Assembly: GCA_004293645.1 (NCBI GenBank)
Contig: REAB01000050.1
Coordinates: forward strand, 1 to 64,000
Reading direction: 5' to 3'
DNA length: 64,000 nucleotides
DNA from: Cytophagia bacterium
Lineage (GTDB): Bacteria > Bacteroidota > Bacteroidia > Cytophagales > Spirosomataceae
Below the pieces are notes generated by a model. It was not told the DNA's origin, searched no databases, and saw nothing but the letters and a program-made list of their open reading frames with translations. Shown here piece after piece: positions 1 through 64,000 of this stretch (its first letter is position 1; every line of letters begins with the position of its first letter). The position numbers were made by a program, and so were the translations under genes.

Positions 1-103
1 TAAGTCTTTTGATTTGTAGAAAAACTAAATTACTTCTTTTTGCTCACTCTCCTCCTTTTTTTTTCTAAAACTGTAAACTGCATCGTGAAGGATGCCGTTT
101 TTT

Positions 104-820
104 TTACTTCATGTTGTGATACACTATTTGAATGTCGTCGTCTTCTTCGAGGCGTTCGATGAGTTTATCTACTTCGGCGGTTTGCTCTTCGTTTAGCTCT
201 TTTAGTTCGGTCGGAATGCGCGTAAATTCAGCTCCCAATAGCTCAAAACCTTTGTCTTCTAAGTATTTTTGCAATGAACCAAAAGCCGTAAACTCGCCAT
301 AAATGTTGATTTGGTTGGTTTCGTCGTCCAAAAATATCTCTTCCGCGCCATAGTCAATCAGTTCAAATTCAAGCTCTTCCATGTTTATTTCGGGCAAATT
401 AGGAATTTTGAACACCGACTTGCGGTCAAACAAATAATCTAACATTCCTTGCGTACCCAAGCTGCCGCCCAACTTGTTGAAATAACTCCGAATATTGGCC
501 ACGGTGCGGTTGGTATTGTCGGTGGCGGCTTCGATGAGCAGCGCAATGCCGTGCGGCCCTTTGCCCTCATACACTATTTCTTTGTAGTCGTCTTGCTCTT
601 TAGATACGGCCCGTTTGATGGCTCTGTCCACGTTGTCTTTGGGCATATTGGCCGCTTTGGCGTTTTGTATCAAAGCCCGCAGCCGCGAGTTATTATTAGG
701 GTCCGGTCCGCCCGCGTTTACGGCCATTACAATGTCTTTGCCAATGCGGGTAAAGACCTTGGCCATCATGCCCCAGCGTTTTAATTTGCTTGCTTTGCGG
801 TATTCAAATGCGCGTCCCAT
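104..820 (-). CDS. yebC: YebC/PmpR (TACO1) family DNA-binding regulator
   Basis: A 238-residue protein of the YebC/TACO1 family; members act as transcriptional regulators or help ribosomes translate proline-rich stretches. Family blocks are clear: NMPKDNVDRAIKRA near residues 58-71, YEGKGPHG near 84-91, TDNTNRTVANIRS near 99-111, and an acidic C-terminus ending in a run of Glu/Asp. Length matches the family (about 240). The frame stays open upstream to a TTG at 970, but homology begins at the ATG ending at 820 (MGRAFEYRKA), so I start there. A minus-strand TACCTTTG element at 1021-1014 could be the -7 box of its promoter. Monocistronic; the next gene on the strand is 336 bp upstream. Confidence 0.95.
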   Translation of the reverse strand: MGRAFEYRKASKLKRWGMMAKVFTRIGKDIVMAVNAGGPDPNNNSRLRALIQNAKAANMPKDNVDRAIKRAVSKEQDDYKEIVYEGKGPHGIALLIEAATDNTNRTVANIRSYFNKLGGSLGTQGMLDYLFDRKSVFKIPNLPEINMEELEFELIDYGAEEIFLDDETNQINIYGEFTAFGSLQKYLEDKGFELLGAEFTRIPTELKELNEEQTAEVDKLIERLEEDDDIQIVYHNMK

Positions 821-1156
821 TGTATTTAATTTGTAATTTGAAGTTTGTGATTTCCTAAATTCAAGTAATAAAAGCAACAGTAAGGCCAGCCAATTAACAC
901 TAAAATATTCAAAAATTTCTGCCTTGCCTCGAAGTGAAAAACGTGTTATTTTGTGTTTTGATCTGGGCAACCGTGTCTAAAAGTTGCAAAATATGTTACA
1001 CTTAACACAAGAGCAAAGGTACACAATCGCAGTATTTAAAAGATGCTTTTTTTCGGTATAATTTACCTCCAACACTTCGGCATTGTACGAGCTGCCCTGA
1101 AGCTGTTTCTATTTCAAAGGTCTGTTTTTCGTTACTTTCAACATTTGGTAGGGGAT

Positions 1157-2083
1157 TTAAGATTTCCAAAATTTTAAACCCTTTGCATCAAAATTAACAT
1201 TGGGGGCGTTGACCAAATAAATACCGCTCAAAATAACGGCCATGCCCACGTAATGCTGCAAGGTAATGTTTTCAGAATCAAAAATTCCCCAAAAAATGGC
1301 CACAATCGGAATCAAATACGTAACCGATGAAGCAAAAAGTCCCGAAGATATACGCACAATTTGATTGAACAGCACCGAGGCCACTCCCGAACCCAGCACC
1401 CCAAGCAAGAGCATAAAAAAGGTGGGTTGGAGGTTGGCAGGTTGAGTCATTTTGGCAAAAAAGTCGGTGGTCAATAACGCCAACAACATGAGCGGGCCAA
1501 TAAAAATAAACGTCCCCGCCGTAATAACCCAAGCCGAAAGCCCACCTAAATAGCGCACAATAACGTTGATATTGATGCCATACAGCACCGTAGCCCCTAA
1601 AATCAAGAAAGCGTAGGGGTCGGTCATGTTGAGCTGACCCGTATTTTTTGAGAAAATAAGCAACAGCGAACCCAACAACCCCAGCACAATGCCCGCCATT
1701 TGCAAAGGCCGCTTCGACTGCCCAAAAAACAACACGCCCAGCAGCAGCGTACAAAGCGGACTCAGCGAGTTGAGCATACCCGACAGCGAGCTGTTGAGGC
1801 GCGTACCCGCTTGGGCAAACAAAAAAGCGGGAATAACGTAGCCCGTGAGTGCCGAAACGAGCAAATAAGGGTAGCGTTGGGTCGGAATTTTACGAAAATT
1901 TTGGAAAATAATGGGCAGAAAAAAAATAAACGCACAAAACAACCGACCCGCCGCTACTTCGGTTACGCCATAGACGACGAGGCTTTTTTTCATTAAAATA
2001 AACGAGCTGCCCCAAATCAAAGCCAATAAAATGAGCAGTAGCCAAGCTTGAAGAGAATTTTTGGTAGTAGTTTGCGTTTCCAA
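1157..2083 (-). CDS. EamA/DMT-superfamily transporter
   Basis: A 308-residue inner-membrane protein of the drug/metabolite transporter superfamily, made of two EamA repeats with about ten hydrophobic segments. The first repeat opens with LALIWGSSFILMKKSLVVYG and the second contains LGATVLYGININVIVRYLGG. Substrate unknown; family members export amino acids, metabolites or drugs. No ATG, GTG or other canonical codon fits upstream of the first membrane segment except the TTG at 2083. A TAATTTTG -7 element on the minus strand at 2117-2110 puts the transcript start just upstream of that TTG, so I use it. The open frame runs further upstream (to 2497), but that part reads as non-protein. Divergent from the DUF5606 gene. 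Confidence 0.85.
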   Translation of the reverse strand: METQTTTKNSLQAWLLLILLALIWGSSFILMKKSLVVYGVTEVAAGRLFCAFIFFLPIIFQNFRKIPTQRYPYLLVSALTGYVIPAFLFAQAGTRLNSSLSGMLNSLSPLCTLLLGVLFFGQSKRPLQMAGIVLGLLGSLLLIFSKNTGQLNMTDPYAFLILGATVLYGININVIVRYLGGLSAWVITAGTFIFIGPLMLLALLTTDFFAKMTQPANLQPTFFMLLLGVLGSGVASVLFNQIVRISSGLFASSVTYLIPIVAIFWGIFDSENITLQHYVGMAVILSGIYLVNAPNVNFDAKGLKFWKS

Positions 2084-2109
2084 ATTTTGAAGTATCCAAT
2101 TTATTTCTG

Positions 2110-2117
2110 CAAAATTA
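2110..2117 (-). promoter_or_regulatory. -7 element TAATTTTG of the EamA gene
   Basis: A perfect match to the Bacteroidota -7 consensus TAnnTTTG. It lies about 27 bp upstream of the TTG start at 2083 and supports that start. I see no convincing -33 TTTG at the right distance, so this is a moderate call. Confidence 0.5.
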
Positions 2118-2193
2118 GGAGAATACTGCGTAAACCCCAGACTTTTTGTGCATTGATTTGGTTGCAAAACAAACGGCTTTGACACAAATCCAT

Positions 2194-2201
2194 TATATTT
2201 G
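2194..2201 (+). promoter_or_regulatory. -7 element TATATTTG of the DUF5606 gene
   Basis: A perfect TAnnTTTG match about 70 bp upstream of the DUF5606 start at 2271. With the initiation point expected near 2208, earlier in-frame starts are disfavoured. No clear -33 box at the standard 19-bp spacing. Confidence 0.45.
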
Positions 2202-2270
2202 CAGCTATGTTTGGTGTACAATGTGCGCCAAAATAACTTCAAAAACATCGCAAAAAACCAATTTGAAAGC

Positions 2271-2750
2271 ATGGAACTGTTAAAAGACATCGTTAGTTTT
2301 TCGGGAAAAAGTGGCCTATTTCGTATCTTAAAGCCAGGCCGTTCGGGTATTATCGTGGAGAGTTTGGACGAAAAACGCGAAAAGCAGATTGCAGGTAGCA
2401 CCGCCCGCGTGTCGGTACTCAAAGATATTTCAATGTTTATGGCCGACGGCCACGAAGCCACGCCCCTGGCTACCATTTTGGGCAATGTACACGCCAAATA
2501 CCAAGGTACAAAAATAGACGCAAAAGCCCTCAGCGACTATCAGCTCACCGATTTTATGGCCGAAGCCCTGCCCGGCTACGACACCGAGCGTGTGTACCTG
2601 TCAGACATCAAGAAGCTCATTAACTGGTACAATATTTTGACACATTACGTGCCAGAACTTTTTGAAACAACTGGCCAAACCGAAGCAACCGCCCAAGAAG
2701 TAACTACCCAAGAAGTAATTGCCGAAGAAGCCACTGCCGAAAAAGAATAA
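2271..2750 (+). CDS. DUF5606 domain-containing protein
   Basis: A 159-residue cytoplasmic protein that begins MELLKDIVSFSGKSGLFRIL, the characteristic opening of the DUF5606 family found in Bacteroidota. The core covers roughly residues 1-125, and the C-terminus is a low-complexity Thr/Glu/Ala tail (TEATAQEVTTQEVIAEE). Function is not established for the family. Two earlier methionine-capable codons exist at 2199 and 2206, but they would add residues unrelated to the family and precede the expected transcript start. It ends 4 bp before the heparinase-family gene, so the two are probably co-transcribed. Confidence 0.85.
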   Translation: MELLKDIVSFSGKSGLFRILKPGRSGIIVESLDEKREKQIAGSTARVSVLKDISMFMADGHEATPLATILGNVHAKYQGTKIDAKALSDYQLTDFMAEALPGYDTERVYLSDIKKLINWYNILTHYVPELFETTGQTEATAQEVTTQEVIAEEATAEKE

Positions 2751-2754
2751 CCCA

Positions 2755-4749
2755 ATGCGTTTGCTCAAAACCGCCCTGCATCTGTTGCAAAACATGGGCC
2801 CACGCTACGTGTGGTTTCGGGCTGGTTACGAAATAAAACGCCGCACAGGCTTGCTAAAAAGGGCTTTCCCAACGCACACAACCCCACGCACGTGGGCAAC
2901 GGCCCAAAGTTGGCGGCAGTTGCCCACGTATTTTTTTAAATTTGACCGCACCGCACCGCGTCTGCTCACGCCTGCCCTTGCCGCCGAAATAGCCGAATAT
3001 CAGCGTGGTAATATATTGTTTTTTGGAGCGCAATATTACCCCGTATCCAACTGGCTCACCAATCCAGAAACGGGCTACGTGTATGATATTTCTAAACACT
3101 GGACTGAAATTGCCGACTTTTCACCCCAAGCGGGCGACATCAAGTATGTCTGGGAAAAATCGCGTTTTTCGTTTTTATACTCCCTCATTCGGTACGATTT
3201 TCACGCCAACCACGACATGGCCGAAACGGTTTTTGCCGAAATAGAATCGTGGATTGCCGCCAACCCCGTCAATCAAGGCCCCAACTGGCGGTGTAGCCAA
3301 GAAATAGCCCTACGCGTTCTCAACTGGACTTTTGCCCTAAACTATTACAAAAACTCAGCCGCGCTCACCGAAACACGTTTTGCCAAAATCGTTGATTCGA
3401 TTTATTGGCACACTTTGCACGTAGAAGCCAACATTGATTTTTCGCGGATTGCCGTGCGCAATAACCACGCCATTACCGAAACCCTGACGCTGTACTTGGT
3501 GGGGTTGTTGTACCCGTTTTTTAAAGAAAGTAACCGCTGGAAAAAGCGCGGCAAAAGTTGGTTTGAAACCGAAATAGCCTACCAAATCTACGAAGACGGC
3601 ACTTTTTTGCAGTTTTCGATGAACTACCATCGCGTGGTGGTGCAACTTTTGACGTGGGGTTTACAACTGGCGCACCAAAATCAAGAACGCTTTGCCGAGG
3701 TGGTTTACGAACGCGCCCGCGCATCGCTCACGTTTTTGCGGGCGTGCCAAGACCCTGGCACGGGTTGGTTGCCCAACTACGGCAACAACGACGGCGCATT
3801 ATTTTTTAAACTCAACAACGCCCACTACCACGACTACCGCCCCCAACTCAACGCCCTGGCCGCCGCACTGGGCTTACGCGCCGAACCCGCCGAAGACTGC
3901 CAATGGTACAACATATCATTGAACAGTGAACAGTTATCATTGAACACTCAATCACTCAATCACTCAATCACTCAATCACTCAACACTCAACCACTCAATA
4001 ACTCAACCACTCAATCACTCAATCACTCAAAACTCAATCACTCAACACTCAATAACTCAACACTCAATAACCCAACACCTCAAAACTTTAAAAATTCTGG
4101 TTATTACTTGTTACGTGAGGCCGATACGCTTACTTTTTTGCGGTGCGGCGCGTACCGAAATCGCCCTTTTCAGGCTGACAATTTGCACATGGACCTGTGG
4201 GTAAACGGCCAAAATATGCTCCGCGACGCGGGTTCGTACAAATACAATACCGACGAACGTTGGACGCGCTACTTTGCGGGTACGGCTTCGCACAATACCG
4301 TGATGCTTGGAGATTTTGACCAAATGAAAAAAGGAAATCGGTTTATTTGGTACAATTGGACCAAAAAAGCCGCTGGTCAGTGGCGCGAAGAAGAAGACTG
4401 CTGGGTATTTGAAGGTGCAATCAGCGCGTTTGAACAAGCGGGGAATAACATTTGGCATCGGCGGCGCGTAACCAAGTTCAAAACCCAAAATCGCTGGATT
4501 GTAGAAGACCAACTCGAAAATGCGCCCCCAGATTTGCCGATGCACCAAATCTGGCATCCTGTTCCCGCGTTTTTGGCGCAGTTTAGCATCGAAAGCTCCG
4601 ACGAAAACGGACAGCCAACTACTTTTTTAGAAACAGAAGGCTGGTTTTCAGGGCTTTATGGGCAAAAAGAACCCGCCCAAAGGCTGGTTTTTAGCACTCC
4701 TGGGCGGTATTTACGAACAGAAATAACACAAAAATCTTCGCTCGATTGA
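2755..4749 (+). CDS. Heparinase II/III family protein with in-frame repeat insert
   Basis: A 664-residue polysaccharide-lyase-type protein. The N-terminal half is an alpha/alpha-toroid (motifs NWRCSQEIALRVLNW, NNHAITETLTLYLVG, YHRVVVQLLTWGLQ). The C-terminal heparinase II/III beta-sandwich starts near NSGYYLLREADTLTFLRCG and includes ADNLHMDLWVNG and ASHNTVMLGDFDQMKKG. Relatives often sit with extracellular-polysaccharide genes and cleave uronic-acid polymers; the substrate here is unknown. Start chosen at ATG 2755 (MRLLKTALHLLQNMG), 4 bp after DUF5606; an alternative ATG at 2719 lies inside that gene. No signal peptide is obvious. Residues about 386-443 are a Ser/Asn/Leu/Gln-rich linker encoded by a tandem simple repeat (listed separately) placed between the two domains. 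Confidence 0.85.
   Translation: MRLLKTALHLLQNMGPRYVWFRAGYEIKRRTGLLKRAFPTHTTPRTWATAQSWRQLPTYFFKFDRTAPRLLTPALAAEIAEYQRGNILFFGAQYYPVSNWLTNPETGYVYDISKHWTEIADFSPQAGDIKYVWEKSRFSFLYSLIRYDFHANHDMAETVFAEIESWIAANPVNQGPNWRCSQEIALRVLNWTFALNYYKNSAALTETRFAKIVDSIYWHTLHVEANIDFSRIAVRNNHAITETLTLYLVGLLYPFFKESNRWKKRGKSWFETEIAYQIYEDGTFLQFSMNYHRVVVQLLTWGLQLAHQNQERFAEVVYERARASLTFLRACQDPGTGWLPNYGNNDGALFFKLNNAHYHDYRPQLNALAAALGLRAEPAEDCQWYNISLNSEQLSLNTQSLNHSITQSLNTQPLNNSTTQSLNHSKLNHSTLNNSTLNNPTPQNFKNSGYYLLREADTLTFLRCGAYRNRPFQADNLHMDLWVNGQNMLRDAGSYKYNTDERWTRYFAGTASHNTVMLGDFDQMKKGNRFIWYNWTKKAAGQWREEEDCWVFEGAISAFEQAGNNIWHRRRVTKFKTQNRWIVEDQLENAPPDLPMHQIWHPVPAFLAQFSIESSDENGQPTTFLETEGWFSGLYGQKEPAQRLVFSTPGRYLRTEITQKSSLD
3922..4083 (+). 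repeat. Tandem ACTCAATC-type simple repeat inside the heparinase gene
   Basis: About 160 bp of imperfect 7-9 bp units (CACTCAAT and variants such as CACTCAAC, AACTCAAT) in tandem. The reading frame stays open because none of the three phases of an 8-bp unit creates a stop, giving a Leu-Asn-His-Ser / Thr-Gln-Ser-Leu style linker. Repeats of this kind usually lie between genes in this phylum; here it lies between the toroid and the beta-sandwich of an enzyme. Confidence 0.9.
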
Positions 4750-4993
4750 GTCTGTGAAAAAAGTTTTATCGAGTAATCTGGGCATCCTTCATAACCATTA
4801 AAAAGTAGTTGACACTTTGGCTTGTAAACAATTGAATGTCAATGATTTAAAATGCCTATTTTTTATTTCCGTGAAGGTCTGACAGATTTATTTTAAATTT
4901 TGTTGATTCTAACGGGTTTTGCGGGATTTCAAAACTTCATTTAGAGCTAACAATTTTCAAATTAACCCATTTTCAAATTAGTACATTCATTAT

Positions 4994-5650
4994 ATGTCCA
5001 ATCTCCTGATTGCTCCCTCCATGCTGGCCTCCGATTTTGCCAATATCCAGCGCGATGTCGAAATGATTAACCACAGCCAAGCCGACTGGTTTCATATTGA
5101 CATCATGGACGGCGTTTTTGTGCCAAATATTTCGTTTGGCATACCCGTTTGCGAAGCCATCAACCGCCACGCTACCAAGCCATTAGACGTGCATCTGATG
5201 ATTATGCAACCAGAGCGTTATTTAGAAAGTTTTCGCAAAGCAGGGGCTGAGATACTGACGGTTCACTACGAGGCTTGCCCACATTTGCACCGTACCATTC
5301 AGCAAATCAAAGACTTAGGCGCAAAAGCGGGTGTTGCCCTCAATCCGCACACCCCCGTACAAGTACTCCAAGATGTCATTGCCGATTTAGATTTGGTATT
5401 GATTATGTCGGTCAATCCTGGTTTTGGAGGACAAAAATTTATTGAATACACGTACAAAAAAATCAAACAAGCGGTGGCATTGATTGAGCAGTCGGGCAGC
5501 CAAGCCGTTATTGAGATTGACGGAGGCGTAGGCACAAACAACGCCGCGCTGCTCTACGAAGCAGGCGCACGGGCGCTGGTGGCGGGTAGTTCGGTGTTCA
5601 ATTCGCCAAATCCAACCCAAACCATTGCCACTTTGAAGAAAATGACTTAG
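4994..5650 (+). CDS. rpe: Ribulose-phosphate 3-epimerase
   Basis: A 218-residue TIM-barrel enzyme that interconverts ribulose 5-phosphate and xylulose 5-phosphate in the pentose phosphate pathway, in the cytoplasm. Visible signatures: IAPSMLASDF at the N-terminus, HIDIMDGVFVPN (metal ligand H34 and catalytic D36), DVHLMI, VNPGFGGQKFI and the second catalytic Asp in IEIDGGV. Full length for the family (about 220). The start is the first ATG after a 244-bp spacer that carries TTTTCAAATT-type repeats. A 35-bp gap separates it from the M14 peptidase gene downstream. Confidence 0.97.
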   Translation: MSNLLIAPSMLASDFANIQRDVEMINHSQADWFHIDIMDGVFVPNISFGIPVCEAINRHATKPLDVHLMIMQPERYLESFRKAGAEILTVHYEACPHLHRTIQQIKDLGAKAGVALNPHTPVQVLQDVIADLDLVLIMSVNPGFGGQKFIEYTYKKIKQAVALIEQSGSQAVIEIDGGVGTNNAALLYEAGARALVAGSSVFNSPNPTQTIATLKKMT

Positions 5651-5685
5651 TTTACGTCAAAATTAGCCCCTCCGACCCTTTTAAG

Positions 5686-8424
5686 ATGAAAAAGCAAAAA
5701 ATTTACCACCTCTTAAAAAACCCTTTTCTCGTTTTTTACCCAAAAGAATCAACGCGCCACAATCCCCGCTTGGGCGGGACGGTTAGCCGCTGCGATGGCT
5801 GCCTGACGCAGTCGGCAGACGGGGTGGGTTTTAGCCGTCGAAATAACCTTAGAACTCCCTCCTTCATCCTCCTTTTCCTTCTTGCTACCATTACCACGGG
5901 CTTCGCTCAAACCGATTATTTCTTTCCAAATCAAAAGTTTAACCCTGCCGTCCCCTCGCCCGAACAGTTTTTGGGCTACCGCGTGGGGCAGCACCAAACC
6001 CGCTACGACCGCCTCGTGGCTTACCTCTACGAACTGGCCCGCACCTCCGACCGCGTCCGCGTACAGACCATTGGCCAAACCAACGAGCTGCGCCCGCACA
6101 TCACGGTAACGTTCTCATCGGCTACCAATTTGGCCAAGCTATCGGACATTCAAAAAACGCACCTTACACTCGCCGACCCAAACGCGGCGATGCCCGACGT
6201 GGCAAAAATGCCCGTAGTGGTGCAATTGGGAGCAAATGTACACGGCAACGAAACCTCAGGCGGTGAGGCCATGATTTTGGCCGCCTACTATTTGGCCGCT
6301 TGCACCGATGACAACGCCACCCGACTTTTGAATGAGGCCGTGGTGCTAATGGAACCCGTGCTGAATCCTGATGGCCGCGACCGCTTCGTAAACTGGGTGA
6401 ATATGCACAAAGCCAGCCCGTTGGTAGCCGACCCCAACGACCGCGAACACAACGAAGTATGGCCAGGTGGACGCACAAATCACTACTGGTTTGACCTCAA
6501 CCGCGACTGGTATTTGGCCGTACACGTAGAGAGCCAGAATCGCTTGAAATGGTATCACTCGTGGTTGCCAAACGTAGTAACCGACCACCACGAGATGGGT
6601 ACAAATTCTACTTTCTTTTTCGAACCATCGAAAGAAAACGCCGAAAACCCGTTGGTGCCGCCGTATAATTACAAAACACTCAACAGTAAGTTTGCCAAAT
6701 ATTTTGAGCAAGCCATGAACGACATCGGCTCGTTGTACTACACCAAAGAATCGTTCGACAACCTCTATCCTGGCTACGGTTCGAGCTACCCCGATATGCA
6801 AGGTGGACTGGGCATTTTGTTTGAGCAGGGCAGCTCGCGCGGTTTTTTGCAAGAAAGCCAAAATGGGCCACTCACTTTTGCGTTTACCATTCGTAACCAA
6901 TTGGTCAATGCCCTCGCTACCTGCAAAGCCGCGCTTGATGAGCGGCAAAACTTGCTCAAATTTCAACGCGAATTCTACGCATCGGCCATTACGGAGGGCA
7001 ACAAAAACCCCACCAAAGCCTACGTCATTGGCGACGGCATGGACGCTACCCGCGTACGAAAATTTGTCGAAACAATGTTGCACCACCGAATTGAGTGCTA
7101 TCAACTGTCTGACAATCTGACCATTGATGGAAAAGTTTTTGGAAAAGGCAAAGCCATTGTCATTCCCACCGCCCAGCCGCAATATCGCTTGGTGCAGTCG
7201 GTGTTTGAGCGGCCTACCAAATTTGCCGATAGCCTTTTTTACGACTCATCGGCGTGGAACTTAGCCCTGGCATTTGGGCTTCCGCACGCCGAAATCAAAA
7301 CTCCGTTTAGCAAGGGCAGTCGCATTACTGATGCCAAAGATGTAGCCCCCGCCGCCAAAACCCCCGAACAATCGGCCTATGCTTACTTGATAGACTACAC
7401 TGATTTTAACGCCACCAAAGCTCTTTACCAACTATTAGATAAGAAATTAACGGTCAAGGTTGCACTCAAACCATTCAAAATTGGTGATAAAACGTACGGT
7501 TACGGCACATTGCTTATTCCAGTTCAGTTTCAAGACCTGAACCCCGCCGATTTGTTTGGCCATATCCAAACCATTGGCGCAGCTACGGGCGTGGCCATTG
7601 TGCCTATTGCAACGGGTTTTAGTCAGTCGGGAATTGACTTGGGCAGCAACAATTTTCAGAAAGTAACCAAACCCGAAGCGCTCCTCGTGGTGGGGCAAGG
7701 TGTATCGGTTTACGAAGCGGGCGAAGTATGGTACTGGCTTGATACCCAAGTAGGTATGCCCATCAGCAAAGTAGAACTCAGCAGCCTCGGTCGGCTTAAT
7801 TTGAGTCGCTACAACGTCATTGTGATGGTGTCGGGGCAATACCCCAGCGACAAAGCCTTAGCCAGCAAACTCAAACAGTGGGTAAACAATGGCGGCACGC
7901 TCATTACCACCAAAACCGCCACCGAGTGGGCCATCAGAAACGACCTAACCCGCGAAAAACTACGCCTAAGTACCAAAACCGACTCACTGCTCACGGCGCG
8001 ACGCGGACGCATCAACTACGAAGATGCCGTAGCTGCCGAAGGTTCAAAAAGCACGGGCGGCAGCATCTACGAAGCCGATTTGGACATAACGCACCCGCTC
8101 GGATTTGGCTACAGCAGTCGTAAAATTGCCCTTTATCGAAACAACAACACTTTTTTAGAGCCTTCAACGAGTCCTTCCAATACGGTGGTACTTTATGCCG
8201 AAAAACCGCTGCTGACGGGCTACGTGCACCCCCAATCGTTACGAAAAATTTCGGCCTCGGCGGGTATTTTAGCCCACGCCGACGGAGCGGGACGTATCAT
8301 TTTGTTTGCCGATAATCCCAATTTTAGGGGCATTTGGTACGGCACAAACAAACTATTTTTGAACGCGCTGTTTTTTGGCCCACAAATTGTATCTCCTATT
8401 CCAAACTTCGCAGAGAAAGATTAG
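5686..8424 (+). CDS. Exported M14-family zinc carboxypeptidase-like protein
   Basis: A 912-residue predicted secreted metallopeptidase. The zinc-site motif HGNE is at residues 186-189 (GANVHGNETSGGEA), followed by the LNPDGRDRFVN, DLNRDWYL and DHHEMGTNSTFFFEP blocks typical of the M14 domain (about residues 85-430). The C-terminal half (residues about 450-900) resembles the GATase-like beta domain seen in long Bacteroidota M14 proteins. The signal sequence (PSFILLFLLATITTGFAQ) ends near residue 75, unusually far in, because a GC-rich structured segment precedes it. An in-frame GTG at 5824 would give a normal-length signal peptide and may be the real start. Natural substrates unknown. Confidence 0.85.
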   Translation: MKKQKIYHLLKNPFLVFYPKESTRHNPRLGGTVSRCDGCLTQSADGVGFSRRNNLRTPSFILLFLLATITTGFAQTDYFFPNQKFNPAVPSPEQFLGYRVGQHQTRYDRLVAYLYELARTSDRVRVQTIGQTNELRPHITVTFSSATNLAKLSDIQKTHLTLADPNAAMPDVAKMPVVVQLGANVHGNETSGGEAMILAAYYLAACTDDNATRLLNEAVVLMEPVLNPDGRDRFVNWVNMHKASPLVADPNDREHNEVWPGGRTNHYWFDLNRDWYLAVHVESQNRLKWYHSWLPNVVTDHHEMGTNSTFFFEPSKENAENPLVPPYNYKTLNSKFAKYFEQAMNDIGSLYYTKESFDNLYPGYGSSYPDMQGGLGILFEQGSSRGFLQESQNGPLTFAFTIRNQLVNALATCKAALDERQNLLKFQREFYASAITEGNKNPTKAYVIGDGMDATRVRKFVETMLHHRIECYQLSDNLTIDGKVFGKGKAIVIPTAQPQYRLVQSVFERPTKFADSLFYDSSAWNLALAFGLPHAEIKTPFSKGSRITDAKDVAPAAKTPEQSAYAYLIDYTDFNATKALYQLLDKKLTVKVALKPFKIGDKTYGYGTLLIPVQFQDLNPADLFGHIQTIGAATGVAIVPIATGFSQSGIDLGSNNFQKVTKPEALLVVGQGVSVYEAGEVWYWLDTQVGMPISKVELSSLGRLNLSRYNVIVMVSGQYPSDKALASKLKQWVNNGGTLITTKTATEWAIRNDLTREKLRLSTKTDSLLTARRGRINYEDAVAAEGSKSTGGSIYEADLDITHPLGFGYSSRKIALYRNNNTFLEPSTSPSNTVVLYAEKPLLTGYVHPQSLRKISASAGILAHADGAGRIILFADNPNFRGIWYGTNKLFLNALFFGPQIVSPIPNFAEKD
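5755..5852 (+). repeat. GC-rich structured insert in the 5' end of the M14 gene
   Basis: Roughly 100 bp with several short inverted repeats (CCCGC-TTGG-GCGGG; CTGCC ... GGCAG; GACGGTTA ... TTTTAGCCGTC). It encodes a Gly/Arg/Cys-rich stretch unlike any signal peptide and interrupts the link between a Lys-rich MKKQK start and the hydrophobic signal core. It reads like a small palindromic intergenic element that landed at the gene start and left the frame open. I see no second copy in this window. Confidence 0.5.
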
Positions 8425-8446
8425 AAATAGACATTAAACCTTAAAC

Positions 8447-8587
8447 ATGGCTTCAAATACAGACATTGACCCCCGCGACGGTTTTCCGTCTTTCGTCAAA
8501 ACTTGGCGACAAATGTACACTTTCGTTATCGGTAGCCTCCTGTTGGTTATGATGGCTTTATATTTATTTATGCAATATTTCAAATGA
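8447..8587 (+). CDS. 46-residue single-pass membrane protein coupled to the symporter
   Basis: A short gene not previously named to my knowledge. It encodes MASNTDIDPRDGFPSFVKTW, then RQMYTFVIGSLLLVMMALYLFMQYFK. The N-terminal 20 residues are polar and the C-terminal half is one transmembrane helix. Its stop overlaps the symporter start in an ATGA arrangement (8584-8587), which implies translational coupling. It starts 22 bp after the M14 peptidase stop. Small partner subunits are known for some sodium:solute symporters (DUF485, DUF4212), but this protein does not resemble those by eye. An accessory or stability subunit is my inference. Confidence 0.75.
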   Translation: MASNTDIDPRDGFPSFVKTWRQMYTFVIGSLLLVMMALYLFMQYFK

Positions 8588-10272
8588 GTCAAATAGACTG
8601 GATTGTCCTCATAGCCACACTCGGATTTATTGTCGTATATGGTGTTTATAAAAGTCGTGGCCAGCAAAACATGGACGACTACCTCTTGGCGGGGCGGTCG
8701 TTGCCCTGGTACCACGTGTGCTTGTCGGTAATGGCCACCCAAGCCAGCGCCATCACTTTTTTGTCGGCCCCTGGGCAGGGTTTTGCCAGTGGTATGGGGT
8801 TCGTGCAGTTTTACTTTGGGCTACCGCTGGCCATGGTGGTGCTGAGTATCACGTTTGTTCCGATTTTTCATAAACTCAAGGTTTTTACGGCCTACGAATT
8901 TTTAGAAAATCGCTTCGATGCGCGGGTACGCATCTTTACGGCCAGTCTGTTTTTGATTTCGCGCGGCTTGGCCACGGGGCTTTCCATTTACGCGCCGTCT
9001 ATTATTTTGGCCACTATTTTGGGTTGGGATATTTACTGGACCAATATTTTGATGGGCAGCGTGGTGTTGATTTACACCGTTTCGGGTGGTACAAAAGCCA
9101 TTTCGCACACGCACTTGCAGCAAATGTTCATTGTGTCGGCGGCGATGTTTATGGCAGGCTGGATGGTGGTGCATTTGCTGCCCGCCAATATGGGCTTTTC
9201 GGACGCACTCCAAATGGCAGGCAAAGCCAATCGCCTCAACACCATAGATTTCCACTTCGACCCCAACAGCCGCTACAACATCTGGTCGGGCCTCATCGGC
9301 GGTTTTTTTCTGCAACTTTCTTATTTCGGCACCGACCAGTCGCAGGTGGGTCGCTACCTCACGGGCGAGTCCATTGGCCAAAGTCGTATGGGTCTGATGA
9401 TGAACGGTTTGCTCAAAATTCCGATGCAGTTTTTGATATTGCTGGTGGGTGTTTTGGTGTTTGTTTACTACGAATTTCATTCGGCACCCATTTTTTTCAA
9501 TAAGGTAGAAACCGATAAACTCAAAACCAGCATTTACGCGCCCAATTACGCGCAATTGCAAAAACAGCACGAACAACTTACCGAACAAAAACTGCAGATT
9601 GCGCCCGCCTTACAGAAAGCCCTGGCCCAGCAAAACAACGCAGCCATTGACCAATACCAAACCCAAATAAAAGCCAACGATGAGGCGCTCAAAGGCGTAA
9701 AGAAAGAAGTGGTAGCGCTCATCAAAAAAAATAACCCCAGCGGCGATACCAGCGATATTAACTACATCTTTTTGCGGTTTGTACTCGACCACCTACCCGT
9801 AGGACTCATTGGGCTGCTCATTGCCGTTATTTTTAGTGCTTCGATGGGTTCGGTGGCGGCAGCTTACAACTCGCTGGCTTCTACCACCGTCATAGATATT
9901 TACAAGCGCGGTTTTAGGCCAGTGGCCTCAGATGCGCACTACCTCATGGCCTCGCGCGTTGCCACCGTAGCTTGGGGATTGTTTTGCATTTTTATTGCCC
10001 AGTATGCCAGTAAGTTGGGCAGCATGATCGAGGCCGTCAATATTGTAGGTTCGCTGTTTTATGGCGTTATTTTGGGCATCTTCTTGACGGCGTTTTACGC
10101 CCCCAAAATTGGGGCAAAAGCTACATTCTGGGCAGCTATTTTGGGCGAGATTGCGGTGGTAGCTTGCTGGTATTACGACATCATGGCCTTCTTGTGGCTC
10201 AACGTTGTCGGCTGTTTGTTGGTAGTTGGCTTTGCGTGGATTATCCAGCAAGTTAACTTGAAAACGAGTTAA
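8584..10272 (+). CDS. Sodium:solute symporter (SSS family)
   Basis: A 562-residue inner-membrane transporter with about 13 hydrophobic segments. Family features: QQNMDDYLLAGRSLPWYHVCLSVMATQASAITFLSAPG near residues 27-62, and FSASMGSVAAAYNSLAST near residues 415-430, the conserved sodium-site helix. Between membrane segments, residues about 315-395 form a charged, Gln/Lys-rich hydrophilic insertion likely to be a coiled coil, which is longer than in classical members. Substrate unknown; relatives take up sugars, sialic acid, amino acids or small carboxylates. Translationally coupled to the upstream 46-residue membrane protein. Convergent with the zinc-ribbon gene. Confidence 0.9.
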   Translation: MSQIDWIVLIATLGFIVVYGVYKSRGQQNMDDYLLAGRSLPWYHVCLSVMATQASAITFLSAPGQGFASGMGFVQFYFGLPLAMVVLSITFVPIFHKLKVFTAYEFLENRFDARVRIFTASLFLISRGLATGLSIYAPSIILATILGWDIYWTNILMGSVVLIYTVSGGTKAISHTHLQQMFIVSAAMFMAGWMVVHLLPANMGFSDALQMAGKANRLNTIDFHFDPNSRYNIWSGLIGGFFLQLSYFGTDQSQVGRYLTGESIGQSRMGLMMNGLLKIPMQFLILLVGVLVFVYYEFHSAPIFFNKVETDKLKTSIYAPNYAQLQKQHEQLTEQKLQIAPALQKALAQQNNAAIDQYQTQIKANDEALKGVKKEVVALIKKNNPSGDTSDINYIFLRFVLDHLPVGLIGLLIAVIFSASMGSVAAAYNSLASTTVIDIYKRGFRPVASDAHYLMASRVATVAWGLFCIFIAQYASKLGSMIEAVNIVGSLFYGVILGIFLTAFYAPKIGAKATFWAAILGEIAVVACWYYDIMAFLWLNVVGCLLVVGFAWIIQQVNLKTS

Positions 10273-10351
10273 TTTGAAAATTTGAAAATTAGGTAATTTG
10301 AGGATGAACAAAGTCCATTTTCAAATGGGTACATTTTCAAATTTTCAAATT
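10271..10351. terminator. Inverted repeat between convergent genes (bidirectional terminator candidate)
   Basis: Arms of 19 bp at 10271-10289 (AATTTGAAAATTTGAAAAT) and 10333-10351 are perfect inverse copies, with a 43-nt loop that contains a second palindrome, CCATTT-TC-AAATGG. The element is AT-rich and lies between the stop of the symporter and the stop of the zinc-ribbon gene. It may terminate both transcripts, but the arms are also part of the TTTTCAAATT repeat family found elsewhere in the window. Confidence 0.5.
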
Positions 10352-10358
10352 AAAAAAA

Positions 10359-11090
10359 CTATTTATTCTCCATGTCCACATCGGCCAAAATACGACCGCA
10401 GTGTTCACAAACCGTAATTTTTTTCTTCTCCCGGATGTCGGCTTGCCGCTGTGGTGGCACTACGTTAAAACAACCACCGCACGCCCCGCGTCTCACTTGC
10501 ACTACCGCCAAGCCGTTGCCCGAGTTGGCCCGAATCTTGGTGTAAGACTTATACAATCTTTCTTCTACCAAAGCCGCCCGCTTTTCGCGCTCTTCCAGCA
10601 GCTTTTTTTCGTCTTCGTGGCTTTCAGAAGTGAGCGCGTCGAGTTCTTTCTTTTTTACTTTCAAGTCTTCCTTCCGTTCAGATAGCAAGGCCTCGGTAGC
10701 TTTCACTTCCTCTTTCTTGAGTTTCACTTTCAAGTCCGCTTCGCGTGTTTTTTTCTCGGCCAGTTCTATTTCGATCGTTTGTAGTTCTATTTCTTTCGAA
10801 ATAGCCTCAAATTCACGGTTATTTCTAACGTTGTTTTGCTGTTCTTTGTAGCGGACAATCAGTTTTTCGGCATCTTTCTTGGCCATTTTCTGGCGCGTTA
10901 CTTCTTCTTCAAAACCCTCTACTTCTTTGCCAAATTTGCCAAGGCGGGTTTCAAATCCAATAATGTCGTCTTCCAAATCTCGGACTTCTTCGGGCAAGTC
11001 GCCCCGAATTTTTTTAATGTCGTCCAGATTTGAGTCTATTTCCTGCAATTTGAGGAGAAAATCCAATTTTTGCGCTACGGTCAGTTCCAT
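10359..11090 (-). CDS. C4-type zinc-ribbon coiled-coil protein (CT398/DUF164-like)
   Basis: A 243-residue cytoplasmic protein. Residues about 10-180 are a long, charged, Lys/Glu-rich antiparallel coiled coil. The C-terminus is a zinc ribbon with two Cys pairs (CGGC and CEHC; GACGGCFNVVPPQRQADI, then KKKITVCEHCGRIL). Members of this family are widespread; proposed roles include nucleic-acid or secretion-linked functions, none firm. The gene lies 34 bp downstream of the nif3-like gene on the same strand, an arrangement common in Bacteroidota, so the two are probably one operon. Confidence 0.9.
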   Translation of the reverse strand: MELTVAQKLDFLLKLQEIDSNLDDIKKIRGDLPEEVRDLEDDIIGFETRLGKFGKEVEGFEEEVTRQKMAKKDAEKLIVRYKEQQNNVRNNREFEAISKEIELQTIEIELAEKKTREADLKVKLKKEEVKATEALLSERKEDLKVKKKELDALTSESHEDEKKLLEEREKRAALVEERLYKSYTKIRANSGNGLAVVQVRRGACGGCFNVVPPQRQADIREKKKITVCEHCGRILADVDMENK

Positions 11091-11124
11091 TCGTGGTGAT
11101 TTTGAGTGTTAAAAGTCGGTTGTA

Positions 11125-12225
11125 TCAGACGAAATACCGAACAGGATTGGTAACAGTTACTGATAAAATTGCCGCAAAATTACTAAATTTATTTGATAAA
11201 TAATGTTGCAACCCTTCTTTCGTGCAAACTTCGCTTTCGTAGTGGCCAATATCGCAAATCATAATCTGCCCATCGGCATCAAAAAACTCGTGATATTTAT
11301 AATCGGCGGTGATAAACACATCGGCTTGCGAGGCCACAGCGCGGGGCAATAAAAAACTGCCCACTCCCCCACAAACCGCTACTTTCTCAATTTTGCTAAC
11401 TGCCGCGTCGGTGTATTTAATAACGGTAAGGTTCATTTGTTGTTTCAAAAATACCAAAAAATCGTGAATGGCCATGGGTGCTGGCAAATAGCCCACCGCC
11501 CCCGACCCCACGCTTTGGTTTTCGTTGGTAATTGCAGTGAGATAATAAGCCACCTCCTCGTACGGGTGAGCCGCCCGCAATGTCTTCAACACCGCAGGCT
11601 CCATAAAAGCTGGAAATATAACTTCAAATCTATTTTCGAGCACTGCTTCGTCCTGATTGGCTTGCCCAATAACGGGCTGGGCTTGGGCGTTAGGTCTAAA
11701 CGTACCAACTCCTTCTACTTTGAAACTACAACGGTCGTAATTGCCAATTTGCCCCACGCCAACCGCGTACAACGCTTCCAGCACGCGCTCCGTGTCGGCT
11801 ACTGGCACAAAGCCAACCAATTTGCAAAGCATATCTTTTTTAGGAGCCAATATTTGAACGTTTTGCAAACCCAACCGATTGGCTATCATAAAGTTAACGC
11901 CACCCACCACATTATCCAAATTGGTATGAATGGCATAAATGGCTACGTCATTTTTGATGGCTTTTATGACCGCCCTTTCGATGTAGTTTTTACCGTTCAG
12001 TTTCTTTAGCCCCTTAAACACCACGGGGTGGTGCGCCACAATCAAATTACAGTTTTTTGCAATGGCTTCTTCCACTACTTCCTCCGTTACATCGAGGGTT
12101 AGTAGCACGTTGGTAACACCTATATTGTGGCTTCCTACGAGCAGTCCAGCGTTGTCATAATTTTCTTGGTAAGGTATTGGAGCTAATTTTTCGAGGTAAT
12201 CAGTAACTTCTTTAATGGTAGTCAT
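11125..12225 (-). CDS. Nif3-like dinuclear metal-centre hexameric protein
   Basis: A 366-residue protein of the Nif3/YbgI family (GTP cyclohydrolase I type 2 superfamily). Metal-ligand motifs: NCNLIVAHHPVVFKGL near residues 56-71, IYAIHTNLDNVVGGVN near 95-110, and GHYESE near the C-terminus (CDIGHYESEVCTKEGLQ). A middle domain, roughly residues 130-245 (LCKLVGFVPVADTERVLEAL ... HPYEEVAYYL), is the PII-like insertion present in the long form of the family. The catalytic role is unsettled. First gene of a two-gene operon with the zinc-ribbon protein. Confidence 0.93.
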   Translation of the reverse strand: MTTIKEVTDYLEKLAPIPYQENYDNAGLLVGSHNIGVTNVLLTLDVTEEVVEEAIAKNCNLIVAHHPVVFKGLKKLNGKNYIERAVIKAIKNDVAIYAIHTNLDNVVGGVNFMIANRLGLQNVQILAPKKDMLCKLVGFVPVADTERVLEALYAVGVGQIGNYDRCSFKVEGVGTFRPNAQAQPVIGQANQDEAVLENRFEVIFPAFMEPAVLKTLRAAHPYEEVAYYLTAITNENQSVGSGAVGYLPAPMAIHDFLVFLKQQMNLTVIKYTDAAVSKIEKVAVCGGVGSFLLPRAVASQADVFITADYKYHEFFDADGQIMICDIGHYESEVCTKEGLQHYLSNKFSNFAAILSVTVTNPVRYFV

Positions 12226-12311
12226 AAAAAATATTTTACGCTTTTATAGTTTGATAATCAGACCCATTAAGCCTGCGCAAGTTTACAATATTCGTTTATT
12301 TTTTCTAAAAA

Positions 12312-12343
12312 TTTGCAGTATTTAAAAAATAATCTTACTTTTG
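12312..12343 (+). promoter_or_regulatory. Bacteroidota-type promoter for the tRNA-Asp locus
   Basis: TTTG at 12312-12315, a 20-bp spacer and TACTTTTG at 12336-12343 fit the -33/-7 consensus closely. Initiation would fall near 12350, so the transcript would include both the degenerate tRNA-like segment and the intact tRNA. Confidence 0.7.
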
Positions 12344-12405
12344 CACCACGTTTTTAGAGAATCTAACGTTGCTACAACGAATAGTGTTCAACAAAATAGT
12401 TAATT

Positions 12406-12454
12406 GGTTTGGTAGTTCAACGGTGCGACGTTTCGCTTGGTTAGAGTACTCGAC
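12406..12454 (+). pseudogene. Degenerate partial copy of the tRNA-Asp 5' half
   Basis: GGTTTGGTAGTTCAA at 12406-12420 matches the acceptor and D-arm start of the intact tRNA with two changes. A 16-nt stretch (CGGTGCGACGTTTCGC) follows, then TTGGTTAGAGTACTCGAC at 12437-12454 resumes the D-loop and anticodon-stem alignment. The copy breaks off before the anticodon. It lies 12 bp upstream of the true tRNA and within the same predicted transcript. Confidence 0.7.
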
Positions 12455-12466
12455 ATAATAATAGTT

Positions 12467-12540
12467 GGTTCGGTAGTTCAGTTGGTTAGAATACCTGCCT
12501 GTCACGCAGGGGGTCGCGGGTTCGAGTCCCGTCCGGACCG
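12467..12540 (+). tRNA. tRNA-Asp (GTC)
   Basis: A complete 74-nt cloverleaf. The acceptor stem GGTTCGG pairs with CCGGACC (one G-T pair); the D-arm starts GTTC; the anticodon stem is CCTGC/GCAGG with loop CTGTCAC, giving anticodon GTC; the T-arm is GCGGG-TTCGAGT-CCCGT. The discriminator base is G, as expected for tRNA-Asp. CCA is not encoded. A good promoter lies about 120 bp upstream and a strong hairpin terminator starts 24 bp downstream. Confidence 0.97.
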
Positions 12541-12563
12541 CTTCATTAATTTGTAGCGATTTA

Positions 12564-12615
12564 AAATTAAACGAAAGCTCCTTAGATTGATTTCTAAGGA
12601 GTTTTTCGTTTAATT
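12564..12615. terminator. Hairpin terminator after tRNA-Asp
   Basis: An almost continuous inverted repeat: AAATTAAACGAAA, then CTCCTTAGA, a 6-nt loop (TTGATT), then TCTAAGGAG and TTTTTCGTTTAATT. The inner 9-bp stem is followed by a T-run, so it should stop tRNA transcription. It is nearly symmetric and could also act in the other direction. Confidence 0.85.
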
Positions 12616-13077
12616 CCGCATTACCACGAATCGCGGTAAACCCAAAATTGCTAAATTTGGAATTACTATCGACAATCTTGAAATCATAGCATCTTGAGTT
12701 TCAATGTGAATAAAATACGCATCTGTACGAGTTAGCCGCGAAGCTGCAAATTCCACGATTTTCGATGTACACCGCTCGGCATACTTTTGCCAATGTCGCA
12801 ATTAGAGCATCAGGAGGCAACCTCGTGTTTCGATAAAAATAATGTATCACTACATCTACTTTTTTGAGGATATTTCGCTAACGCCTATCCATCCAAAAAC
12901 AAGGATAAGGAGTTGGTGGCGTTTATACGCTCGTTGGCAGCAATTAATAACGATTCGTCTCAAAATAAGTCGTTTATCGAACTCCAAATAAGTTCTTTAC
13001 ACACGCAAAGAGAAAGTATCTTAAATTCAACACTAAAATGCCGAATCATTTTTGGCAACTTCTGCGAATTGTTTAAA
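12616..13077. other. 462-bp region without a recognisable gene
   Basis: No convincing protein or RNA gene. A 63-codon minus-strand frame (12610-12801) and a 48-codon plus-strand frame starting near 12841 exist, but neither has recognisable motifs. The tatD frame stays open leftward to 12913, without TatD homology. The stretch may be decayed coding DNA next to the tRNA. Confidence 0.5.
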
Positions 13078-13863
13078 ATGATAGAAACCCACGCCCACAT
13101 TTACGACGAAGCCTTTGATGCCGACCGCTCCGCCATGCTCGACCGCGCTTTTGCGGCGGGCGTAGCCCAAATCTGGATGCCCAACTGCGACCACACCACC
13201 ATCGACGGCATGATGCAACTGGCCACGCAGTATGCAGGCGTGTGCTTGCCCATGATGGGCCTGCACCCCACCTACGTCAAAGCCGATTTTGAACGCGAAC
13301 TTTACCTCGTTGAAGATTGGCTGAACAAATACCCGTTTGTGGCCATTGGCGAAATTGGCATGGATTTGTACTGGGACAAAACTTTTGTGGCGCAGCAAGA
13401 AGCCGCGTTTTTGGCGCAGTGCGAATTGGCCATTAAACACCACTTGTGGATAGATATTCACAGCCGAAATGCTTTTTGGGAGGTAGTAGCTTTAATCGAA
13501 AAAGTAGGAAATCCTGCGCTGACGGGCATTTTTCATTGTTTTACGGGAACGCTCGAAGAAGCCCAAAAAGCCATTGATTTGGGTTTTAAACTGGGTATTG
13601 GAGGCGTGGCTACTTTCAAAAACGGTGGTCTTGACAAAATACTACCTTACGTTGATTTACAGCACCTTGTATTAGAAACCGACAGCCCTTATTTAGCTCC
13701 TGTGCCGCATCGAGGCAAACGCAACGAGGTGAGTTTTGTTGAGATTGTGGCGCAACGCGTAGCCGATTTAAAACAAATGCCAGTGGCACAGGTAATAACC
13801 CAAACCACTGGCAATGCGCAAATCTTATTGGCAAATAAAAACGTTGTTGCTCAATTGCAATAA
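13078..13863 (+). CDS. tatD: TatD family metal-dependent hydrolase
   Basis: A 261-residue TIM-barrel hydrolase of the TatD family; characterised members are metal-dependent DNases with roles in DNA repair or nucleic-acid turnover. Metal ligands are visible: H5 and H7 (IETHAHIYD), the Glu in IGEIGMDLYWD, a His in IDIHSRN, a His in GIFHCFTGTLEEA and D202 in LETDSPYLAPVPHRGKRNE. The frame is open upstream to 12913, but homology starts at the ATG at 13078 and the length then matches the family. Its last 13 bp overlap the end of the convergent TPR gene. Confidence 0.95.
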   Translation: MIETHAHIYDEAFDADRSAMLDRAFAAGVAQIWMPNCDHTTIDGMMQLATQYAGVCLPMMGLHPTYVKADFERELYLVEDWLNKYPFVAIGEIGMDLYWDKTFVAQQEAAFLAQCELAIKHHLWIDIHSRNAFWEVVALIEKVGNPALTGIFHCFTGTLEEAQKAIDLGFKLGIGGVATFKNGGLDKILPYVDLQHLVLETDSPYLAPVPHRGKRNEVSFVEIVAQRVADLKQMPVAQVITQTTGNAQILLANKNVVAQLQ

Positions 13864-15191
13864 TCGCTGATTACTTTATAGGCTTGGGTGTAGCCCAATT
13901 CGCCCGCTTTTGAGAGGTCCAAGCAGCCCGCGTTTGCGTCGCCGAGGCTGTGCTTGATGATGCCTCGCAAGTAGAAAGATTCCGAGTAACGCGGGTTGAG
14001 TTTTATGGCACTGTTACAATCCAACAAAGCTCCTTTTTGGTCGCCAATGTTAGATTTGATGCTACCTCGCACAAAATAGGCTTCGGCATAAGTAGGGTTG
14101 AACTCAATGGCGCGGTTCAAATCTATGATGGCATTTTTGGTGTCGCCCTGCTTACTTTTACCTAAGCCCCGCGAAAAAAGAGCTTCCGAACGTTCCGAGG
14201 ACAATTCGTTGATTTTATTTTTTTCTTGTATCGCGTTGCGTAAATCATCGAGCGTAGCCCGCGTAATGGGGCCACTATAACTCACTTTCTTGTCGGTGGT
14301 AGCGTTGTTTATTTCAATTGATTTGCTAAAATCACTGATGGCATCGCGCTGATTGCCCAATTTACTTTTGCAAAAACCTCGGCCATAATGCGCGCGGTAG
14401 TTTTGGGGGTCTAAATTAATGGCTTGGTCAAAATCGGCGATGGCTTCTTCGTGTTTTTCGGTTTTGCTCCGCGAAAACCCACGGTTATAAAATGCGTCGC
14501 TGTCTTCGGGATTTAATTCAATGGCCTTTGAATAATCGGCAATGGCTCCCGCAAAATCGTTCAATTTCATTTTGGCGTAGCCGCGCCCCGCAAAAGCCTG
14601 AGGGCGTTTAGGACTCAGGTCAATCACGCGCGAAAAATCAGTTTGGGCACCCGTAAAATCTTCTAATTTAAGTTTGACGCTCGCTCGACCAAAAAGCGTA
14701 GCCGCGTTGTTGGGTTCCAATTCAGTGCAGCGGTTGAGGTCTTGCAACGCGCCCCGGAAGTTTTCGACGCGTAAGCGGTTGATACCGCGCTGATAATAGC
14801 CTTGTGGGTCGTCGGGGTTGAGTTCGATGGCACGGGTAAAATCTTGAATAGCCGCCCGAAAATCGTCTTGTTTGGCTTTGCTGGCACCACGGTTCAAATA
14901 GGCATCTGAATACTTAGAATTTAGCTCAATGGAGCGGTCAAAATCTAAAATAGCCCCTCGGTGGTCTTTTAGATTGGCTTTGGCAATGGCACGGTTGTAA
15001 TAACTGGCTGCGTTTTCGGGGTTCGTCGAAATAGCCATGTTAAAAGCTTGCAAAGCGGCCACGAAGTCGCCAGTTTTACTTTTGTTTACCCCTTCTTCAA
15101 AGTATTCGGCGGCCGTTTTTTGGGCTTGTACAAAGTGGCTAATAGCAAAAAATGAAATCAAAAAAAGCAAGGAAGTGAAACGTTGCTTCAT
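13851..15191 (-). CDS. Exported tetratricopeptide-repeat protein
   Basis: A 446-residue protein with a signal peptide (MKQRFTSLLFLISFFAISHFVQAQ) and about ten to twelve TPR units of 34 residues. Each has the pattern of small residues at positions 8 and 20 and Pro near 32 (for example AYLNRGASKAKQDDFRAAIQD, then FTRAIELNPDD). One unit near residue 300 is disturbed by an insert (NATTDKKVSYSGPITRATLDDLRN). It likely acts as a periplasmic or surface scaffold. No partner is evident from the neighbourhood: tatD is convergent and menA lies 118 bp upstream on the same strand. Confidence 0.9.
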   Translation of the reverse strand: MKQRFTSLLFLISFFAISHFVQAQKTAAEYFEEGVNKSKTGDFVAALQAFNMAISTNPENAASYYNRAIAKANLKDHRGAILDFDRSIELNSKYSDAYLNRGASKAKQDDFRAAIQDFTRAIELNPDDPQGYYQRGINRLRVENFRGALQDLNRCTELEPNNAATLFGRASVKLKLEDFTGAQTDFSRVIDLSPKRPQAFAGRGYAKMKLNDFAGAIADYSKAIELNPEDSDAFYNRGFSRSKTEKHEEAIADFDQAINLDPQNYRAHYGRGFCKSKLGNQRDAISDFSKSIEINNATTDKKVSYSGPITRATLDDLRNAIQEKNKINELSSERSEALFSRGLGKSKQGDTKNAIIDLNRAIEFNPTYAEAYFVRGSIKSNIGDQKGALLDCNSAIKLNPRYSESFYLRGIIKHSLGDANAGCLDLSKAGELGYTQAYKVISDYCN

Positions 15192-15309
15192 AAGTTAGGA
15201 GTTTTAATGAGTACAATTAAGAGAAAATATGCCGACAAAGCTACCTATTTTTGCTTGGCTTGACAACTTGCCGATTGATTATTTTCGATAATACCTCACC
15301 CACAAAATA

Positions 15310-16212
15310 CTACGAAGCCATCAGCAACCCTATGCCAAATAACAGCACGAACAGCAACGTAGAAAGCGCCATTTGTTTCAAATAAGGGTCTAAATCGCGC
15401 GGATTCTGAGTTTTGGATACTACCATTCCGTTGCGAATAAAGAGCGGAAAACTCAGCAAAAAAAGCCATTGGAGCGGTTTAGTAGGTTGATTTATGAATA
15501 AAAAAACAATGCTGCAAGCCATGCCAATCAGCAACAGCAACCAGTGATATACCACCGATTTGGCCCGCCCCAAGCGCACGGGAATAGAGCGTTTGCCCGT
15601 CAGCGCATCTGACTCAATGTCGCGCATATTGTTGAGGTTTAACACGCCCACAGCAAAGAGCCCGCAACTACTGGCAGGCAGCAAAAGGGTAAAATCTATG
15701 CGTTGGGTTTGTAAATAATAAGACCCCAATACGCCCACCCACCCAAAAAAAACAAGTACCGACAAGTCGCCCAAGCCCACGTAGCCGTAAGGGTTTTTGC
15801 CTGCGGTATAAGTAACTGCCGCTACAATGGCCAATACGCCAATGCCTAAAAATACCCAAAAAGTTTGGGCGGTGGCATTTTGGAGGGCTACGTACAGCAA
15901 ACCTACGCCGGCACCAAGCGATAGCAGCGCAAAAAGCCTCATGGCGCGCCGCATGGCCTCCGCCGAAATAGCCCCCGACTGCACCGCCCGCGCTGGCCCG
16001 ACGCGCGCATCGGTGTCTTTGCCGTTCACAGCGTCGCCATAGTCGTTGGCCAAATTGGAGAGTACTTGCAACAAAATGGTGGTTAAGCAAGCCAATACGC
16101 CAATTGCCCAATCGAACTGATTGGCGGCAGCGGCCAGAAAATTGCCCATCAAAATACTCGACAGAGCCAGCGGTAAAGTGCGCGGACGTGCCGCCGAAAC
16201 CCAAGAATTCAT
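15310..16212 (-). CDS. menA: 1,4-dihydroxy-2-naphthoate polyprenyltransferase
   Basis: A 300-residue inner-membrane prenyltransferase of the UbiA superfamily that attaches the isoprenoid tail in menaquinone synthesis. The two Asp-rich prenyl-diphosphate sites are visible: NLANDYGDAVNGKDTD near residues 51-66 and NLNNMRDIESDALTGKRSIPVRLG near residues 192-215. About eight to nine hydrophobic segments. The start MNSWVSAARPRTLPLALSS is typical of MenA. A minus-strand TAACTTTG element lies about 20 bp upstream of the start. A GAATTC site overlaps the start codon region (16205-16210). Confidence 0.95.
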   Translation of the reverse strand: MNSWVSAARPRTLPLALSSILMGNFLAAAANQFDWAIGVLACLTTILLQVLSNLANDYGDAVNGKDTDARVGPARAVQSGAISAEAMRRAMRLFALLSLGAGVGLLYVALQNATAQTFWVFLGIGVLAIVAAVTYTAGKNPYGYVGLGDLSVLVFFGWVGVLGSYYLQTQRIDFTLLLPASSCGLFAVGVLNLNNMRDIESDALTGKRSIPVRLGRAKSVVYHWLLLLIGMACSIVFLFINQPTKPLQWLFLLSFPLFIRNGMVVSKTQNPRDLDPYLKQMALSTLLFVLLFGIGLLMAS

Positions 16213-16311
16213 GTTTATCTACTATTTTTGCAAAGTTAAGGTTTCGTTTCTGAATAAGCCTTACTTTTGTACCCTCACTATACTGACAAACTTTAGATTT
16301 TTTTGAGTAAA

Positions 16312-16635
16312 ATGGAAGAGAACAAAGGCGAATTTGAACAACAAATCAACGTTGAGATTTCGGAAGAGATGGCCGAGGGCGTGTATGCCAACTTGGCCAC
16401 TATTGCCCATTCAAACAGCGAGTTTATTCTTGATTTTATCAGAGTAATGCCTGGCGTGCCCAAAGCGCGGGTAAAAGCGCGCATTATTTTAACGCCCGAA
16501 CACGCCCAACGCCTCTTGGCTGCCCTGCGCGACAACATCAGGAAGTACGAAGAAAACTACGGTGGCATCAGAGAAATGGAGGACACCGACTTTCCGTTTT
16601 CGATGAACTTTGGTGGCCCTGTAGGCGAAGCCTAA
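16312..16635 (+). CDS. DUF3467 domain-containing protein
   Basis: A 107-residue cytoplasmic protein. The DUF3467 core (INVEISEEMAEGVYANLATIAHSNSEFILDFIRVMPGVPKARVKARI) covers residues about 12-60, followed by the conserved LTPEHAQRLLAALRDNIRKYEENYG. Members occur as small stand-alone proteins in Bacteroidota; function unknown. I start at ATG 16312; a TTG at 16303 would add three residues. The gene ends exactly one base before the stop of the convergent comB gene. Confidence 0.9.
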   Translation: MEENKGEFEQQINVEISEEMAEGVYANLATIAHSNSEFILDFIRVMPGVPKARVKARIILTPEHAQRLLAALRDNIRKYEENYGGIREMEDTDFPFSMNFGGPVGEA

Positions 16636-17343
16636 CTACGCGCAAACCAGCGCACTGCCCCGCAAAACGGGTACTACGTCGTAGAGGTCGCGTTGAAGGC
16701 AATACTGAATATCTTTGTGAATACCCAGCCGCTGCAACCGCCGCACGTGCGACGACGTGGCCAAGTAGCTCAGCATGTCGTCTTTGGCTTGCTGGTAAGT
16801 GCGCATGGCCAGCAGTGCGCCATCTTCGGCAATCATGTATTCGTCGTGCAAGGCTTCTACGAGTGCGCCCGCAAAGAGCGTATCTTCCAAATTGACCTTT
16901 CCTTTCCAGCCCGCGCAAAGCACCAGTACGTCGTATTGCTGTGATTGAAGGTAATTGGTAACAGCTCCTAAGTTCAAAAATGCGCCCACCAATACTTTTA
17001 CCGCCGAGGCTTTGGCTTTGGCAATTGAAAGCGTGCCGTTGGTGGTAGTCATGGCAATGTGCGCCCCCACCAAACCCTCGTCCATGTAGCTAAAAGGCGA
17101 GTTGTCTAAGTCAAAACCTGCTACTTTTTGAGCATTGCGCTCGGCAGCGGCCACGTAGCCTTGCTGTTGCAGCGCAAAACACTCCTCTACGCTGGCTACG
17201 GGCGTAATACTGCCTATGCCGTGGGCCATGCCCGTTACCATGCAAGAAGTAGCCCGAAAAATATCGGTAACAACTACAATCGAATTTTCAATATTGTGCA
17301 GATGGAGCAGTTCAGGGGTTAAACAAACATCAATAGATTTCAT
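16636..17343 (-). CDS. comB: 2-phosphosulfolactate phosphatase family (ComB)
   Basis: A 235-residue ComB-family protein. In archaea ComB dephosphorylates 2-phosphosulfolactate during coenzyme M synthesis; bacterial homologues are common, but their substrate is uncertain. Visible family features: VVVTDIFRATSCMVTGMAHG, AAERNAQKVAGFDLDNSPF and MTTTNGTLSIAKAKAS, where the TTTNGT block is diagnostic. C-terminal sequences DTLFAGALVEAL and HVRRLQRLGIHKDIQYCLQRD also fit. Convergent with the DUF3467 gene (adjacent stops) and 57 bp downstream of gcvT on the same strand. Confidence 0.9.
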   Translation of the reverse strand: MKSIDVCLTPELLHLHNIENSIVVVTDIFRATSCMVTGMAHGIGSITPVASVEECFALQQQGYVAAAERNAQKVAGFDLDNSPFSYMDEGLVGAHIAMTTTNGTLSIAKAKASAVKVLVGAFLNLGAVTNYLQSQQYDVLVLCAGWKGKVNLEDTLFAGALVEALHDEYMIAEDGALLAMRTYQQAKDDMLSYLATSSHVRRLQRLGIHKDIQYCLQRDLYDVVPVLRGSALVCA

Positions 17344-17400
17344 GGAAATTGGATTACTGGATATTGGAAACGTTGATTGTAGGGTATGGCAAAAAAATCA

Positions 17401-18501
17401 TCAAACTCCTGGTTTTACAAAAGGCAATTTTATGATTTGTGCTTTTAAGAGGCGGTCGCGTACTTTGATGAATACCTCACTGCCTACTTTGCTTTGAGCG
17501 GTAGGCACATAGCCCAAGCCAATGCCTTTGCCCAAAGTAGGCGACTGCGTACCCGACGTTACGTGGCCAATTACGCCGCCGTCGGCATCACAAATTTCAT
17601 AATGCCCGCGCGGAATACCACGGTCAATGAGTTCAAATGCCACTAATTTATTGGCCAAACCAATCTGTTTTTGTTGTAACAATGCCTCTGAGTTTACAAA
17701 GTTTTTGGTAAATTTTGTTACCCAACCCAAGCCTGCTTCGAGCGGCGAAGTGGTGTCGTCAATGTCGTTTCCGTAGAGGCAATAGCCCATTTCGAGGCGG
17801 AGCGTGTCGCGGGCACCCAAGCCAACGGGCTTGATGTCAAACTCAGCCCCTGCTTCAAAAATGGCATTCCACATGGCTTCTGCATCTTTGTTCCACACAT
17901 AAATTTCAAAACCGCCCGCACCCGTGTAGCCCGTTGCCGAAACGATAACGTCATTGATACCAGCTACGACACCCGTTTTGAAAGTGTAATAATCCATTGC
18001 AGCCAAGTCTATTTCGGTGAGTTTTTGGAGCGTAGCACTGGCTTGCGGGCCTTGCACGGCCAACAAGCAAAGGCGGTCAGAAATGTTTTCCATGGTTGCG
18101 CCTTCGGTATTGTGGCTCGCAATCCAATTCCAGTCTTTTTCGATGTTAGAGGCATTGACTACTAACAAATATTCTTCGGCATCAATTTGATACACCAGTA
18201 GGTCATCTACTACGCCACCCGTAGCATTGGGGAGGTAGCTGTACTGAATTTTTCCGTTAAACAACGCACTGGCATCGTTGGCCGACACCCGTTGAATCAA
18301 GTCAAGGGCTTTGGGGCCTTTGATGATAAATTCGCCCATGTGCGAAACATCAAAAACGCCCACTCCGTTGCGTACGCAGTGGTGTTCTTCCAAATCGGAA
18401 GAGTAGCGAACGGGCATCAAAAAGCCCGCAAAAGGCACCATTTTCGCGCCCAATTGTTGGTGAATGTGTTCGAGCGGAACGTGTAGCAATGTTTCAGACA
18501 T
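17401..18501 (-). CDS. gcvT: Aminomethyltransferase (glycine cleavage system T protein)
   Basis: A 366-residue T protein that moves the methylene group from aminomethyl-lipoyl-H to tetrahydrofolate. Family motifs: [37 protein letters not shown] at residues 21-57, [41 protein letters not shown] and the C-terminal barrel with [22 protein letters not shown]. Length is normal. The matching H protein gene (gcvH) is 29 kb away at 47368, so the pathway genes are dispersed. I see no glycine riboswitch upstream. The AT-rich R-M locus starts 147 bp upstream. Confidence 0.96.
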
Positions 18502-18648
18502 AAAGTAGTTTGTTATTTGAGGTTTGTTATTCGAAGTAAGTAGCTTCTGCTTGACCGCCTATACGGTTACAAAACTACGTTTAAAATGGTTTGGAGGTTG
18601 GCTAAGAAGTGGTAAAAATGGTAATGAAAGCCCAAATTAGGCCATCTT

Positions 18649-19452
18649 TCATTCAGCCATACCTATAATTCTTAGTGAGGTAAGCAAAACATCTACCATT
18701 ATGGGCAGCATTTCTTCAATGGTCCATTCGGTTGGTTTGGTATAAATTGATACCGCTTGCAACATAACAGATTGTCCGTCAATAGAGATAAATATATTTT
18801 CACAACTATTCCGATTAATGGGTAAACTATAATTTGATGCAGTTAGTCTGTCAATTCTATTTAAAGAACCTGCATCGTGTTTCAAAATCACCTCCGTTCC
18901 GTCTGGTCTTGTTACTGCTACCGATTCGGTGAGAAAGTTTGAGCCTTGCAAAAACAAAATGTAAGGAAAATGCTTTTCATCAATCATTAGGTTTCTTATT
19001 TCATTGATATTTTTATGGGAACGCTCAATTGCATTTCCTGCTACCATCAGCTCTTGATTGTTGTTTTTACCAACCAAAATTCCCTTGCTAATATTTTCAA
19101 TGTCCTTTCCCTGATGTTTGGCTTCGCATACTAATACAATACGCCATTTGCCGTCATTGTCTTTGACTTCAATAATTCCACCATCGGGTTTTATTGACGC
19201 TTTGGCAACAAATATTGTTGCGCCCAATCTTGGGTCAACAGAATGGAGTTTTTCATTAATCTCCTTTTTTTCAATGCTATCTCTGAAACGAAATTCAAGG
19301 TTGGGGAAGTCTTTTTTAAAAGTCTCAAAAACAACTTTTGAGAAATCATTTACTGATATGTCATGTTTTTGGGCATTTTTACCGAATATTTCCTTTGGTC
19401 CTTGACCTCTTACTTTTTCTATTCTTAATCGGTCTGTTTGCTTTTTCTTCAT
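18649..19452 (-). CDS. EcoRI-family type II restriction endonuclease
   Basis: A 267-residue enzyme strikingly close to E. coli R.EcoRI (277 residues), which cuts GAATTC. From memory of the EcoRI sequence, long blocks agree: FRFRDSIEKKEINE, SIKPDGGIIEVKD, VCEAKHQGKDI, AGNAIERSHKNINEI, HFPYILFLQGSNFLTE and LNRIDRLTASNYSLPINRN. The catalytic set D90, E110 and K112 corresponds to EcoRI D91, E111 and K113. The recognition segment N140-A-I-E-R144 is intact. Encoded 22 bp downstream of the cognate methylase on the same strand. The region is clearly more AT-rich than its neighbours, pointing to transfer. Recognition of GAATTC is a strong inference, not shown. Confidence 0.95.
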   Translation of the reverse strand: MKKKQTDRLRIEKVRGQGPKEIFGKNAQKHDISVNDFSKVVFETFKKDFPNLEFRFRDSIEKKEINEKLHSVDPRLGATIFVAKASIKPDGGIIEVKDNDGKWRIVLVCEAKHQGKDIENISKGILVGKNNNQELMVAGNAIERSHKNINEIRNLMIDEKHFPYILFLQGSNFLTESVAVTRPDGTEVILKHDAGSLNRIDRLTASNYSLPINRNSCENIFISIDGQSVMLQAVSIYTKPTEWTIEEMLPIMVDVLLTSLRIIGMAE

Positions 19453-19474
19453 TTGTGCCTCTGTATGGAAAAAT

Positions 19475-20458
19475 TTAGAGCCTTCTATTCTTGATTAAAA
19501 TTCTAAAATAAGGACATTTACCATTGATTGATAAGTCTTTATCATCGTTTCCCTTTCTAAATTTCACTAATTCAAATTGTTCGGGATTGTATTTATGTAA
19601 AAAGGTTATCGGAACGCCCATAATACCTTTATAGTCCATTGGTATATCTTGGGTTTTGTTTACATTGATTGCATCGTAGTTATCAAATTTAGGATATTGG
19701 CTTTCGTTTCCATAATAAGTTTTCGTGAGAGCAATGTCTTCGTGTCGTTTGGAAGTGTCCAAATTTGTGAGCCACAAACAATTATTTGGAGAGATTATTT
19801 TACCTCCTGAACCATCAATATACGTCTCCGTTCCGTACAGTTCGTAGTGTTCGGGAACTATAAAACCTGAGATACCTCTGCCCATATTGATACCCAACCA
19901 AGCTTTGTTTTCTTTAATTAGTTTGAAAATTTCTTTATACGTTATTGCGTTGATATTACCTATAATCAAAAATTTTTTTTCATATTTTACCAATTGCTCA
20001 ACGTATTCTCTGAATAGGGAGAAAGGTGGGTTAGTTACTACAATGTCTGATTGTTTTAATAGTCCAATAGACTCTTGACCACGAAAATCACCATCACCTT
20101 TAAGTGGTTTGATACCAATCTCTTCTGCATCGGGAATATTATTTCCATTTTTATCGCCTGTGTATTCAAGAAATACCGCTTTTTCAGATTCTCTTTGAAT
20201 AAATAAATCTTTTTCTTGATTCTTGTAGCAAGTTGTTAGCAGTCTTTTTAGTCCTAAACTTTCAAAATTGTAAGCAAAATAATTAAAAAAGTTGCTATTT
20301 CTTGGGTCGTCGCAATTACAATAGACCACCTTGTTTTTAAAGTGTTCTTTGTAATGAATCAGTTCCCTTTCAATATCTGAAAGTTGGGTATAAAACTCAT
20401 CTTTTTTTGAAAATTTTGCTATGTGTAGCGTTTGGTTCGGCGTTCTTTCCGCTATCAT
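19475..20458 (-). CDS. EcoRI-family adenine-specific DNA methyltransferase
   Basis: A 327-residue methylase matching M.EcoRI (about 325 residues) across its length: KDEFYTQLSDIERELIHYKEHF, VVYCNCDDPRNSNFFNYFA, DIVVTNPPFSLFREYVEQL, GRGISGFIVPEHYELYGTE, ISPNNCLWLTNLD, NYDAINVNKTQDIPMDY, GVPITFLHKYNPEQFEL and the C-terminal DLSINGKCPYFRILIKNR. The catalytic NPPF motif is at residues 143-146. It should methylate the second adenine of GAATTC and so protect host sites. It lies upstream of the nuclease gene, the reverse of the classical E. coli plasmid order (R then M). AT-rich like its partner. Confidence 0.95.
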   Translation of the reverse strand: MIAERTPNQTLHIAKFSKKDEFYTQLSDIERELIHYKEHFKNKVVYCNCDDPRNSNFFNYFAYNFESLGLKRLLTTCYKNQEKDLFIQRESEKAVFLEYTGDKNGNNIPDAEEIGIKPLKGDGDFRGQESIGLLKQSDIVVTNPPFSLFREYVEQLVKYEKKFLIIGNINAITYKEIFKLIKENKAWLGINMGRGISGFIVPEHYELYGTETYIDGSGGKIISPNNCLWLTNLDTSKRHEDIALTKTYYGNESQYPKFDNYDAINVNKTQDIPMDYKGIMGVPITFLHKYNPEQFELVKFRKGNDDKDLSINGKCPYFRILIKNRRL

Positions 20459-20562
20459 TGTTTTCTGTAATTAGGGCTGTAAAGTTACGTTTTTAATTTT
20501 TGTTATTTGTTAGATTTCCTGTCGCTTTTGGTGCTGCTCTTCGCTTACAACCCCAAATTGCT

Positions 20563-20570
20563 TACTTTTG
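20563..20570 (+). promoter_or_regulatory. -7 element TACTTTTG of gldG
   Basis: A perfect TAnnTTTG match 27 bp upstream of the gldG ATG. The spacing predicts a short leader of about 20 nt. No -33 TTTG at 19 bp is seen. Confidence 0.45.
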
Positions 20571-20597
20571 CGGTGGGCTATTGGCTTTTAATTTAGC

Positions 20598-22229
20598 ATG
20601 AAAAATAACTTATTGAAGTTTTTGCTTTTTGGGACCGTCTTGGTGGGGTTAAATCTACTGGCCGCTTTTGCGTTTGTGCGCTGGGACGCTACCGAAGAAA
20701 AACGCTACACCGTAGCCGATGCCACCAAAAAAATGCTCCAAAATTTGGACGGGCAGGTATTGGTAAAAGTCTATCTCACGGGCGATTTTCCGCCTGGCTT
20801 TGAACGCCTTGAAGGTGCTATCAAAGAAACATTGGCTTCTTTTTCGGACTATTCGGGGGCTAATTTGGCCTACCGTTTTATTGAACCAAAAGACCCCGCG
20901 CTGCAAGACGAACTGATGAAAAAAGGGCTGCTGCCCACCAATCTCTTTGCCAACGAAGACGGAAAAAAAACCGAGCGGTTGGTGTTTCCAGGGGCTTTGC
21001 TGGTGTATGAAGGCAAAGAATACCCCGTGCAATTGTTGAAAGGCAACAAATCGAACTCGTCAGAAGAACAGCTCAATCAGTCTTACGAAAACGTGGAGTT
21101 TGAGTTGGCATCGGCGATTCGCCAATTAACTCAGAAAAAACGCCAAAAAATTGCGATTTTGGTAAGCCATACCCAAGTGCCGCCACCGCGTTTTTCTGAC
21201 CTAATAGCCACACTTCAAGCGCGTTATGACGTATTTTTTGACCTCAACAATCCCGCCAACTACGACGGCATGGACGCACTCATTATTCCCAAACCTGACT
21301 TGCCTTTTAGCGAAGATGACAAATTTAAAATAGACCAGTTTATTGTAAAAGGCGGGAAAGCCCTGTTTTTTGTGGACGGCGCGCGCGTGGACAGCGTGAG
21401 TTTGGAAGGCACTTTTGCGCAGCCCAGCGGTCTCAATCTCGACGATTTATTGTTTAAATATGGCTGCCGCATCAACCAAAATTTGGTCAAAGATTTGAGC
21501 TGTGCGTACATTCCGCTCAACGTGGGCAACATGGGCGACCAGCCGCAGATTAAGCCCATGCCGTGGCGGTTTTTTCCGTTGGTCAACAACTTTGGCAACC
21601 ACCCCATTGTTCGCAATTTAGATGCCGTTTATACCCGTTTTCCCAGTTCTATTGACACCGTGGCGGTGGCTGGAATCAAAAAAACGCCGCTGTTGCTGTC
21701 GTCGCAATACACCAAACTGCTTAAAGCACCCGCGCTGGTGGCTTACAACGAAGCCCGCCAACAACCCGACCCGCGCACTTACAACGGAGGCGTACAAACG
21801 CTGGCTTTGCTACTCGAAGGGTCCTTTGTGTCGCTTTTCAACAACCGTATTTTGCCCACCGACCCGCGCAGTGCGGGCTTTGTGAGCGGCGGCAAAACGT
21901 CAAAAATACTGGTTTGTGCCGATGGTGATTTGATTGTAAACGACATAGACTACAAACGCAACGCGCCGCTGCCATTGGGCTACGACCGCCTTTCGCAAAA
22001 CACCTTTGCCAACAAGGACTTTGTAATTTATGCCCTCGAATATCTTCTCGATGCCGACGGCCTCATTACGGCACGCAACAAGCAGATTACGCTGCGACCT
22101 TTGGATAAAATTAAGCTCAAAGAAGAACGCACGCAATGGCAAATACTCAACCTGCTGGGGCCATTGGTTTGGGTGGGGCTTATTGGCGTAGGTTGGCAAT
22201 GGCGACGTAAACGCCGTTATGGCCAATAG
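20598..22229 (+). CDS. gldG: Gliding-motility-associated ABC transporter protein GldG
   Basis: A 543-residue protein of the GldG/Mfd-like ABC_transp_aux family. N-terminal membrane helix (LLKFLLFGTVLVGLNLLAAFAFVRWD), then RYTVADATKKMLQNLDGQVLVKVYLTGDFPPGFERL, a large periplasmic region with QKIAILVSHTQ and the DALIIPKPDLPFSEDDKFKIDQF block, and a C-terminal helix (LLGPLVWVGLIGVGWQW) ending in basic residues. GldG works with GldF and the ATPase GldA in Bacteroidota gliding and type IX secretion organisms. The permease gene gldF, which usually precedes gldG, is not present here; the R-M locus occupies that place on the opposite strand. Confidence 0.92.
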   Translation: MKNNLLKFLLFGTVLVGLNLLAAFAFVRWDATEEKRYTVADATKKMLQNLDGQVLVKVYLTGDFPPGFERLEGAIKETLASFSDYSGANLAYRFIEPKDPALQDELMKKGLLPTNLFANEDGKKTERLVFPGALLVYEGKEYPVQLLKGNKSNSSEEQLNQSYENVEFELASAIRQLTQKKRQKIAILVSHTQVPPPRFSDLIATLQARYDVFFDLNNPANYDGMDALIIPKPDLPFSEDDKFKIDQFIVKGGKALFFVDGARVDSVSLEGTFAQPSGLNLDDLLFKYGCRINQNLVKDLSCAYIPLNVGNMGDQPQIKPMPWRFFPLVNNFGNHPIVRNLDAVYTRFPSSIDTVAVAGIKKTPLLLSSQYTKLLKAPALVAYNEARQQPDPRTYNGGVQTLALLLEGSFVSLFNNRILPTDPRSAGFVSGGKTSKILVCADGDLIVNDIDYKRNAPLPLGYDRLSQNTFANKDFVIYALEYLLDADGLITARNKQITLRPLDKIKLKEERTQWQILNLLGPLVWVGLIGVGWQWRRKRRYGQ

Positions 22230-22488
22230 AAACTCACCGCATCGAAGGCTTTCAAATGATTAAAAACTTCGTTAAGTAGTCCACGGTCAATAATCAATAG
22301 AATCGCAAAGTGCTTATTATCAAAGTTTTATACAAAATTGAAACGTCGTTTATTTATACCAAATTACTTACAACTTAGGTTCGCTGCTGTTTATAGCCTA
22401 TTTTAAAACCGTTTCAAATAAAGTCGAACCCATCTCCAAAAAATGTACTTTTTAAAGATTTAATATAAAAAATATACGCTCCCTACGC

Positions 22489-23649
22489 ATGCACGCCGAC
22501 AGTCTCAAAAAACAATTTCAAACCGCATTTACTACGCTTCCTACGCTTGTTGTGCGCGCACCAGGGCGCATCAACCTCATTGGCGAACACACCGACTACA
22601 ACGGCGGATTTGTGATGCCCGCCAGCATTGACAAGGCCATTTGGTTTGCTGCTGCTCCCCGTTCCGACCAGCAGTGCGTGTTGGTGGCCGCCGATTTAAA
22701 CGAAAAGCACGAGTTTGCGCTCTCAGATTTGAGTAAGTCTGACAAGTCTTGGACGCAATACCCCATGGGCGTTTTGAATGAATTAATGGCGGTAGGTTTG
22801 ATGCCCAAAACGGGTTTCAACTTGTTGTTTGGGGGCAACATTCCGTTGGGGGCGGGCTTGTCGTCGTCGGCGGCGGTAGAGTGCGGCACGGCTTTTGTGC
22901 TTAACGAGCTTTTTGGGTTTGGCCTCTCGCGCCTCGAAATGGTAAAAATAGCGCAACGCGCCGAAAACAATTTTGTGGGCTTGCAGTGCGGCATCATGGA
23001 TATGTTTGCGTCTATGATGGGAAAAGCTGCGTCGGTCATTCGGCTTGATTGCCGCAGTTTAGAATATACTTATTTTCCGTTCAATGCGCCCCACCACAGC
23101 CTCGTTTTGTGCGATTCGGGCGTGAAACACTCCTTGGCAGGTTCGGAATACAACACCCGCCGCCAAGAATGTGAAACGGGTGTAAATATATTGCAACAAT
23201 TTGATAATCAGACAGAAAGCCTCCGCGATGTTTCAATGGCTTTCTTGCAACAACACCAAGCAGCGTTGCCACCCGTGGTGTATCAAAGGTGCCAGTATAT
23301 AGTGTCTGAGATTGAGCGGGTGCGGCAAGCAGGGCAATTGTTGGAAGCGGGTAACTTGGCAGGGTTTGGCCAATTGATGTACCAAACCCACGATGGCTTG
23401 CAGCATCAATACGAAGTGAGTTGCCCCGAATTGGACTTGTTGGTGGCACACACCCGTTCGCTTGGTAGTGTGCTGGGCGCGCGCTTGATGGGTGGCGGTT
23501 TTGGAGGCTGTACGCTCAATTTGGTAGAAAAAAGCCACGTTTCAGAATTTATTGAAAATATAACGCACGCCTATCAGATACAAACAGGAATTGACTTAAC
23601 TTGCCATGAAGTAGTGTTGAGCAACGGCACCGAAAAAATTTCCGACTAA
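22489..23649 (+). CDS. galK: Galactokinase
   Basis: A 386-residue GHMP kinase that phosphorylates galactose at C1 (Leloir pathway), in the cytoplasm. Signatures: APGRINLIGEHTDYNGGFVMP (galactokinase signature, residues 24-44), GGNIPLGAGLSSSAAVECG (ATP-binding GHMP motif) and GARLMGGGFGGCTLNLV at the C-terminus. Length is normal. A 259-bp AT-rich spacer without evident elements separates it from gldG. It ends 12 bp before glpD, so the two may share a transcript, though galactose and glycerol metabolism are not otherwise linked. Confidence 0.96.
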   Translation: MHADSLKKQFQTAFTTLPTLVVRAPGRINLIGEHTDYNGGFVMPASIDKAIWFAAAPRSDQQCVLVAADLNEKHEFALSDLSKSDKSWTQYPMGVLNELMAVGLMPKTGFNLLFGGNIPLGAGLSSSAAVECGTAFVLNELFGFGLSRLEMVKIAQRAENNFVGLQCGIMDMFASMMGKAASVIRLDCRSLEYTYFPFNAPHHSLVLCDSGVKHSLAGSEYNTRRQECETGVNILQQFDNQTESLRDVSMAFLQQHQAALPPVVYQRCQYIVSEIERVRQAGQLLEAGNLAGFGQLMYQTHDGLQHQYEVSCPELDLLVAHTRSLGSVLGARLMGGGFGGCTLNLVEKSHVSEFIENITHAYQIQTGIDLTCHEVVLSNGTEKISD

Positions 23650-23661
23650 AAAATTAACTTC

Positions 23662-25317
23662 ATGAATCGTTCCAAAAATATCGAACAGCTTCAAAATCAG
23701 ACTTTTGATGTGTGCATTATCGGGGCTGGGGCCAGTGGTACGGGCTGCGCATTAGATGCTGCCCTGCGCGGTATGAAAGTAGCCCTGATTGACAAAACCG
23801 ACTTTGCCGCCGAAACTTCATCGCGCTCTACCAAGCTCATTCACGGTGGGGTGCGTTATTTGGAGCAAGCGTTCAAAAACTTCGATTTTGCCCAACTCAA
23901 ACAAGTTAAGCACGGCCTGGAAGAGCGGCACATTGTGATGCGCAACGCGCCCCACTTGGCGCAGCCGTTGGCACTCATTACGCCCGTTTTCAGTTGGTTT
24001 GAAGGAATGTATTTTACCATTGGGCTTTCTATTTACGGGCTTTTTGCCAAAGGCGACCCGCTACCTCCCGCCCAATGGCTCAACAAAAAAGCAACCCTCG
24101 CCCGAATGCCCACGCTCACGCCACGTATTCACAGCTCGGTGATGTATTACGACGGCCAGCACGACGATGCCCGCTACTGCTTGGCATTGGCCCAAAGCGC
24201 CCACGAAGCGGGCGCATCGGTAGTTAATCACCTGGAAATCAAGTCTTTTTCTAAAAATGCCGACGGCAAACTCTCCACAGCGCAAGTGCGCGACACGCTC
24301 ACGGGCAAGGAGTTTGAAATACAATCCAAGCTGTTTATCAACTGCGCGGGGCCTTATGCCGATGCCATTCGGCGCATGGCCAGCCCTGAAGTTACGCCCC
24401 GTTTGCGCCCCAGCAAAGGCGTACACATTATTTTACCCCACGAAGTGCTAAAAAGCCAAGATGCCATGCTCATTCCCAAAACCAAAGACGGGCGCGTGGT
24501 ATTTGTGATTCCGTTTGAGGGCGAAGTAATGGTGGGCACCACCGACGACGAGTACCGTGACTTGGACAAAGAACCCATTTTGGAAGAAAAAGAAGTGGAT
24601 TTTTTGCTCGAAACCCTCGAACCGTTTTTGGCCAAAACCCCCACCCGCAGCCAAGTAAAAGCAGGATTTGGTGGCCTGCGACCGCTCATTGGGGTAACCG
24701 ACTCAAAAGCCACCAAAAAATTGGTGCGCGACCACGAAGTAGAGCACGACCTCAACAGCAATCTGATAAGTTTGTTGGGTGGAAAATGGACCACTTACCG
24801 CCTCATGGCCAAAGATACCATTGATTTAGTGGCCGAATTGCTCCAAAATACGGCTCCCTGCCAAACCCACGACCACCTGCTGATGGGCGCAGAAGGCTAC
24901 CGTTTTGAAGATTGGGAAACCCTGCAAAAACAGTACAATTTGGCCGAAGACACCGCCAAGCACCTTGTTACCAAATACGGCAACAAAGCCGAAGAAGTAG
25001 CTAAAATAGCGAAAAGAGCCAAAGAGGGGCCAGAAATGGCGGAAAAACTGCACCCCAAGTATCCGTTTATTCAGGCCGAAGTAATTTATCAGGCGCGGCA
25101 CGAAATGGCCTGCACCGTGCGCGACGTACTGGCTCGCCGCATTCGCCTCGAACTCATGGACTGGCAAGCCGCTCAAGAAGTGGTGTATTTGGTGGGTGCT
25201 TGGTTGGCCGTGGAACTGGACTGGACAGGGCCAGAATTGGAACGCCAAATGGACGAATACCAAAACCAACTCGACCAGTTTATGCAGCGTGCCGCCGTTG
25301 AGACCCCAAGTGCTTGA
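23662..25317 (+). CDS. glpD: Glycerol-3-phosphate dehydrogenase/oxidase
   Basis: A 551-residue FAD-dependent dehydrogenase that oxidises glycerol 3-phosphate to dihydroxyacetone phosphate and feeds electrons to menaquinone at the inner membrane. The FAD-binding motif is DVCIIGAGASGTGCALDAALRG (residues about 16-37). Also visible are SSRSTKLIHGGVRYLEQAF, the conserved VMVGTTDDEY block, GGLRPLI and LLGGKWTTYRLMAKDTID. The C-terminal DAO_C helical domain includes YQARHEMACTVRDVLARRIRLEL. Length is normal. Lies between galK (12 bp) and a methyltransferase (18 bp). Confidence 0.96.
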   Translation: MNRSKNIEQLQNQTFDVCIIGAGASGTGCALDAALRGMKVALIDKTDFAAETSSRSTKLIHGGVRYLEQAFKNFDFAQLKQVKHGLEERHIVMRNAPHLAQPLALITPVFSWFEGMYFTIGLSIYGLFAKGDPLPPAQWLNKKATLARMPTLTPRIHSSVMYYDGQHDDARYCLALAQSAHEAGASVVNHLEIKSFSKNADGKLSTAQVRDTLTGKEFEIQSKLFINCAGPYADAIRRMASPEVTPRLRPSKGVHIILPHEVLKSQDAMLIPKTKDGRVVFVIPFEGEVMVGTTDDEYRDLDKEPILEEKEVDFLLETLEPFLAKTPTRSQVKAGFGGLRPLIGVTDSKATKKLVRDHEVEHDLNSNLISLLGGKWTTYRLMAKDTIDLVAELLQNTAPCQTHDHLLMGAEGYRFEDWETLQKQYNLAEDTAKHLVTKYGNKAEEVAKIAKRAKEGPEMAEKLHPKYPFIQAEVIYQARHEMACTVRDVLARRIRLELMDWQAAQEVVYLVGAWLAVELDWTGPELERQMDEYQNQLDQFMQRAAVETPSA

Positions 25318-25335
25318 TTACAAACAAAATACCAA

Positions 25336-26184
25336 ATGTATAACACCGAAAGTTACCGCAAACACCAAGAATTTATTGATTCAAAAAGCGATGAAACGTA
25401 CATCAAAGAGCTGTACAACCACAACAGCCCCATTCATCATTACAACCAGCTATTTTTTGAATTCCTGAATCCTTTTGTAGAACCAGCATCGGCTTGGCTC
25501 ACCGTAGGCGACTCTACGGGCATTGACGCGGCTTACCTCAAAAAACAAGGCGGCGTAGCTACCGCCTCCGATTTGAGCACCAAAACCTTGGAGCGGGTCT
25601 TTGCCCAACAACTCATTGACGGCTTTTCGGTTCAAAATGTGGAGCAATTGAGCTACCCAAACAACAGCTTCGACTACGTTTGTTGCAAAGAAGCCTACCA
25701 CCATTTTCCGCGCCCTGCCATTGGCTTTTACGAAATGCTCCGCGTAGCCCGCAAAGGTGTGGTTATCATCGAGCCGTCCGACATCAACTTGGCCTACCCC
25801 GTGCTGCTGTTTGTCAGAAATATATTAGACCGAATCAGTCCCAAACTGCTGCGAAAAATCTGGAAAAACCAGTATTCCTACGAAATCGTGGGCAACTTTG
25901 TCTATAAAATCTCGTTTCGGGAATTTGAAAAAATGGCCGCCGCTTTAGATTTGCCCTGTGTGGCCTACGCGGGTTTCAATACCATGATGGGCGCGCGGTG
26001 GGACGCTCAATTCGTCCAAAAACTCAAACGTTTTTTTGTAGATATGCTCTGTAAAATATCTTTACTGCCCTACCAGCATTTGTCGCTGGTGGTGTTTAAA
26101 GAAAAACCAAGCGAAACTACCCGAAAAAAAATGCAACAAATGGGGTACAAAATCTACGATTTACCCAAAAACCCTTATAATTGA
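25336..26184 (+). CDS. Class I SAM-dependent methyltransferase
   Basis: A 282-residue methyltransferase. The SAM-binding glycine motif is altered but recognisable in AWLTVGDSTGIDAAYLKKQG (residues about 53-72), followed by ATASDLSTKTLERVF, PNNSFDYVCCKEAYHHFPRPAIGFYEMLRVARKGVVIIEP and the C-terminal VVFKEKPS strand. The KEAYHHFPRP segment is the motif IV to VI region of Methyltransf_11 proteins. Substrate unknown. It follows glpD by 18 bp and probably shares its transcript. A palindromic repeat element lies just downstream. Confidence 0.88.
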   Translation: MYNTESYRKHQEFIDSKSDETYIKELYNHNSPIHHYNQLFFEFLNPFVEPASAWLTVGDSTGIDAAYLKKQGGVATASDLSTKTLERVFAQQLIDGFSVQNVEQLSYPNNSFDYVCCKEAYHHFPRPAIGFYEMLRVARKGVVIIEPSDINLAYPVLLFVRNILDRISPKLLRKIWKNQYSYEIVGNFVYKISFREFEKMAAALDLPCVAYAGFNTMMGARWDAQFVQKLKRFFVDMLCKISLLPYQHLSLVVFKEKPSETTRKKMQQMGYKIYDLPKNPYN

Positions 26185-26209
26185 CAAGTGCGCAGGTAAG
26201 AAACAAAAT

Positions 26210-26300
26210 ACTTTTTGTCATGCTGACGAAGGAAGCATCTAAGTCGTTGTAGATACCTCCTTCGTCGGTATGACAAAAGTTTTATCAGCATGACAAAATA
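26210..26300. repeat. Imperfect palindromic repeat element (GTCATGCTGACGAAGGAAGC type)
   Basis: Left arm 26210-26240 and right arm 26251-26280 are near-perfect inverse copies of about 30 bp around a 10-nt loop. A further partial inverted copy (TTTATCAGCATGACAAAA) follows at 26281-26298. The core GTCATGCTGACGAAGGAAGC belongs to a widely scattered type of short palindromic element in bacterial chromosomes. A relative lies at 33038-33112. It may double as the terminator of the glpD-methyltransferase transcript. Confidence 0.85.
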
Positions 26301-26333
26301 GTAATTAATAATCATTTAATCCCCTAAAAAACA

Positions 26334-26783
26334 ATGCTTCGTTCGCTCTTATTCTCCGCCCTACTCTGTGTTTCAACGCTTGCTCTGGCACAAAAAAAAA
26401 TCATCTCAACGCCCAACGCCCCCGTGCCTATTGCGCCTTATAGTCAGGCAGTTGAGGCGGGTGGCCTCGTTTTTGTGGCGGGACAAATTGGCCTCGACCC
26501 CGCCACGCGGCAGCTTGTTGCGGGTGGCATTGAAGCCGAAACCACCCGCACAATGGCCAACGTCAAAGCCATTTTGGCCGCCGCAGGCCTCGGCATGGAC
26601 GACATCGTAAACACCACTATTTATCTGAAAGACTTGGCTCATTTTCAAAAAGTAAACGAACTCTACGGGGCTTATTTTACGGGCAATTTCCCCGCCCGAA
26701 CCACCGTAGGCGTAGCTAATTTGCCAGGCGGAGCCAGCATCGAAATCGCCGTGGTAGCTGCCCAACGCCCCCGCCGAAAATAG
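26334..26783 (+). CDS. Exported RidA (YjgF/YER057c/UK114) family protein
   Basis: A 149-residue RidA-fold protein with an N-terminal signal peptide (MLRSLLFSALLCVSTLALAQ). RidA hydrolyses reactive enamine/imine intermediates released by PLP enzymes. The family core is intact: PVPIAPYSQAVEAGGLVFVAGQIGLDP, NVKAILAAAGLGMDDIVNTTIYLKD, NFPARTTVGVANLPGGASIEI, including the active-site Arg in the PARTTV motif. Periplasmic location is unusual for RidA; a second, cytosolic paralogue is at 62560-62940. The final 20 bp of this gene, including all but one base of the stop codon, recur at 27607-27626. Confidence 0.92.
   Translation: MLRSLLFSALLCVSTLALAQKKIISTPNAPVPIAPYSQAVEAGGLVFVAGQIGLDPATRQLVAGGIEAETTRTMANVKAILAAAGLGMDDIVNTTIYLKDLAHFQKVNELYGAYFTGNFPARTTVGVANLPGGASIEIAVVAAQRPRRK
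26763..26782. repeat. 20-bp direct repeat, left copy (ridA 3' end)
   Basis: CAACGCCCCCGCCGAAAATA, identical to the copy at 27607-27626. It covers the last six codons and the first two bases of the stop codon of the exported ridA. Confidence 0.9.
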
Positions 26784-26894
26784 GTCGTTAAAAACTGAGG
26801 GCGTTCTTATTCCAAAGTCTATAAAGTTTAAGCAAGGTTTGCGGGTCGTTGTTGCCCGTCCCCGTGCGGTATTTTCCACTAACAAGTTTTGGTT

Positions 26895-27182
26895 CTACTT
26901 TTTTCTTCTCGAATCAATTAGATTTAGCACATACACTATTTTGAGGGTTTCTAAAACAGTGTAATGAACTAAATAGTAGGGTTTTACGGGTAACTCTCGC
27001 ACCGACTCTATCCATGTATTTCGTTGCCCAGCAAAGGGGTGCTTCTCTAAAATATTACCCACTTGTAGCACTTGTTCCGAAAATTTATCGGCAGCAGCAT
27101 CTCCCCATTCGTCTAATAAAAACTCCAAGATTTCCCTGATTTCGTTTTGGGATTCATCAGACCAAATTATTTGGTAATCCAT
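26895..27182 (-). CDS. Type II toxin of the RelE/ParE superfamily
   Basis: A 95-residue protein with the ParE/RelE fold pattern: YQIIWSDESQNEIREILEFLLDEWGDAAADKFSEQV at the N-terminus, then HPFAGQRNTWIESVRELPVKPYYLVHYTV and KIVYVLNLIDSRRKK. RelE members cleave mRNA on the ribosome and ParE members poison gyrase; by eye I cannot separate the two. Its start overlaps the upstream antitoxin gene by 16 bp, the usual antitoxin-first arrangement with coupled translation. The pair lies inside the segment bounded by the 20-bp direct repeat. Confidence 0.85.
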   Translation of the reverse strand: MDYQIIWSDESQNEIREILEFLLDEWGDAAADKFSEQVLQVGNILEKHPFAGQRNTWIESVRELPVKPYYLVHYTVLETLKIVYVLNLIDSRRKK

Positions 27183-27412
27183 TTCGTCATTTTTTCTTTT
27201 AGTGCCTCGGTTGTGATGCCACTTAACTTTCCTTTTTGGGCTTCTTCTGCACGGTTGGCTAAATCGGCTAAAAATTCAGCAGAATGATTAAGTTTTACTT
27301 GGCGATTTTCCAAGAAAAGATAAATGGTTTTTTCCAAATCTTCCAAGTCAGCTTCTTCCGTGAGCAAATCTACTTGTTGGTGTATTTTCTCTTTTAGTTC
27401 AAGAACTGGCAT
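27167..27412 (-). CDS. Antitoxin of the RelE/ParE-type toxin-antitoxin pair
   Basis: An 81-residue, strongly charged protein (MPVLELKEKIHQQVDLLTEEADLEDLEKTIYLFLENRQ) whose length and position identify it as the antitoxin. The middle (AEFLADLANRAEEAQKGKLSGITTEALKEKMTKWITK) resembles toxin-binding segments of small Bacteroidota antitoxins. No clear ribbon-helix-helix or helix-turn-helix is visible, so autoregulation is uncertain. Overlaps the toxin gene by 16 bp. Confidence 0.8.
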   Translation of the reverse strand: MPVLELKEKIHQQVDLLTEEADLEDLEKTIYLFLENRQVKLNHSAEFLADLANRAEEAQKGKLSGITTEALKEKMTKWITK

Positions 27413-27606
27413 ACTAGCTATTGATTTTTGTTGTTTTACAAAATTAGCATTTTCAACGTTATGTTTTAGCCGTTGTTAGTGTTATCAGCAACAAGTTTAT
27501 AGGTTATTGGAACGATACAAATTTAAAGCTAATTTAATGGGCAAACAAAACGGCAAAACTTGGTTTTTGGTTAGCACCTTTCTGAATTTGCAAAAAAGGA
27601 CTGTTT

Positions 27607-27626
27607 CAACGCCCCCGCCGAAAATA
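27607..27626. repeat. 20-bp direct repeat, right copy
   Basis: CAACGCCCCCGCCGAAAATA, identical to 26763-26782 and followed by A, so it would still encode the ridA C-terminus plus a TAA stop if joined to the gene body. The sequence to its left is unrelated to ridA, so the identity is confined to 20 bp. Confidence 0.9.
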
Positions 27627-27645
27627 ACCCCCCAAAAAAATAATT

Positions 27646-27659
27646 ACTAAAAATTTAGT
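27646..27659. promoter_or_regulatory. BlaI-type operator 1 (ACTAA-N4-TTAGT)
   Basis: A perfect dyad, ACTAA-AAAT-TTAGT, directly upstream of the blaI -33 box. It has the same half-sites and spacing as operator 2, 29 bp away. Confidence 0.8.
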
Positions 27660-27666
27660 TATTTGT

Positions 27667-27697
27667 TTTGAAAAACTAAAATCTTAGTTTACGTTTG
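27667..27697 (+). promoter_or_regulatory. blaI-blaR1 promoter
   Basis: TTTG at 27667-27670, exactly 19 bp of spacer and TACGTTTG at 27690-27697: a textbook Bacteroidota promoter. The start would be near 27704, leaving a leader of about 25 nt to the blaI ATG. Operator 2 lies entirely inside the spacer. Confidence 0.85.
27675..27688. promoter_or_regulatory. BlaI-type operator 2 (ACTAA-N4-TTAGT)
   Basis: ACTAA-AATC-TTAGT, extended by two more base pairs on each side (AAACTAA ... TTAGTTT). It sits between the -33 and -7 boxes, where a bound dimer would block RNA polymerase. Confidence 0.8.
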
Positions 27698-27727
27698 CAA
27701 CATATATCGAACTAAACAACAGCAACC

Positions 27728-28087
27728 ATGCGTGAATTGACCAAAGCCGAAGAAGAAATTATGCAGATTTTGTGGGATGTAGAGCGGGCGGTGGTTTGGG
27801 ACATTATTGAACGAATGCCCGAACCCTACCCTGCCTACAATACGGTTTCCACTTTTATCCGAATTTTGGAACAAAAAGGGTTTGTGAACCACGATGTGCA
27901 GGGCAAAACGCACACCTACTTTCCGATAGTGAGCAAAGAACAATACCGCCAATATGAAGCCAATAAGCTCATTCACAACTACTTCGACAACTCGCTGGCC
28001 GAGTTGGTATCGTTTTTTGTGAAAGACAAAAATGTAAGTCTGGCCGATGCTGAGGAGATCATGAAATTGATTCAGCCCAAGCAATAA
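27728..28087 (+). CDS. BlaI/MecI/CopY family transcriptional repressor
   Basis: A 119-residue winged-helix repressor: ELTKAEEEIMQILWDVERAVVWDIIERM and YNTVSTFIRILEQKGFVNHDVQGKTHTYFPIVSKEQYRQYE, then a C-terminal dimerisation helix ending FVKDKNVSLADAEEIMKLIQ. Relatives hold beta-lactamase or copper-response genes off until a membrane M56 sensor-protease inactivates them. Lies 28 bp upstream of the M56 gene, in one operon under a promoter with two matching ACTAA-N4-TTAGT dyads, so it should repress itself. No beta-lactamase gene is in the window, so the inducing signal is unknown. Confidence 0.93.
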   Translation: MRELTKAEEEIMQILWDVERAVVWDIIERMPEPYPAYNTVSTFIRILEQKGFVNHDVQGKTHTYFPIVSKEQYRQYEANKLIHNYFDNSLAELVSFFVKDKNVSLADAEEIMKLIQPKQ

Positions 28088-28115
28088 TGCCCACTTTTCT
28101 AAACCCAAATCTAAC

Positions 28116-30005
28116 ATGGAAATCTTTTTGTATTTGCTCAAAGTGAGCGCGGGCTTGGTGGCTTTTTACGTTGTTTATTGGTTATTGCTGCGGCATCACA
28201 CCTATTTTACGGCCAATCGGTTTTATTTGCTGGTAGCCATTTTTGGTGCGTTAGTCGCTCCTTTTTTTGAAATTTCGGAGCAAGTTCCCGCCGTGGTAGC
28301 TGCTGCCCCGCTCAATTTAGACGCGCTTACCATCGCCGCAACTACAGATGTAAACGCAGTACAGAAACCTGACTTAGCCCAAATTTTGTGCCTGCTTTAC
28401 GCTGCTGGCATTGCCTTTATGTTGATTCGTTTGGGCAAAAAACTGGGACAAATTTTGTGCATTATTAAGCTCAATAAGCAGGAGCGCGTGGGCCAATACG
28501 TGCTGGTACGCACTGAAAATGCCGATTTTTCGTCATTTTCTTTTCTTAACTATTTGGTAATCAGTACGCAAGACGAAGCCAACTACGCCGAGGTGGTATT
28601 GCGCCATGAGGCGGTGCATATTCGTCAGCGGCACAGCCTTGACTTGCTGTTGCTCGAATTAGTACACGCTTTTTTTTGGTTCAACCCCATTTTGATTTTG
28701 TACAAACGCTCGCTCAAACAAGTCCACGAGTTTATTGCAGACGAACTCGCCACCGCTGGCGACCGCCTCACCTACGCCCGTACCCTGGTGGGTTACACCT
28801 TTGGCGTATCGCCGCAGGTTTTAACCAACAATTTTTTCGACTCTTCTCAAATCAAAAACCGAATTGTGATGCTCACCAAAAACCGTAGTTCTCGTTGGGT
28901 ACTTACCCGCTATTTGTTGGCTTTGCCCGCTTTGGGCGCGTTGGTGCTGCTGGTAGCCGCCCGCACCGTCGAGATTATTCCCGCCCCTGCCCCCGACCCC
29001 CCCGTTGAGCACCTTGCCACCGCACCTGCACCCTTTGTTTTCAACACCGAAAATATGCAAATTACTCCTGCCGCCGACAAAATATTGGTAACGGGCAACG
29101 TCTTTGACAAACAAGACAAAATGCCCATACCAGGCGCAAACGTGGTGGTAATAGGAGAAACCAAAGGCACAACCACCGACGCAAACGGGAATTTTATGAT
29201 TGAAACCACCGACGACAAAGAACTGGCAATAAGTTTTATCGGGTTTCAAACTGCGGTATTGTCGCTCAAAAAAATGAAAGCGAAGGACAAAATAGCAATT
29301 TCGGTAGGATTAGAAAAAGACAGCAAAGATTTGCCAGAAGTAGTGGTAGTATCTTACTCGCCAATTCGTAGGAGCAGTTCTATTAATGATGAGCCTACTG
29401 TCGCTGTACCTACTCCGCCCGTTGTTACCAAAGGTGGCGAAGTGTTTATAGTAGAGCAAAGCCCTGAATTTCCAGGCGGCACAAGCGCGTTGATGCAGTT
29501 TTTGGCTAAAAACATCAAGTATCCTGCTGCTGCCGCGCGTGCCAACGTGCAGGGCAAAGTTTTTGTGCAGTTTGTGGTCAGTAAACAAGGCAAAATCAGA
29601 GATTTGCGCATTTTGAAAGGCATCGGTTTTGGCTGCGACGAAGAAGCCGTGCGCGTGGTGAGTATCATGCCCGACTGGAAGCCCGCCCAGCAAAACGGCC
29701 AAAACGTAGCCGTGCAGTACAATTTGCCCATTAACTTTATATTGGAAAGCCGAGATGGTTCTCCAACAAAGCCTGAAAACACCCGCATACTTATTGACGG
29801 ACTAAAAAAAGGGCAGCAACCACTGATGATTGTAGATGGCGTAGAAATAAAGTTAGATGCCGATAGCATCAAACTCGACCCCAAAAATATTGAGTCGATG
29901 GAAGTAATAAAAAACGAAGCCGCCACCAAAACCTATGGTGAAAAAGGCAAGTATGGGGTTATTTTTATTACGACCAAGAAGAAAGCTGCCCAGCCAAAAA
30001 ATTAG
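28116..30005 (+). CDS. BlaR1-type M56 metallopeptidase with regulatory, TonB-C and plug-like domains
   Basis: A 629-residue inner-membrane sensor-protease. The N-terminal 290 residues have four hydrophobic helices and the M56 zinc motif HEAVH at residues 164-168 (VLRHEAVHIRQRHSLDLLLLELVHAFFWFNPI). Residues about 322-385 form a carboxypeptidase-regulatory-like domain (GANVVVIGETKGTTTDANGN). Residues about 450-550 form a TonB C-terminal domain (PEFPGGTSALMQFLAKNIKY; KVFVQFVVSKQGKIRDLRIL). Residues about 562-629 resemble a TonB-receptor plug fragment (LMIVDGVEI; IESMEVIKNEAATKTYGEKG). It likely cleaves the co-encoded BlaI-type repressor on sensing an envelope signal. Confidence 0.92.
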   Translation: MEIFLYLLKVSAGLVAFYVVYWLLLRHHTYFTANRFYLLVAIFGALVAPFFEISEQVPAVVAAAPLNLDALTIAATTDVNAVQKPDLAQILCLLYAAGIAFMLIRLGKKLGQILCIIKLNKQERVGQYVLVRTENADFSSFSFLNYLVISTQDEANYAEVVLRHEAVHIRQRHSLDLLLLELVHAFFWFNPILILYKRSLKQVHEFIADELATAGDRLTYARTLVGYTFGVSPQVLTNNFFDSSQIKNRIVMLTKNRSSRWVLTRYLLALPALGALVLLVAARTVEIIPAPAPDPPVEHLATAPAPFVFNTENMQITPAADKILVTGNVFDKQDKMPIPGANVVVIGETKGTTTDANGNFMIETTDDKELAISFIGFQTAVLSLKKMKAKDKIAISVGLEKDSKDLPEVVVVSYSPIRRSSSINDEPTVAVPTPPVVTKGGEVFIVEQSPEFPGGTSALMQFLAKNIKYPAAAARANVQGKVFVQFVVSKQGKIRDLRILKGIGFGCDEEAVRVVSIMPDWKPAQQNGQNVAVQYNLPINFILESRDGSPTKPENTRILIDGLKKGQQPLMIVDGVEIKLDADSIKLDPKNIESMEVIKNEAATKTYGEKGKYGVIFITTKKKAAQPKN

Positions 30006-30040
30006 CGGGTTGATGCGAGGTATTGACCCAAACTGTTTGG

Positions 30041-31945
30041 TTAATAAGCTCTTACGCCTTTTCCTTCGTAATAGTTTACAAATGCTTTGTTCACTACGCG
30101 GTTGCCGCCTGGCGTGGGGTAATTGCCCGTAAAATACCAGTCGCCGCTGTGGAGTGGGGTGGCTTTGTGGAGGTTTTCTACGGTTTGAAAAATAACCGAA
30201 AGTTCGGCTTTCAAATCTTTGGGGCGAACAATTTGCGCCACTTTTTGCGAGATTTCCTCGTGCGTAAATGGTTCAAAAAGTGCCTTGACGTAGTTTTCTT
30301 GGTAAGCGTTGCCCGTTTCAAGGGCCGCTACGCACTGGGCATACACCTCATCTTGTAGGTTGTCCAAACCGCGTTCTTTCAAGAGTTGCAACGTAGCGCG
30401 AAAGGCCACAAAGTCTTTTACTTTCGACATATCAATGCCGTAACAATCGGGAAAACGGATTTGGGGAGCAGACGACACAATCACGATTTTCTTGGGACCG
30501 AGTCGGTCGAGCATTTTCAAGATGCTTTTTTCGAGCGTGGTGCCGCGCACAATCGAATCGTCAATGACTACCACCGTGTCGATGCCCTTGCGCACCACTT
30601 CGTAGGTGGTATCATAGACGTGCGCCACCATGTCGTCGCGGGTGGAGTCGTCGGTAATAAAAGTGCGTAATTTTACGTCTTTGGACACCAGTTTTTCGAT
30701 GCGCGGCCTAAACGAAAGCAGTTTTTCTAATGCTTCGGGGGTGAGATTGGCATCGGACACGGCCTTGATGCGTTTTTGGGCCAAATATTCTTCCAAACCT
30801 TCGATGAGTCCAAAAAATGCGGTTTCGGACGTGTTGGGAATGTACGAAAAAACGGTGTTTTCGAGGTCGTAATCTATTTCTTCCAAAATCTGCGGAATCA
30901 CCAATTTGCCCAACGTTTTGCGCTCGTTGTAAATATCGGGGTCGGAAGCCCGCGAAAAATAAATGCGTTCAAAGCTACACGAGCGTTTTTCGAGTGGTTT
31001 CAAGATTTGATGCTCGCCGTATTCGCCGTATTTGTCAATAATGAGGGCGTGGCCAGGTTTTATTTCTCTTATTTCTTCGTAATTGGCGTTAAAAGCGGTT
31101 TTGATGGCGGGTTTTTCGGAAGCCACTACCACCACCTCGTCGTTGGCGTAGTAGTAAGCGGGCCTGATGCCCGACGGGTCGCGCACCACAAAGGCTTGGC
31201 CTGAGCCTGTCATGCCGCACATGGCAAAACCACCGTCGAAGTCGCGGCACGAACGGTGCAGCACGCGCACCAAATCCATGTTGTCTTCGATGATGTCGGA
31301 GAGGTCGGGATTTTCGTAGATGCCCTTGAAGCGGTCGAACACGCGCTGGTTTTCTTCGTCCAAAAAGTGTCCAATTTTTTCCATCACCGTTACCGTATCT
31401 ACCTTATCCTTAGGGTGTTGGCCGAGCGAAACGAGTTTATCAAAGAGCTCTTCTACGTTGGTCATATTAAAATTGCCCGCTGCTACCAAGTTGCGGCTGC
31501 GCCAGTTGCTTTGGCGGAGCATGGGGTGGCAGCTTTCGATGTCGTTGCTGCCGTGGGTGCCGTAGCGCAGGTGTCCGAGCCAGACCTCGCCCGTAAACGC
31601 CACGTTTTCTTGCAACCATTTGGCATCATATTTGAGCTTTTTGGCGTCGCCTTTTAGCTCTTTGAATGCTTTTTTAAACTTTCTGTTTACTTTTTTGAAC
31701 ACGTGCGAAATAGGCTGCGGCTCTACCGACCGATAGCGGCTGATGTACCGATGCCCAGGCGGAACTTCTATTTTGACGTTGGCCACGCCCGCGCCATCTT
31801 GGCCACGATTGGCTTGTTTTTCCATCAAAACATAGAGCCTGTTGATGGCATAAAACGCCGAACCATATTTGTCAATGTAGAATTGAAGCGGCTTGCGGAG
31901 TCGAATGAGGGCAATTCCACACTCGTGCTTGATAACGTCGCTCAT
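30041..31945 (-). CDS. purF: Amidophosphoribosyltransferase (PurF-type)
   Basis: A 634-residue class II glutamine amidotransferase fused to a phosphoribosyltransferase; it makes phosphoribosylamine in the first committed step of purine synthesis. The N-terminal nucleophile is C9 (HECGIALIRL), so an eight-residue propeptide must be removed. The glutaminase region includes GHLRYGTHGSNDIESCHPML and NFNMTNVEELF. The PRPP-binding loop is VVVIDDSIVRGTTLEKSILKML. It is longer than E. coli PurF (505), with extra charged segments (FKKVNRKFKKAFKELKGDAK), a form I associate with Bacteroidota. A minus-strand TAACTTTG lies about 45 bp upstream. Confidence 0.9.
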   Translation of the reverse strand: MSDVIKHECGIALIRLRKPLQFYIDKYGSAFYAINRLYVLMEKQANRGQDGAGVANVKIEVPPGHRYISRYRSVEPQPISHVFKKVNRKFKKAFKELKGDAKKLKYDAKWLQENVAFTGEVWLGHLRYGTHGSNDIESCHPMLRQSNWRSRNLVAAGNFNMTNVEELFDKLVSLGQHPKDKVDTVTVMEKIGHFLDEENQRVFDRFKGIYENPDLSDIIEDNMDLVRVLHRSCRDFDGGFAMCGMTGSGQAFVVRDPSGIRPAYYYANDEVVVVASEKPAIKTAFNANYEEIREIKPGHALIIDKYGEYGEHQILKPLEKRSCSFERIYFSRASDPDIYNERKTLGKLVIPQILEEIDYDLENTVFSYIPNTSETAFFGLIEGLEEYLAQKRIKAVSDANLTPEALEKLLSFRPRIEKLVSKDVKLRTFITDDSTRDDMVAHVYDTTYEVVRKGIDTVVVIDDSIVRGTTLEKSILKMLDRLGPKKIVIVSSAPQIRFPDCYGIDMSKVKDFVAFRATLQLLKERGLDNLQDEVYAQCVAALETGNAYQENYVKALFEPFTHEEISQKVAQIVRPKDLKAELSVIFQTVENLHKATPLHSGDWYFTGNYPTPGGNRVVNKAFVNYYEGKGVRAY

Positions 31946-32110
31946 ATTTTTGAGAAGAAAATGAATGAAAGTTCGATGGTATTAATGCAAAGTTAAGGAA
32001 TCCTACCACGTTGTTGGGTAAATAATTTGAAAATTTGGCAAGAATTATAATCAGCAATCAGCAAAATACCACAATTTTCAAATTGACTCATTTTCAAATT
32101 CTCAAATTAG

Positions 32111-32118
32111 TAGCTTTG
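32111..32118 (+). promoter_or_regulatory. -7 element TAGCTTTG of aguB
   Basis: A perfect TAnnTTTG match 26 bp upstream of the aguB ATG, immediately after TTTTCAAATT-type repeats. Confidence 0.45.
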
Positions 32119-32143
32119 CATTTCAAAAAGACTCGCCTCGTTT

Positions 32144-33025
32144 ATGCGCAATGTAAAAATAGGGTTGGTGCAAATGTCTTGCACGGCCCACGTAGAAGAA
32201 AACTTAGCCAAAGCCATTGAAAAAACCCGCGCAGCTGCCGCGCAAGGGGCGCAGATTGTGTGTTTGCAAGAATTGTTTAAGTCGCTCTATTTTTGCGACG
32301 TAGAAGACCACGCCAATTTTAACCTCGGCGAGGCTATTCCTGGTCCAACCACCGACACCCTCGGTGCGTTGGCCAAAGAGTTGGGCGTGGTCATTATTGC
32401 CTCGCTGTTTGAAAAACGCGCGCCAGGTTTGTACCACAATACCACCGCAGTGCTCAATGCCGACGGTAGCTATTTGGGAAAATACCGCAAAATGCACATT
32501 CCTGACGACCCTGGCTACTACGAAAAATTTTACTTTACGCCTGGCGATGTTTCGTCTTCGGAGTCGGGTTATCGAATTTTTGACACTAAATTTGGCAAGC
32601 TGGGGGTTCTTATTTGCTGGGACCAGTGGTATCCAGAAGCGGCCCGCATTACGAGTTTGATGGGGGCCGAGATTTTGTTTTATCCCACGGCCATTGGTTG
32701 GGACACCAACGAAACCGACCCCGCCGCCAACCAAGAACAGTACAATGCTTGGCAGACCATTCAGCGCAGCCATGCCATTGCCAACGGCGTGTATGTGGTA
32801 TCGGTAAACCGAGTGGGGCAAGAAGCCGAGCAGCAATTTTGGGGCGGGTCGTTTGTGGCCAATCCATTCGGGAGTTTGCTGTATTTGGCCTCGCACCACC
32901 AAGAAGAAGTAAAAGTAGTAGAGATAGATTTGAACAAAACCGAACACTACCGCACCACTTGGCCTTACCTCCGCGACCGCCGAATTGACTCTTACGGGCC
33001 TATTTTGAAGCGTTTTATTGATTAA
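32144..33025 (+). CDS. aguB: N-carbamoylputrescine amidase
   Basis: A 293-residue nitrilase-superfamily enzyme that hydrolyses N-carbamoylputrescine to putrescine in the arginine-decarboxylase polyamine route. The catalytic triad is visible: E43 (VCLQELFKSLYF), K116 (GKYRKMHIPD) and C158 (GVLICWDQWYPEA). The sequence around GYYEKFYFTPGD and FYPTAIGWDTNETDP matches AguB more closely than general nitrilases. No agmatine deiminase gene is adjacent. The 3' end overlaps a terminator hairpin, then a long palindromic repeat. Confidence 0.92.
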   Translation: MRNVKIGLVQMSCTAHVEENLAKAIEKTRAAAAQGAQIVCLQELFKSLYFCDVEDHANFNLGEAIPGPTTDTLGALAKELGVVIIASLFEKRAPGLYHNTTAVLNADGSYLGKYRKMHIPDDPGYYEKFYFTPGDVSSSESGYRIFDTKFGKLGVLICWDQWYPEAARITSLMGAEILFYPTAIGWDTNETDPAANQEQYNAWQTIQRSHAIANGVYVVSVNRVGQEAEQQFWGGSFVANPFGSLLYLASHHQEEVKVVEIDLNKTEHYRTTWPYLRDRRIDSYGPILKRFID

Positions 33026-33040
33026 AAAAACGCTTCTTTT
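33007..33040 (+). terminator. Rho-independent terminator overlapping the aguB 3' end
   Basis: GAAGCGTTTT (33007-33016), a 10-nt loop and AAAACGCTTC (33027-33036), followed by TTTT. The stop codon of aguB lies in the loop. Confidence 0.75.
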
Positions 33041-33112
33041 GTCATTCTGAGCGCAGCGAAGAATCTTAAGCTCATCGGTTTATAGATTCTTCGCTGCGCT
33101 CAGAATGACAAA
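33038..33112. repeat. Long palindromic repeat (GTCATTCTGAGCGCAGCGAA type)
   Basis: Arms of 29 bp at 33038-33066 and 33084-33112 are perfect inverse copies around a 17-nt loop. The core motif GTCATTCTGAGCGCAGCGAA is a common scattered bacterial palindrome, related in layout to the element at 26210-26300. It lies between the convergent aguB and oxidoreductase genes. Confidence 0.9.
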
Positions 33113-33134
33113 TTAATTCTTACATGACAAATTT

Positions 33135-34502
33135 TTACTTAACGTTTTTCAACGTCATCGCCACGGGGTCCCAGTTTATTACTTTGTTTTCAAAATAACT
33201 TTTGTTGCATGCCAGCACTGGAGCGGCAGCTCTGAACCCAAAAATGGGGTCTTCGATGGTTTTTTGGCTACCTGCGCGGATATTTTCAAAAAAGTTGGCA
33301 AAGTGTGCTTTGTGTTCGTCTTCGCCCGAAGGTGCTTCAAATTTTATTTCTTTGACGGGTTCGGCAGTGCGCGTTTCGGGGGGATATTGCGCGTCGTATT
33401 TTTTCACAAACTCCTTCTGCACGTCGTCGCTAAATGTAAAGTAGCTGTCGTAGCCATTGTAGCCTGGGGCTTGGGGTAGTTTGCGTTTGCTCAAAATAAG
33501 GTTATTGCCGCCTATTAGTATTTCACCTTCGTTGCCAATGATGCGGGTGCTATTTTTGATGGCTCCTGCGTTGGCAAAATTGACCCGTAGCACCATTTGA
33601 AAAGCACTGTGTTGGGCAGTTTTGGGATAATCAATAATGGAAGTCAAGATATCTGGTACGTCGCGGCCATCTTTCCAGTAGGCCAGATTGCCCGACGAAA
33701 AAATGCGGTTCGGCCCCAAAGAATTAGTTACAAAATGAACCCCCGTGATGAGATGCACGAACAAATCGCCTGCTACGCCCGTGCCGTAGTCGCGGTAGTT
33801 GCGCCACCTAAAAAACCGTTTGGCCTCAAAAGCCCGTTTGGGGGCATCGCCCAAAAACATATCCCAATCCACCGTTTGCAGCGAGGCATCGGTCGGAATG
33901 GAGTAGTTCCAAGCCCCAATGGCATTGAAGCGGTCGTTGTTGGATTCTACGTAGTTAATCTCCCCAATATCACCCGCTTGTATCATTCGTTTGGCTTCCA
34001 CAAAGTTGGCCCCGCTGATACGCTGGCTGCCCACTTGCATGGTTTTGCCCGATGTTTTCCAGGCTTCTATCACGGCCTTTCCTTCTCCAATTTGGTGTAC
34101 CATCGGTTTTTCGCAATACACGTGCTTTCCTGCTTTGAGGGCATCAATTGTGATGCGGTCGTGCCAGTGGTCTGGGGTTACAACCAGCACCGCATCAATG
34201 TCTTTGCGGGCCAAAATTTGGCGGTAGTCGCGGGTGGTAAAAATATCTTTGCCAAAAGTTGCTTTGGCGCGTTCGAGGCGGCCAGTGTATAAGTCGGCCA
34301 CCGCCACCAGTTCCACGTCGGGGTTTTTGAGGGCAGCCTGCGTGTCGTAATGCCCCTGAATACCAACGCCGATGGTAGCAATCCTGATTTTGTCGTTGGG
34401 ACTAACTTTTAGGCTTTTGATGATATTGAAGGGGGCTTCGGCGGCTACCACCGTGGCCGCTACCGACAAACTTTTGATAAAACTACGGCGATTCGTTTCC
34501 AT
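33135..34502 (-). CDS. Tat-exported Gfo/Idh/MocA family oxidoreductase
   Basis: A 455-residue NAD(P)-dependent oxidoreductase. The start at ATG 34502 gives a twin-arginine signal (METNRRSFIKSLSVAATVVAAEAPF), so the protein is folded with cofactor before export. The Rossmann motif IATIGVGIQGHYDTQAAL follows at residues about 40-57, then DAVLVVTPDHWHD and the EKPMVHQIGEGKA block that carries the catalytic Lys. The C-terminal domain runs from about residue 170. Substrate unknown, probably a sugar derivative. The frame is open 13 codons further upstream, without a signal peptide. Shares its strand with the BNR-repeat gene, 136 bp upstream. Confidence 0.92.
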   Translation of the reverse strand: METNRRSFIKSLSVAATVVAAEAPFNIIKSLKVSPNDKIRIATIGVGIQGHYDTQAALKNPDVELVAVADLYTGRLERAKATFGKDIFTTRDYRQILARKDIDAVLVVTPDHWHDRITIDALKAGKHVYCEKPMVHQIGEGKAVIEAWKTSGKTMQVGSQRISGANFVEAKRMIQAGDIGEINYVESNNDRFNAIGAWNYSIPTDASLQTVDWDMFLGDAPKRAFEAKRFFRWRNYRDYGTGVAGDLFVHLITGVHFVTNSLGPNRIFSSGNLAYWKDGRDVPDILTSIIDYPKTAQHSAFQMVLRVNFANAGAIKNSTRIIGNEGEILIGGNNLILSKRKLPQAPGYNGYDSYFTFSDDVQKEFVKKYDAQYPPETRTAEPVKEIKFEAPSGEDEHKAHFANFFENIRAGSQKTIEDPIFGFRAAAPVLACNKSYFENKVINWDPVAMTLKNVK

Positions 34503-34638
34503 TTTAGAATAAGTAAATTTAAAAATTCGTAAATGTGCCAATTTGAAATCAATTCTCTGATTTTTAGGTAATTAGGTTTACTAAAAATGTCGTTTTATTT
34601 TTTATAAGCAGTTAGTATAAAAAAATATTGGGTAAATT

Positions 34639-37600
34639 TTACTGCCCCGTGCTGGGCAAATTTAGCACGGGTACTTGCTTGTTTTTGTACTGATTATTAA
34701 AGTCGGCGATGTCTTTTTCTACTAATTGTTTCATGGAGGCTTTGTGCGTGTTCCATTCTTTGAGCAATTCGGTCAGCCGCGCTTGTACGCCTTTGGTGGG
34801 TCGCGGGTCGTGCATTTGGGCGCGTCCGCGCAGGTCGAGCATTTCGGCGTTGAGGCGGTTGGGAAAATTAATCACGTCTTGAAAAGTTTCTTGTTTGGTC
34901 GAGATAATGTTGTCTTCCCATTTGCCAATTTTCTCCACAATGTTTTGGCCGCTTTCAATGAGGGGCTTCATGTCGGGCTGGTCTTTCCAAACCCCGCTCA
35001 GTGCCTCAATCTGCGATTTTACTTTTCGGAGCATATTGACGGCGTTGTGCATATCGCGCACGGCATCTTCGGCCTTAAAAAGCACTTCTTGCTGGGCGGC
35101 AAAATCGGCGGCAGTGGCCGTGAGGCGCGGGTCGGCTATGAGGTCGGCGGTGGTTTGGGTGGTGTCTTTGTTGGCAATAAGGCGCAGCTTGTACGTGCCT
35201 GGGGCCACTATGCTACCCCGATAATCGCCGTTTACAAATACCTTGGCAACGCCAGGAATACTGGCGCGGCGCATATCCCAAGCCATTCGGTTGATGCCTT
35301 TTTTGCTGGGCAACAACATTTCGGGCGCGGGGCCGCCTTCGTAAGCCACGAAGTTTTTGTCTTTTTGGTTGGAATAACTCCGAATTATCCCCCCCGACGC
35401 ATCAATTACTTGCAAAGTTACGGCCATACTGTCCATTTCTTGGGGCAAAAAGTAGCTGATAATCACGCCGTTGGCGGGGTTTTGGCCCAGTCCTGGAATG
35501 GATTCTGGTGGAGCGGGCGCGTCAAAGCGTACGGTTTTTTTGGGTTTCAATACTTTGGCTTTTGGCTCGTTGGCCGCAAATTGCTGCAAAGGCCCCAAAT
35601 CGTCTAAAATCCAAAAAGAACGCCCCGATGTAGCGGCTATCAGGTCGTTGTCGCGCACAAAAAGGTCGGTGATGGGCACCACGGGCAAGTTGAGCGCGAG
35701 TTTGTCCCACTGCTGCCCCCCGTTGTACGACACATAAAAACCCAGCTCGGTGCCGCAATACAGCAAATCTTTGCGCGTAGGGTCTTCGCGCACAACCCGC
35801 GCAAAATCGTCGTTGGTGAGTCCGTTGGTTATTTTTTGCCAATTTTTGCCAAAATCTTTGGTTACGTAAACCAGCGGCGTAAAATCGTTTTGTTTGTAGT
35901 TGGTGGCCACCAAATAGGCCGTAGCAGGACTGTGCGGCGACACTTCGAGGCTGTTGATGAGCACTTCGCCCAAGTTGGGCGGCGTAACGTTTTGCCAAGT
36001 TTTACCTTCATCTTGGGTAACGTGAACGAGGCCGCAGTCGCTGCCCGTCCAGATAACGCCCGCTTGGTGCGGTGAGCAGGCCAAATACGTAATGGTGTTG
36101 TAAATTTCGCCACCTGCGCCTTCATTGGTATAAGGTCCGCCGCCATCTTCTTGTTTGGTTTTGTCGTTTCTGGTCAAATCGGGGCTAATTTCTTGCCAAC
36201 TCGACCCGCCGTCGGTGGTTTTTAGCACCATGTTGCCCGCGTGATAAATTACTTGGGGGTTTTGGGGCTGCGCCACAATGGGCGCGTTCCAGTTGAAACG
36301 GTATTTCTGGGTTTTGGGCGTAACGGCCAGGCCAATAAAAGGCGCGGCCATGATGTCTTTTTGCGCACCCGTTTTGGCATCAAGTACCGAGATATTCCCC
36401 TGATAACTACCCCCATAGATGCGTTCGGGGTTTTCGGGGTCGAACGCAATGAAGGCACTTTCGCCGCCTGGGCCTTCGGCCCAATCTTTCCAGCCTAAAC
36501 CCGCTTGGTCGTTGCGCGAGGCCACCATCACCGAGGAGTTGTCTTGCTGCCCCGCGTATATCCAGTACGGAAAACGCTTGTCGGCAATGACGCGGTAATA
36601 CTGGGCTGTGGGCTGGTTTTGTTGCGTACTCCAAGATTGGCCACCGTTAAAACTAATATTTGCCCCGCCGTCGTTGGAGTTTATTAGGTTTTGGCTGTTG
36701 GTGGGGTTTATCCAAATGCAGTGATTGTCGCCGTGTGGCACGCGCAACGGCACAAAAGTGCGCCCACCGTCAATTGATTTGAGCACGGGCGCGTTGATGC
36801 AATACACCACGTCGGCGTTGAGGGGGTCGGTTTCTATTTCGATATAATACCAAGCGCGGGCCACTGTTACGCGGGTTTTGTTGGTTTGTGTCCAGGTTTT
36901 GCCCGCGTCGTCTGAACGATAAACGCCGCCTTTGTCGCCTTCCGATTCAATGTTGGCGTACAGCCGATTGGCATTTGCCCGCGACACCGAAACGGCCACT
37001 TTTCCCATTTTTTGGGGCAATCCTTCGGTCATTTTGTTCCACGTGTCGCCGCCGTCGGTAGATTTGTACAGTGCAGACCCCGGCCCGCCCGATTTTACAA
37101 CCCACGGCAAGCGGCGGTGTTCCCAAAAACCTGCGTACAAAATGCGGGGATTGGTCATGTCCATGCTCAAATCGGCACAACCTGTGTTTTCGTTTACGTA
37201 CAATAATTTTGTCCATGTTTTGCCGCCGTCGGTGGTGCGGTAAATGCCCCGGTCTTCGCTGGGGCCGTGCAGCGCACCTTGCACCGCCACATACACTACG
37301 TCGGGGTTTTGAGGGTGAATGCGCACATTGGCAATGTGTTTCGATTTTTCGAGTCCTACGTTCTTCCAAGTTTTACCCGCGTCGGTTGATTTATAAACGC
37401 CGTCGCCGTGCGAAGTCATTACGCCCCGAACGGGGTGTTCGCCCATGCCCACATACACCACGTTGGGGTCAGACTCGGCCACGGCAATAGCACCCACCGA
37501 ACCCGTTTTAAATTGCCCGTCCGAAATGTTTTTCCAACTAATGCCCGCATCTTCGGTTTTCCAAACGCCACCGCCCGTGCTGCCCATGTAATATACCAAC

Positions 37601-37809
37601 GGATTTTGGCGAACGCCCGCGCAAGCCACGCTACGTCCACCCCGAAACGGGCCGATGTTGCGCCATTTTAATCCTTTAAAAAGTTCGGGTTGCAACGCTG
37701 CCTCGGTGGCCACAACCGAAACGGCGGCAGTAGTTTTGGTTTTTTTTTGCGCAAGCACCATTTGGCAAAGCAGCAAAGGCAAAGCCAAGCAAGTAAATAG
37801 TTTTGTCAT
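34639..37809 (-). CDS. Exported VPS10/BNR-repeat (sialidase-like propeller) protein
   Basis: A 1056-residue secreted beta-propeller protein. Signal peptide [21 protein letters not shown], then many Asp-box motifs (S/T-x-D-x-G-x-T-W): [63 protein letters not shown]. The family opening [23 protein letters not shown] is typical of the large glycosyl-hydrolase-annotated Bacteroidota group. The C-terminal region from about residue 750 contains a strand-rich domain and a helical tail. Enzymatic activity is unproven for the group. I start at ATG 37809, where a good signal peptide begins; the frame is open to 37899. Confidence 0.9.
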
Positions 37810-38098
37810 GGTAAATGAGGGTTTTGAAGTGGACAAAAATAAAGAAACCTTGCTCAAAATCAATACTTTAAGCAAGGTTTTAAGAAATAATTCGAGCAAT
37901 GGCTCAACATTCGCCCGTGAGCGGGGTTTAATGTAACACTACGGACAAACTACGTCGGGCACTGCGTCTATTTTAAGCCCAATTTTGGGGTTTTGAAGGG
38001 TGTTGATTTCGATTTGTGCAACTTCTTAACGCAATTAATTTGCGAGAAATTCCTATTAATGGCTTGGCTTCGTTGTTTTTTTATGAACTTTGCAGCCT
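37810..38098. other. Gene-free stretch upstream of terC
   Basis: About 290 bp between the divergent BNR-protein and terC genes. I see no gene and no clear RNA. A TTTAAGCAAGGTTT segment at about 37868 also occurs near 26827, probably by chance. Confidence 0.5.
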
Positions 38099-38167
38099 AT
38101 GCCACGCCCTAAAGGACGTGGTTAGGGCATATCTAATGCCACGCCCCAAAAGACATAGTTGGGGCAT
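38099..38167 (+). repeat. Two tandem 32-nt hairpin repeats upstream of terC
   Basis: Copies at 38099-38130 and 38136-38167 differ at five positions. Each can form a 7-bp stem between its positions 8-14 and 24-30 (GCCCTAA/TTAGGGC in the first, GCCCCAA/TTGGGGC in the second). One of the five differences on each arm is compensatory (T-A becomes C-G). The second copy ends 33 bp before the terC start, so both would lie in the 5' region or promoter. Confidence 0.8.
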
Positions 38168-38200
38168 TTTATATTTTACATTATCCATTTTACATTAATT

Positions 38201-39259
38201 ATGTCGAACGAAATTTTGTTTTTTGGCGGTTTTACGCTCTTTGTTTTAGTGGTGATGCTCATTGACTTAGGGGTTTTTTCTAAGCAAAAAAGCCACATTG
38301 TGAGTTTTAAGGAAGCAGGTATTTGGAGTGCTGTTTGGGTGGCATTATCGGTGGGTTTTTACTTTTTTATTAAGAATTTTGGCTACCTCATTCACGATAT
38401 TTCCGACTGGGCGCACCTCAACGAAGTACATCAAAAATACGCCAGCCACATCACGCTTTTCCCCGACGATTTTGCCAAAAGTTTGCAGGTATTTCAAAAC
38501 AACATGGCCTTAGAGTACATCACGGGTTATTTGGTAGAATATTCGCTCTCGGCCGACAATATTTTTGTGTTCATTCTCATTTTTAGCTCGTTTGGCGTAC
38601 ACGAAAAGTTTTACAAGAAAGTACTCATCTGGGGTATTTCGGGGGCCATCGTTTTGCGGTTTATTTTTATTTTTGTAGGTGCGGCTTTGCTCGAACGCTT
38701 CGAGTGGATTATCTATATTTTTGGGGCATTTTTGGTTTATACGGGCATTAAAATCTTATTTCAGAAAGAAGAAAATGAACAAATTGACACCGACAACCAC
38801 CCCGCTATTAAGTTGGCTTCCAAGTATTTAAATGTTTATAATCGCAACGTTACCGACCATTTTCTTATTTACCACAAAGGCTACAAAAAATGGTACGTTA
38901 CGCCCATTTTCTTGGTCGTTATCGTGATTGCCATCACCGATTTGATATTTGCCGTGGACTCCATTCCCGCCATTTTTTCTATTACCAAAGACCCCTACAT
39001 CGTTTTCTTTTCCAACGTGTTTGCCATCATGGGGCTGCGTTCTATGTTTTTCTTTTTGTCGAGTGTTATTGATAAATTTCATTACCTCAAGCCAGGTTTG
39101 GGCGTGCTGCTGAGTTACATTGGATTTAAAATGCTGGCGCATTCTTACTTAGAAGATTGGGGTTTCAAAACCGTTTATTCGCTCTACATTATTGTGGCTA
39201 TTTTGGGCGTAGCCATCGGTGCGTCGCTGTTGTTTCCCAAAAAACAGACTGCCGCCTAA
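38201..39259 (+). CDS. TerC family integral membrane protein
   Basis: A 352-residue TerC/Alx family protein with about nine membrane helices. Members export manganese or contribute to tellurite resistance and metal loading of exported proteins. Conserved Asp-containing helices are visible: VMLIDLGVFSKQ, EYSLSADNIFVFILIFSSF and ITDLIFAVDSIPAIFSITKDPYIVF. Start at ATG 38201 (MSNEILFFGGF), the common TerC opening; a start at 38159 lies inside the tandem repeats. The stop overlaps the end of the histidine-kinase gene by 4 bp. Confidence 0.93.
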   Translation: MSNEILFFGGFTLFVLVVMLIDLGVFSKQKSHIVSFKEAGIWSAVWVALSVGFYFFIKNFGYLIHDISDWAHLNEVHQKYASHITLFPDDFAKSLQVFQNNMALEYITGYLVEYSLSADNIFVFILIFSSFGVHEKFYKKVLIWGISGAIVLRFIFIFVGAALLERFEWIIYIFGAFLVYTGIKILFQKEENEQIDTDNHPAIKLASKYLNVYNRNVTDHFLIYHKGYKKWYVTPIFLVVIVIAITDLIFAVDSIPAIFSITKDPYIVFFSNVFAIMGLRSMFFFLSSVIDKFHYLKPGLGVLLSYIGFKMLAHSYLEDWGFKTVYSLYIIVAILGVAIGASLLFPKKQTAA

Positions 39260-40572
39260 AACCGCAGCAAAAATGTGGTGCTTTGGTTGGGTATTGAACT
39301 GACGTTGAGCTGGCCGTTGTGAAGCTGCATAATTTGCCTCGAAAGGCTCAGGCCAATACCCGAACCCGTTTTTTTGGTGGTATAAAACGGAATAAATATC
39401 TTCTCCAACGCTTCGGGCTCCATGCCGTGGCCGTTGTCCGTAATTTCAATGCACACCCGCTGCTGGGCATCGGCGTAGGCGCGTATTTCGATGCGCGTAG
39501 CGGCGGCTTCGGTGGCATTTTTGAGAATATTAATCAGAATTTGTTCAATCTGGGGCGCGTCGGCGATTAGTTTCAAATCGGGCGGTGTGGCTTCAATGTA
39601 GCATTGGGTATTGGTTTGCAAAAATGGCTCTTGGAACAACTGTTTGGTGCGGTTGAGCAGTTCAATGGCCGTCAGTTCGCGCATATTGGGTTTGGGCAAA
39701 CTCGTAAAATCGCGGTACGCATTTACAAACTGAATCATGCCGCTGCTGCGGCGTTGCAGCGTATCGAGTGCTTCTGAGAGGTCTTGGATGGCTTCATTTT
39801 GGGGCAACACGGGCGACAAATCAAGTTTTACAATTTCTTGCATCGTACCCACCAACGACAAAATGGGCGTGAGCGAGTTCATTATTTCGTGGCGTAGCAC
39901 GCGCGTCAGGTTTTGCCAAGCTTCTACTTCTTGCTGGTCCAACTCAGATTGAATATTTTGCAGGGCTATTATTTTGACCATTTTGCCGCGCAATTGAATC
40001 AAAGTGCCGTTTACGGTGAGCGGCTGTTCGCTGGGAGTGCGATAAAGTTGGTGCGTGCTGGTGGTTAGGTTTTCAATAATTTCAAACAAACTGGGGTGCG
40101 TATCGCGCAAGTCGGAGAGCTGGCGAAGGCGGTAAATGCCCAAAATACGCAACGCTGCCCCGTTTAAGAGTTCCACGCGGCCATCGCCGTCGAACGCCAA
40201 AAGCCCCGTGCTGATTTGCTGCACAATGGTGTTTAAATACTGCAAGTTGGCTTCTTTTTCGGCGCGGGTTTGCCTAAAAGCCTCCAAAACTTTGTTAAAT
40301 TCTTGGTTGATTTCGGAGAAACTCTCGCCCAGCGTGTTGTCGGAACGAAATTTAATGGCAAAATCTGAGTATTGTACCGATTCAAAAAAACGCGCCAACT
40401 TGCGATTGACGTTGGTGGCGTACAAATACAACTGATAAACCGCAATGCTTGACAACACACCCAAGCCGCCCGCCGCCACCCATTGTTTTTGGAAAATTAA
40501 CAGCGGAATGGGGCAAAGGCAAATGGCCAGCCAACCGATGTGCAATAAAATACCAACTGAAAAATGTTTCAT
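39256..40572 (-). CDS. Membrane sensor histidine kinase (NtrB/PAS type)
   Basis: A 438-residue kinase. Two N-terminal membrane helices (residues about 5-27 and 32-52), a HAMP-like linker, a PAS region (residues about 108-210, LLAFDGDGRVELLNGAALRILG), the DHp box with phosphorylatable H228 (RVLRHEIMNSLTPILSLV), and an HATPase domain with N box ILINILKNATEAA, DNGHGMEPEALEKIFIPFYTTKKTGSGIGLSL. There is almost no periplasmic loop, so it may sense a membrane or cytoplasmic signal. Its start overlaps the stop of the response-regulator gene by 4 bp, so the pair is translationally coupled. Convergent with terC. Confidence 0.93.
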   Translation of the reverse strand: MKHFSVGILLHIGWLAICLCPIPLLIFQKQWVAAGGLGVLSSIAVYQLYLYATNVNRKLARFFESVQYSDFAIKFRSDNTLGESFSEINQEFNKVLEAFRQTRAEKEANLQYLNTIVQQISTGLLAFDGDGRVELLNGAALRILGIYRLRQLSDLRDTHPSLFEIIENLTTSTHQLYRTPSEQPLTVNGTLIQLRGKMVKIIALQNIQSELDQQEVEAWQNLTRVLRHEIMNSLTPILSLVGTMQEIVKLDLSPVLPQNEAIQDLSEALDTLQRRSSGMIQFVNAYRDFTSLPKPNMRELTAIELLNRTKQLFQEPFLQTNTQCYIEATPPDLKLIADAPQIEQILINILKNATEAAATRIEIRAYADAQQRVCIEITDNGHGMEPEALEKIFIPFYTTKKTGSGIGLSLSRQIMQLHNGQLNVSSIPNQSTTFLLRF

Positions 40573-41918
40573 AATCCATATTTTTCCAATCGCCGATAGA
40601 GCGCGGCGCGGCTCAGGCCGAGTTCTTTGGCTGCTTCGGTGATGTTTCCGTTAAATTTTTTGAGCGATTTGAGCACCATGTTTTTTTCCATTTCTTCTAT
40701 CTGAAACGTGTCGGCAAACGCGCCCGCGTCGGGTTGTTTATCAAAAAAGAAATCTTCGGGCTGGAGCATACTGCCTTTGGCCAAAATGACGGCTCTCTCT
40801 ACGGCGTGTTGCAGTTCACGAATGTTGCCAGGCCAGTCGTAGCGTTGCAATTGTTTCACCAAAACCGCGCTCATGCTCGTTATGGGGCGTTTGTATTGCT
40901 GTCGGTATTGTTTCAAAAACTGCTCGGCCAGCGGCACAATGTCTTCGGTGCGCTCGCGGAGCGGTGGCAGCAGCAGCTCAATGGTGTTGATGCGATACAT
41001 CAAATCTTGCCGAAAAGTACGATTCAGCACCATCTCAGATAGCGGCTGATTGGTGGCGCAAAGCAGGCGCACGTCCATGTTTCGGGGTTTGTTGCTCCCC
41101 ACGCGGGTTACGGTGCGGTTTTGCAGCACCGTGAGCAGTTTTATTTGCATCGAAAGCGACAGGTTTCCTATTTCGTCCAAAAATATGGTACCGCCTTGGG
41201 CTTCTTCAAAACGCCCCGCGCGGTCTTCTTTGGCATCGGTAAACGCGCCTTTTACGTGGCCAAAAAGTTCACTTTCAAACAAACTTTCGGAGATTGCCCC
41301 CAAGTCCACGGTAACAAATGGCTTGGCCGCTCGCAACGAATTTTGGTGAATCAACTGGGCCAATTGGGTTTTCCCCGTGCCATTTTCGCCCAAAATCAGC
41401 ACGTTAGCATCGGTTTCGGCTACGCGCACGGCCATTTCCAAGACGCGCTGCGTAGCCACATTGAGCGACACTCCCACTTCTTGCCGCAGTTGTTTGTTTT
41501 TTTCTTTGCGTTCGCCTCGGCCTTCTTTGCGTTGTTGGCGTAGCTCGGCGGCGGCCAAAATGGTGGCCAATAGTTTTTCGTTTTCCCAGGGTTTTAGCAC
41601 AAAGTCGGCGGCACCTACTTTGATGGCGCGTACGGCCATTTCTACGTCGCCGTAAGCCGTAAACAGCACCACCACCGCCAGCGGGTCAATGTCCAAAATG
41701 CGGTCGAGCCACTGAAAACCCTCGCGCCCACTGCTCACGTCGCGCGTAAAATTCATGTCGAGCAAAATAACGTCGTAGTTGCCGTTGGTAATCAAAAATG
41801 GAATTCGTTCGGGATTTTTTTCAATATCAACTTGGGCCAAATGGCGTTTGAGCAGCAACTTAGCGGCACTCAGCACATCTACGTCGTCGTCAATGATAAG
41901 CATTTTGGTGGTATTCAT
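40569..41918 (-). CDS. Sigma-54-dependent response regulator (NtrC family)
   Basis: A 449-residue activator. Receiver domain with phospho-acceptor D54 (VILLDMNF) and the acidic pair D10-D12 (LIIDDDVDV). The AAA+ domain (about 150-380) has Walker A LILGENGTGKTQLA, the sigma-54 contact loop GAFTDA (a variant of GAFTGA), Walker B TIFLDEIGNL and the arginine finger region FRQDLMYRINTI. The C-terminal Fis-type helix-turn-helix is NGNITEAAKELGLSRAALYRRLEKYGL. I start at ATG 41918, where the receiver begins; the frame is open to 42176 without homology. Transcribed away from the adaptor-ABC pair, whose sigma-54 promoter it probably controls. Confidence 0.94.
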   Translation of the reverse strand: MNTTKMLIIDDDVDVLSAAKLLLKRHLAQVDIEKNPERIPFLITNGNYDVILLDMNFTRDVSSGREGFQWLDRILDIDPLAVVVLFTAYGDVEMAVRAIKVGAADFVLKPWENEKLLATILAAAELRQQRKEGRGERKEKNKQLRQEVGVSLNVATQRVLEMAVRVAETDANVLILGENGTGKTQLAQLIHQNSLRAAKPFVTVDLGAISESLFESELFGHVKGAFTDAKEDRAGRFEEAQGGTIFLDEIGNLSLSMQIKLLTVLQNRTVTRVGSNKPRNMDVRLLCATNQPLSEMVLNRTFRQDLMYRINTIELLLPPLRERTEDIVPLAEQFLKQYRQQYKRPITSMSAVLVKQLQRYDWPGNIRELQHAVERAVILAKGSMLQPEDFFFDKQPDAGAFADTFQIEEMEKNMVLKSLKKFNGNITEAAKELGLSRAALYRRLEKYGL

Positions 41919-42075
41919 GAGCAGTAAAACGGACAAAAGGTAAAGTGATAGGTCATTAAAAGCGGTACAAATATCGTTCCGATAAACAAAAATTAGTATT
42001 AATGATTTGATAATCAATAATTTAAAATTTAACCTTGTGGTAAATCGTACGCTTGGTGTTCGCAGTCGCACGCAC

Positions 42076-42095
42076 AGTGTCCGAAAATGAACACT
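42076..42095. promoter_or_regulatory. Candidate upstream activator site for the NtrC-type regulator
   Basis: A dyad, AGTGTCC-N6-GAACACT, centred about 63 bp upstream of the -24 box. A further half-site (GTGTTCG) starts at 42056. Position and symmetry fit an enhancer for the neighbouring sigma-54 activator; binding is inferred. Confidence 0.55.
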
Positions 42096-42147
42096 TTTGG
42101 AAAACAAAAAACAGCTAAAATATTGATAATCAGCAAGCTTATATTTT

Positions 42148-42163
42148 TGGCACGTAGATTGAA
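42148..42163 (+). promoter_or_regulatory. Sigma-54 promoter of the adaptor-ABC operon
   Basis: TGGCAC, 5 bp, TTGAA: matches the -24/-12 consensus TGGCAC-N5-TTGCW with one mismatch (C to A in the -12 box). Initiation is expected near 42174, leaving about 88 nt to the adaptor ATG. A sigma-54 activator is encoded divergently next to it. Confidence 0.7.
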
Positions 42164-42261
42164 ATACAATAAACACCAGCAGCCATGAAAAATGGGAGTA
42201 GTAATTTTAGGATTGCTGCTCTCGCTCAAAACCCAAAAAAAAATATAAACAATCTATCAAA

Positions 42262-43578
42262 ATGGACACGAATAAAGCATCAGGTCTAACTACACCTCTC
42301 GCCAGCCGCCCCCCACTGGACCAAACCTCGATGGACCGCACCCGGCCCAAGCGATTTTGGACAAAGCAACGCATTTTTTTGATAATTGGCGGCTTATTGT
42401 TGGTGAGTTTTGTGGCTTACCAGTTTTTTGGAGCCGACCACCGCCGCAAACTTAACGTAGAAAAAGATAAATTAACGCTCTCCAAAGTTACGGTGGGGGC
42501 TTTTGACGAGTTTATTGTGGTAACGGGTGTGGTGCAACCACTCAAAACCATCAGACTTGATGCCATTGTGGGTGGCTACGTAAAAGAAAAGATTGTGGAA
42601 GGTGGCAACATGGTAGCAAACGGCCAAGTGCTGTTGAAACTCGAAAACCAAACGCTGAAACTGAATTTTTTGCAGTCAGAAACGGAAGCGAGCCGCTTGG
42701 TAAACGAACTCCAAAATACCCGCCAACGCCTTAAAGTAGAGAAGTTTAACATTCGGCGCACGCTCAACGAACTGGATTTTCAGATTGAGCAAGCCAAAGA
42801 TGTCTATGACCGCAACAAAAAATTATATACTGACAAAGTAACGCCCGAATCTGAGTACTTAAAAACCAAACGCGACTACGAACGCTTGGTAAAACAGCGC
42901 GAAATTGAGGCCGAGTCGCAGCAATACCAAGAAGAAAACGCCAAAATGCAGATTGGCCAACTGGAAGGCACGCTGTCGCGCACGCAGAGAAACGTGGAAC
43001 TTTGGCGGCAAACCCTCGAAAACCTGGTGGTAAAAGCCCCCGTGGCGGGTTTGTTGTCTTCGATAGACGTAGAGGTAGGCTCAAACATCAATCAAGGACA
43101 AAATATTGGCCAAATAGACGACCTCAACGGTTTTAAGATGCGTGTGGGCATTGACGAACATTATATTTCACGGATTTTTGCGGGACTGCCTGGCTCTTTT
43201 GAATTTAACGGAAAAAACTACGCCCTCGAAATCACCAAAATTTATCCAGAAGTGCGCAATGGCCGTTTTGAAGTAGATATGCGGTTTGCGCAGGGCGTGC
43301 CAGCCACTATCAAGCGCGGGCAGTCGTCGCCCATTCGTTTGGAATTGGGGCAAGCCACCAAAGCCACGCTGTTGCCAGTGGGTGGATTTTTCTCAGACAC
43401 GGGCGGCAATTGGGTGTATGTTTTGGACAACTCGGGCAAGCGCGCCGTGAAGCGCAAAATTACGCTGGGCCGCAAAAACCCCGAATATTACGAAGTGCTG
43501 GAAGGCTTGCAACCCAACGAACAGGTGATTACGAGTTCGTACGGCAATTTTGGCGAAAACGAAGTACTTGAATTTTAA
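42262..43578 (+). CDS. HlyD/MacA-type periplasmic adaptor (membrane fusion protein)
   Basis: A 438-residue adaptor. One N-terminal membrane helix (RIFLIIGGLLLVSFVAYQFF, residues about 37-56). A split lipoyl/barrel-sandwich domain (TVGAFDEFIVVTGVVQPLKTIRLDAIVGGYVKEKIVEGGNMV; VKAPVAGLLSSIDVEVGSNINQGQNIGQIDD) encloses a coiled-coil hairpin (residues about 120-255). The C-terminal beta-barrel ends in VLEGLQPNEQVITSSYGNFGENEVLEF. Such adaptors link an inner-membrane pump to a TolC-like channel. Transcribed from a sigma-54 promoter, with the ABC ATPase gene 78 bp downstream. Confidence 0.92.
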   Translation: MDTNKASGLTTPLASRPPLDQTSMDRTRPKRFWTKQRIFLIIGGLLLVSFVAYQFFGADHRRKLNVEKDKLTLSKVTVGAFDEFIVVTGVVQPLKTIRLDAIVGGYVKEKIVEGGNMVANGQVLLKLENQTLKLNFLQSETEASRLVNELQNTRQRLKVEKFNIRRTLNELDFQIEQAKDVYDRNKKLYTDKVTPESEYLKTKRDYERLVKQREIEAESQQYQEENAKMQIGQLEGTLSRTQRNVELWRQTLENLVVKAPVAGLLSSIDVEVGSNINQGQNIGQIDDLNGFKMRVGIDEHYISRIFAGLPGSFEFNGKNYALEITKIYPEVRNGRFEVDMRFAQGVPATIKRGQSSPIRLELGQATKATLLPVGGFFSDTGGNWVYVLDNSGKRAVKRKITLGRKNPEYYEVLEGLQPNEQVITSSYGNFGENEVLEF

Positions 43579-43581
43579 AAA

Positions 43582-43608
43582 AAGCCCCCAAACCCCCGAT
43601 GGGGGCTT
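43582..43608. other. Intercistronic hairpin between adaptor and ABC genes
   Basis: AAGCCCCC and GGGGGCTT, 11-nt loop. The T-run (seven bases) follows the stem only on the minus strand, so as a terminator it would face the other way. On the plus strand it may shape mRNA stability or relative expression of the two genes. Confidence 0.6.
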
Positions 43609-43656
43609 CAAATACACTAAAACCTTCTTGGGGAAGAACACCTTTTCAAAAATATT

Positions 43657-44334
43657 ATGATACAAACTACTAACCTCCAAAAAGTATTTACAACCGAAGA
43701 AGTGGAAACAACCGCGCTGAACGGCATCAACATGGCCATTCAAGATGGCGAATTTGTGGCCATCATGGGACCGTCGGGTTGTGGAAAATCTACTTTGCTC
43801 AACATTTTGGGCTTGCTCGACAACCCCTCCGAGGGTAGCTACAATTTTTACGGCAGCGAAGTTGCCCCCATGTCGGAGCGGCAGCGAGCCAATTTGCGCA
43901 AAGGAGCCATTGGGTTTGTGTTTCAGAGCTTCAACCTCATTGACGAACTGACGGTTTATGAAAACGTAGAGTTGCCGCTGCTGTACCTCAAAACTCCCGC
44001 CGCCGAGCGCAAGAAGCGCGTAGAAGAAGCCCTCGAACGCATGAAAATGATGCACCGCCGCAACCACTTTCCACAGCAGCTTTCGGGCGGGCAGCAGCAG
44101 CGCGTAGCCATTGCGCGGGCGGTGGTAGCCAACCCAAAAATGATTTTGGCCGATGAGCCAACGGGAAACTTAGACTCTACCAACGGCGAAGAAGTGATGA
44201 AACTACTGCAAGAACTCAACAACGCGGGGACTACCATTGTGATGGTTACGCACTCGCCCTACGATTCGGGCTTTGCCCACCGCGTTATTAATCTATTTGA
44301 TGGAAAGGTAGTTACCGAAAATTTCCATGTGTAG
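43657..44334 (+). CDS. MacB/LolD-type ABC transporter ATP-binding protein
   Basis: A 225-residue ATPase. Walker [13 protein letters not shown] (residues about 37-48), Q-loop [25 protein letters not shown], signature [16 protein letters not shown], Walker [14 protein letters not shown] and H-loop VMVTHSP. The LIDELTV and [11 protein letters not shown] segments are typical of the MacB/LolD/FtsE group that energises FtsX-like permeases. Such ATPases need a permease partner, but none follows: a strong terminator starts about 80 bp downstream. It must work with permeases encoded elsewhere. Confidence 0.94.
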
Positions 44335-44417
44335 CAATGGATTAGCATCAATAATTCCTTTTCGCCAGCGTTTATAAATGCCTCATCCGATTCTACCACT
44401 TGGTTGAATGCAAACAA

Positions 44418-44453
44418 GAAGGGGCTTCGACACAAATCGAAGCCCCTTCTTTT
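44418..44453. terminator. Strong terminator after the adaptor-ABC operon
   Basis: GAAGGGGCTTCGA (44418-44430), a 6-nt loop and TCGAAGCCCCTTC (44437-44449), followed by TTTT. A perfect 13-bp stem. Confidence 0.9.
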
Positions 44454-44498
44454 ACCACTGACCGCACGGGCGGCCCTGCATTGACGATTGGCCAATAC

Positions 44499-45377
44499 CT
44501 ATTTCTTCTTTTTGCCAACTGGCAAACTTGGCAGAGCTGGTAGTTTGGCGGTCATGTCGCCCAAACCTTTGGTGATGGCATCTTTCATAAAGCCAAAGCT
44601 GGGGTCGTTGCTGGCGTTGCCGAGGTCTAAGGCTTTTTGTGCAAACGGAACAGCCTCAGCAAAACGGCCTAACTTGCCCAAAATCTGAGCTTTAGCCCAC
44701 AAATTGCGGAAAGTTTCTTTCAAGCCCGTGGCCTGATTGGCCAACATCAATGCTTTGTCTAAATTTTTGCCTTTGCTAAGCAAATAGTTAGCTCCTGCAG
44801 TCATTTGGCTGTTGCTGGTTTCGGTTACTTTGTCAATGCTGGTTTCAACAAGCGTGGCAGTTTCGGTCATTAATTTAACGGCTACGTTGGTTTTTTCCCA
44901 AGTTATGTTCAAGTGGGCGGTGCTGTCGGTGATGTCTGAAAAACCGATGGTGAACGACTGAACCGCTGGAACAGCAGCAGCAGCTACTTTGACGCGGAGG
45001 GCATCTTCTGCTTCTTTGTAGTTGCCTTCGTTTACACCCAAGTTTTTGTTAAAAATAACTGTCCACTCGCTAGCCCCTGGAATGCTCATAATGGCGTACT
45101 TTCCTGCTGCCAATTTTTGGCCTTCTACCATGATGTCGGTCGAGATTTCGATTTGAGTGGCTTGGTTGGCACCCGTGCGCCATACTTTGTCAAAAGCAAT
45201 TAATTTGCCAAATATTTCGCGGCCTCTCATGCTGGGGCGCGAGTATTTAACGGTCAGGTCGGTAACACCTACTGTTTGCATCACCGTAGCGGCGGGGCTG
45301 GGCGATGGGGTGCGTACTTGGGCAAAAGTGCTTGCGCCTACGCACAACAAGAACATTAGAACTGAAATCTTTTTCAT
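44499..45377 (-). CDS. Exported DUF2911 protein with TPR-like tail
   Basis: A 292-residue protein with signal peptide MKKISVLMFLLCVGASTFAQ. The DUF2911 core (residues about 35-185) has the usual KYSRPSMRGREIFGKLIAFDKVWRTGANQATQIEIS and GKYAIMSIPGASEWTVIFNKNLG. Residues about 190-280 look like two tetratricopeptide-like helical hairpins (AGANYLLSKGKNLDKALMLANQA; WAKAQILGKLGRFAEAVPFAQKAL). The C-terminus ends in VGKKKK. Function unknown; the family is common in Bacteroidota envelopes. Start at ATG 45377; the frame is open to 45446. Divergent from the NUDIX gene. Confidence 0.9.
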   Translation of the reverse strand: MKKISVLMFLLCVGASTFAQVRTPSPSPAATVMQTVGVTDLTVKYSRPSMRGREIFGKLIAFDKVWRTGANQATQIEISTDIMVEGQKLAAGKYAIMSIPGASEWTVIFNKNLGVNEGNYKEAEDALRVKVAAAAVPAVQSFTIGFSDITDSTAHLNITWEKTNVAVKLMTETATLVETSIDKVTETSNSQMTAGANYLLSKGKNLDKALMLANQATGLKETFRNLWAKAQILGKLGRFAEAVPFAQKALDLGNASNDPSFGFMKDAITKGLGDMTAKLPALPSLPVGKKKK

Positions 45378-45434
45378 TTTTTGGATTTTGGATTGGGTAA
45401 TTTGACAATTTTGGCTCGAAATTACGCAAAAACC

Positions 45435-45986
45435 ATGAAACGACAACCCTTATTGACATTACTTCGCCATTATTTGCCCATCGACGCTACCGAGCGGCAA
45501 ATGTGGCAAGACACCCTCGTTTTTGTAGAAACCCAGCCCCATTGCTTTGAACGCTGGCTTTTGCCTGGCCACATCACGGGTTCGGCTTGGATTATAGACC
45601 CAACGCGGCAATGTGCTTTGCTCATGCACCACCGCAAACTTGACCGTTGGTTTCAGCCAGGTGGCCACGCCGACGGCGCAACCGATGTGCGGCAAGTGGC
45701 ATTCAAAGAAGCCACCGAAGAAACAGGACTCGCTGCTATTCAACCCATTGGTACTACTATTTTTGACATAGACGTGCATCTGATTCCTGCCCGCCCCGAA
45801 ATGCCCGCGCATTTGCACTACGATATTCGTTTTTTGTTTGAGGCCAACGCAAGCGTGCCATTATTGGGCAACCACGAATCGAAAGCCTTGCGGTGGATAC
45901 AGTTGGAAGAAATAGAAAACTACAACAACTCAGATTCTATTTTGAGAATGGTAAATAAAGTGCTAAAAATGAGGGATTTACAATAA
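45435..45986 (+). CDS. NUDIX hydrolase
   Basis: A 183-residue NUDIX protein. The Nudix box reads GHADGATDVRQVAFKEATEETGL; against GX5EX7REUXEEXGU the first Glu is Thr and the Arg is Lys, while the metal-binding EATEETG is intact. Family length is about 180, with ALLMHHRKLDRWFQPGGHADG preceding the box. Substrate unknown. I start at ATG 45435 (MKRQPLLTLLRHYL); the frame extends upstream to 45381. Its last 9 bp overlap the convergent NRAMP-type gene. Confidence 0.9.
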   Translation: MKRQPLLTLLRHYLPIDATERQMWQDTLVFVETQPHCFERWLLPGHITGSAWIIDPTRQCALLMHHRKLDRWFQPGGHADGATDVRQVAFKEATEETGLAAIQPIGTTIFDIDVHLIPARPEMPAHLHYDIRFLFEANASVPLLGNHESKALRWIQLEEIENYNNSDSILRMVNKVLKMRDLQ

Positions 45987-47147
45987 TTTGATGGCCATTG
46001 CACTCATTATTAACACCACCAACCAACCCGAAACTTGCAGCCAAACGGGGTGCTGGTAATTGCCCACCAACCGCTTTTGACGGGCGGCTACGAGCATAAC
46101 TGCCAGCGCAACGGGCAGAATAAAACCATTGAGCGTACCAACAAACACCAATATTTGGACGGGTTTGCCAACCAACAAAAACACAACAGTAGAAATGCTG
46201 ATGAAGGCAACGGTCAAGGCGCGGTGTTTTTGCGCTAACCACGGGTGAAAAGTGCGCACAAAAGAAATAGAAGTATAAGCCGACCCCACCACCGACGTAA
46301 TGGCTGCGCTCCACATCAAAAGCCCGAAAAGACGGTAGCCTGTTTGGCCCGCCGCCAGCTCAAAAACCGAGGCAGGCGGGTTGTCTTTGCGCAGCGCAAA
46401 ACCCGCCGCCACTACCCCCAAAACGGCCAAAAACAGGCAATATCGAATCAAAGACGTAACCAAAATTCCCATTGCCGCGCTTCGATTTACCTGCGGCAAG
46501 GCTGCTTGACCTTTGATGCCCGCCTCCAAAAGCCGATGCCCGCCCGCAAAAGTGATGTAGCCGCCCACCGTACCCCCCACGAGCGTAACGGTAGCGAGTA
46601 CGTCGAATTGTTGGGGAAAAACCGTACCCAAAATGGCTGCCCCCAGCGGAGGATTGGCCGAAAACACCACGTAGCCAATGAGTAGTAACATCAACAAACC
46701 CAACCATTTGGCAAAATTATCCATGACTTTGCTCGCTTGCGGCAACAAAAAAATGCCGATGGCCAGTGCCGCGCTCATCAGCGCACCCACTTTGGCATCT
46801 AAGCCACTCATTGCCGCCACGCCCAAGCCCGCACCCGCCACATTGCCAATATTGAAAGCCAAACCACCCGCCACAATCAACGCCGAAAGCAGGTAGCCCA
46901 GGCCGAAAAACAGCTCGTTGGCAATGTCTTGGGCGCGTTTTTCGGTTACGGCTATAATGCGCCAAATATTGAGCTGCGCGCCCAAATCAAGCACAATAGA
47001 AAGCAGAATAACAAAGCCAAAGTTGGCCAATAATTTTTCGGTAAAAATGGTGGTTTGGGTTAAAAAACCAGGCCCAACGGCAGACGTAGCCATCAAAAAA
47101 GCCGCCCCCCAAATGGTAGATGATGTTTTGTTTTTTTTAGCGAACAT
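45978..47147 (-). CDS. NRAMP-superfamily transporter (YcsG-like, DPGN motif absent)
   Basis: A 389-residue inner-membrane protein with about 11 hydrophobic segments. The first helix reads ATSAVGPGFLTQTTIFTEKL, where classical NRAMP metal transporters have DPGN; the metal-binding M of helix 6 (MPH) is also not evident, that region reading ITFAGGHRLLEAG. This resembles the YcsG-type branch of the superfamily, whose substrate need not be Mn2+ or Fe2+. No neighbouring oxoprolinase genes, which accompany YcsG in Bacillus, are present. Convergent with the NUDIX gene and divergent from gcvH. Confidence 0.85.
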   Translation of the reverse strand: MFAKKNKTSSTIWGAAFLMATSAVGPGFLTQTTIFTEKLLANFGFVILLSIVLDLGAQLNIWRIIAVTEKRAQDIANELFFGLGYLLSALIVAGGLAFNIGNVAGAGLGVAAMSGLDAKVGALMSAALAIGIFLLPQASKVMDNFAKWLGLLMLLLIGYVVFSANPPLGAAILGTVFPQQFDVLATVTLVGGTVGGYITFAGGHRLLEAGIKGQAALPQVNRSAAMGILVTSLIRYCLFLAVLGVVAAGFALRKDNPPASVFELAAGQTGYRLFGLLMWSAAITSVVGSAYTSISFVRTFHPWLAQKHRALTVAFISISTVVFLLVGKPVQILVFVGTLNGFILPVALAVMLVAARQKRLVGNYQHPVWLQVSGWLVVLIMSAMAIKLL

Positions 47148-47367
47148 TTTGTAGCTTATTTGGCCAAAAATTTTGTTTTTTTATGGCTACGGCTAAATTT
47201 CTACAAAGGAAAGCAATTTTGAACCATTCTGTTAGCGTAAAAATGCCTGTTTTGTATTTGTGCCAAAAAGAAGTACGCCAGCAAACGACCAATCTGTTCA
47301 CTTATAATTTTTGAAAGTTCGTGCATCTATTTTAACTTGCAGCCCCAAACAAAACAAACCCAATTCC

Positions 47368-47751
47368 ATGACATTTCCTGCCGATTTAAAATACACCAAA
47401 GACCACGAATGGATTCGCTTAGAAAGTGCCGACGTGGCCGTAGTTGGAATCACTGATTTTGCCCAAAAAGAACTGGGCGACATTGTTTACGTGGACATCA
47501 GCACCGTGGGCGAAACCGTAGCCGAAGGCGAGGTATTTGGCTCGGTAGAGGCCGTAAAAACTGTTTCCGACTTGTTTATTCCGATGACTGGCGAAGTATT
47601 GGAAGTAAACGACCAACTCGATGCCGCGCCCGAACTCGTGAACAACGACCCTTATGGCAATGGTTGGATGGTAAAAATAAAGGTTTCAAACCCCGAAGAC
47701 ATCAACAAGCTGCTCTCGGTAGAAGCCTACCAAGAGCTCATTGGTGAGTAA
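47368..47751 (+). CDS. gcvH: Glycine cleavage system H protein
   Basis: A 127-residue lipoyl-carrier protein of the glycine cleavage complex. The lipoylated lysine is K64 in [21 protein letters not shown]. Opening [18 protein letters not shown] and [17 protein letters not shown] are typical. Full length for the family. I start at ATG 47368 (MTFPADL); the open frame reaches 47311. The partner gcvT is at 17401-18501. A compact terminator lies 15 bp downstream, directly before the dihydroorotase gene. Confidence 0.96.
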
Positions 47752-47766
47752 AATAAGAACCCAATC

Positions 47767-47792
47767 AGGCTCCGATAAGGAGCCTTTTTTTT
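47767..47792 (+). terminator. Rho-independent terminator after gcvH
   Basis: AGGCTCC, a 5-nt loop, GGAGCCT and a run of about eight T. The next gene starts 6 bp after the T-run, so the downstream gene needs read-through or a promoter inside gcvH. Confidence 0.85.
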
Positions 47793-47797
47793 GAAAT

Positions 47798-49069
47798 ATG
47801 CTAATTCGCTCCGTAAAAATTGTTGATAGCCAGTCGCCTTTCCACCATCAAACAAAAGACGTGTGGATAGAAAACGGTGTGATTCGTCAAATTGGCGACG
47901 CGCTGTCGGTGGCAAATACTGAAGTACTGACGGGCAGTAATTGGCACCTTTCGCCTGGCTGGATAGACATGCGCACCACCACCGGCGACCCAGGCCTCGA
48001 ACACAAAGAAGACTTGCAGTCGGTGTGCGCGGCGGCGGCGGCGGGTGGTTTTACCGAAATAGCCATTTTGCCCAACACCGAACCCGCCCTCGACTCCAAA
48101 GACACCGTGGGCTACGTGCAGCGCAGTACGCAACAAAATTTGGTGCAAGTACACGCCATTGCGGCCGTAACCAAACAGTGCGAAGGCAAAGATTTTACCG
48201 AAATGATTGACCTCACGCACGCGGGGGCAGTGGCTTTTTCGGACGGGACGCACCCCATTCAAAACACCCACATTTTCTTAAAATCGCTCCAATACTTGCA
48301 GCCGCTCAATCGGGTGCTAATCAACCGCGCCGAAGATTTGCAACTGACTGCTTACGGCCAAATGAACGAAGGCATCAGCAGTACGCTGTTGGGAATGCGC
48401 GGAATGCCCGCCGTAGCCGAGGAAATTATGCTCATGCGCGACCTCAAACTGCTCGAATACTTGAACGTAACCAGCGAACTGCCCATCTTGCATTTTTCGA
48501 CCATTTCTACGGCTACTTCGGTGCAGCTTATCAGAGAAGCCAAAGCCAAAGGTTTACCCATTTCGTGCGATGTGGCCGCCCACCAAATGGTGTTTGACGA
48601 CGCTGTGCTGAGCGGATTTGATTCTAATTACAAAGTCAATCCGCCTTTTCGCAGTGCCCAAGACCAAGCCGCGCTTTGGCAGGGCTTGGCCGACGGTACC
48701 ATCGACGCAGTCGTGTCTGACCACAGCCCGCACGAAGAAGAGGCCAAAAACTTAGAATTTGACTTGGCCGCTTTTGGCATAACTGGCCTCGAAACAGCCT
48801 TTGCGTTGCTCTGCACGTACGGCAAAGATGCGCTTTCGCTGAGCCAAACAATTGATAAAATTACCCACGCACCGCGCCGTATTTTGCGTTTATCCGACAT
48901 CACAATTGAAGAAGGAAACGCGGCAAATCTCACCATTTTTGACCCAAGCCAAACTTGGACTTTTACCAAAACACGCTCTAAATCTAAAAATTCGCCTTTT
49001 TTTGGTAAAACCTTGACAGGTAAACCATTATACGTAATAAATCGCGGGCTTGTGGGGAAGTGTGGATAA
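47798..49069 (+). CDS. Dihydroorotase homologue lacking metal-binding histidines (PyrC-prime type)
   Basis: A 423-residue amidohydrolase-fold protein of the class I dihydroorotase family. The usual HxH metal motif (DxHVHLREPG) is replaced by DMRTTTGDPGLEHKED at residues about 58-73, and the later His in the HAED block is Asn (VLINRAED). The LHFSTIS His and VSDHSPHEEE Asp remain. Such inactive homologues (PyrC-prime/PyrX) partner aspartate carbamoyltransferase in some bacteria, so a structural role in pyrimidine synthesis is more likely than catalysis. No pyrB is adjacent. It ends in a cluster of DnaA-box-like sequences. Confidence 0.88.
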   Translation: MLIRSVKIVDSQSPFHHQTKDVWIENGVIRQIGDALSVANTEVLTGSNWHLSPGWIDMRTTTGDPGLEHKEDLQSVCAAAAAGGFTEIAILPNTEPALDSKDTVGYVQRSTQQNLVQVHAIAAVTKQCEGKDFTEMIDLTHAGAVAFSDGTHPIQNTHIFLKSLQYLQPLNRVLINRAEDLQLTAYGQMNEGISSTLLGMRGMPAVAEEIMLMRDLKLLEYLNVTSELPILHFSTISTATSVQLIREAKAKGLPISCDVAAHQMVFDDAVLSGFDSNYKVNPPFRSAQDQAALWQGLADGTIDAVVSDHSPHEEEAKNLEFDLAAFGITGLETAFALLCTYGKDALSLSQTIDKITHAPRRILRLSDITIEEGNAANLTIFDPSQTWTFTKTRSKSKNSPFFGKTLTGKPLYVINRGLVGKCG

Positions 49070-49081
49070 CTCTGTGGATAA
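49051..49081 (-). promoter_or_regulatory. Cluster of DnaA-box sequences
   Basis: Two perfect TGTGGATAA sequences (reverse complement of TTATCCACA) at 49061-49069 and 49073-49081, plus TGTGGGGAA at 49051-49059. They span the stop of the dihydroorotase homologue and the start region of the DUF4199 gene. Spacings are 10 and 12 bp. Function unproven. Confidence 0.5.
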
Positions 49082-49083
49082 CT

Positions 49084-49638
49084 ATGAAAACTGTGTTTAA
49101 CTTTTTTAATCAAAGCCTCATCAAAGTACCTGCGGCTTTCGGTGCTTTAACGAGCATATTGTGTTTCTTTTATTTTTTGGCACTTTACGCGGTCGGTATT
49201 ACGCCGTTGGGCAATAAAAAAATACTGGATTTTGGCATTCACATCATTATGATGGTAGCCGCAGTTTGGTATTATCGCAAATACGTAGGCCACGGAATGT
49301 TGCACCTCTGGGAAGCCCTCAGCATTTGTTACGTACTCAACACGTTTGCGGCCATCTTAACGGGCTGGTTTATTTACGGCTTTTTAACCTACGGCGACCC
49401 TACTGTTTTTACCAATTATTTGGCTGAAATGAATCAACTCATCGTCAGTACCAAAGGGCAATTGATAAAAGAATTGGGGCAAGCCGAATACCAAAAAATG
49501 CTCGCCGACGTGGCCAATATCAAACCCGCCGACTTGATTTCGGACGAGCTGGCCAAAAAAACGGTGTTGGCTATTTTTCCTGCTTTGGTCATCTCGCTGA
49601 TTTTCCGCAAGCAAGACTACGGCGTTTTTCAGCAATAA
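49084..49638 (+). CDS. DUF4199 domain-containing membrane protein
   Basis: A 184-residue inner-membrane protein with four hydrophobic helices (LTSILCFFYFLALYAVGI; IHIIMMVAAVWYYRKY; YVLNTFAAILTGWFIYGFLTY; VLAIFPALVISLIFRK). The pattern of WYYRKYVGHGMLHLWEAL and the helical loop between helices 3 and 4 fits DUF4199, a Bacteroidota family without known function. I start at ATG 49084, 15 bp after the upstream stop; starts at 49060 fall within that gene. The start codon directly follows the second perfect DnaA box. Confidence 0.85.
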   Translation: MKTVFNFFNQSLIKVPAAFGALTSILCFFYFLALYAVGITPLGNKKILDFGIHIIMMVAAVWYYRKYVGHGMLHLWEALSICYVLNTFAAILTGWFIYGFLTYGDPTVFTNYLAEMNQLIVSTKGQLIKELGQAEYQKMLADVANIKPADLISDELAKKTVLAIFPALVISLIFRKQDYGVFQQ

Positions 49639-49730
49639 AAAATGCGCAGTCTATAAACCAAAATCAATAGTAATTCGTTGATTAGTGGTTACTTGTAACA
49701 ACAAATATCAATTTAAACCAACACAACCAA

Positions 49731-50183
49731 ATGAAAAAATTAATCATTGTCTCATTACTCAGCATTGCCACCAGCGCAGCTTTTGCCCAAGAAGAGGTTT
49801 TTGCGGGCAAAAAAATAACCGAAACAGGCGCGATAGCCGCCGCCGAATTGCCCCAAAAAATGGCCGAAAAAACCGCCATGCCCGCCAAAGTAACGGGAAC
49901 GGTAGAATCGGTGTGTAAGGCCAAAGGTTGCTGGATGAAAGTAAAAACCGAAGATGGTCAAACCATGCGCGTTACGTTCAAAGATTACGGCTTTTTTGTA
50001 CCCAAAGACATTGAGGGAAAAACGGTAGTGTTTGAGGGCGAAGCCAAAGTAAAAACTACGCCTGTGGCCGAGCTGCAACACTATGCCGAAGACGCGGGCA
50101 AAAGCAAAGAAGAAATTGCCAAAATAACCGAAGCAAAACGCGAACTCACTTTCGTAGCCGACGGCGTAATTGTAAAAAAATAA
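49731..50183 (+). CDS. Exported DUF4920 protein
   Basis: A 150-residue protein with signal peptide MKKLIIVSLLSIATSAAFAQ. The DUF4920 core includes ESVCKAKGCWMKVKTEDGQTMRVTFKDYGFFVPKDIEGKTVVFEG, with the conserved CxxxGCW motif that suggests a metal or redox site (two cysteines, C63 and C68 approximately). The C-terminus carries YAEDAGKSKEEIAKI. Function unknown. It is followed by three consecutive hairpins before the convergent DinB gene. Confidence 0.9.
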   Translation: MKKLIIVSLLSIATSAAFAQEEVFAGKKITETGAIAAAELPQKMAEKTAMPAKVTGTVESVCKAKGCWMKVKTEDGQTMRVTFKDYGFFVPKDIEGKTVVFEGEAKVKTTPVAELQHYAEDAGKSKEEIAKITEAKRELTFVADGVIVKK

Positions 50184-50198
50184 ATTTTTCAAAAACCG

Positions 50199-50244
50199 AC
50201 ATTCCGCACCCTAAGCGTAGATTTTGAAAATAGGTACGGAATGT
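50199..50244. repeat. Hairpin 1 of an intergenic cluster
   Basis: ACATTCCGCACC (50199-50210) and GGTACGGAATGT (50233-50244) pair at 11 of 12 positions around a 22-nt loop. Immediately downstream of the DUF4920 stop. Confidence 0.75.
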
Positions 50245-50267
50245 GGGTTGTTGAAAATAGAAAAGAC

Positions 50268-50317
50268 TTTTGTTACTGCAATAAGCTCCATAATGTGGGC
50301 TTATTGCAGTAACAAAA
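50268..50317. repeat. Hairpin 2 of an intergenic cluster
   Basis: A perfect 19-bp stem: TTTTGTTACTGCAATAAGC (50268-50286) against 50299-50317, with a 12-nt loop. It could serve as a terminator in either direction (T-rich 5' arm, A-rich 3' arm), but the symmetry and length also fit a palindromic element. Confidence 0.85.
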
Positions 50318-50401
50318 TAGAAACGTTAGGCTACTAAGTAGTTAAGTGAAATTAGGCGGTTCGCCGCTGCGATTCGGGGCCGCCCGTGCGGTATTATTAT
50401 T

Positions 50402-50460
50402 GGTGGCACGACTGATTTAATACGCTCAATAAAAGCATCTTAAGTAATAGTCGTGCCACC
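50402..50460. repeat. Hairpin 3 of an intergenic cluster
   Basis: A perfect 12-bp stem, GGTGGCACGACT (50402-50413) and AGTCGTGCCACC (50449-50460), with a 35-nt loop. It ends 20 bp before the DinB stop codon. Confidence 0.8.
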
Positions 50461-50480
50461 CATTAAATATACGCAACTAC

Positions 50481-51005
50481 TTACCACCCAAAATATCCCT
50501 GCGGCTTTACGCCTTTGTCGCGCAGGTACATGATGCACTGGCCTCGGTGGTGGATGATGTGATTTTCCATGGCATAAAACAGCCGCCACATCGGAATTTC
50601 ACCGCCCGTAAAGCCCGTTTTTTCGTAGAGTTTGGCTTCGGGAAGTTCGGCAATGTTTTTTTTGACAAAGGCATACATGGCCTTTACTTCTTTGATAAGC
50701 TGCTCTTTGGGCATTTGCACGGGCAATTTGCGGCCTTCGTTGGGGTTTTTTACACCCGTACGCCCCGAAATTTGGTTGAGCGTAAAGACCACACAATGCC
50801 GAAACTGCTCCGTAAAAGTCATCACCGAGTCCACAGTTTTGTAGGTGTAATGTTCGGCGGGCATTTGCTCGCAGATGGCCAGCGTATATTTTTCTGACAT
50901 TTCGTAAGCCTCAATCAACTCTTGGCGTAGTTCGGCAGTACGGTTTTGAGCGTAGGCATATTGGCCAAAAAATAAAACAAAAACAAGCGATAGTTTTTTT
51001 ATAAT
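50481..51005 (-). CDS. Exported DinB-family protein with no canonical start codon
   Basis: A 174-residue four-helix DinB/YfiT-like protein. The conserved histidines of the metal site are in MTFTEQFRHCVVF and ENHIIHHRGQ. Between the upstream stop (51015-51017) and the TTG at 50918 the frame encodes an obvious signal peptide, IKKLSLVFVLFFGQYAYAQNRTAELRQEL. No ATG, GTG or TTG precedes it; the only candidates are ATT (51005-51003) or ATA. I annotate from the ATT. The alternative TTG at 50918 would give a 145-residue protein without signal. The upstream methyltransferase is in the same frame and ends 9 bp earlier, so coupled re-initiation is plausible. Confidence 0.75.
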   Translation of the reverse strand: MIKKLSLVFVLFFGQYAYAQNRTAELRQELIEAYEMSEKYTLAICEQMPAEHYTYKTVDSVMTFTEQFRHCVVFTLNQISGRTGVKNPNEGRKLPVQMPKEQLIKEVKAMYAFVKKNIAELPEAKLYEKTGFTGGEIPMWRLFYAMENHIIHHRGQCIMYLRDKGVKPQGYFGW

Positions 51006-51014
51006 ATATTGGTT

Positions 51015-51755
51015 TTAAGTGTTTTCTAATACAAAAATCATTCTGGGAGAGGTCGATAGCTCAAAGGGTTGGAGGTGATAATCGCCCCAAAGTTGGCTGA
51101 TTTTTAATTGATTTTGTTCAAAGTAAGCCTCAAATTCTTCTCTCGAAATGAGCTTTACTTTTTCGTAAAAAAGGTGCGATTTGCCTTCTACTTCAAAGGC
51201 GATTTCCTTCACAACCCACTGGTCTTCTACGTAGCGTTTAATCTGAAAAGTGATGCCCCCCGTGCGTTTGATTTCTTCGGCCACAAGTTGCTGACGCACC
51301 TGCTCAGGGTTTAGAAAATCAATAACAACACGGCCTTCGGGTTTGAGGGCAGCTTTCATGGCTTGCAACGCCCGTAAGTCGTCGGCAGGGTCGTCAAAAT
51401 ACCCAAAACTGGTAAATAAATTGAGTACGGCATCAAATTTTTGGAGCGCATACACTTGCCGCATATCGTGTACGGCAAAATGCAGCGTTGGATTGGCAAA
51501 ACGTTGGGCAAAGCGAATATTCTGCGGCGAAAGGTCGAGGCCCGTAACGTCAAAGCCTTTTTGGTTGAGATAAATGGCATGCCGACCACGGCCACAGCAC
51601 AAATCAAGCAGGGTGGCATTGGCACAAAAAGAGAGCTTATCGGCCAGATTATCAATCAGTTGATGGGCTTCTTTATTGTCGCGGTTTTGGTACAAAATGT
51701 GGTAATACGGACTGTCAAACCACTCCCCAAACCACTCTTTACGGGGTTTTGTCAT
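51015..51755 (-). CDS. Class I SAM-dependent methyltransferase
   Basis: A 246-residue methyltransferase: motif I ATLLDLCCGRGRHAIYLNQKGFDVTGLDLSPQ (residues about 38-69), motif IV FDAVLNLFTSFGYF, and GRVVIDFLNPEQVRQQL. The C-terminal beta-strand-rich region (FQIKRYVEDQWVVKEIAFEVEGKSHLFYEKVKL) is shared with the Methyltransf_25 type proteins found near small-molecule enzymes. Target unknown. It starts 6 bp downstream of the COG0523 GTPase stop and precedes the DinB gene by 9 bp in the same frame; all belong to the dcd-led run. Confidence 0.88.
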   Translation of the reverse strand: MTKPRKEWFGEWFDSPYYHILYQNRDNKEAHQLIDNLADKLSFCANATLLDLCCGRGRHAIYLNQKGFDVTGLDLSPQNIRFAQRFANPTLHFAVHDMRQVYALQKFDAVLNLFTSFGYFDDPADDLRALQAMKAALKPEGRVVIDFLNPEQVRQQLVAEEIKRTGGITFQIKRYVEDQWVVKEIAFEVEGKSHLFYEKVKLISREEFEAYFEQNQLKISQLWGDYHLQPFELSTSPRMIFVLENT

Positions 51756-51761
51756 TGGGGG

Positions 51762-52772
51762 CTACGCGGTTATGGGCTTGCTCAAACACTGCCGCAACAT
51801 TTTTTCAAAACCTGCGGGTTTGAGCAATTTGCCAATAAAGACAATGCGGCTTATTTTTGGCTCATTTGGCTCCCATTCTCGGCCTGGTTCGATGGCCAAA
51901 CTCTTGCCCACCGACTGCACGATGAGCTTTTTGGAATGTTCGTTGCTATACACAATGCCCTTGACCCGATACACATCTTTGGCCTGAAAAAGCAAAAAGA
52001 CTGTTAAGTGGTGGTTCAATTCGCGCAAATCGAATGGCTCATCAAACCGAAAACTCAACGATACGATGTCGCCGTGGGCATGGTGGTCGTGCTTGTGGTC
52101 ATGGTCGTGTGCGCAAGTGTGGTCGTGTGAGCAGGTGTGGGCTTTGGCTTCTTTTTTGGGTTCATTTTTAAAATCTTGGTCGCGTTCGAGCGCGAAAATT
52201 TCGTCAATGGGATAGGCGTTTTTATGGCCTATCAAAATTTTGGCAAAAGGATTCAAACCTTCGAGTATGGTTTTGATTTGCTGCACATAATCGGGCGCAA
52301 CATTATCGGTTTTGTTGATAAGAATCACGTCGCTAAACGAGATTTGTTTGATGGCCTCGGTGGTGTCGCGCAGTTGGTCTTCTACGAGTTCGGCATCAAC
52401 AAGGCACACCACGCGTTTCAAATCAAAGGTTTTGGCAATGCTTGGGTCGCTCATAAACGGAACAGCCACACCAGCAGGGTCGGCAATGCCCGTGGTCTCA
52501 ATAATCAACTCATCGAAAGTATCGCGTTTGTCGTAGAGTTCGTTGAGCAGGTCGTAGAGATTGTCGTTGAGGGTACAGCACAAACAGCCGTTGTTCAACG
52601 AAAAAAGGTCATCGTCGGCTTTGATAATCAGCTCACTGTCAATGTCTTCTTCGCCAAATTCGTTTTCAATAATGGCAAATCGGGTACTGCTTTTTTGTTT
52701 CAGGGCAGCATTCAAAAACGTCGTTTTTCCTGCGCCCAAAAAACCCGTTAAAAGGGTTACTTGTTTTGACAT
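51762..52772 (-). CDS. COG0523 (CobW/ZNG-type) metallochaperone GTPase
   Basis: A 336-residue G3E GTPase. P-loop LLTGFLGAGKTTFLN (residues 8-21), zinc-binding CxCC at C63-L-C65-C66 (NNGCLCCTL), Walker B region ELIIETTGIADPAG, and the guanine motif NKTD (153-156). A His-rich metal-binding stretch (residues about 212-233, HTCSHDHTCAHDHDHKHDHH) precedes the CobW C-terminal domain. Members deliver Zn2+ under zinc limitation (ZigA, YciC, ZNG1). The Fur-family gene three places upstream and the hisI-like gene directly upstream (9 bp) point to zinc homeostasis. Confidence 0.93.
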   Translation of the reverse strand: MSKQVTLLTGFLGAGKTTFLNAALKQKSSTRFAIIENEFGEEDIDSELIIKADDDLFSLNNGCLCCTLNDNLYDLLNELYDKRDTFDELIIETTGIADPAGVAVPFMSDPSIAKTFDLKRVVCLVDAELVEDQLRDTTEAIKQISFSDVILINKTDNVAPDYVQQIKTILEGLNPFAKILIGHKNAYPIDEIFALERDQDFKNEPKKEAKAHTCSHDHTCAHDHDHKHDHHAHGDIVSLSFRFDEPFDLRELNHHLTVFLLFQAKDVYRVKGIVYSNEHSKKLIVQSVGKSLAIEPGREWEPNEPKISRIVFIGKLLKPAGFEKMLRQCLSKPITA

Positions 52773-52780
52773 GGTGTGGA

Positions 52781-53206
52781 TTATTTAGTAGATGCTAAAA
52801 ATAACAGTTCGGTTTTGTTGGGGTTTAACTTTCGGTAAAAACACGCTTTGCGGTGCCGTCCGTCAGGGTCAAAGGTATGACAAACGCCCTCGCCAAGCAA
52901 GGTAACACGATACACAAGCGCGTCTTGGTCGCAGTCCACCAAGATTTCGTCCACCCGCAAAAAATCGCCCGAAGTCTCTCCTTTCGTCCAAAGTTGTTGG
53001 CGCGAAGTGCTGAAAAATGTGGCCATACCGCTCCGAATAGTCTCCTCAAAAGCCGCTTCACTAACCGATGCCAGCATCAAAATTTGCCCTGTGCTGCTCT
53101 CTTGCACAGCCACGGGCAGCAAGCCCCCGCGTTTTTCAAATTGCAAGTGCAGTTGGGTGGACTCTTCGAGTACTTCGATGCTTATTTGTTCAAAATCGGT
53201 GTTCAT
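52781..53206 (-). CDS. Phosphoribosyl-AMP cyclohydrolase (HisI)-like protein, divergent paralogue
   Basis: A 141-residue HisI-fold protein with the zinc cysteines C92, C109 and C122 (DCDQDALVYRV; GEGVCHTF; KACFYRKL) and the typical LWTKGETSGDFLRV. In standard HisI the second and third cysteines are separated by six residues; here there are twelve, from an insert (FDPDGRHRK). It lies beside a COG0523 GTPase and a Fur-family gene rather than with his genes, which suggests a stand-by paralogue used in zinc stress rather than the main histidine enzyme. Its ATG overlaps the yidD stop by 4 bp. Confidence 0.85.
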   Translation of the reverse strand: MNTDFEQISIEVLEESTQLHLQFEKRGGLLPVAVQESSTGQILMLASVSEAAFEETIRSGMATFFSTSRQQLWTKGETSGDFLRVDEILVDCDQDALVYRVTLLGEGVCHTFDPDGRHRKACFYRKLNPNKTELLFLASTK

Positions 53207-53442
53207 TTATCATTGCGTTTTGGTATTGGGTCGTGGCCGTGGCCGCCCCAGGGATGGCAAGTTGAGAGGCGTTTTAAGCCCAGCCATGTGCCTTTAAACG
53301 GCCCCCACTCTTTGATGGCTTCTACCATGTACTGCGAGCAGGTGGGTGTGTAGCGGCACGAGTTGGGCAAATAAGGCGACAGCACGGCCTGATAAAGCCG
53401 CACAAATCCAATCAATATACTCGTTATCAGTTGTTTAAGCAT
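53203..53442 (-). CDS. yidD: Membrane protein insertion efficiency factor YidD
   Basis: A 79-residue YidD family protein: VRLYQAVLSPYLPNSCRYTPTCSQYMVEAIKEWGPFKGTWLGLKRLSTCHPWGGHGHDPIP. The conserved CRYxPTCSxY and CHPWGGxGxDPVP motifs are complete. YidD assists YidC-dependent insertion of inner-membrane proteins. It usually neighbours rnpA and yidC; here it sits between a Fur-family gene (29 bp upstream) and the hisI-like gene, which it overlaps by 4 bp. Confidence 0.95.
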   Translation of the reverse strand: MLKQLITSILIGFVRLYQAVLSPYLPNSCRYTPTCSQYMVEAIKEWGPFKGTWLGLKRLSTCHPWGGHGHDPIPKRNDK

Positions 53443-53471
53443 GAATACTTGGCATTTTGTTTAGACAACAT

Positions 53472-53879
53472 TTATGGCTTATTTTCATTACAAACAGCGC
53501 AAGTACCCGTAATAAGCACGTTATGGTTTTGCAAAACATATCCTTGAGGTAAGGCAACGGGCAAAACAATGCTATTCTCAATGGCCTCAATATGCCCACA
53601 ATCGGTGCATTTGAAATGGGCATTTTCAGCTTTTTTTTCACCACGACACAGCAGAAAGCGTTGGCCTCTTTCGTCCAATATCTTGGTAACCAATCCTACT
53701 TCTATCAAAGTCAGCAAGGTACGATAAACCGTTACACGATCGGCTTCGAGCGTCAATTTTTGCTCAATTTCGTGTTGCGAAAGTGCGTAAGCGTGATTCA
53801 TCAAGATTTCGACTATCTGCCTGCGGGCGGGCGTAAGACGCAACCCGTGCTGTTTTAGAGATTCATCAACTGTATCCAT
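53472..53879 (-). CDS. Fur-family repressor (Zur candidate)
   Basis: A 135-residue metalloregulator. Winged helix: HGLRLTPARRQIVEILMNHAYALSQHEIEQKL, then DRVTVYRTLLTLIEVGLVTKI. The C-terminal half has two CxxC pairs, C91/C94 (KCTDCGH) and C127/C130 (CAVC), the structural zinc site. Subtype cannot be read from sequence alone; the operon content (COG0523 GTPase, hisI-like) and operator sharing with a TonB receptor make a zinc regulator likely. I start at ATG 53879 (MDTVDESLKQHG); the frame extends to 54059 inside dcd. Overlaps the dcd 3' end by 14 bp. Confidence 0.88.
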   Translation of the reverse strand: MDTVDESLKQHGLRLTPARRQIVEILMNHAYALSQHEIEQKLTLEADRVTVYRTLLTLIEVGLVTKILDERGQRFLLCRGEKKAENAHFKCTDCGHIEAIENSIVLPVALPQGYVLQNHNVLITGTCAVCNENKP

Positions 53880-54399
53880 CTTTTTGAAAGTCTTTGAATA
53901 ATAAACTTGGTTGAATGCCTTCGTTGTGCTGGTATTTTCCGCTTCGATAAGGCACATAATCGCCTTCGAGCGTGTGGTAATAAATCTGGCAAATATCCAC
54001 GCCCGCATAAATCTTGATGGGCTGCACGCAAAACAGTTCGAGGGTCCAGAAGCCCGCAAAACTCACGTCGCCAAAACCCGCCGTTACGTGTACAAACAAC
54101 CCCAGTCGCCCTACCGACGAGCGGCCTTCGAGCATTGGCACGAGGTTTTCGGTGCGGGTATGTTCTACGGTTCGGCCTAAGTACAGGCGATTGGGTTCCA
54201 TCAAAAAGCCTTCTGGTGGAATAACAACACGCCGCGCTTTGTTTTCCTGCTTCATGTCCAACAAGTGGTCATTATAAATCAACAACTCGTTGTGCAACCG
54301 CAAGTTATAGCTGTTGGGATTGATTCGATTTTCGTCGAATGGTTCGATAAAAATATCTTTCCCGTGTCGTTTTTTAATTTCTAAACCTGATAGTATCAT
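53866..54399 (-). CDS. dcd: dCTP deaminase
   Basis: A 177-residue enzyme that deaminates dCTP to dUTP for thymidylate synthesis. Family motifs: NRINPNSYNLRLHNELLIY, AEHT-like GRTVEHTRTENLVPMLEGRSSVGRLGLFVHVTAGFGDVSFAGFWTLEL with the catalytic Glu, and CQIYYHTLEG near the C-terminus. Full length for the family. First gene of the seven-gene run, preceded by an operator-like palindrome 7 bp upstream of the start. Confidence 0.94.
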   Translation of the reverse strand: MILSGLEIKKRHGKDIFIEPFDENRINPNSYNLRLHNELLIYNDHLLDMKQENKARRVVIPPEGFLMEPNRLYLGRTVEHTRTENLVPMLEGRSSVGRLGLFVHVTAGFGDVSFAGFWTLELFCVQPIKIYAGVDICQIYYHTLEGDYVPYRSGKYQHNEGIQPSLLFKDFQKDGYS

Positions 54400-54405
54400 T
54401 TTTCG

Positions 54406-54420
54406 TGCAACAATGTTGCA
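54406..54420. promoter_or_regulatory. Zur-like operator 1 (TGCAAC-AAT-GTTGCA)
   Basis: A perfect 6-bp-arm palindrome 7 bp upstream of dcd. On the minus strand it directly follows and overlaps a TAAATTTG -7 box, so a bound repressor would block the dcd-Fur operon. One base differs from the site at 63478-63492. Confidence 0.7.
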
Positions 54421-54455
54421 AATTTAAACAAAGATTTTAGTTTTATCGCTACTTT

Positions 54456-54470
54456 TGCATCAACGTTGCA
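54456..54470. promoter_or_regulatory. Zur-like operator 2 (TGCATC-AAC-GTTGCA)
   Basis: The same palindrome with 5 of 6 arm pairs. It overlaps the 3' end of a plus-strand TACTTTTG -7 box (54450-54457), the mirror image of the arrangement at operator 1. The promoter points into a gene-free region. Confidence 0.55.
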
Positions 54471-54742
54471 AATAACCCATTTTCAATTTATGCTACCTTT
54501 CTAAAACCTACGGAGAGCAAACCGCCAACGCGTAGTCGGCGAAGGGATGCGGCAAAAGTGGGTATCGCCATTGATCTGGGCTACTGTTATTTTTAGGAGT
54601 TATACTTTTTCGCTTCTTGGTTATCATTTGTTTTGAGTTGTTTGGGTAATGCTATTTTTGGTAGCACGAAGATAGATTGCACTCTTTCAAAAAGGTTAAA
54701 TAGCTCATTTTGAAGAATTTAAGTTTAGGTCGGCGAAAATAA
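54471..54742. other. Gene-free region downstream of the second operator
   Basis: About 270 bp without a recognisable protein gene. A 29-codon frame (54547-54636) is the longest candidate after the plus-strand promoter. The segment GGAGAGCAAACCGCCA near 54512 is echoed (GGAGAGCAAACTCGCCA) in the loop of the hairpin at 54743-54810. It could encode a small RNA. Confidence 0.4.
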
Positions 54743-54810
54743 TAAGAGGTAAAACTTTTTTAGAACAAGGAGAGCAAACTCGCCATCTTCTAAAAAAATT
54801 TTACCTCTTA
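54743..54810 (-). terminator. Long hairpin, probable terminator of the TonB receptor gene
   Basis: Arms of 23 nt at 54743-54765 and 54788-54810 pair with a single mismatch, loop 22 nt. On the minus strand it lies 45 bp past the receptor stop and is followed by TTATTATTTT, which fits a terminator. Confidence 0.65.
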
Positions 54811-54854
54811 CCAAATACCTAAGTTGTATTTATTTCTTGAACTTAAGGTCTAAT

Positions 54855-57560
54855 TTAGAATCTTACGTTCAATGTAGCATTGAGCATTGTACCCAACTGA
54901 CTGAACTGAGAACCGTCGTAAGTAACATTTGAGTAGCGACCGTTGAAGGTAATCAAGTTGTACTGCTCAAAGTATTTTGCCGATGGAACGTTATTGTTGG
55001 CATCATAGCGGGTTTTGGTCCCTGTTTTGAGGTCAATAAAATCCCATTTGGGCATTACATTGAGTAAGTTATTGACATTAAAGCTCAACGTTGCCATCTT
55101 TGTTACGGGAATACTAACGGCCAAGTCGGTTACTAAACCAGGCGTAAACTCTGTATCAGTATTATCGTCCAAACCATTTTGATGGAAGCGAGTTGGCCCA
55201 AATAAGGTATTATTCAAGCTAAAACTGATTTTTTTGATGGTGTAATCAAAGCCCAAAATAACTTTGTATTGGGGGCGTGAAGAAAATAACAACGCATCTT
55301 GGGTACGGTCAAAGACGGATTTTCCGGCATCGGCAATCAACTTGGGGTTGTTGATAGAGTTGTACTTGTTTTCGATGGTGTAGTTACCAGCCAAATTGAT
55401 ATTCAACTTGTTACCACCCAACATAACATTACGTTGCGAAACGACAAAGTCAATTCCCGAAGTAGTTGTATTCAAGGCATTTGAGAAGAAACTCACCGCC
55501 ACTATACCGTTGCTTTTCAAGATATTATCCAACGGGGTTGTTCCACTTACTGTGCCAGTAATCTCCGACCCCAACACAATCCGGTCTTTTACTTGGATGT
55601 TGTAGTAGTCGAGCGTAATGCTCAAATTTTTGTTTGGATTCAAGCCAATTCCTAACGTAAAGTTTGTTGATTTTTCGGGAGTCAATTTTGGTACACCCAA
55701 CGCAAATGCTTGTGGACTTACGTTGTTTACGATGCCCTTGGTTTGAATACCTTGCCCTGGAACAAAGCTTGCTTGCGCCAATTGCTGGTAGATTTGGTGC
55801 AACAATGGCGCACGAAAACCCGTTGAAAACGAAGCACGAAGCGTTATTTTATCGTCATTAAATTTATAGCGACTACTTACTTTAAAAACCGTGGCATTGC
55901 CAAAGTCGCTGTATTGCTCAGTACGGAGCGTACCGTTTAACAAGAAATCAGGGGTAACATCAAACCCTAAATCTACATAACCACCAAAGTTGAAACGAGT
56001 AAAAGTCCCCGCATTATTGGGTGTAGTACCCGGGAATGAATCGGCTCCACCTCTAACATAAGAGGCGGTGTCTCCTTCAAACACACTAAAAGTCTCTGCG
56101 CGAAACTCCGAACCAAAAGCGAAAGTTACTTTATCGCTCAATAGCTTAGATACGTCGATATTTCCTACATTGTGATGAAACTCATAGCCGCCAGGTCTGA
56201 AATAAGTAGGCGAGTTTTTGCCTAAGCCACGGTTACGTGAGTTGGATACTGTGTAAATTTGCTTGTTGTTACCTGTGGTGAAACTAAGGTCGGTTTTCCA
56301 GCCATTTTTTTCGCTACGAATACCAACTGTACCGTTATAGTCGTTCAAATCGCCCTGAAAATTAGGCACATAGCCCACATAAGGCTGCCCTGCTGGTGTG
56401 AGTAGGCCATCGTCTGTTGTACGCCAGTAGGGTGTACGATAATTGGCAAAGCTGTTTACTTTTTTATAGACATAAGCGGCATTGTAATAAAACTCCGAAT
56501 TTTCGCCAAGTGGAATACCTCCGTTGATGGCAAACTTAGCCGCCGTGTTTTCGGGCTGGCCGTTTATGTTGCCTGCATCGGGATATTTGGCCAAAAATGA
56601 CTTTACAGCACTCAGGGGGGCACCAAATCCTAAGTCGCCGTCGGCTTCGGCTTCGGCACTTACTTTTCCTGGGCGGTTTGCCAATGCCGTGCGGCTAAAA
56701 TCAATGGTGTAGTTGATGTAGCCTTTTCCAAAATTAGCCCCATTGTTTACCGCAAATCCTATGTGTCCTCCGTCGCCTTTGCCAGTTATGCCTGTTATGA
56801 TATTGGCCGAGCCATAGTCATATTTGTCTTTTAAAATGATGTTCATTACTCCCGCAATGGCATCAGAACCATATTGTGCGGAAGCACCATCGCGCAAAAT
56901 TTCGACGCGCTTTATGGCTTGCTGTGGAATGGCTGAAATATCCGCCCCACTTTCTCCACGGCCAGGTGAAGTTTGAATATACATCAAGGCCGACGTGTTT
57001 TTTCGCTTTCCGTTAATGAGAATCAAGGTACGGCTCGGCCCCATGTTACGAATTTCATAAGGGTCTAAAAGCGAACTCGCGTCGTTTACGGGCGTATTGA
57101 CCGTATTGAAAGAAGGTACGCGGTATTGCAACGCCTTGTCGAAGGTTGTTTGACCCGTACTCACCAAATCTTGTGCAGACAAAATATCCACAGGAACGGG
57201 CGAATCGGTCAAGGTACGTCTTGAAGTACGACTACCTACCGACACAACTATCTCATCTAAGGTGGTAGCAGAAACTTCAAGAATTACATTTTCGGTTACA
57301 TCGCCGTTGTCAATAACGATGGTTTTGGTAAGGGTTTTGTAACCGATAGACGAGTAATTGATTTGGTAAGTTCCTTTTGCCAAAGACAACGAGTACTCAC
57401 CATTGGCATTAGTAACAGTACCAGTAGTAGAACTGGCTACAGCAATAGATGCCCCAGGCACGCCGCCGTTGGCATCTTGAACTTTTCCTTTGAGGGAGAA
57501 CTGTGCCCAAGCGAAGTTAGCATACAGGCAAACAAGAATTAAAGTAAAAATTTTTTTCAT
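54855..57560 (-). CDS. TonB-dependent outer-membrane receptor
   Basis: A 901-residue receptor. Signal peptide MKKIFTLILVCLYANFAWAQ; carboxypeptidase-regulatory-like domain at residues about 22-95 (GKVQDANGGVPGASIAVASSTTGTVTNANGEYSLSLAKG); plug domain at about 105-235 (IRNMGPSRTLILINGKRKNTSAL; AIKRVEILRDGASAQYGSDAIAGVMNIIL); then a 22-stranded barrel ending in aromatic GTMLNATLNVRF. The plug motif and QQAIKRVEIL resemble vitamin or siderophore receptors more than SusC; no SusD follows. Ligand unknown. A second ATG two codons upstream (57566) is an equal start. The ceramidase-like gene lies 98 bp upstream on the same strand. Confidence 0.94.
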   Translation of the reverse strand: MKKIFTLILVCLYANFAWAQFSLKGKVQDANGGVPGASIAVASSTTGTVTNANGEYSLSLAKGTYQINYSSIGYKTLTKTIVIDNGDVTENVILEVSATTLDEIVVSVGSRTSRRTLTDSPVPVDILSAQDLVSTGQTTFDKALQYRVPSFNTVNTPVNDASSLLDPYEIRNMGPSRTLILINGKRKNTSALMYIQTSPGRGESGADISAIPQQAIKRVEILRDGASAQYGSDAIAGVMNIILKDKYDYGSANIITGITGKGDGGHIGFAVNNGANFGKGYINYTIDFSRTALANRPGKVSAEAEADGDLGFGAPLSAVKSFLAKYPDAGNINGQPENTAAKFAINGGIPLGENSEFYYNAAYVYKKVNSFANYRTPYWRTTDDGLLTPAGQPYVGYVPNFQGDLNDYNGTVGIRSEKNGWKTDLSFTTGNNKQIYTVSNSRNRGLGKNSPTYFRPGGYEFHHNVGNIDVSKLLSDKVTFAFGSEFRAETFSVFEGDTASYVRGGADSFPGTTPNNAGTFTRFNFGGYVDLGFDVTPDFLLNGTLRTEQYSDFGNATVFKVSSRYKFNDDKITLRASFSTGFRAPLLHQIYQQLAQASFVPGQGIQTKGIVNNVSPQAFALGVPKLTPEKSTNFTLGIGLNPNKNLSITLDYYNIQVKDRIVLGSEITGTVSGTTPLDNILKSNGIVAVSFFSNALNTTTSGIDFVVSQRNVMLGGNKLNINLAGNYTIENKYNSINNPKLIADAGKSVFDRTQDALLFSSRPQYKVILGFDYTIKKISFSLNNTLFGPTRFHQNGLDDNTDTEFTPGLVTDLAVSIPVTKMATLSFNVNNLLNVMPKWDFIDLKTGTKTRYDANNNVPSAKYFEQYNLITFNGRYSNVTYDGSQFSQLGTMLNATLNVRF

Positions 57561-57657
57561 TAACATAGGTTGGTTTGATAATTAGTAAATTATTGAATTA
57601 CAAAAAACGCTCGCAATATACAACAAACTAAATGAAAAAAGATAAGTATTTGGCCAA

Positions 57658-59211
57658 TCACAGTTTTTGCAGTAGTTTCTTTAACTCCCGATGCACAATA
57701 GGACCTGTTTCGGGACCCACTGAATTAATTTCGCCGTAGAGTTGATTTTTTTCTCCGTACAAATAGGGAGCTTCGGTGTCCCATTCAGATTTTGGAATAA
57801 TGTAGCCGAGTTCGTCGTTGGCCAAGCCCAAAACTATTTTGTATTTACCCCCCATGAGGCTGCGCAAAGCGGGCGTTTCGACGGGCGTTTTTAGTCCAAA
57901 ATCGGCTTCGGCGGGGGTTTCGATGCCGCCGTTTACTATTTCGGGATAAATCTCTCCTGGCACCGTTATAAAACTTAGGTCGCCCATGCGCCAAGCAGCT
58001 ACCTCAGTCCTGAATTTACCCCATTTGCTGTAACCTGCGTCTAATACCCCCAATGCAATAGCCGCTTTGAAAGGCGCATTATCGAGGGGCAATTCAAAGG
58101 TTTTGGCCAGCAATCTAATTCCTTTTTTGACGGGTTCGGCTTTTTCTATGGCGCTCAAAACCAGCAATGCCAAGGTTTTTCCTTGGGCCTCGGCTTTGGC
58201 AAACGAAGGTTCTTGGTATTCTTTTTCTGCAAATGGGTCTTTTATTTTGACGCTTGGCGAGGTGGTCATCAGTCCGCCTACGCAACCAGTAGCATAAACT
58301 ACCGTGCCTCCTGTGCCTTTCTTGACCAACTTTTGACCGTCATAAACGCCTTTTTCTAAGCCCTCGCGCAAGTAATGCGGAAAGTCGGAAGTGATTTGCA
58401 GGTTGTCGCTCCAAAGCGTTTCGGGGTGATTGCCCCACACCACCAACGTCCCCAGCGTGGAGTTGGTTTGGGTGTCGGTAGCGTGTAAAATGTAGATTCC
58501 GTCGTCTTTCACGATGGGTTTACGGGTGTCGGTTGTTAGGTTCTGCGCGCCCGTTAAGTCTTGCGCCACGCGCAGGTTGGCGGGGCGTGCTTGGGTCATT
58601 GCTTTGCCAATCGCTTGTACTACTTTGTCTTCCACCATTTTTTCATAGGCCGCGTTCACGCCACTTTTCAGGTAGCTGTCGCCCCACATTCCAATCATGT
58701 CGGGGGCTTCGTGGTTGTGCGTAGCGCAGATTACGGTGTAAGAAATGCCCCATTGAGCAGGGATTTTGCGGCGTACGTTCAGCACGTTTTTGTGCGAAAA
58801 AGCAATCAAATCTACCGCCACAATGGCCAAGCGCGTGTGGCCGTCGTCTATCAGAACTGCCCTAGCCCATAGGTCGTCGTGCACGCCATTGGCCGCGCGG
58901 CTGTTCTGAAACCCCGCCATCCAGACCGCATCTAAGCTGCCATTGTGGTTCATATCTTGGTATGTGTCGCCATTTTCGGGGTCGTAGGCGGCATTTTTGT
59001 TGGTATCAACCCATTTTTCGGATATTTGTGGCGTAATTTTAACCGCTGCAAATCCCGCTCGATAAGTTACCTCGCCGAGTGGTGCGGCAATGTCTAAGTT
59101 AAGTTCATAATCTGGATGCCGGTCGCGGCTGTTGTAATACCCGTAGCCCATCAAAAAACAAGCAACAAATAAAAGAGCCAATCCAAAAGCCGACCATTTT
59201 ATCTTTTTCAT
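57658..59211 (-). CDS. Neutral/alkaline ceramidase-like N-terminal-domain protein
   Basis: A 517-residue membrane-anchored or exported protein (N-terminal helix SAFGLALLFVACFLMGYGYY). The central domain matches the neutral/alkaline nonlysosomal ceramidase N-terminal family: YRAGFAAVKITP, ARAVLIDDGHTRLAIVAVDLIAFSH, VICATHNHEAPDMIG (metal ligands), VVWGNHPETLWSDN and GTVVYATGCVGG. An unusual Asp/Asn-rich insert (DTNKNAAYDPENGDTY; DMNHNGSLD) resembles EF-hand calcium loops. Bacteroidota make sphingolipids, so a lipid amidase role is possible but unproven. Same strand as and upstream of the TonB receptor. Confidence 0.88.
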   Translation of the reverse strand: MKKIKWSAFGLALLFVACFLMGYGYYNSRDRHPDYELNLDIAAPLGEVTYRAGFAAVKITPQISEKWVDTNKNAAYDPENGDTYQDMNHNGSLDAVWMAGFQNSRAANGVHDDLWARAVLIDDGHTRLAIVAVDLIAFSHKNVLNVRRKIPAQWGISYTVICATHNHEAPDMIGMWGDSYLKSGVNAAYEKMVEDKVVQAIGKAMTQARPANLRVAQDLTGAQNLTTDTRKPIVKDDGIYILHATDTQTNSTLGTLVVWGNHPETLWSDNLQITSDFPHYLREGLEKGVYDGQKLVKKGTGGTVVYATGCVGGLMTTSPSVKIKDPFAEKEYQEPSFAKAEAQGKTLALLVLSAIEKAEPVKKGIRLLAKTFELPLDNAPFKAAIALGVLDAGYSKWGKFRTEVAAWRMGDLSFITVPGEIYPEIVNGGIETPAEADFGLKTPVETPALRSLMGGKYKIVLGLANDELGYIIPKSEWDTEAPYLYGEKNQLYGEINSVGPETGPIVHRELKKLLQKL

Positions 59212-59249
59212 AACGCAAGTTCAAGTTTTGTTTTACCCCAAAAGTACTT

Positions 59250-60074
59250 TCAATCAAGGAGTTTGCCCAAAAAACTTATTAAAAGGTTGGCTGAGTTGTA
59301 AGCGGCGGTTGTAGTGAAGTTAATCATGGTTTCGTTGGCGTTGCTGTCGGCTTTGTCGCTGATACTCCTAATAATGAGGCAAGGTACTTGCTGCTGCCAG
59401 CACACTTGCGCCACCGCACCACCTTCCATCTCTACGGCATCGGCCCCAAAGTCGGCCATGAGTTGCAGCACTTTTGTTTCGGACGAGATAAACTGGTCGC
59501 CCGTAGCTACTACGCCCGTGCTTATTTGGGGCAGTCGGCCTTGGGTAGTTAGTTGCTGAAATTGCGTTTGTTGCGCGGCGTTTTCGGCCATGACGAGCAG
59601 CAGGGAGTCGGCCTTAAAGTAAAGCGGATTTTTTTGCTTTAAAACGGGGTTTCGGGTTTCCCAGATGGTAAACAGATTGTTGCCCACTGCGCCAAAATCG
59701 TGTTGCAATGTACTTTTGGCCAGCACAATGTCGCCTGGTTGTAAGTCGGCCCGCAGCCCGCCCGCAATGCCCGTAAACAGCACCCGTTTGGGTTTAAATT
59801 GCCGCAGTAGCAAAGAAGTCGTCATAGCCGCGTTGACCTTACCAATGCCCGTGCCTGCTATCACCACGCGCTTGCCTGCTATTTTGCCACTGTAAAAGCG
59901 AATACCGTGGATGAGGTGTTCTTTCGGGTTTTTTAGCTCTTGCCGCAGCAGTTTTATTTCTTCGTCAAAAGCCCCCAACAGCGCCGTAACAGGCCGAGGT
60001 TTGTAGAGCTGGGCTTGCGCAGATGCGCAAATAAACACGCACAGCAGTAAATAAACAGTAGATTTAAGTCGCAT
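59250..60074 (-). CDS. Exported MTA/SAH nucleosidase-like phosphorylase
   Basis: A 274-residue nucleoside phosphorylase superfamily protein with a signal peptide (MRLKSTVYLLLCVFICASAQAQ). The MTAN core is clear: VTALLGAFDEEIKLLRQEL, VVIAGTGIGKVNAAMTTSLLL, VLFTGIAGGLRADLQPGDIVLAKSTLQHDFG, DAVEMEGGAVAQVC and the catalytic Asp in IRSISDKAD. MTAN normally works in the cytoplasm on methylthioadenosine and S-adenosylhomocysteine; an exported copy would salvage adenine from the periplasm. I start at ATG 60074; the frame extends 9 codons further. A minus-strand TACCTTTG lies 25 bp upstream. Confidence 0.9.
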   Translation of the reverse strand: MRLKSTVYLLLCVFICASAQAQLYKPRPVTALLGAFDEEIKLLRQELKNPKEHLIHGIRFYSGKIAGKRVVIAGTGIGKVNAAMTTSLLLRQFKPKRVLFTGIAGGLRADLQPGDIVLAKSTLQHDFGAVGNNLFTIWETRNPVLKQKNPLYFKADSLLLVMAENAAQQTQFQQLTTQGRLPQISTGVVATGDQFISSETKVLQLMADFGADAVEMEGGAVAQVCWQQQVPCLIIRSISDKADSNANETMINFTTTAAYNSANLLISFLGKLLD

Positions 60075-60142
60075 TGAAAGTGGTTTTTTACAGAAATGCA
60101 AAGGTAAGCAGCCCTTTGTTTAAAATGTGCCTATTTGCCAAT

Positions 60143-60188
60143 AAAACAACGCCATGCTTGGCCCAAAACAACGCCATGCTTGGCGTTG
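60143..60188. repeat. Tandem 20-nt repeat with hairpin
   Basis: AAAACAACGCCATGCTTGGC occurs at 60143-60162 and again at 60165-60184. The second copy extends into an 8-bp stem hairpin, CAACGCCA-TGCT-TGGCGTTG (60169-60188). Lies between the divergent MTAN and DUF4097 genes. Confidence 0.8.
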
Positions 60189-60294
60189 CTACCGATAAAC
60201 ACGCCCAGCAAAATTATTTTTCAACATTGTGCAACTTTCCGATAGGTAATTGCATCTATGAATCGTAATCAAACTTAAAAAAACCTAAAAAGCC

Positions 60295-61341
60295 ATGAAA
60301 AAGCTCATTCACTTCGTTTTGGTGTGCGTATTGAGCAGCACCGCCGCCGTATTTGCCCAACAAGAAGGCGAAACTCCTTATTTTTCTAAAAATTTTAAAG
60401 TATCAGAAATTGATCGCCTCAAAGTAAAAACTTCGGGCGGGGCCATTAGTGTAAAAGGTGGCGCCACCGACGAAGCCCGCGTAGAAATGTACGTGCGCTC
60501 CAACAACTGGAACGGCAAATCTAACCTCAGCAAAGAAGAAATTGAAGAGCGGCTCGAAGAATATAACATCACCGTGCGCCGCGCTGGTACGGAGTTGCAG
60601 GCCATTGCCGAACGCAAAAACAAAGGTTGGAATGACTGGAAACGCAGCCTGAGTATTTCGTTTAAAGTATATGTACCCGAAAAAATAACCACCGACATCA
60701 GCACTTCGGGCGGTAGTATTACGCTGGTTCAGCTTAAAGGAAAACAAGATTTTCAGACCAGTGGCGGTAGTTTGAACCTGCAAGACATTGGCGGTCAAGT
60801 GCGTGGGCGTACTTCGGGTGGTAGCATTAAACTCAACGGTGGCAGCGACAACTTAGACCTCCAAACCAGCGGCGGGAGCATCACCGCCGAAAACGTACGT
60901 GGTAGCTTACAATTGAGCACTTCGGGCGGCAGTATAAACTTAAAAAACCTGTCGGGCAACACCAAAGCTACTACCAGCGGCGGCAGCATTAAGGCCGATG
61001 GCATTGAAGGCGAACTCAGAACCAGTACTTCGGGCGGCTCTATTCGGCTGACAGCCATTAATGCCAGCCTCGAAGCATCTACCAGTGGTGGGGGCATCGA
61101 AGCCGAAATGATAGGACTGGGTAGTTACCTCAAATTGGCATCGAGCGCAGGGAGCATTCGGGTCAAAATGCCCATGGACAAAGGCATGGATTTGGACTTA
61201 GATGGCGACCGCGTGCAAGTGGGAGAGCTTTCTAAGTTTGACGGAACACTCGAAAAAGACCGCGTGAAAGGTTCGGTAAACGGTGGGGGCATTACCGTCA
61301 GAATGGATGCCAGCGCGGGCGGAGTCTATATCAATCGGTAA
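60295..61341 (+). CDS. Exported DUF4097 beta-helix protein with TSGGSI repeats
   Basis: A 348-residue envelope protein with signal peptide MKKLIHFVLVCVLSSTAAVFAQ. Residues about 140-280 contain eight to nine short repeats of about 17-18 residues, each centred on TSGGSI (ISTSGGSITL, QTSGGSLNLQ, RTSGGSIKL, STSGGSINLKN, TTSGGSIKADG, STSGGGIEAE). They form a right-handed parallel beta structure of the DUF4097 / GIN-like adhesin family. Function unknown. Followed by a perfect palindromic terminator. Confidence 0.9.
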   Translation: MKKLIHFVLVCVLSSTAAVFAQQEGETPYFSKNFKVSEIDRLKVKTSGGAISVKGGATDEARVEMYVRSNNWNGKSNLSKEEIEERLEEYNITVRRAGTELQAIAERKNKGWNDWKRSLSISFKVYVPEKITTDISTSGGSITLVQLKGKQDFQTSGGSLNLQDIGGQVRGRTSGGSIKLNGGSDNLDLQTSGGSITAENVRGSLQLSTSGGSINLKNLSGNTKATTSGGSIKADGIEGELRTSTSGGSIRLTAINASLEASTSGGGIEAEMIGLGSYLKLASSAGSIRVKMPMDKGMDLDLDGDRVQVGELSKFDGTLEKDRVKGSVNGGGITVRMDASAGGVYINR

Positions 61342-61364
61342 AATTCGGTCAGTAGTATTTCAAT

Positions 61365-61404
61365 ACAAACGAAAAAAGCGGGATATCCCGCTTTTTTCGT
61401 TTGT
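61365..61404. terminator. Perfect 40-nt palindromic bidirectional terminator
   Basis: A 20-bp half (ACAAACGAAAAAAGCGGGAT) is followed at once by its exact reverse complement. GC core, A-run on one side and T-run on the other; it sits between the convergent DUF4097 and PhyH genes and should stop both. Confidence 0.92.
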
Positions 61405-61407
61405 TAT

Positions 61408-62223
61408 TTAGTTCTGAACCATTTTGCCCAAATAATGATAAAATGGCGTTTTGCTGTTTTCGTTTTTTGGTTTGTACTTACCCGTTACGAGTGGCACGTA
61501 CATCACACGGCGGCGGCTTTCTTCGCCAAAATTGGGCGATTGCTGCACGCGGTGCCAAAGTCGCCCGTCGTGTACCGTCAGGTCGCCTGCTTCAATATCA
61601 AAACCTACTTCGTCGGGTTCTGAAGTGTGGTCCATAAACGGTTTTTTCCAGAACAACATCTTAAAAATATTCTGTTTGTGGGTGCTGGGCATCACGCGCA
61701 GGCCGCCGTTTGACATGGGGCAAGTATCCAAGTGAATACCCACGTTGAGCATCGGCATTATTTTTTGTCCCAAAAACAGGTCGCGGGGGCTGTCGGTGTG
61801 CCAGCCCATCTGTGAAAACGCGCTGCTGGGAGTTCTTACGTAATGATTTACCACCAATCCGTCTTTTTCATCTTCGCCCAAGCGGCCTTCGTAAGGGTGC
61901 AAGAAATCAACCAATGCTTTGAGGCGCGGGTCTTGCAAGAGGTCGTGCAGCGCGGGGCTATACTGCGACGTAAACGCCAACCGCTGAATCATTTTGTTGC
62001 CGTTTTCGTCTTGGCCAAACTTGAGCGGCACGCCGTTTACTTTCTCTACGCCGCTGTCTATCCAATCTTTTTCTACGCGATGCACTTCGCTCAAAAACAA
62101 CTTGACTTTTTCTTTGTCGATAAAATTTTTGAAATGAATGAACCCATATTGGTCAAAAAAAGCCAACTGCTCGGGCGTTAGCTTTTCTCCTAATTCAAAA
62201 AGACCTTGTTCTATTTTTCTCAT
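61408..62223 (-). CDS. Phytanoyl-CoA dioxygenase (PhyH) family protein
   Basis: A 271-residue Fe(II)/2-oxoglutarate oxygenase. The metal site HxD is H142-T-D144 (GWHTDSPRD) and the distal His is within TVHDGRLWHRVQQS (H218 or H224); the 2-oxoglutarate Arg is likely in ESRRRVMYV. The opening TPEQLAFFDQYGFIHFKNFI is the family signature. Substrate unknown; relatives hydroxylate lipids, amino acids or natural products. The stop lies 3 bp from the terminator. A TACTTTTG -7 box on the minus strand at about 62511-62504 could drive it, with a long leader. Confidence 0.9.
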   Translation of the reverse strand: MRKIEQGLFELGEKLTPEQLAFFDQYGFIHFKNFIDKEKVKLFLSEVHRVEKDWIDSGVEKVNGVPLKFGQDENGNKMIQRLAFTSQYSPALHDLLQDPRLKALVDFLHPYEGRLGEDEKDGLVVNHYVRTPSSAFSQMGWHTDSPRDLFLGQKIMPMLNVGIHLDTCPMSNGGLRVMPSTHKQNIFKMLFWKKPFMDHTSEPDEVGFDIEAGDLTVHDGRLWHRVQQSPNFGEESRRRVMYVPLVTGKYKPKNENSKTPFYHYLGKMVQN

Positions 62224-62559
62224 ATTGATAAACGAAACTTCTGGTTATTTCACTTTAATTAAACAATTAAATGGCTGTTATTAAATATACAAAGGCTTAC
62301 TCAATTGACATATTTTTCTACAAAATAAAAGCGTATCTGCATTATTAACAAATTGTTACGGGTTTAAAATTCAACCCTGTTTTTGATAACGTCTGTATTT
62401 TTGAATTTATTAAATATTTCAAAAAGTATTAAAATGCTAATAATCAATTTGTTGTTTGTGTTTTTTGGCTATTTATTTTGAAATAAAGTCAGAAAAGTAA
62501 GTGCAAAAGTACAGCTTTTTTTTGATAAAAATGGCCTTATATCGCTACCAAAAAAATAC
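62224..62559. other. 336-bp AT-rich spacer between ridA and PhyH genes
   Basis: No gene or RNA recognised. It contains a minus-strand TACTTTTG -7 match near 62504-62511 and otherwise AT-rich sequence without long inverted repeats. Confidence 0.5.
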
Positions 62560-62940
62560 CTACGAAGCCGCAATAACCGAAATTTCTACGTTTACATCTT
62601 TGGGTAGTCGGGCTACTTCCACGGTTTCGCGGGCGGGATATTGGCCCGTAAAAAATTGGCCATAGACTTCGTTTACTGCGCCAAAGTTGTTCATGTCTTT
62701 CAAAAAAATACTTGTCTTAATAATGTGTTGGTAGTCAAGTCCTGCGGCCTTCAAAACTGCCCCAAGGTTGTGCATTACTTGGCGGGTTTCTTGCTGAATG
62801 TCGCCCGCTACCACGTTGCCCGTTGCGGGGTCTATCGGAATTTGGCCTGACACAAACAGCATATTTCCTGCCATAACCGCTTGTGAATAAGGCCCAATCG
62901 GGGCGGGGGCATCGGTTGTTAAAATGATTTTTTTTGACAT
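62560..62940 (-). CDS. ridA: RidA family enamine/imine deaminase (cytosolic)
   Basis: A 126-residue RidA: PAPIGPYSQAVMAGNMLFVSGQIPIDPATGNVV, NLGAVLKAAGLDYQHIIKTSIFLKDM and QYPARETVEVARLPKDVNVEISVIA with the active-site Arg. It hydrolyses 2-aminoacrylate-type intermediates and protects PLP enzymes. Start at ATG 62940 (MSKKIILTTDAPAP), which gives the standard length; the frame is open 34 codons upstream. No signal peptide, unlike the paralogue at 26334. Divergent from the GGCT-like gene. Confidence 0.95.
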   Translation of the reverse strand: MSKKIILTTDAPAPIGPYSQAVMAGNMLFVSGQIPIDPATGNVVAGDIQQETRQVMHNLGAVLKAAGLDYQHIIKTSIFLKDMNNFGAVNEVYGQFFTGQYPARETVEVARLPKDVNVEISVIAAS

Positions 62941-63071
62941 AACACGAAAAAAATAAAGGTGGTTAAAACTGAGAATACGATTGCTCCATTTGATAAGGGC
63001 AATTGAAAAATAGCGCGGAAAGAGCCAATTTTGCAACGACAAAAATAGGTCAATTCGTTTACAAAATCTTG

Positions 63072-63467
63072 ATGCCTGCTTATCTTTTCACTTATGGCAC
63101 GTTGCGGCGCGAATTTAGCAATTCGTTTGCCCAACAACTGCGGCAAAAAGCCCTTTGGTGCGGCAAAGCCAGCCTCACGGGCCAGCTTTACGACTTGGGC
63201 CAATACCCAGCTGCCGTTTTTGAGACCGCCCAAACCCAACTCGTACACGGTGAGGTGTGGCTGCTGACCGACTTTGGCCCAACCATTGCCCTGCTCGATG
63301 ATTATGAAGGCACAAACGACCCAACTCCCGAATACGTCCGTGTGTTGGTTCCTGTGCATCTCAAAAATGGCGAAACCTTACTTTGTTGGGCGTATCAATA
63401 CAACTTCTCTGTCAGCGGTTTGCCACTTATTGCGCACGGCGATTACTGGCGTTGGAAAAATGAGTAA
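63072..63467 (+). CDS. Gamma-glutamylcyclotransferase-like (GGCT/AIG2) protein
   Basis: A 131-residue GGCT-fold protein. The family opening LFTYGTLRREFSNSF (YGTLR loop) and the catalytic Glu in LDDYEGTNDPTPEYVRVLV are present, followed by CWAYQYN and GDYWRW. Members cyclise gamma-glutamyl groups or trim related adducts; the substrate is unknown. I start at ATG 63072 (MPAYLFTYGTL). The stop lies 11 bp before the operator of the downstream TonB receptor. Confidence 0.9.
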   Translation: MPAYLFTYGTLRREFSNSFAQQLRQKALWCGKASLTGQLYDLGQYPAAVFETAQTQLVHGEVWLLTDFGPTIALLDDYEGTNDPTPEYVRVLVPVHLKNGETLLCWAYQYNFSVSGLPLIAHGDYWRWKNE

Positions 63468-63477
63468 CAGAAAAAAG

Positions 63478-63492
63478 CGCAACAATGTTGCA
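63478..63492. promoter_or_regulatory. Zur-like operator 3 (CGCAAC-AAT-GTTGCA)
   Basis: Matches operator 1 at 14 of 15 positions. It lies just upstream of a TATTTTTG -7 box (63500-63507) and 33 bp upstream of the receptor start, a repressing position. Confidence 0.7.
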
Positions 63493-63499
63493 GAAGCCT

Positions 63500-63507
63500 T
63501 ATTTTTG
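63500..63507 (+). promoter_or_regulatory. -7 element TATTTTTG of the right-edge TonB receptor
   Basis: A perfect TAnnTTTG match 18 bp upstream of the ATG at 63525, predicting a very short leader. The operator at 63478-63492 covers the spacer. Confidence 0.6.
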
Positions 63508-63524
63508 CAAAAAGAAAAGATAGA

Positions 63525-64000
63525 ATGAAGAAAGGGCTGTTGGTGGGTTTGGTGGGTTTGCTGTGGCAAAGCAGCGCGTTGATGGCCCAAACGCCCAATC
63601 CTTGTCATTGTTTTTTGAAAGGCATTATCAAAGACCAAGACAGCGGAAAACCCATTGCGGGGGCTGTTGTGAGAATCAAAGAAAACGGACGCTTTGCTAT
63701 TGCCAACGCCGACGGACGCTACGTGATAGAAAAGTTGTGCCAAGGACAATACACCCTCGAATGCAAAATGGTGGGCTATAAACCTACCAGCGTGCCACTC
63801 TCGCTCGAACACGACGCGGTCGAAGAAAGTTTTGCCCTCTCGGAAGAAGAAATACACTTGCAAGATGTTGAAATAACAGCCCGCAAAGTAGAAGCACCGC
63901 TCGCTCAAACCGCCACCACCCTACAAGGCCCGCAACTTGACCAAACGCGCGGCCAAACCCTCGGCGAAGCCCTCAAAAATATAACGGGCGTAACCACGCT
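63525..64000 (+). CDS. TonB-dependent receptor, N-terminal part (cut by window edge)
   Basis: The first 158 codons of an outer-membrane receptor; the frame is open to the edge. Signal peptide MKKGLLVGLVGLLWQSSALMAQ. A carboxypeptidase-regulatory domain follows (FLKGIIKDQDSGKPIAGAVV; IANADGRYVIEKLCQGQYTL; MVGYKPTSVPLSL) with several cysteines (CHC, C79, C86 approximately). Then QDVEITARKVEAPLAQTATTLQG and TLGEALKNITGVTT begin the TonB box and plug. The promoter carries the palindrome shared with the Fur-family operon, so a metal (zinc) ligand is the best guess. Confidence 0.88.
   Translation, partial: MKKGLLVGLVGLLWQSSALMAQTPNPCHCFLKGIIKDQDSGKPIAGAVVRIKENGRFAIANADGRYVIEKLCQGQYTLECKMVGYKPTSVPLSLEHDAVEESFALSEEEIHLQDVEITARKVEAPLAQTATTLQGPQLDQTRGQTLGEALKNITGVTT

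Follow-up and report, generated by a model that had tools for sequence, protein, structure and literature searches.

The window, a stretch of 64,000 nucleotides analysed as a whole, carries a complete pair of restriction (R) and modification (M) genes that very probably constitutes an EcoRI-family system of Type IIP, probably active and directed at GAATTC; we infer both the activity and the exact specificity. The pair is a fresh example of the well-known EcoRI kind and not a new type of system. The initial annotation had placed a complete EcoRI-type pair at 18649-20458, between gcvT and gldG. Both open reading frames (ORFs) lie exactly there on the minus strand and are intact, and the Pfam domains of the two neighbours agree with the named flanks. 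The features of the locus are as follows.

17401-18501, minus strand: gcvT (Pfam GCV_T), one flank of the R-M pair
18509-18519, no strand assigned: left-hand member of two 11-nt direct repeats, TTTGTTATTTG, on either side of the R-M pair; may be due to chance in AT-rich DNA
18649-19452, minus strand: ecoRIR-type gene for a restriction endonuclease of 267 aa, PF02963 (ORF and homology)
19453-19474, minus strand: 22-nt gap from the M stop to the R start; the two genes, so close together on one strand, may be co-transcribed with M in front
19475-20458, minus strand: ecoRIM-type gene for an adenine-N6 methyltransferase of 327 aa, PF13651, upstream of R (ORF and homology)
20480-20487, minus strand: weak candidate Bacteroidota -7 element, TAACTTTA, about 22 nt 5' of the M start (consensus match with 1 mismatch)
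20499-20509, no strand assigned: right copy of the 11-nt repeat, likewise possibly a chance match in AT-rich DNA
20598-22229, plus strand: gldG-type gene (Pfam ABC_transp_aux), the other flank of the pair

The R and M frames in the window contain zero stops and zero frameshifts, and PADLOC called the pair a Type II REase and MTase. The arrangement is that of a Type II R-M system, with R and M adjacent, intact and on the same strand, 22 nt apart. The -7 consensus of Bacteroidota is TAnnTTTG; the candidate 5' of M is a weak match, and no recognisable -33 element was seen 5' of M. No C-protein gene was found between or beside R and M in the window. The 11-nt repeat was considered as a target duplication and rejected because it is too short and AT-rich.

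The window R is 57% identical (151/267) to the plasmid R.EcoRI of E. coli (reference NZ_CP103650.1) over nearly the full length, and it matched the solved R.EcoRI (PDB 1ckq) over residues 2-264 with an E-value of 9.7e-98. It belongs to the Pfam family EcoRI (PF02963; E 7e-118, 392.7 bits, cut-off 22). The window M is 67% identical (217/325) to the E. coli plasmid M.EcoRI and belongs to the Pfam family EcoRI_methylase (PF13651; E 2e-136, 455.4 bits, cut-off 26.4). The NPPF motif that had been read in the methylase was found within TNPPFSLFREY. The initial annotation had set a floor of about 30% identity for this assignment; both proteins lie above it, and base-contact substitution is absent at the principal residues.

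The PD-(D/E)xK catalytic residues P90, D91, E111 and K113 (E. coli numbering, used hereafter) are all kept in the window R. In the numbering of the window R itself, D91/E111/K113 and N141-R145 become D90/E110/K112 and N140-R144, and the catalytic set listed earlier in that numbering was right. Recognition contacts of EcoRI include N141, A142 and R145 (PMC4081073), along with E144 and R200 (PMC11755562). The window R keeps M137, A139, G140, N141, A142, E144, R145, R200 and R203, and the replacement of A138 by V is the sole change among the tested positions of the recognition chain (M137-R145 plus R200/R203). Beyond the recognition segment, E192 is replaced by K and Y193 by H; the alignment is free of gaps around 138 and 192/193. 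The claim that the recognition segment is conserved therefore holds for the principal base contacts, but not for V138, and K192/H193 differ outside the segment. In the clade of the window R, V138 is usual (exceptions: A, L, Q and P) and K192/H193 are near-universal.

Given that single changes at these positions relax E. coli EcoRI, the window enzyme could have a changed or relaxed specificity through Val138, Lys192 and His193, which we regard as quite improbable. Heitman and Model (1990) reportedly found that E192K and Y193H relax the specificity of E. coli EcoRI. The A138T mutation makes E. coli EcoRI promiscuous and gives it star activity at AAATTC (PMC11755562). However, all three positions vary widely among EcoRI homologues (A/V/S/P/Q/L at 138, E/K/Q/R/V/S at 192 and Y/H/P at 193), so the phenotype of a single mutant need not transfer, and N141, A142, E144, R145, R200 and R203 are intact. 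Since much of the clade departs from E. coli EcoRI at 138, 192 and 193, and one of these is a known fidelity position, at which mutation relaxes fidelity, the clade offers a ready natural test of EcoRI fidelity.

The GAATTC content of the host DNA was examined at two scales. The four sites noted earlier in the 64 kb (6970, 16205, 25459 and 41801) are exact in position and number. Base composition predicts 17.7 sites (P = 1e-4), but a maximal-order Markov model predicts 8.7, and against this model the deficit is not significant (P = 0.07); the window count alone is therefore weak evidence. The whole genome holds 315 GAATTC in 4.63 Mb. We measured depletion as the share of each x in all xAATTC across 59 related genomes, 37 of them in the family. 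GAATTC accounted for 6.6% of xAATTC in the window genome and for 4.2% in G006, the other R carrier of the same family, against a family median of 16.6% and a lowest value of 9.9% among the 35 non-carriers. The assertion that GAATTC is rarer than chance predicts thus stands against base composition and genome-wide, where the depletion is clear, and fails against the Markov model in 64 kb. G006 and the window genome rank 1 and 2 for low GAATTC among the 37 family genomes, and random placement would give two carriers the lowest two ranks with a chance of 1 in 666. Of two further carriers, G055, from a different family, had a very low share (3.8%) and G038 showed mild to intermediate depletion (10.9%). 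GAATTC is about as scarce in four order-level relatives outside the family that lack PF02963 (G044, G056, G037 and G039), one of which, G037, has an EcoRI-type methylase. Given these GAATTC-poor non-carriers and the mild depletion in G038, depletion alone is not diagnostic.

The other xAATTC sites behaved differently. AAATTC, the A138T star site, made up 42% of xAATTC in the window genome against a median of 37% (rank 51/59), and the CAATTC share was also high; neither is depleted. The footprint is thus specific to GAATTC, with no sign of star-site restriction, which argues against a relaxed specificity of the window enzyme.

Two side observations concern site avoidance. Strong GAATTC depletion also occurred in G044, G056, G039 and G058 without a PF02963 or PF13651 gene, which suggests other GAATTC-directed systems, or lost ones. 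Within the window, CCGCGG (0 vs 21.5 expected, P ~5e-10), CTCGAG (0 vs 10.5) and TTCGAA (3 vs 26.5), all under the maximal-order Markov model, are avoided more than GAATTC, a hint that restriction of other specificities may be at work.

An EcoRI-type system that has decayed or fallen silent, with both reading frames still open yet one or both enzymes unexpressed or inactive, is an unlikely explanation. There is a precedent in Prevotella intermedia ATCC 25611, whose pair M.Pin25611FORF1345P/R resembles the window pair, judging by its published description, in lying on a Bacteroidota chromosome with M directly followed by R and a predicted GAATTC specificity (PMC5608340). Its M is a homologue of M.EcoRI but only 51% identical to it, and GAATTC methylation was not detected in the methylome of that strain (PMC5608340). 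Homology alone is therefore no proof of activity, and the promoter candidate 5' of the window M is weak. Against silence, the window ORFs show no stop, frameshift or active-site loss, and the window genome is second-lowest in GAATTC of the 37 with the other carrier lowest, a ranking that implies active restriction over a long time.

M.EcoRI of E. coli methylates the inner A of GAATTC. By analogy, in the probably active system the window M would methylate an adenine of GAATTC in the host DNA, presumably the inner one, and incoming DNA with unmodified G/AATTC would be cut by a dimer of R. As R follows M on the same strand at a distance of 22 nt, modification may be made before restriction, and such an M-first operon could shield the host when the cassette enters. 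The cassette would have been resident long enough for GAATTC to be purged from the host.

The pair had been described as more AT-rich than its neighbours, in agreement with its GC content of 34.1% against 46.6% for the window; the 1.8 kb richest in AT in the whole window fall within it. GC3 was about 30% in the pair, compared with a mean of 55 ± 4% in 26 neighbouring ORFs. Homologous pairs elsewhere have 28-38% GC even where their flanks have 44-54%. Low GC is therefore a trait of the cassette and not a clue to one donor.

A protein-pattern scan across 84,980 species genomes recovered 21 relatives of the window R. The identities were 91% for a Sphingobacteriaceae MAG, 84-87% for Bacteroidales and Prevotellaceae, 85% for Cytophagales, 84% for Flavobacterium luteum and 82% for Mucilaginibacter. 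Further relatives came from Oscillospiraceae (bins apparently from termite gut, judged by their names) and from one MAG each labelled as Limnohabitans and Phycisphaerales, in which the AT-rich contigs are possibly misbinned. PF02963 is sparse: it was above the cut-off in 4 of the 59 relatives and, at the level of the phylum, in 3 of 395 genomes, the window genome being counted in both. The R tree placed the window in a Bacteroidota-centred clade (support 98/99), separate from that of E. coli, and a constrained tree joining the same-family R copies was rejected (p-AU 0.0002). The window R is closer to the Sphingobacteriaceae copy (91%) than to the copy of its own family (85%); between the window genome and G006, gcvT is 80% and gldG 61% identical. 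The rejected same-family clade and the closer Sphingobacteriaceae copy point to horizontal transfer, mainly among Bacteroidota. We conclude that the cassette was most likely gained horizontally, with another Bacteroidota as the likeliest immediate donor.

The initial annotation had instead favoured a phylum-distant transfer, a claim that did not survive: the closest relatives (91, 87 and 85%) belong to Bacteroidota, and the enzymes of E. coli group in a clade of their own. A direct transfer of enterobacterial EcoRI into Cytophagales would fit the shared family, the clear homology and the foreign base composition. However, the plasmid-borne EcoRI R of Escherichia, Klebsiella and Raoultella is only 56-57% identical to the window R and falls in a different supported clade, compared with 84-91% for the Bacteroidota members. 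Moreover, G055, of the same order as the window genome, separately holds the E. coli-clade lineage in R-M order, so both EcoRI lineages occur in the order. We consider the enterobacterial route barely credible. Evidence of phage carriage was limited to a Helicobacter phage record and a 4.3-kb viral contig, the closer being 77% identical. The record, Helicobacter phage Pt11509_1 (L034, 16507-20953), contains a broken EcoRI-type pair with R cut to 170 aa and M in two ORFs.

No clean pre-insertion (empty) site was found. The gldG-side neighbour in the relatives examined is not gcvT, and the sample yielded no other genome of the genus, so an empty site could not be demonstrated. In four relatives (L074, L075, L077 and L078), an L-PSP-family gene lies divergent to gcvT at about 200 bp. 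The L-PSP-family gene closest to gcvT in the window is at 26334-26783, 7.8 kb off, and the R-M pair sits at the gcvT end of this interval (17401-26783). This difference in distance raises the possibility of a rearrangement breakpoint at the position of the pair; orthology is uncertain, since the window has two L-PSP paralogues.

The E. coli small-plasmid EcoRI (PDB 1ckq, 1eri; NZ_CP103650.1) shares with the window pair both protein families, the active site, the core recognition residues and the predicted GAATTC specificity. The window pair differs in being chromosomal with M before R, where E. coli has R before M, and its R has V138, K192 and H193 and is shorter by about 10 aa, chiefly at the C-terminus. 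RsrI-type systems pair an EcoRI-like R with a PF01555-type methylase, M.RsrI itself being of that type, in contrast to the PF13651 methylase of the window. The RsrI endonuclease shares about 50% identity with EcoRI as well as its cut site (PMC4081073, PMC5896346). LraI of Lactococcus raffinolactis, likened to the window pair by its published description, is a characterised EcoRI isoschizomer and likewise an EcoRI-family Type II system, one for which G/AATTC cleavage has been demonstrated; it differs in its Firmicutes branch and in its demonstrated star activity at AAATTC (PMC5896346). By 2018, REBASE listed 526 EcoRI-like proteins, with more than 500 isoschizomers known across phyla (PMC5896346).

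The M-then-R order had been singled out as the reverse of the classical plasmid order. This is true but not peculiar to the window: M precedes R in every window-clade locus with a PF13651 methylase where both genes could be read, and in P. intermedia too, whereas R comes first in G055 and in the plasmid clade of E. coli type. M-R pairs of the same layout were found in many Bacteroidota. The EcoRI clade documented here is centred on Bacteroidota, has a fixed M-R order and leaves a measurable, site-specific footprint in the host genome. Three basal clade members have a PF01555 methylase, upstream of R in L025 and downstream in L018 and L017. Given that R proteins so closely related work with methylases of two unrelated families, PF13651 and PF01555, we propose a partner exchange, which is directly traceable here and from which the reversed order may derive. 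A broader reading is that the V138/K192/H193 clade is a natural variant of differing fidelity or specificity, stabilised by co-adapted residues and founded by a PF01555/PF13651 exchange around the same endonuclease that reversed the order; we hold it to be doubtful.

Several further loci bear on the methylase partners. An EcoRI-type R with a PF01555 methylase, not PF13651, was seen at L017:5223-6179, L018:5242-6192 and L025:2289-3257, and also at L019:2821-3795 and L032:917-1852. G010, a same-family genome without PF02963, has tandem EcoRI-type methylase genes with open frames of 386 and 378 aa (G010:C42:59303-61644). In seven MAGs, four from Bacillota (L006, L011, L014 and L015, apparently termite gut) and three from Bacteroidota (L003, L004 and L008), R is 82-88% identical to the window R, while M is only about 49% or 69% identical with an insertion of 15-35 aa. 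The methylase has thus diverged far more than the endonuclease in these MAGs, the reverse of the usual pattern.
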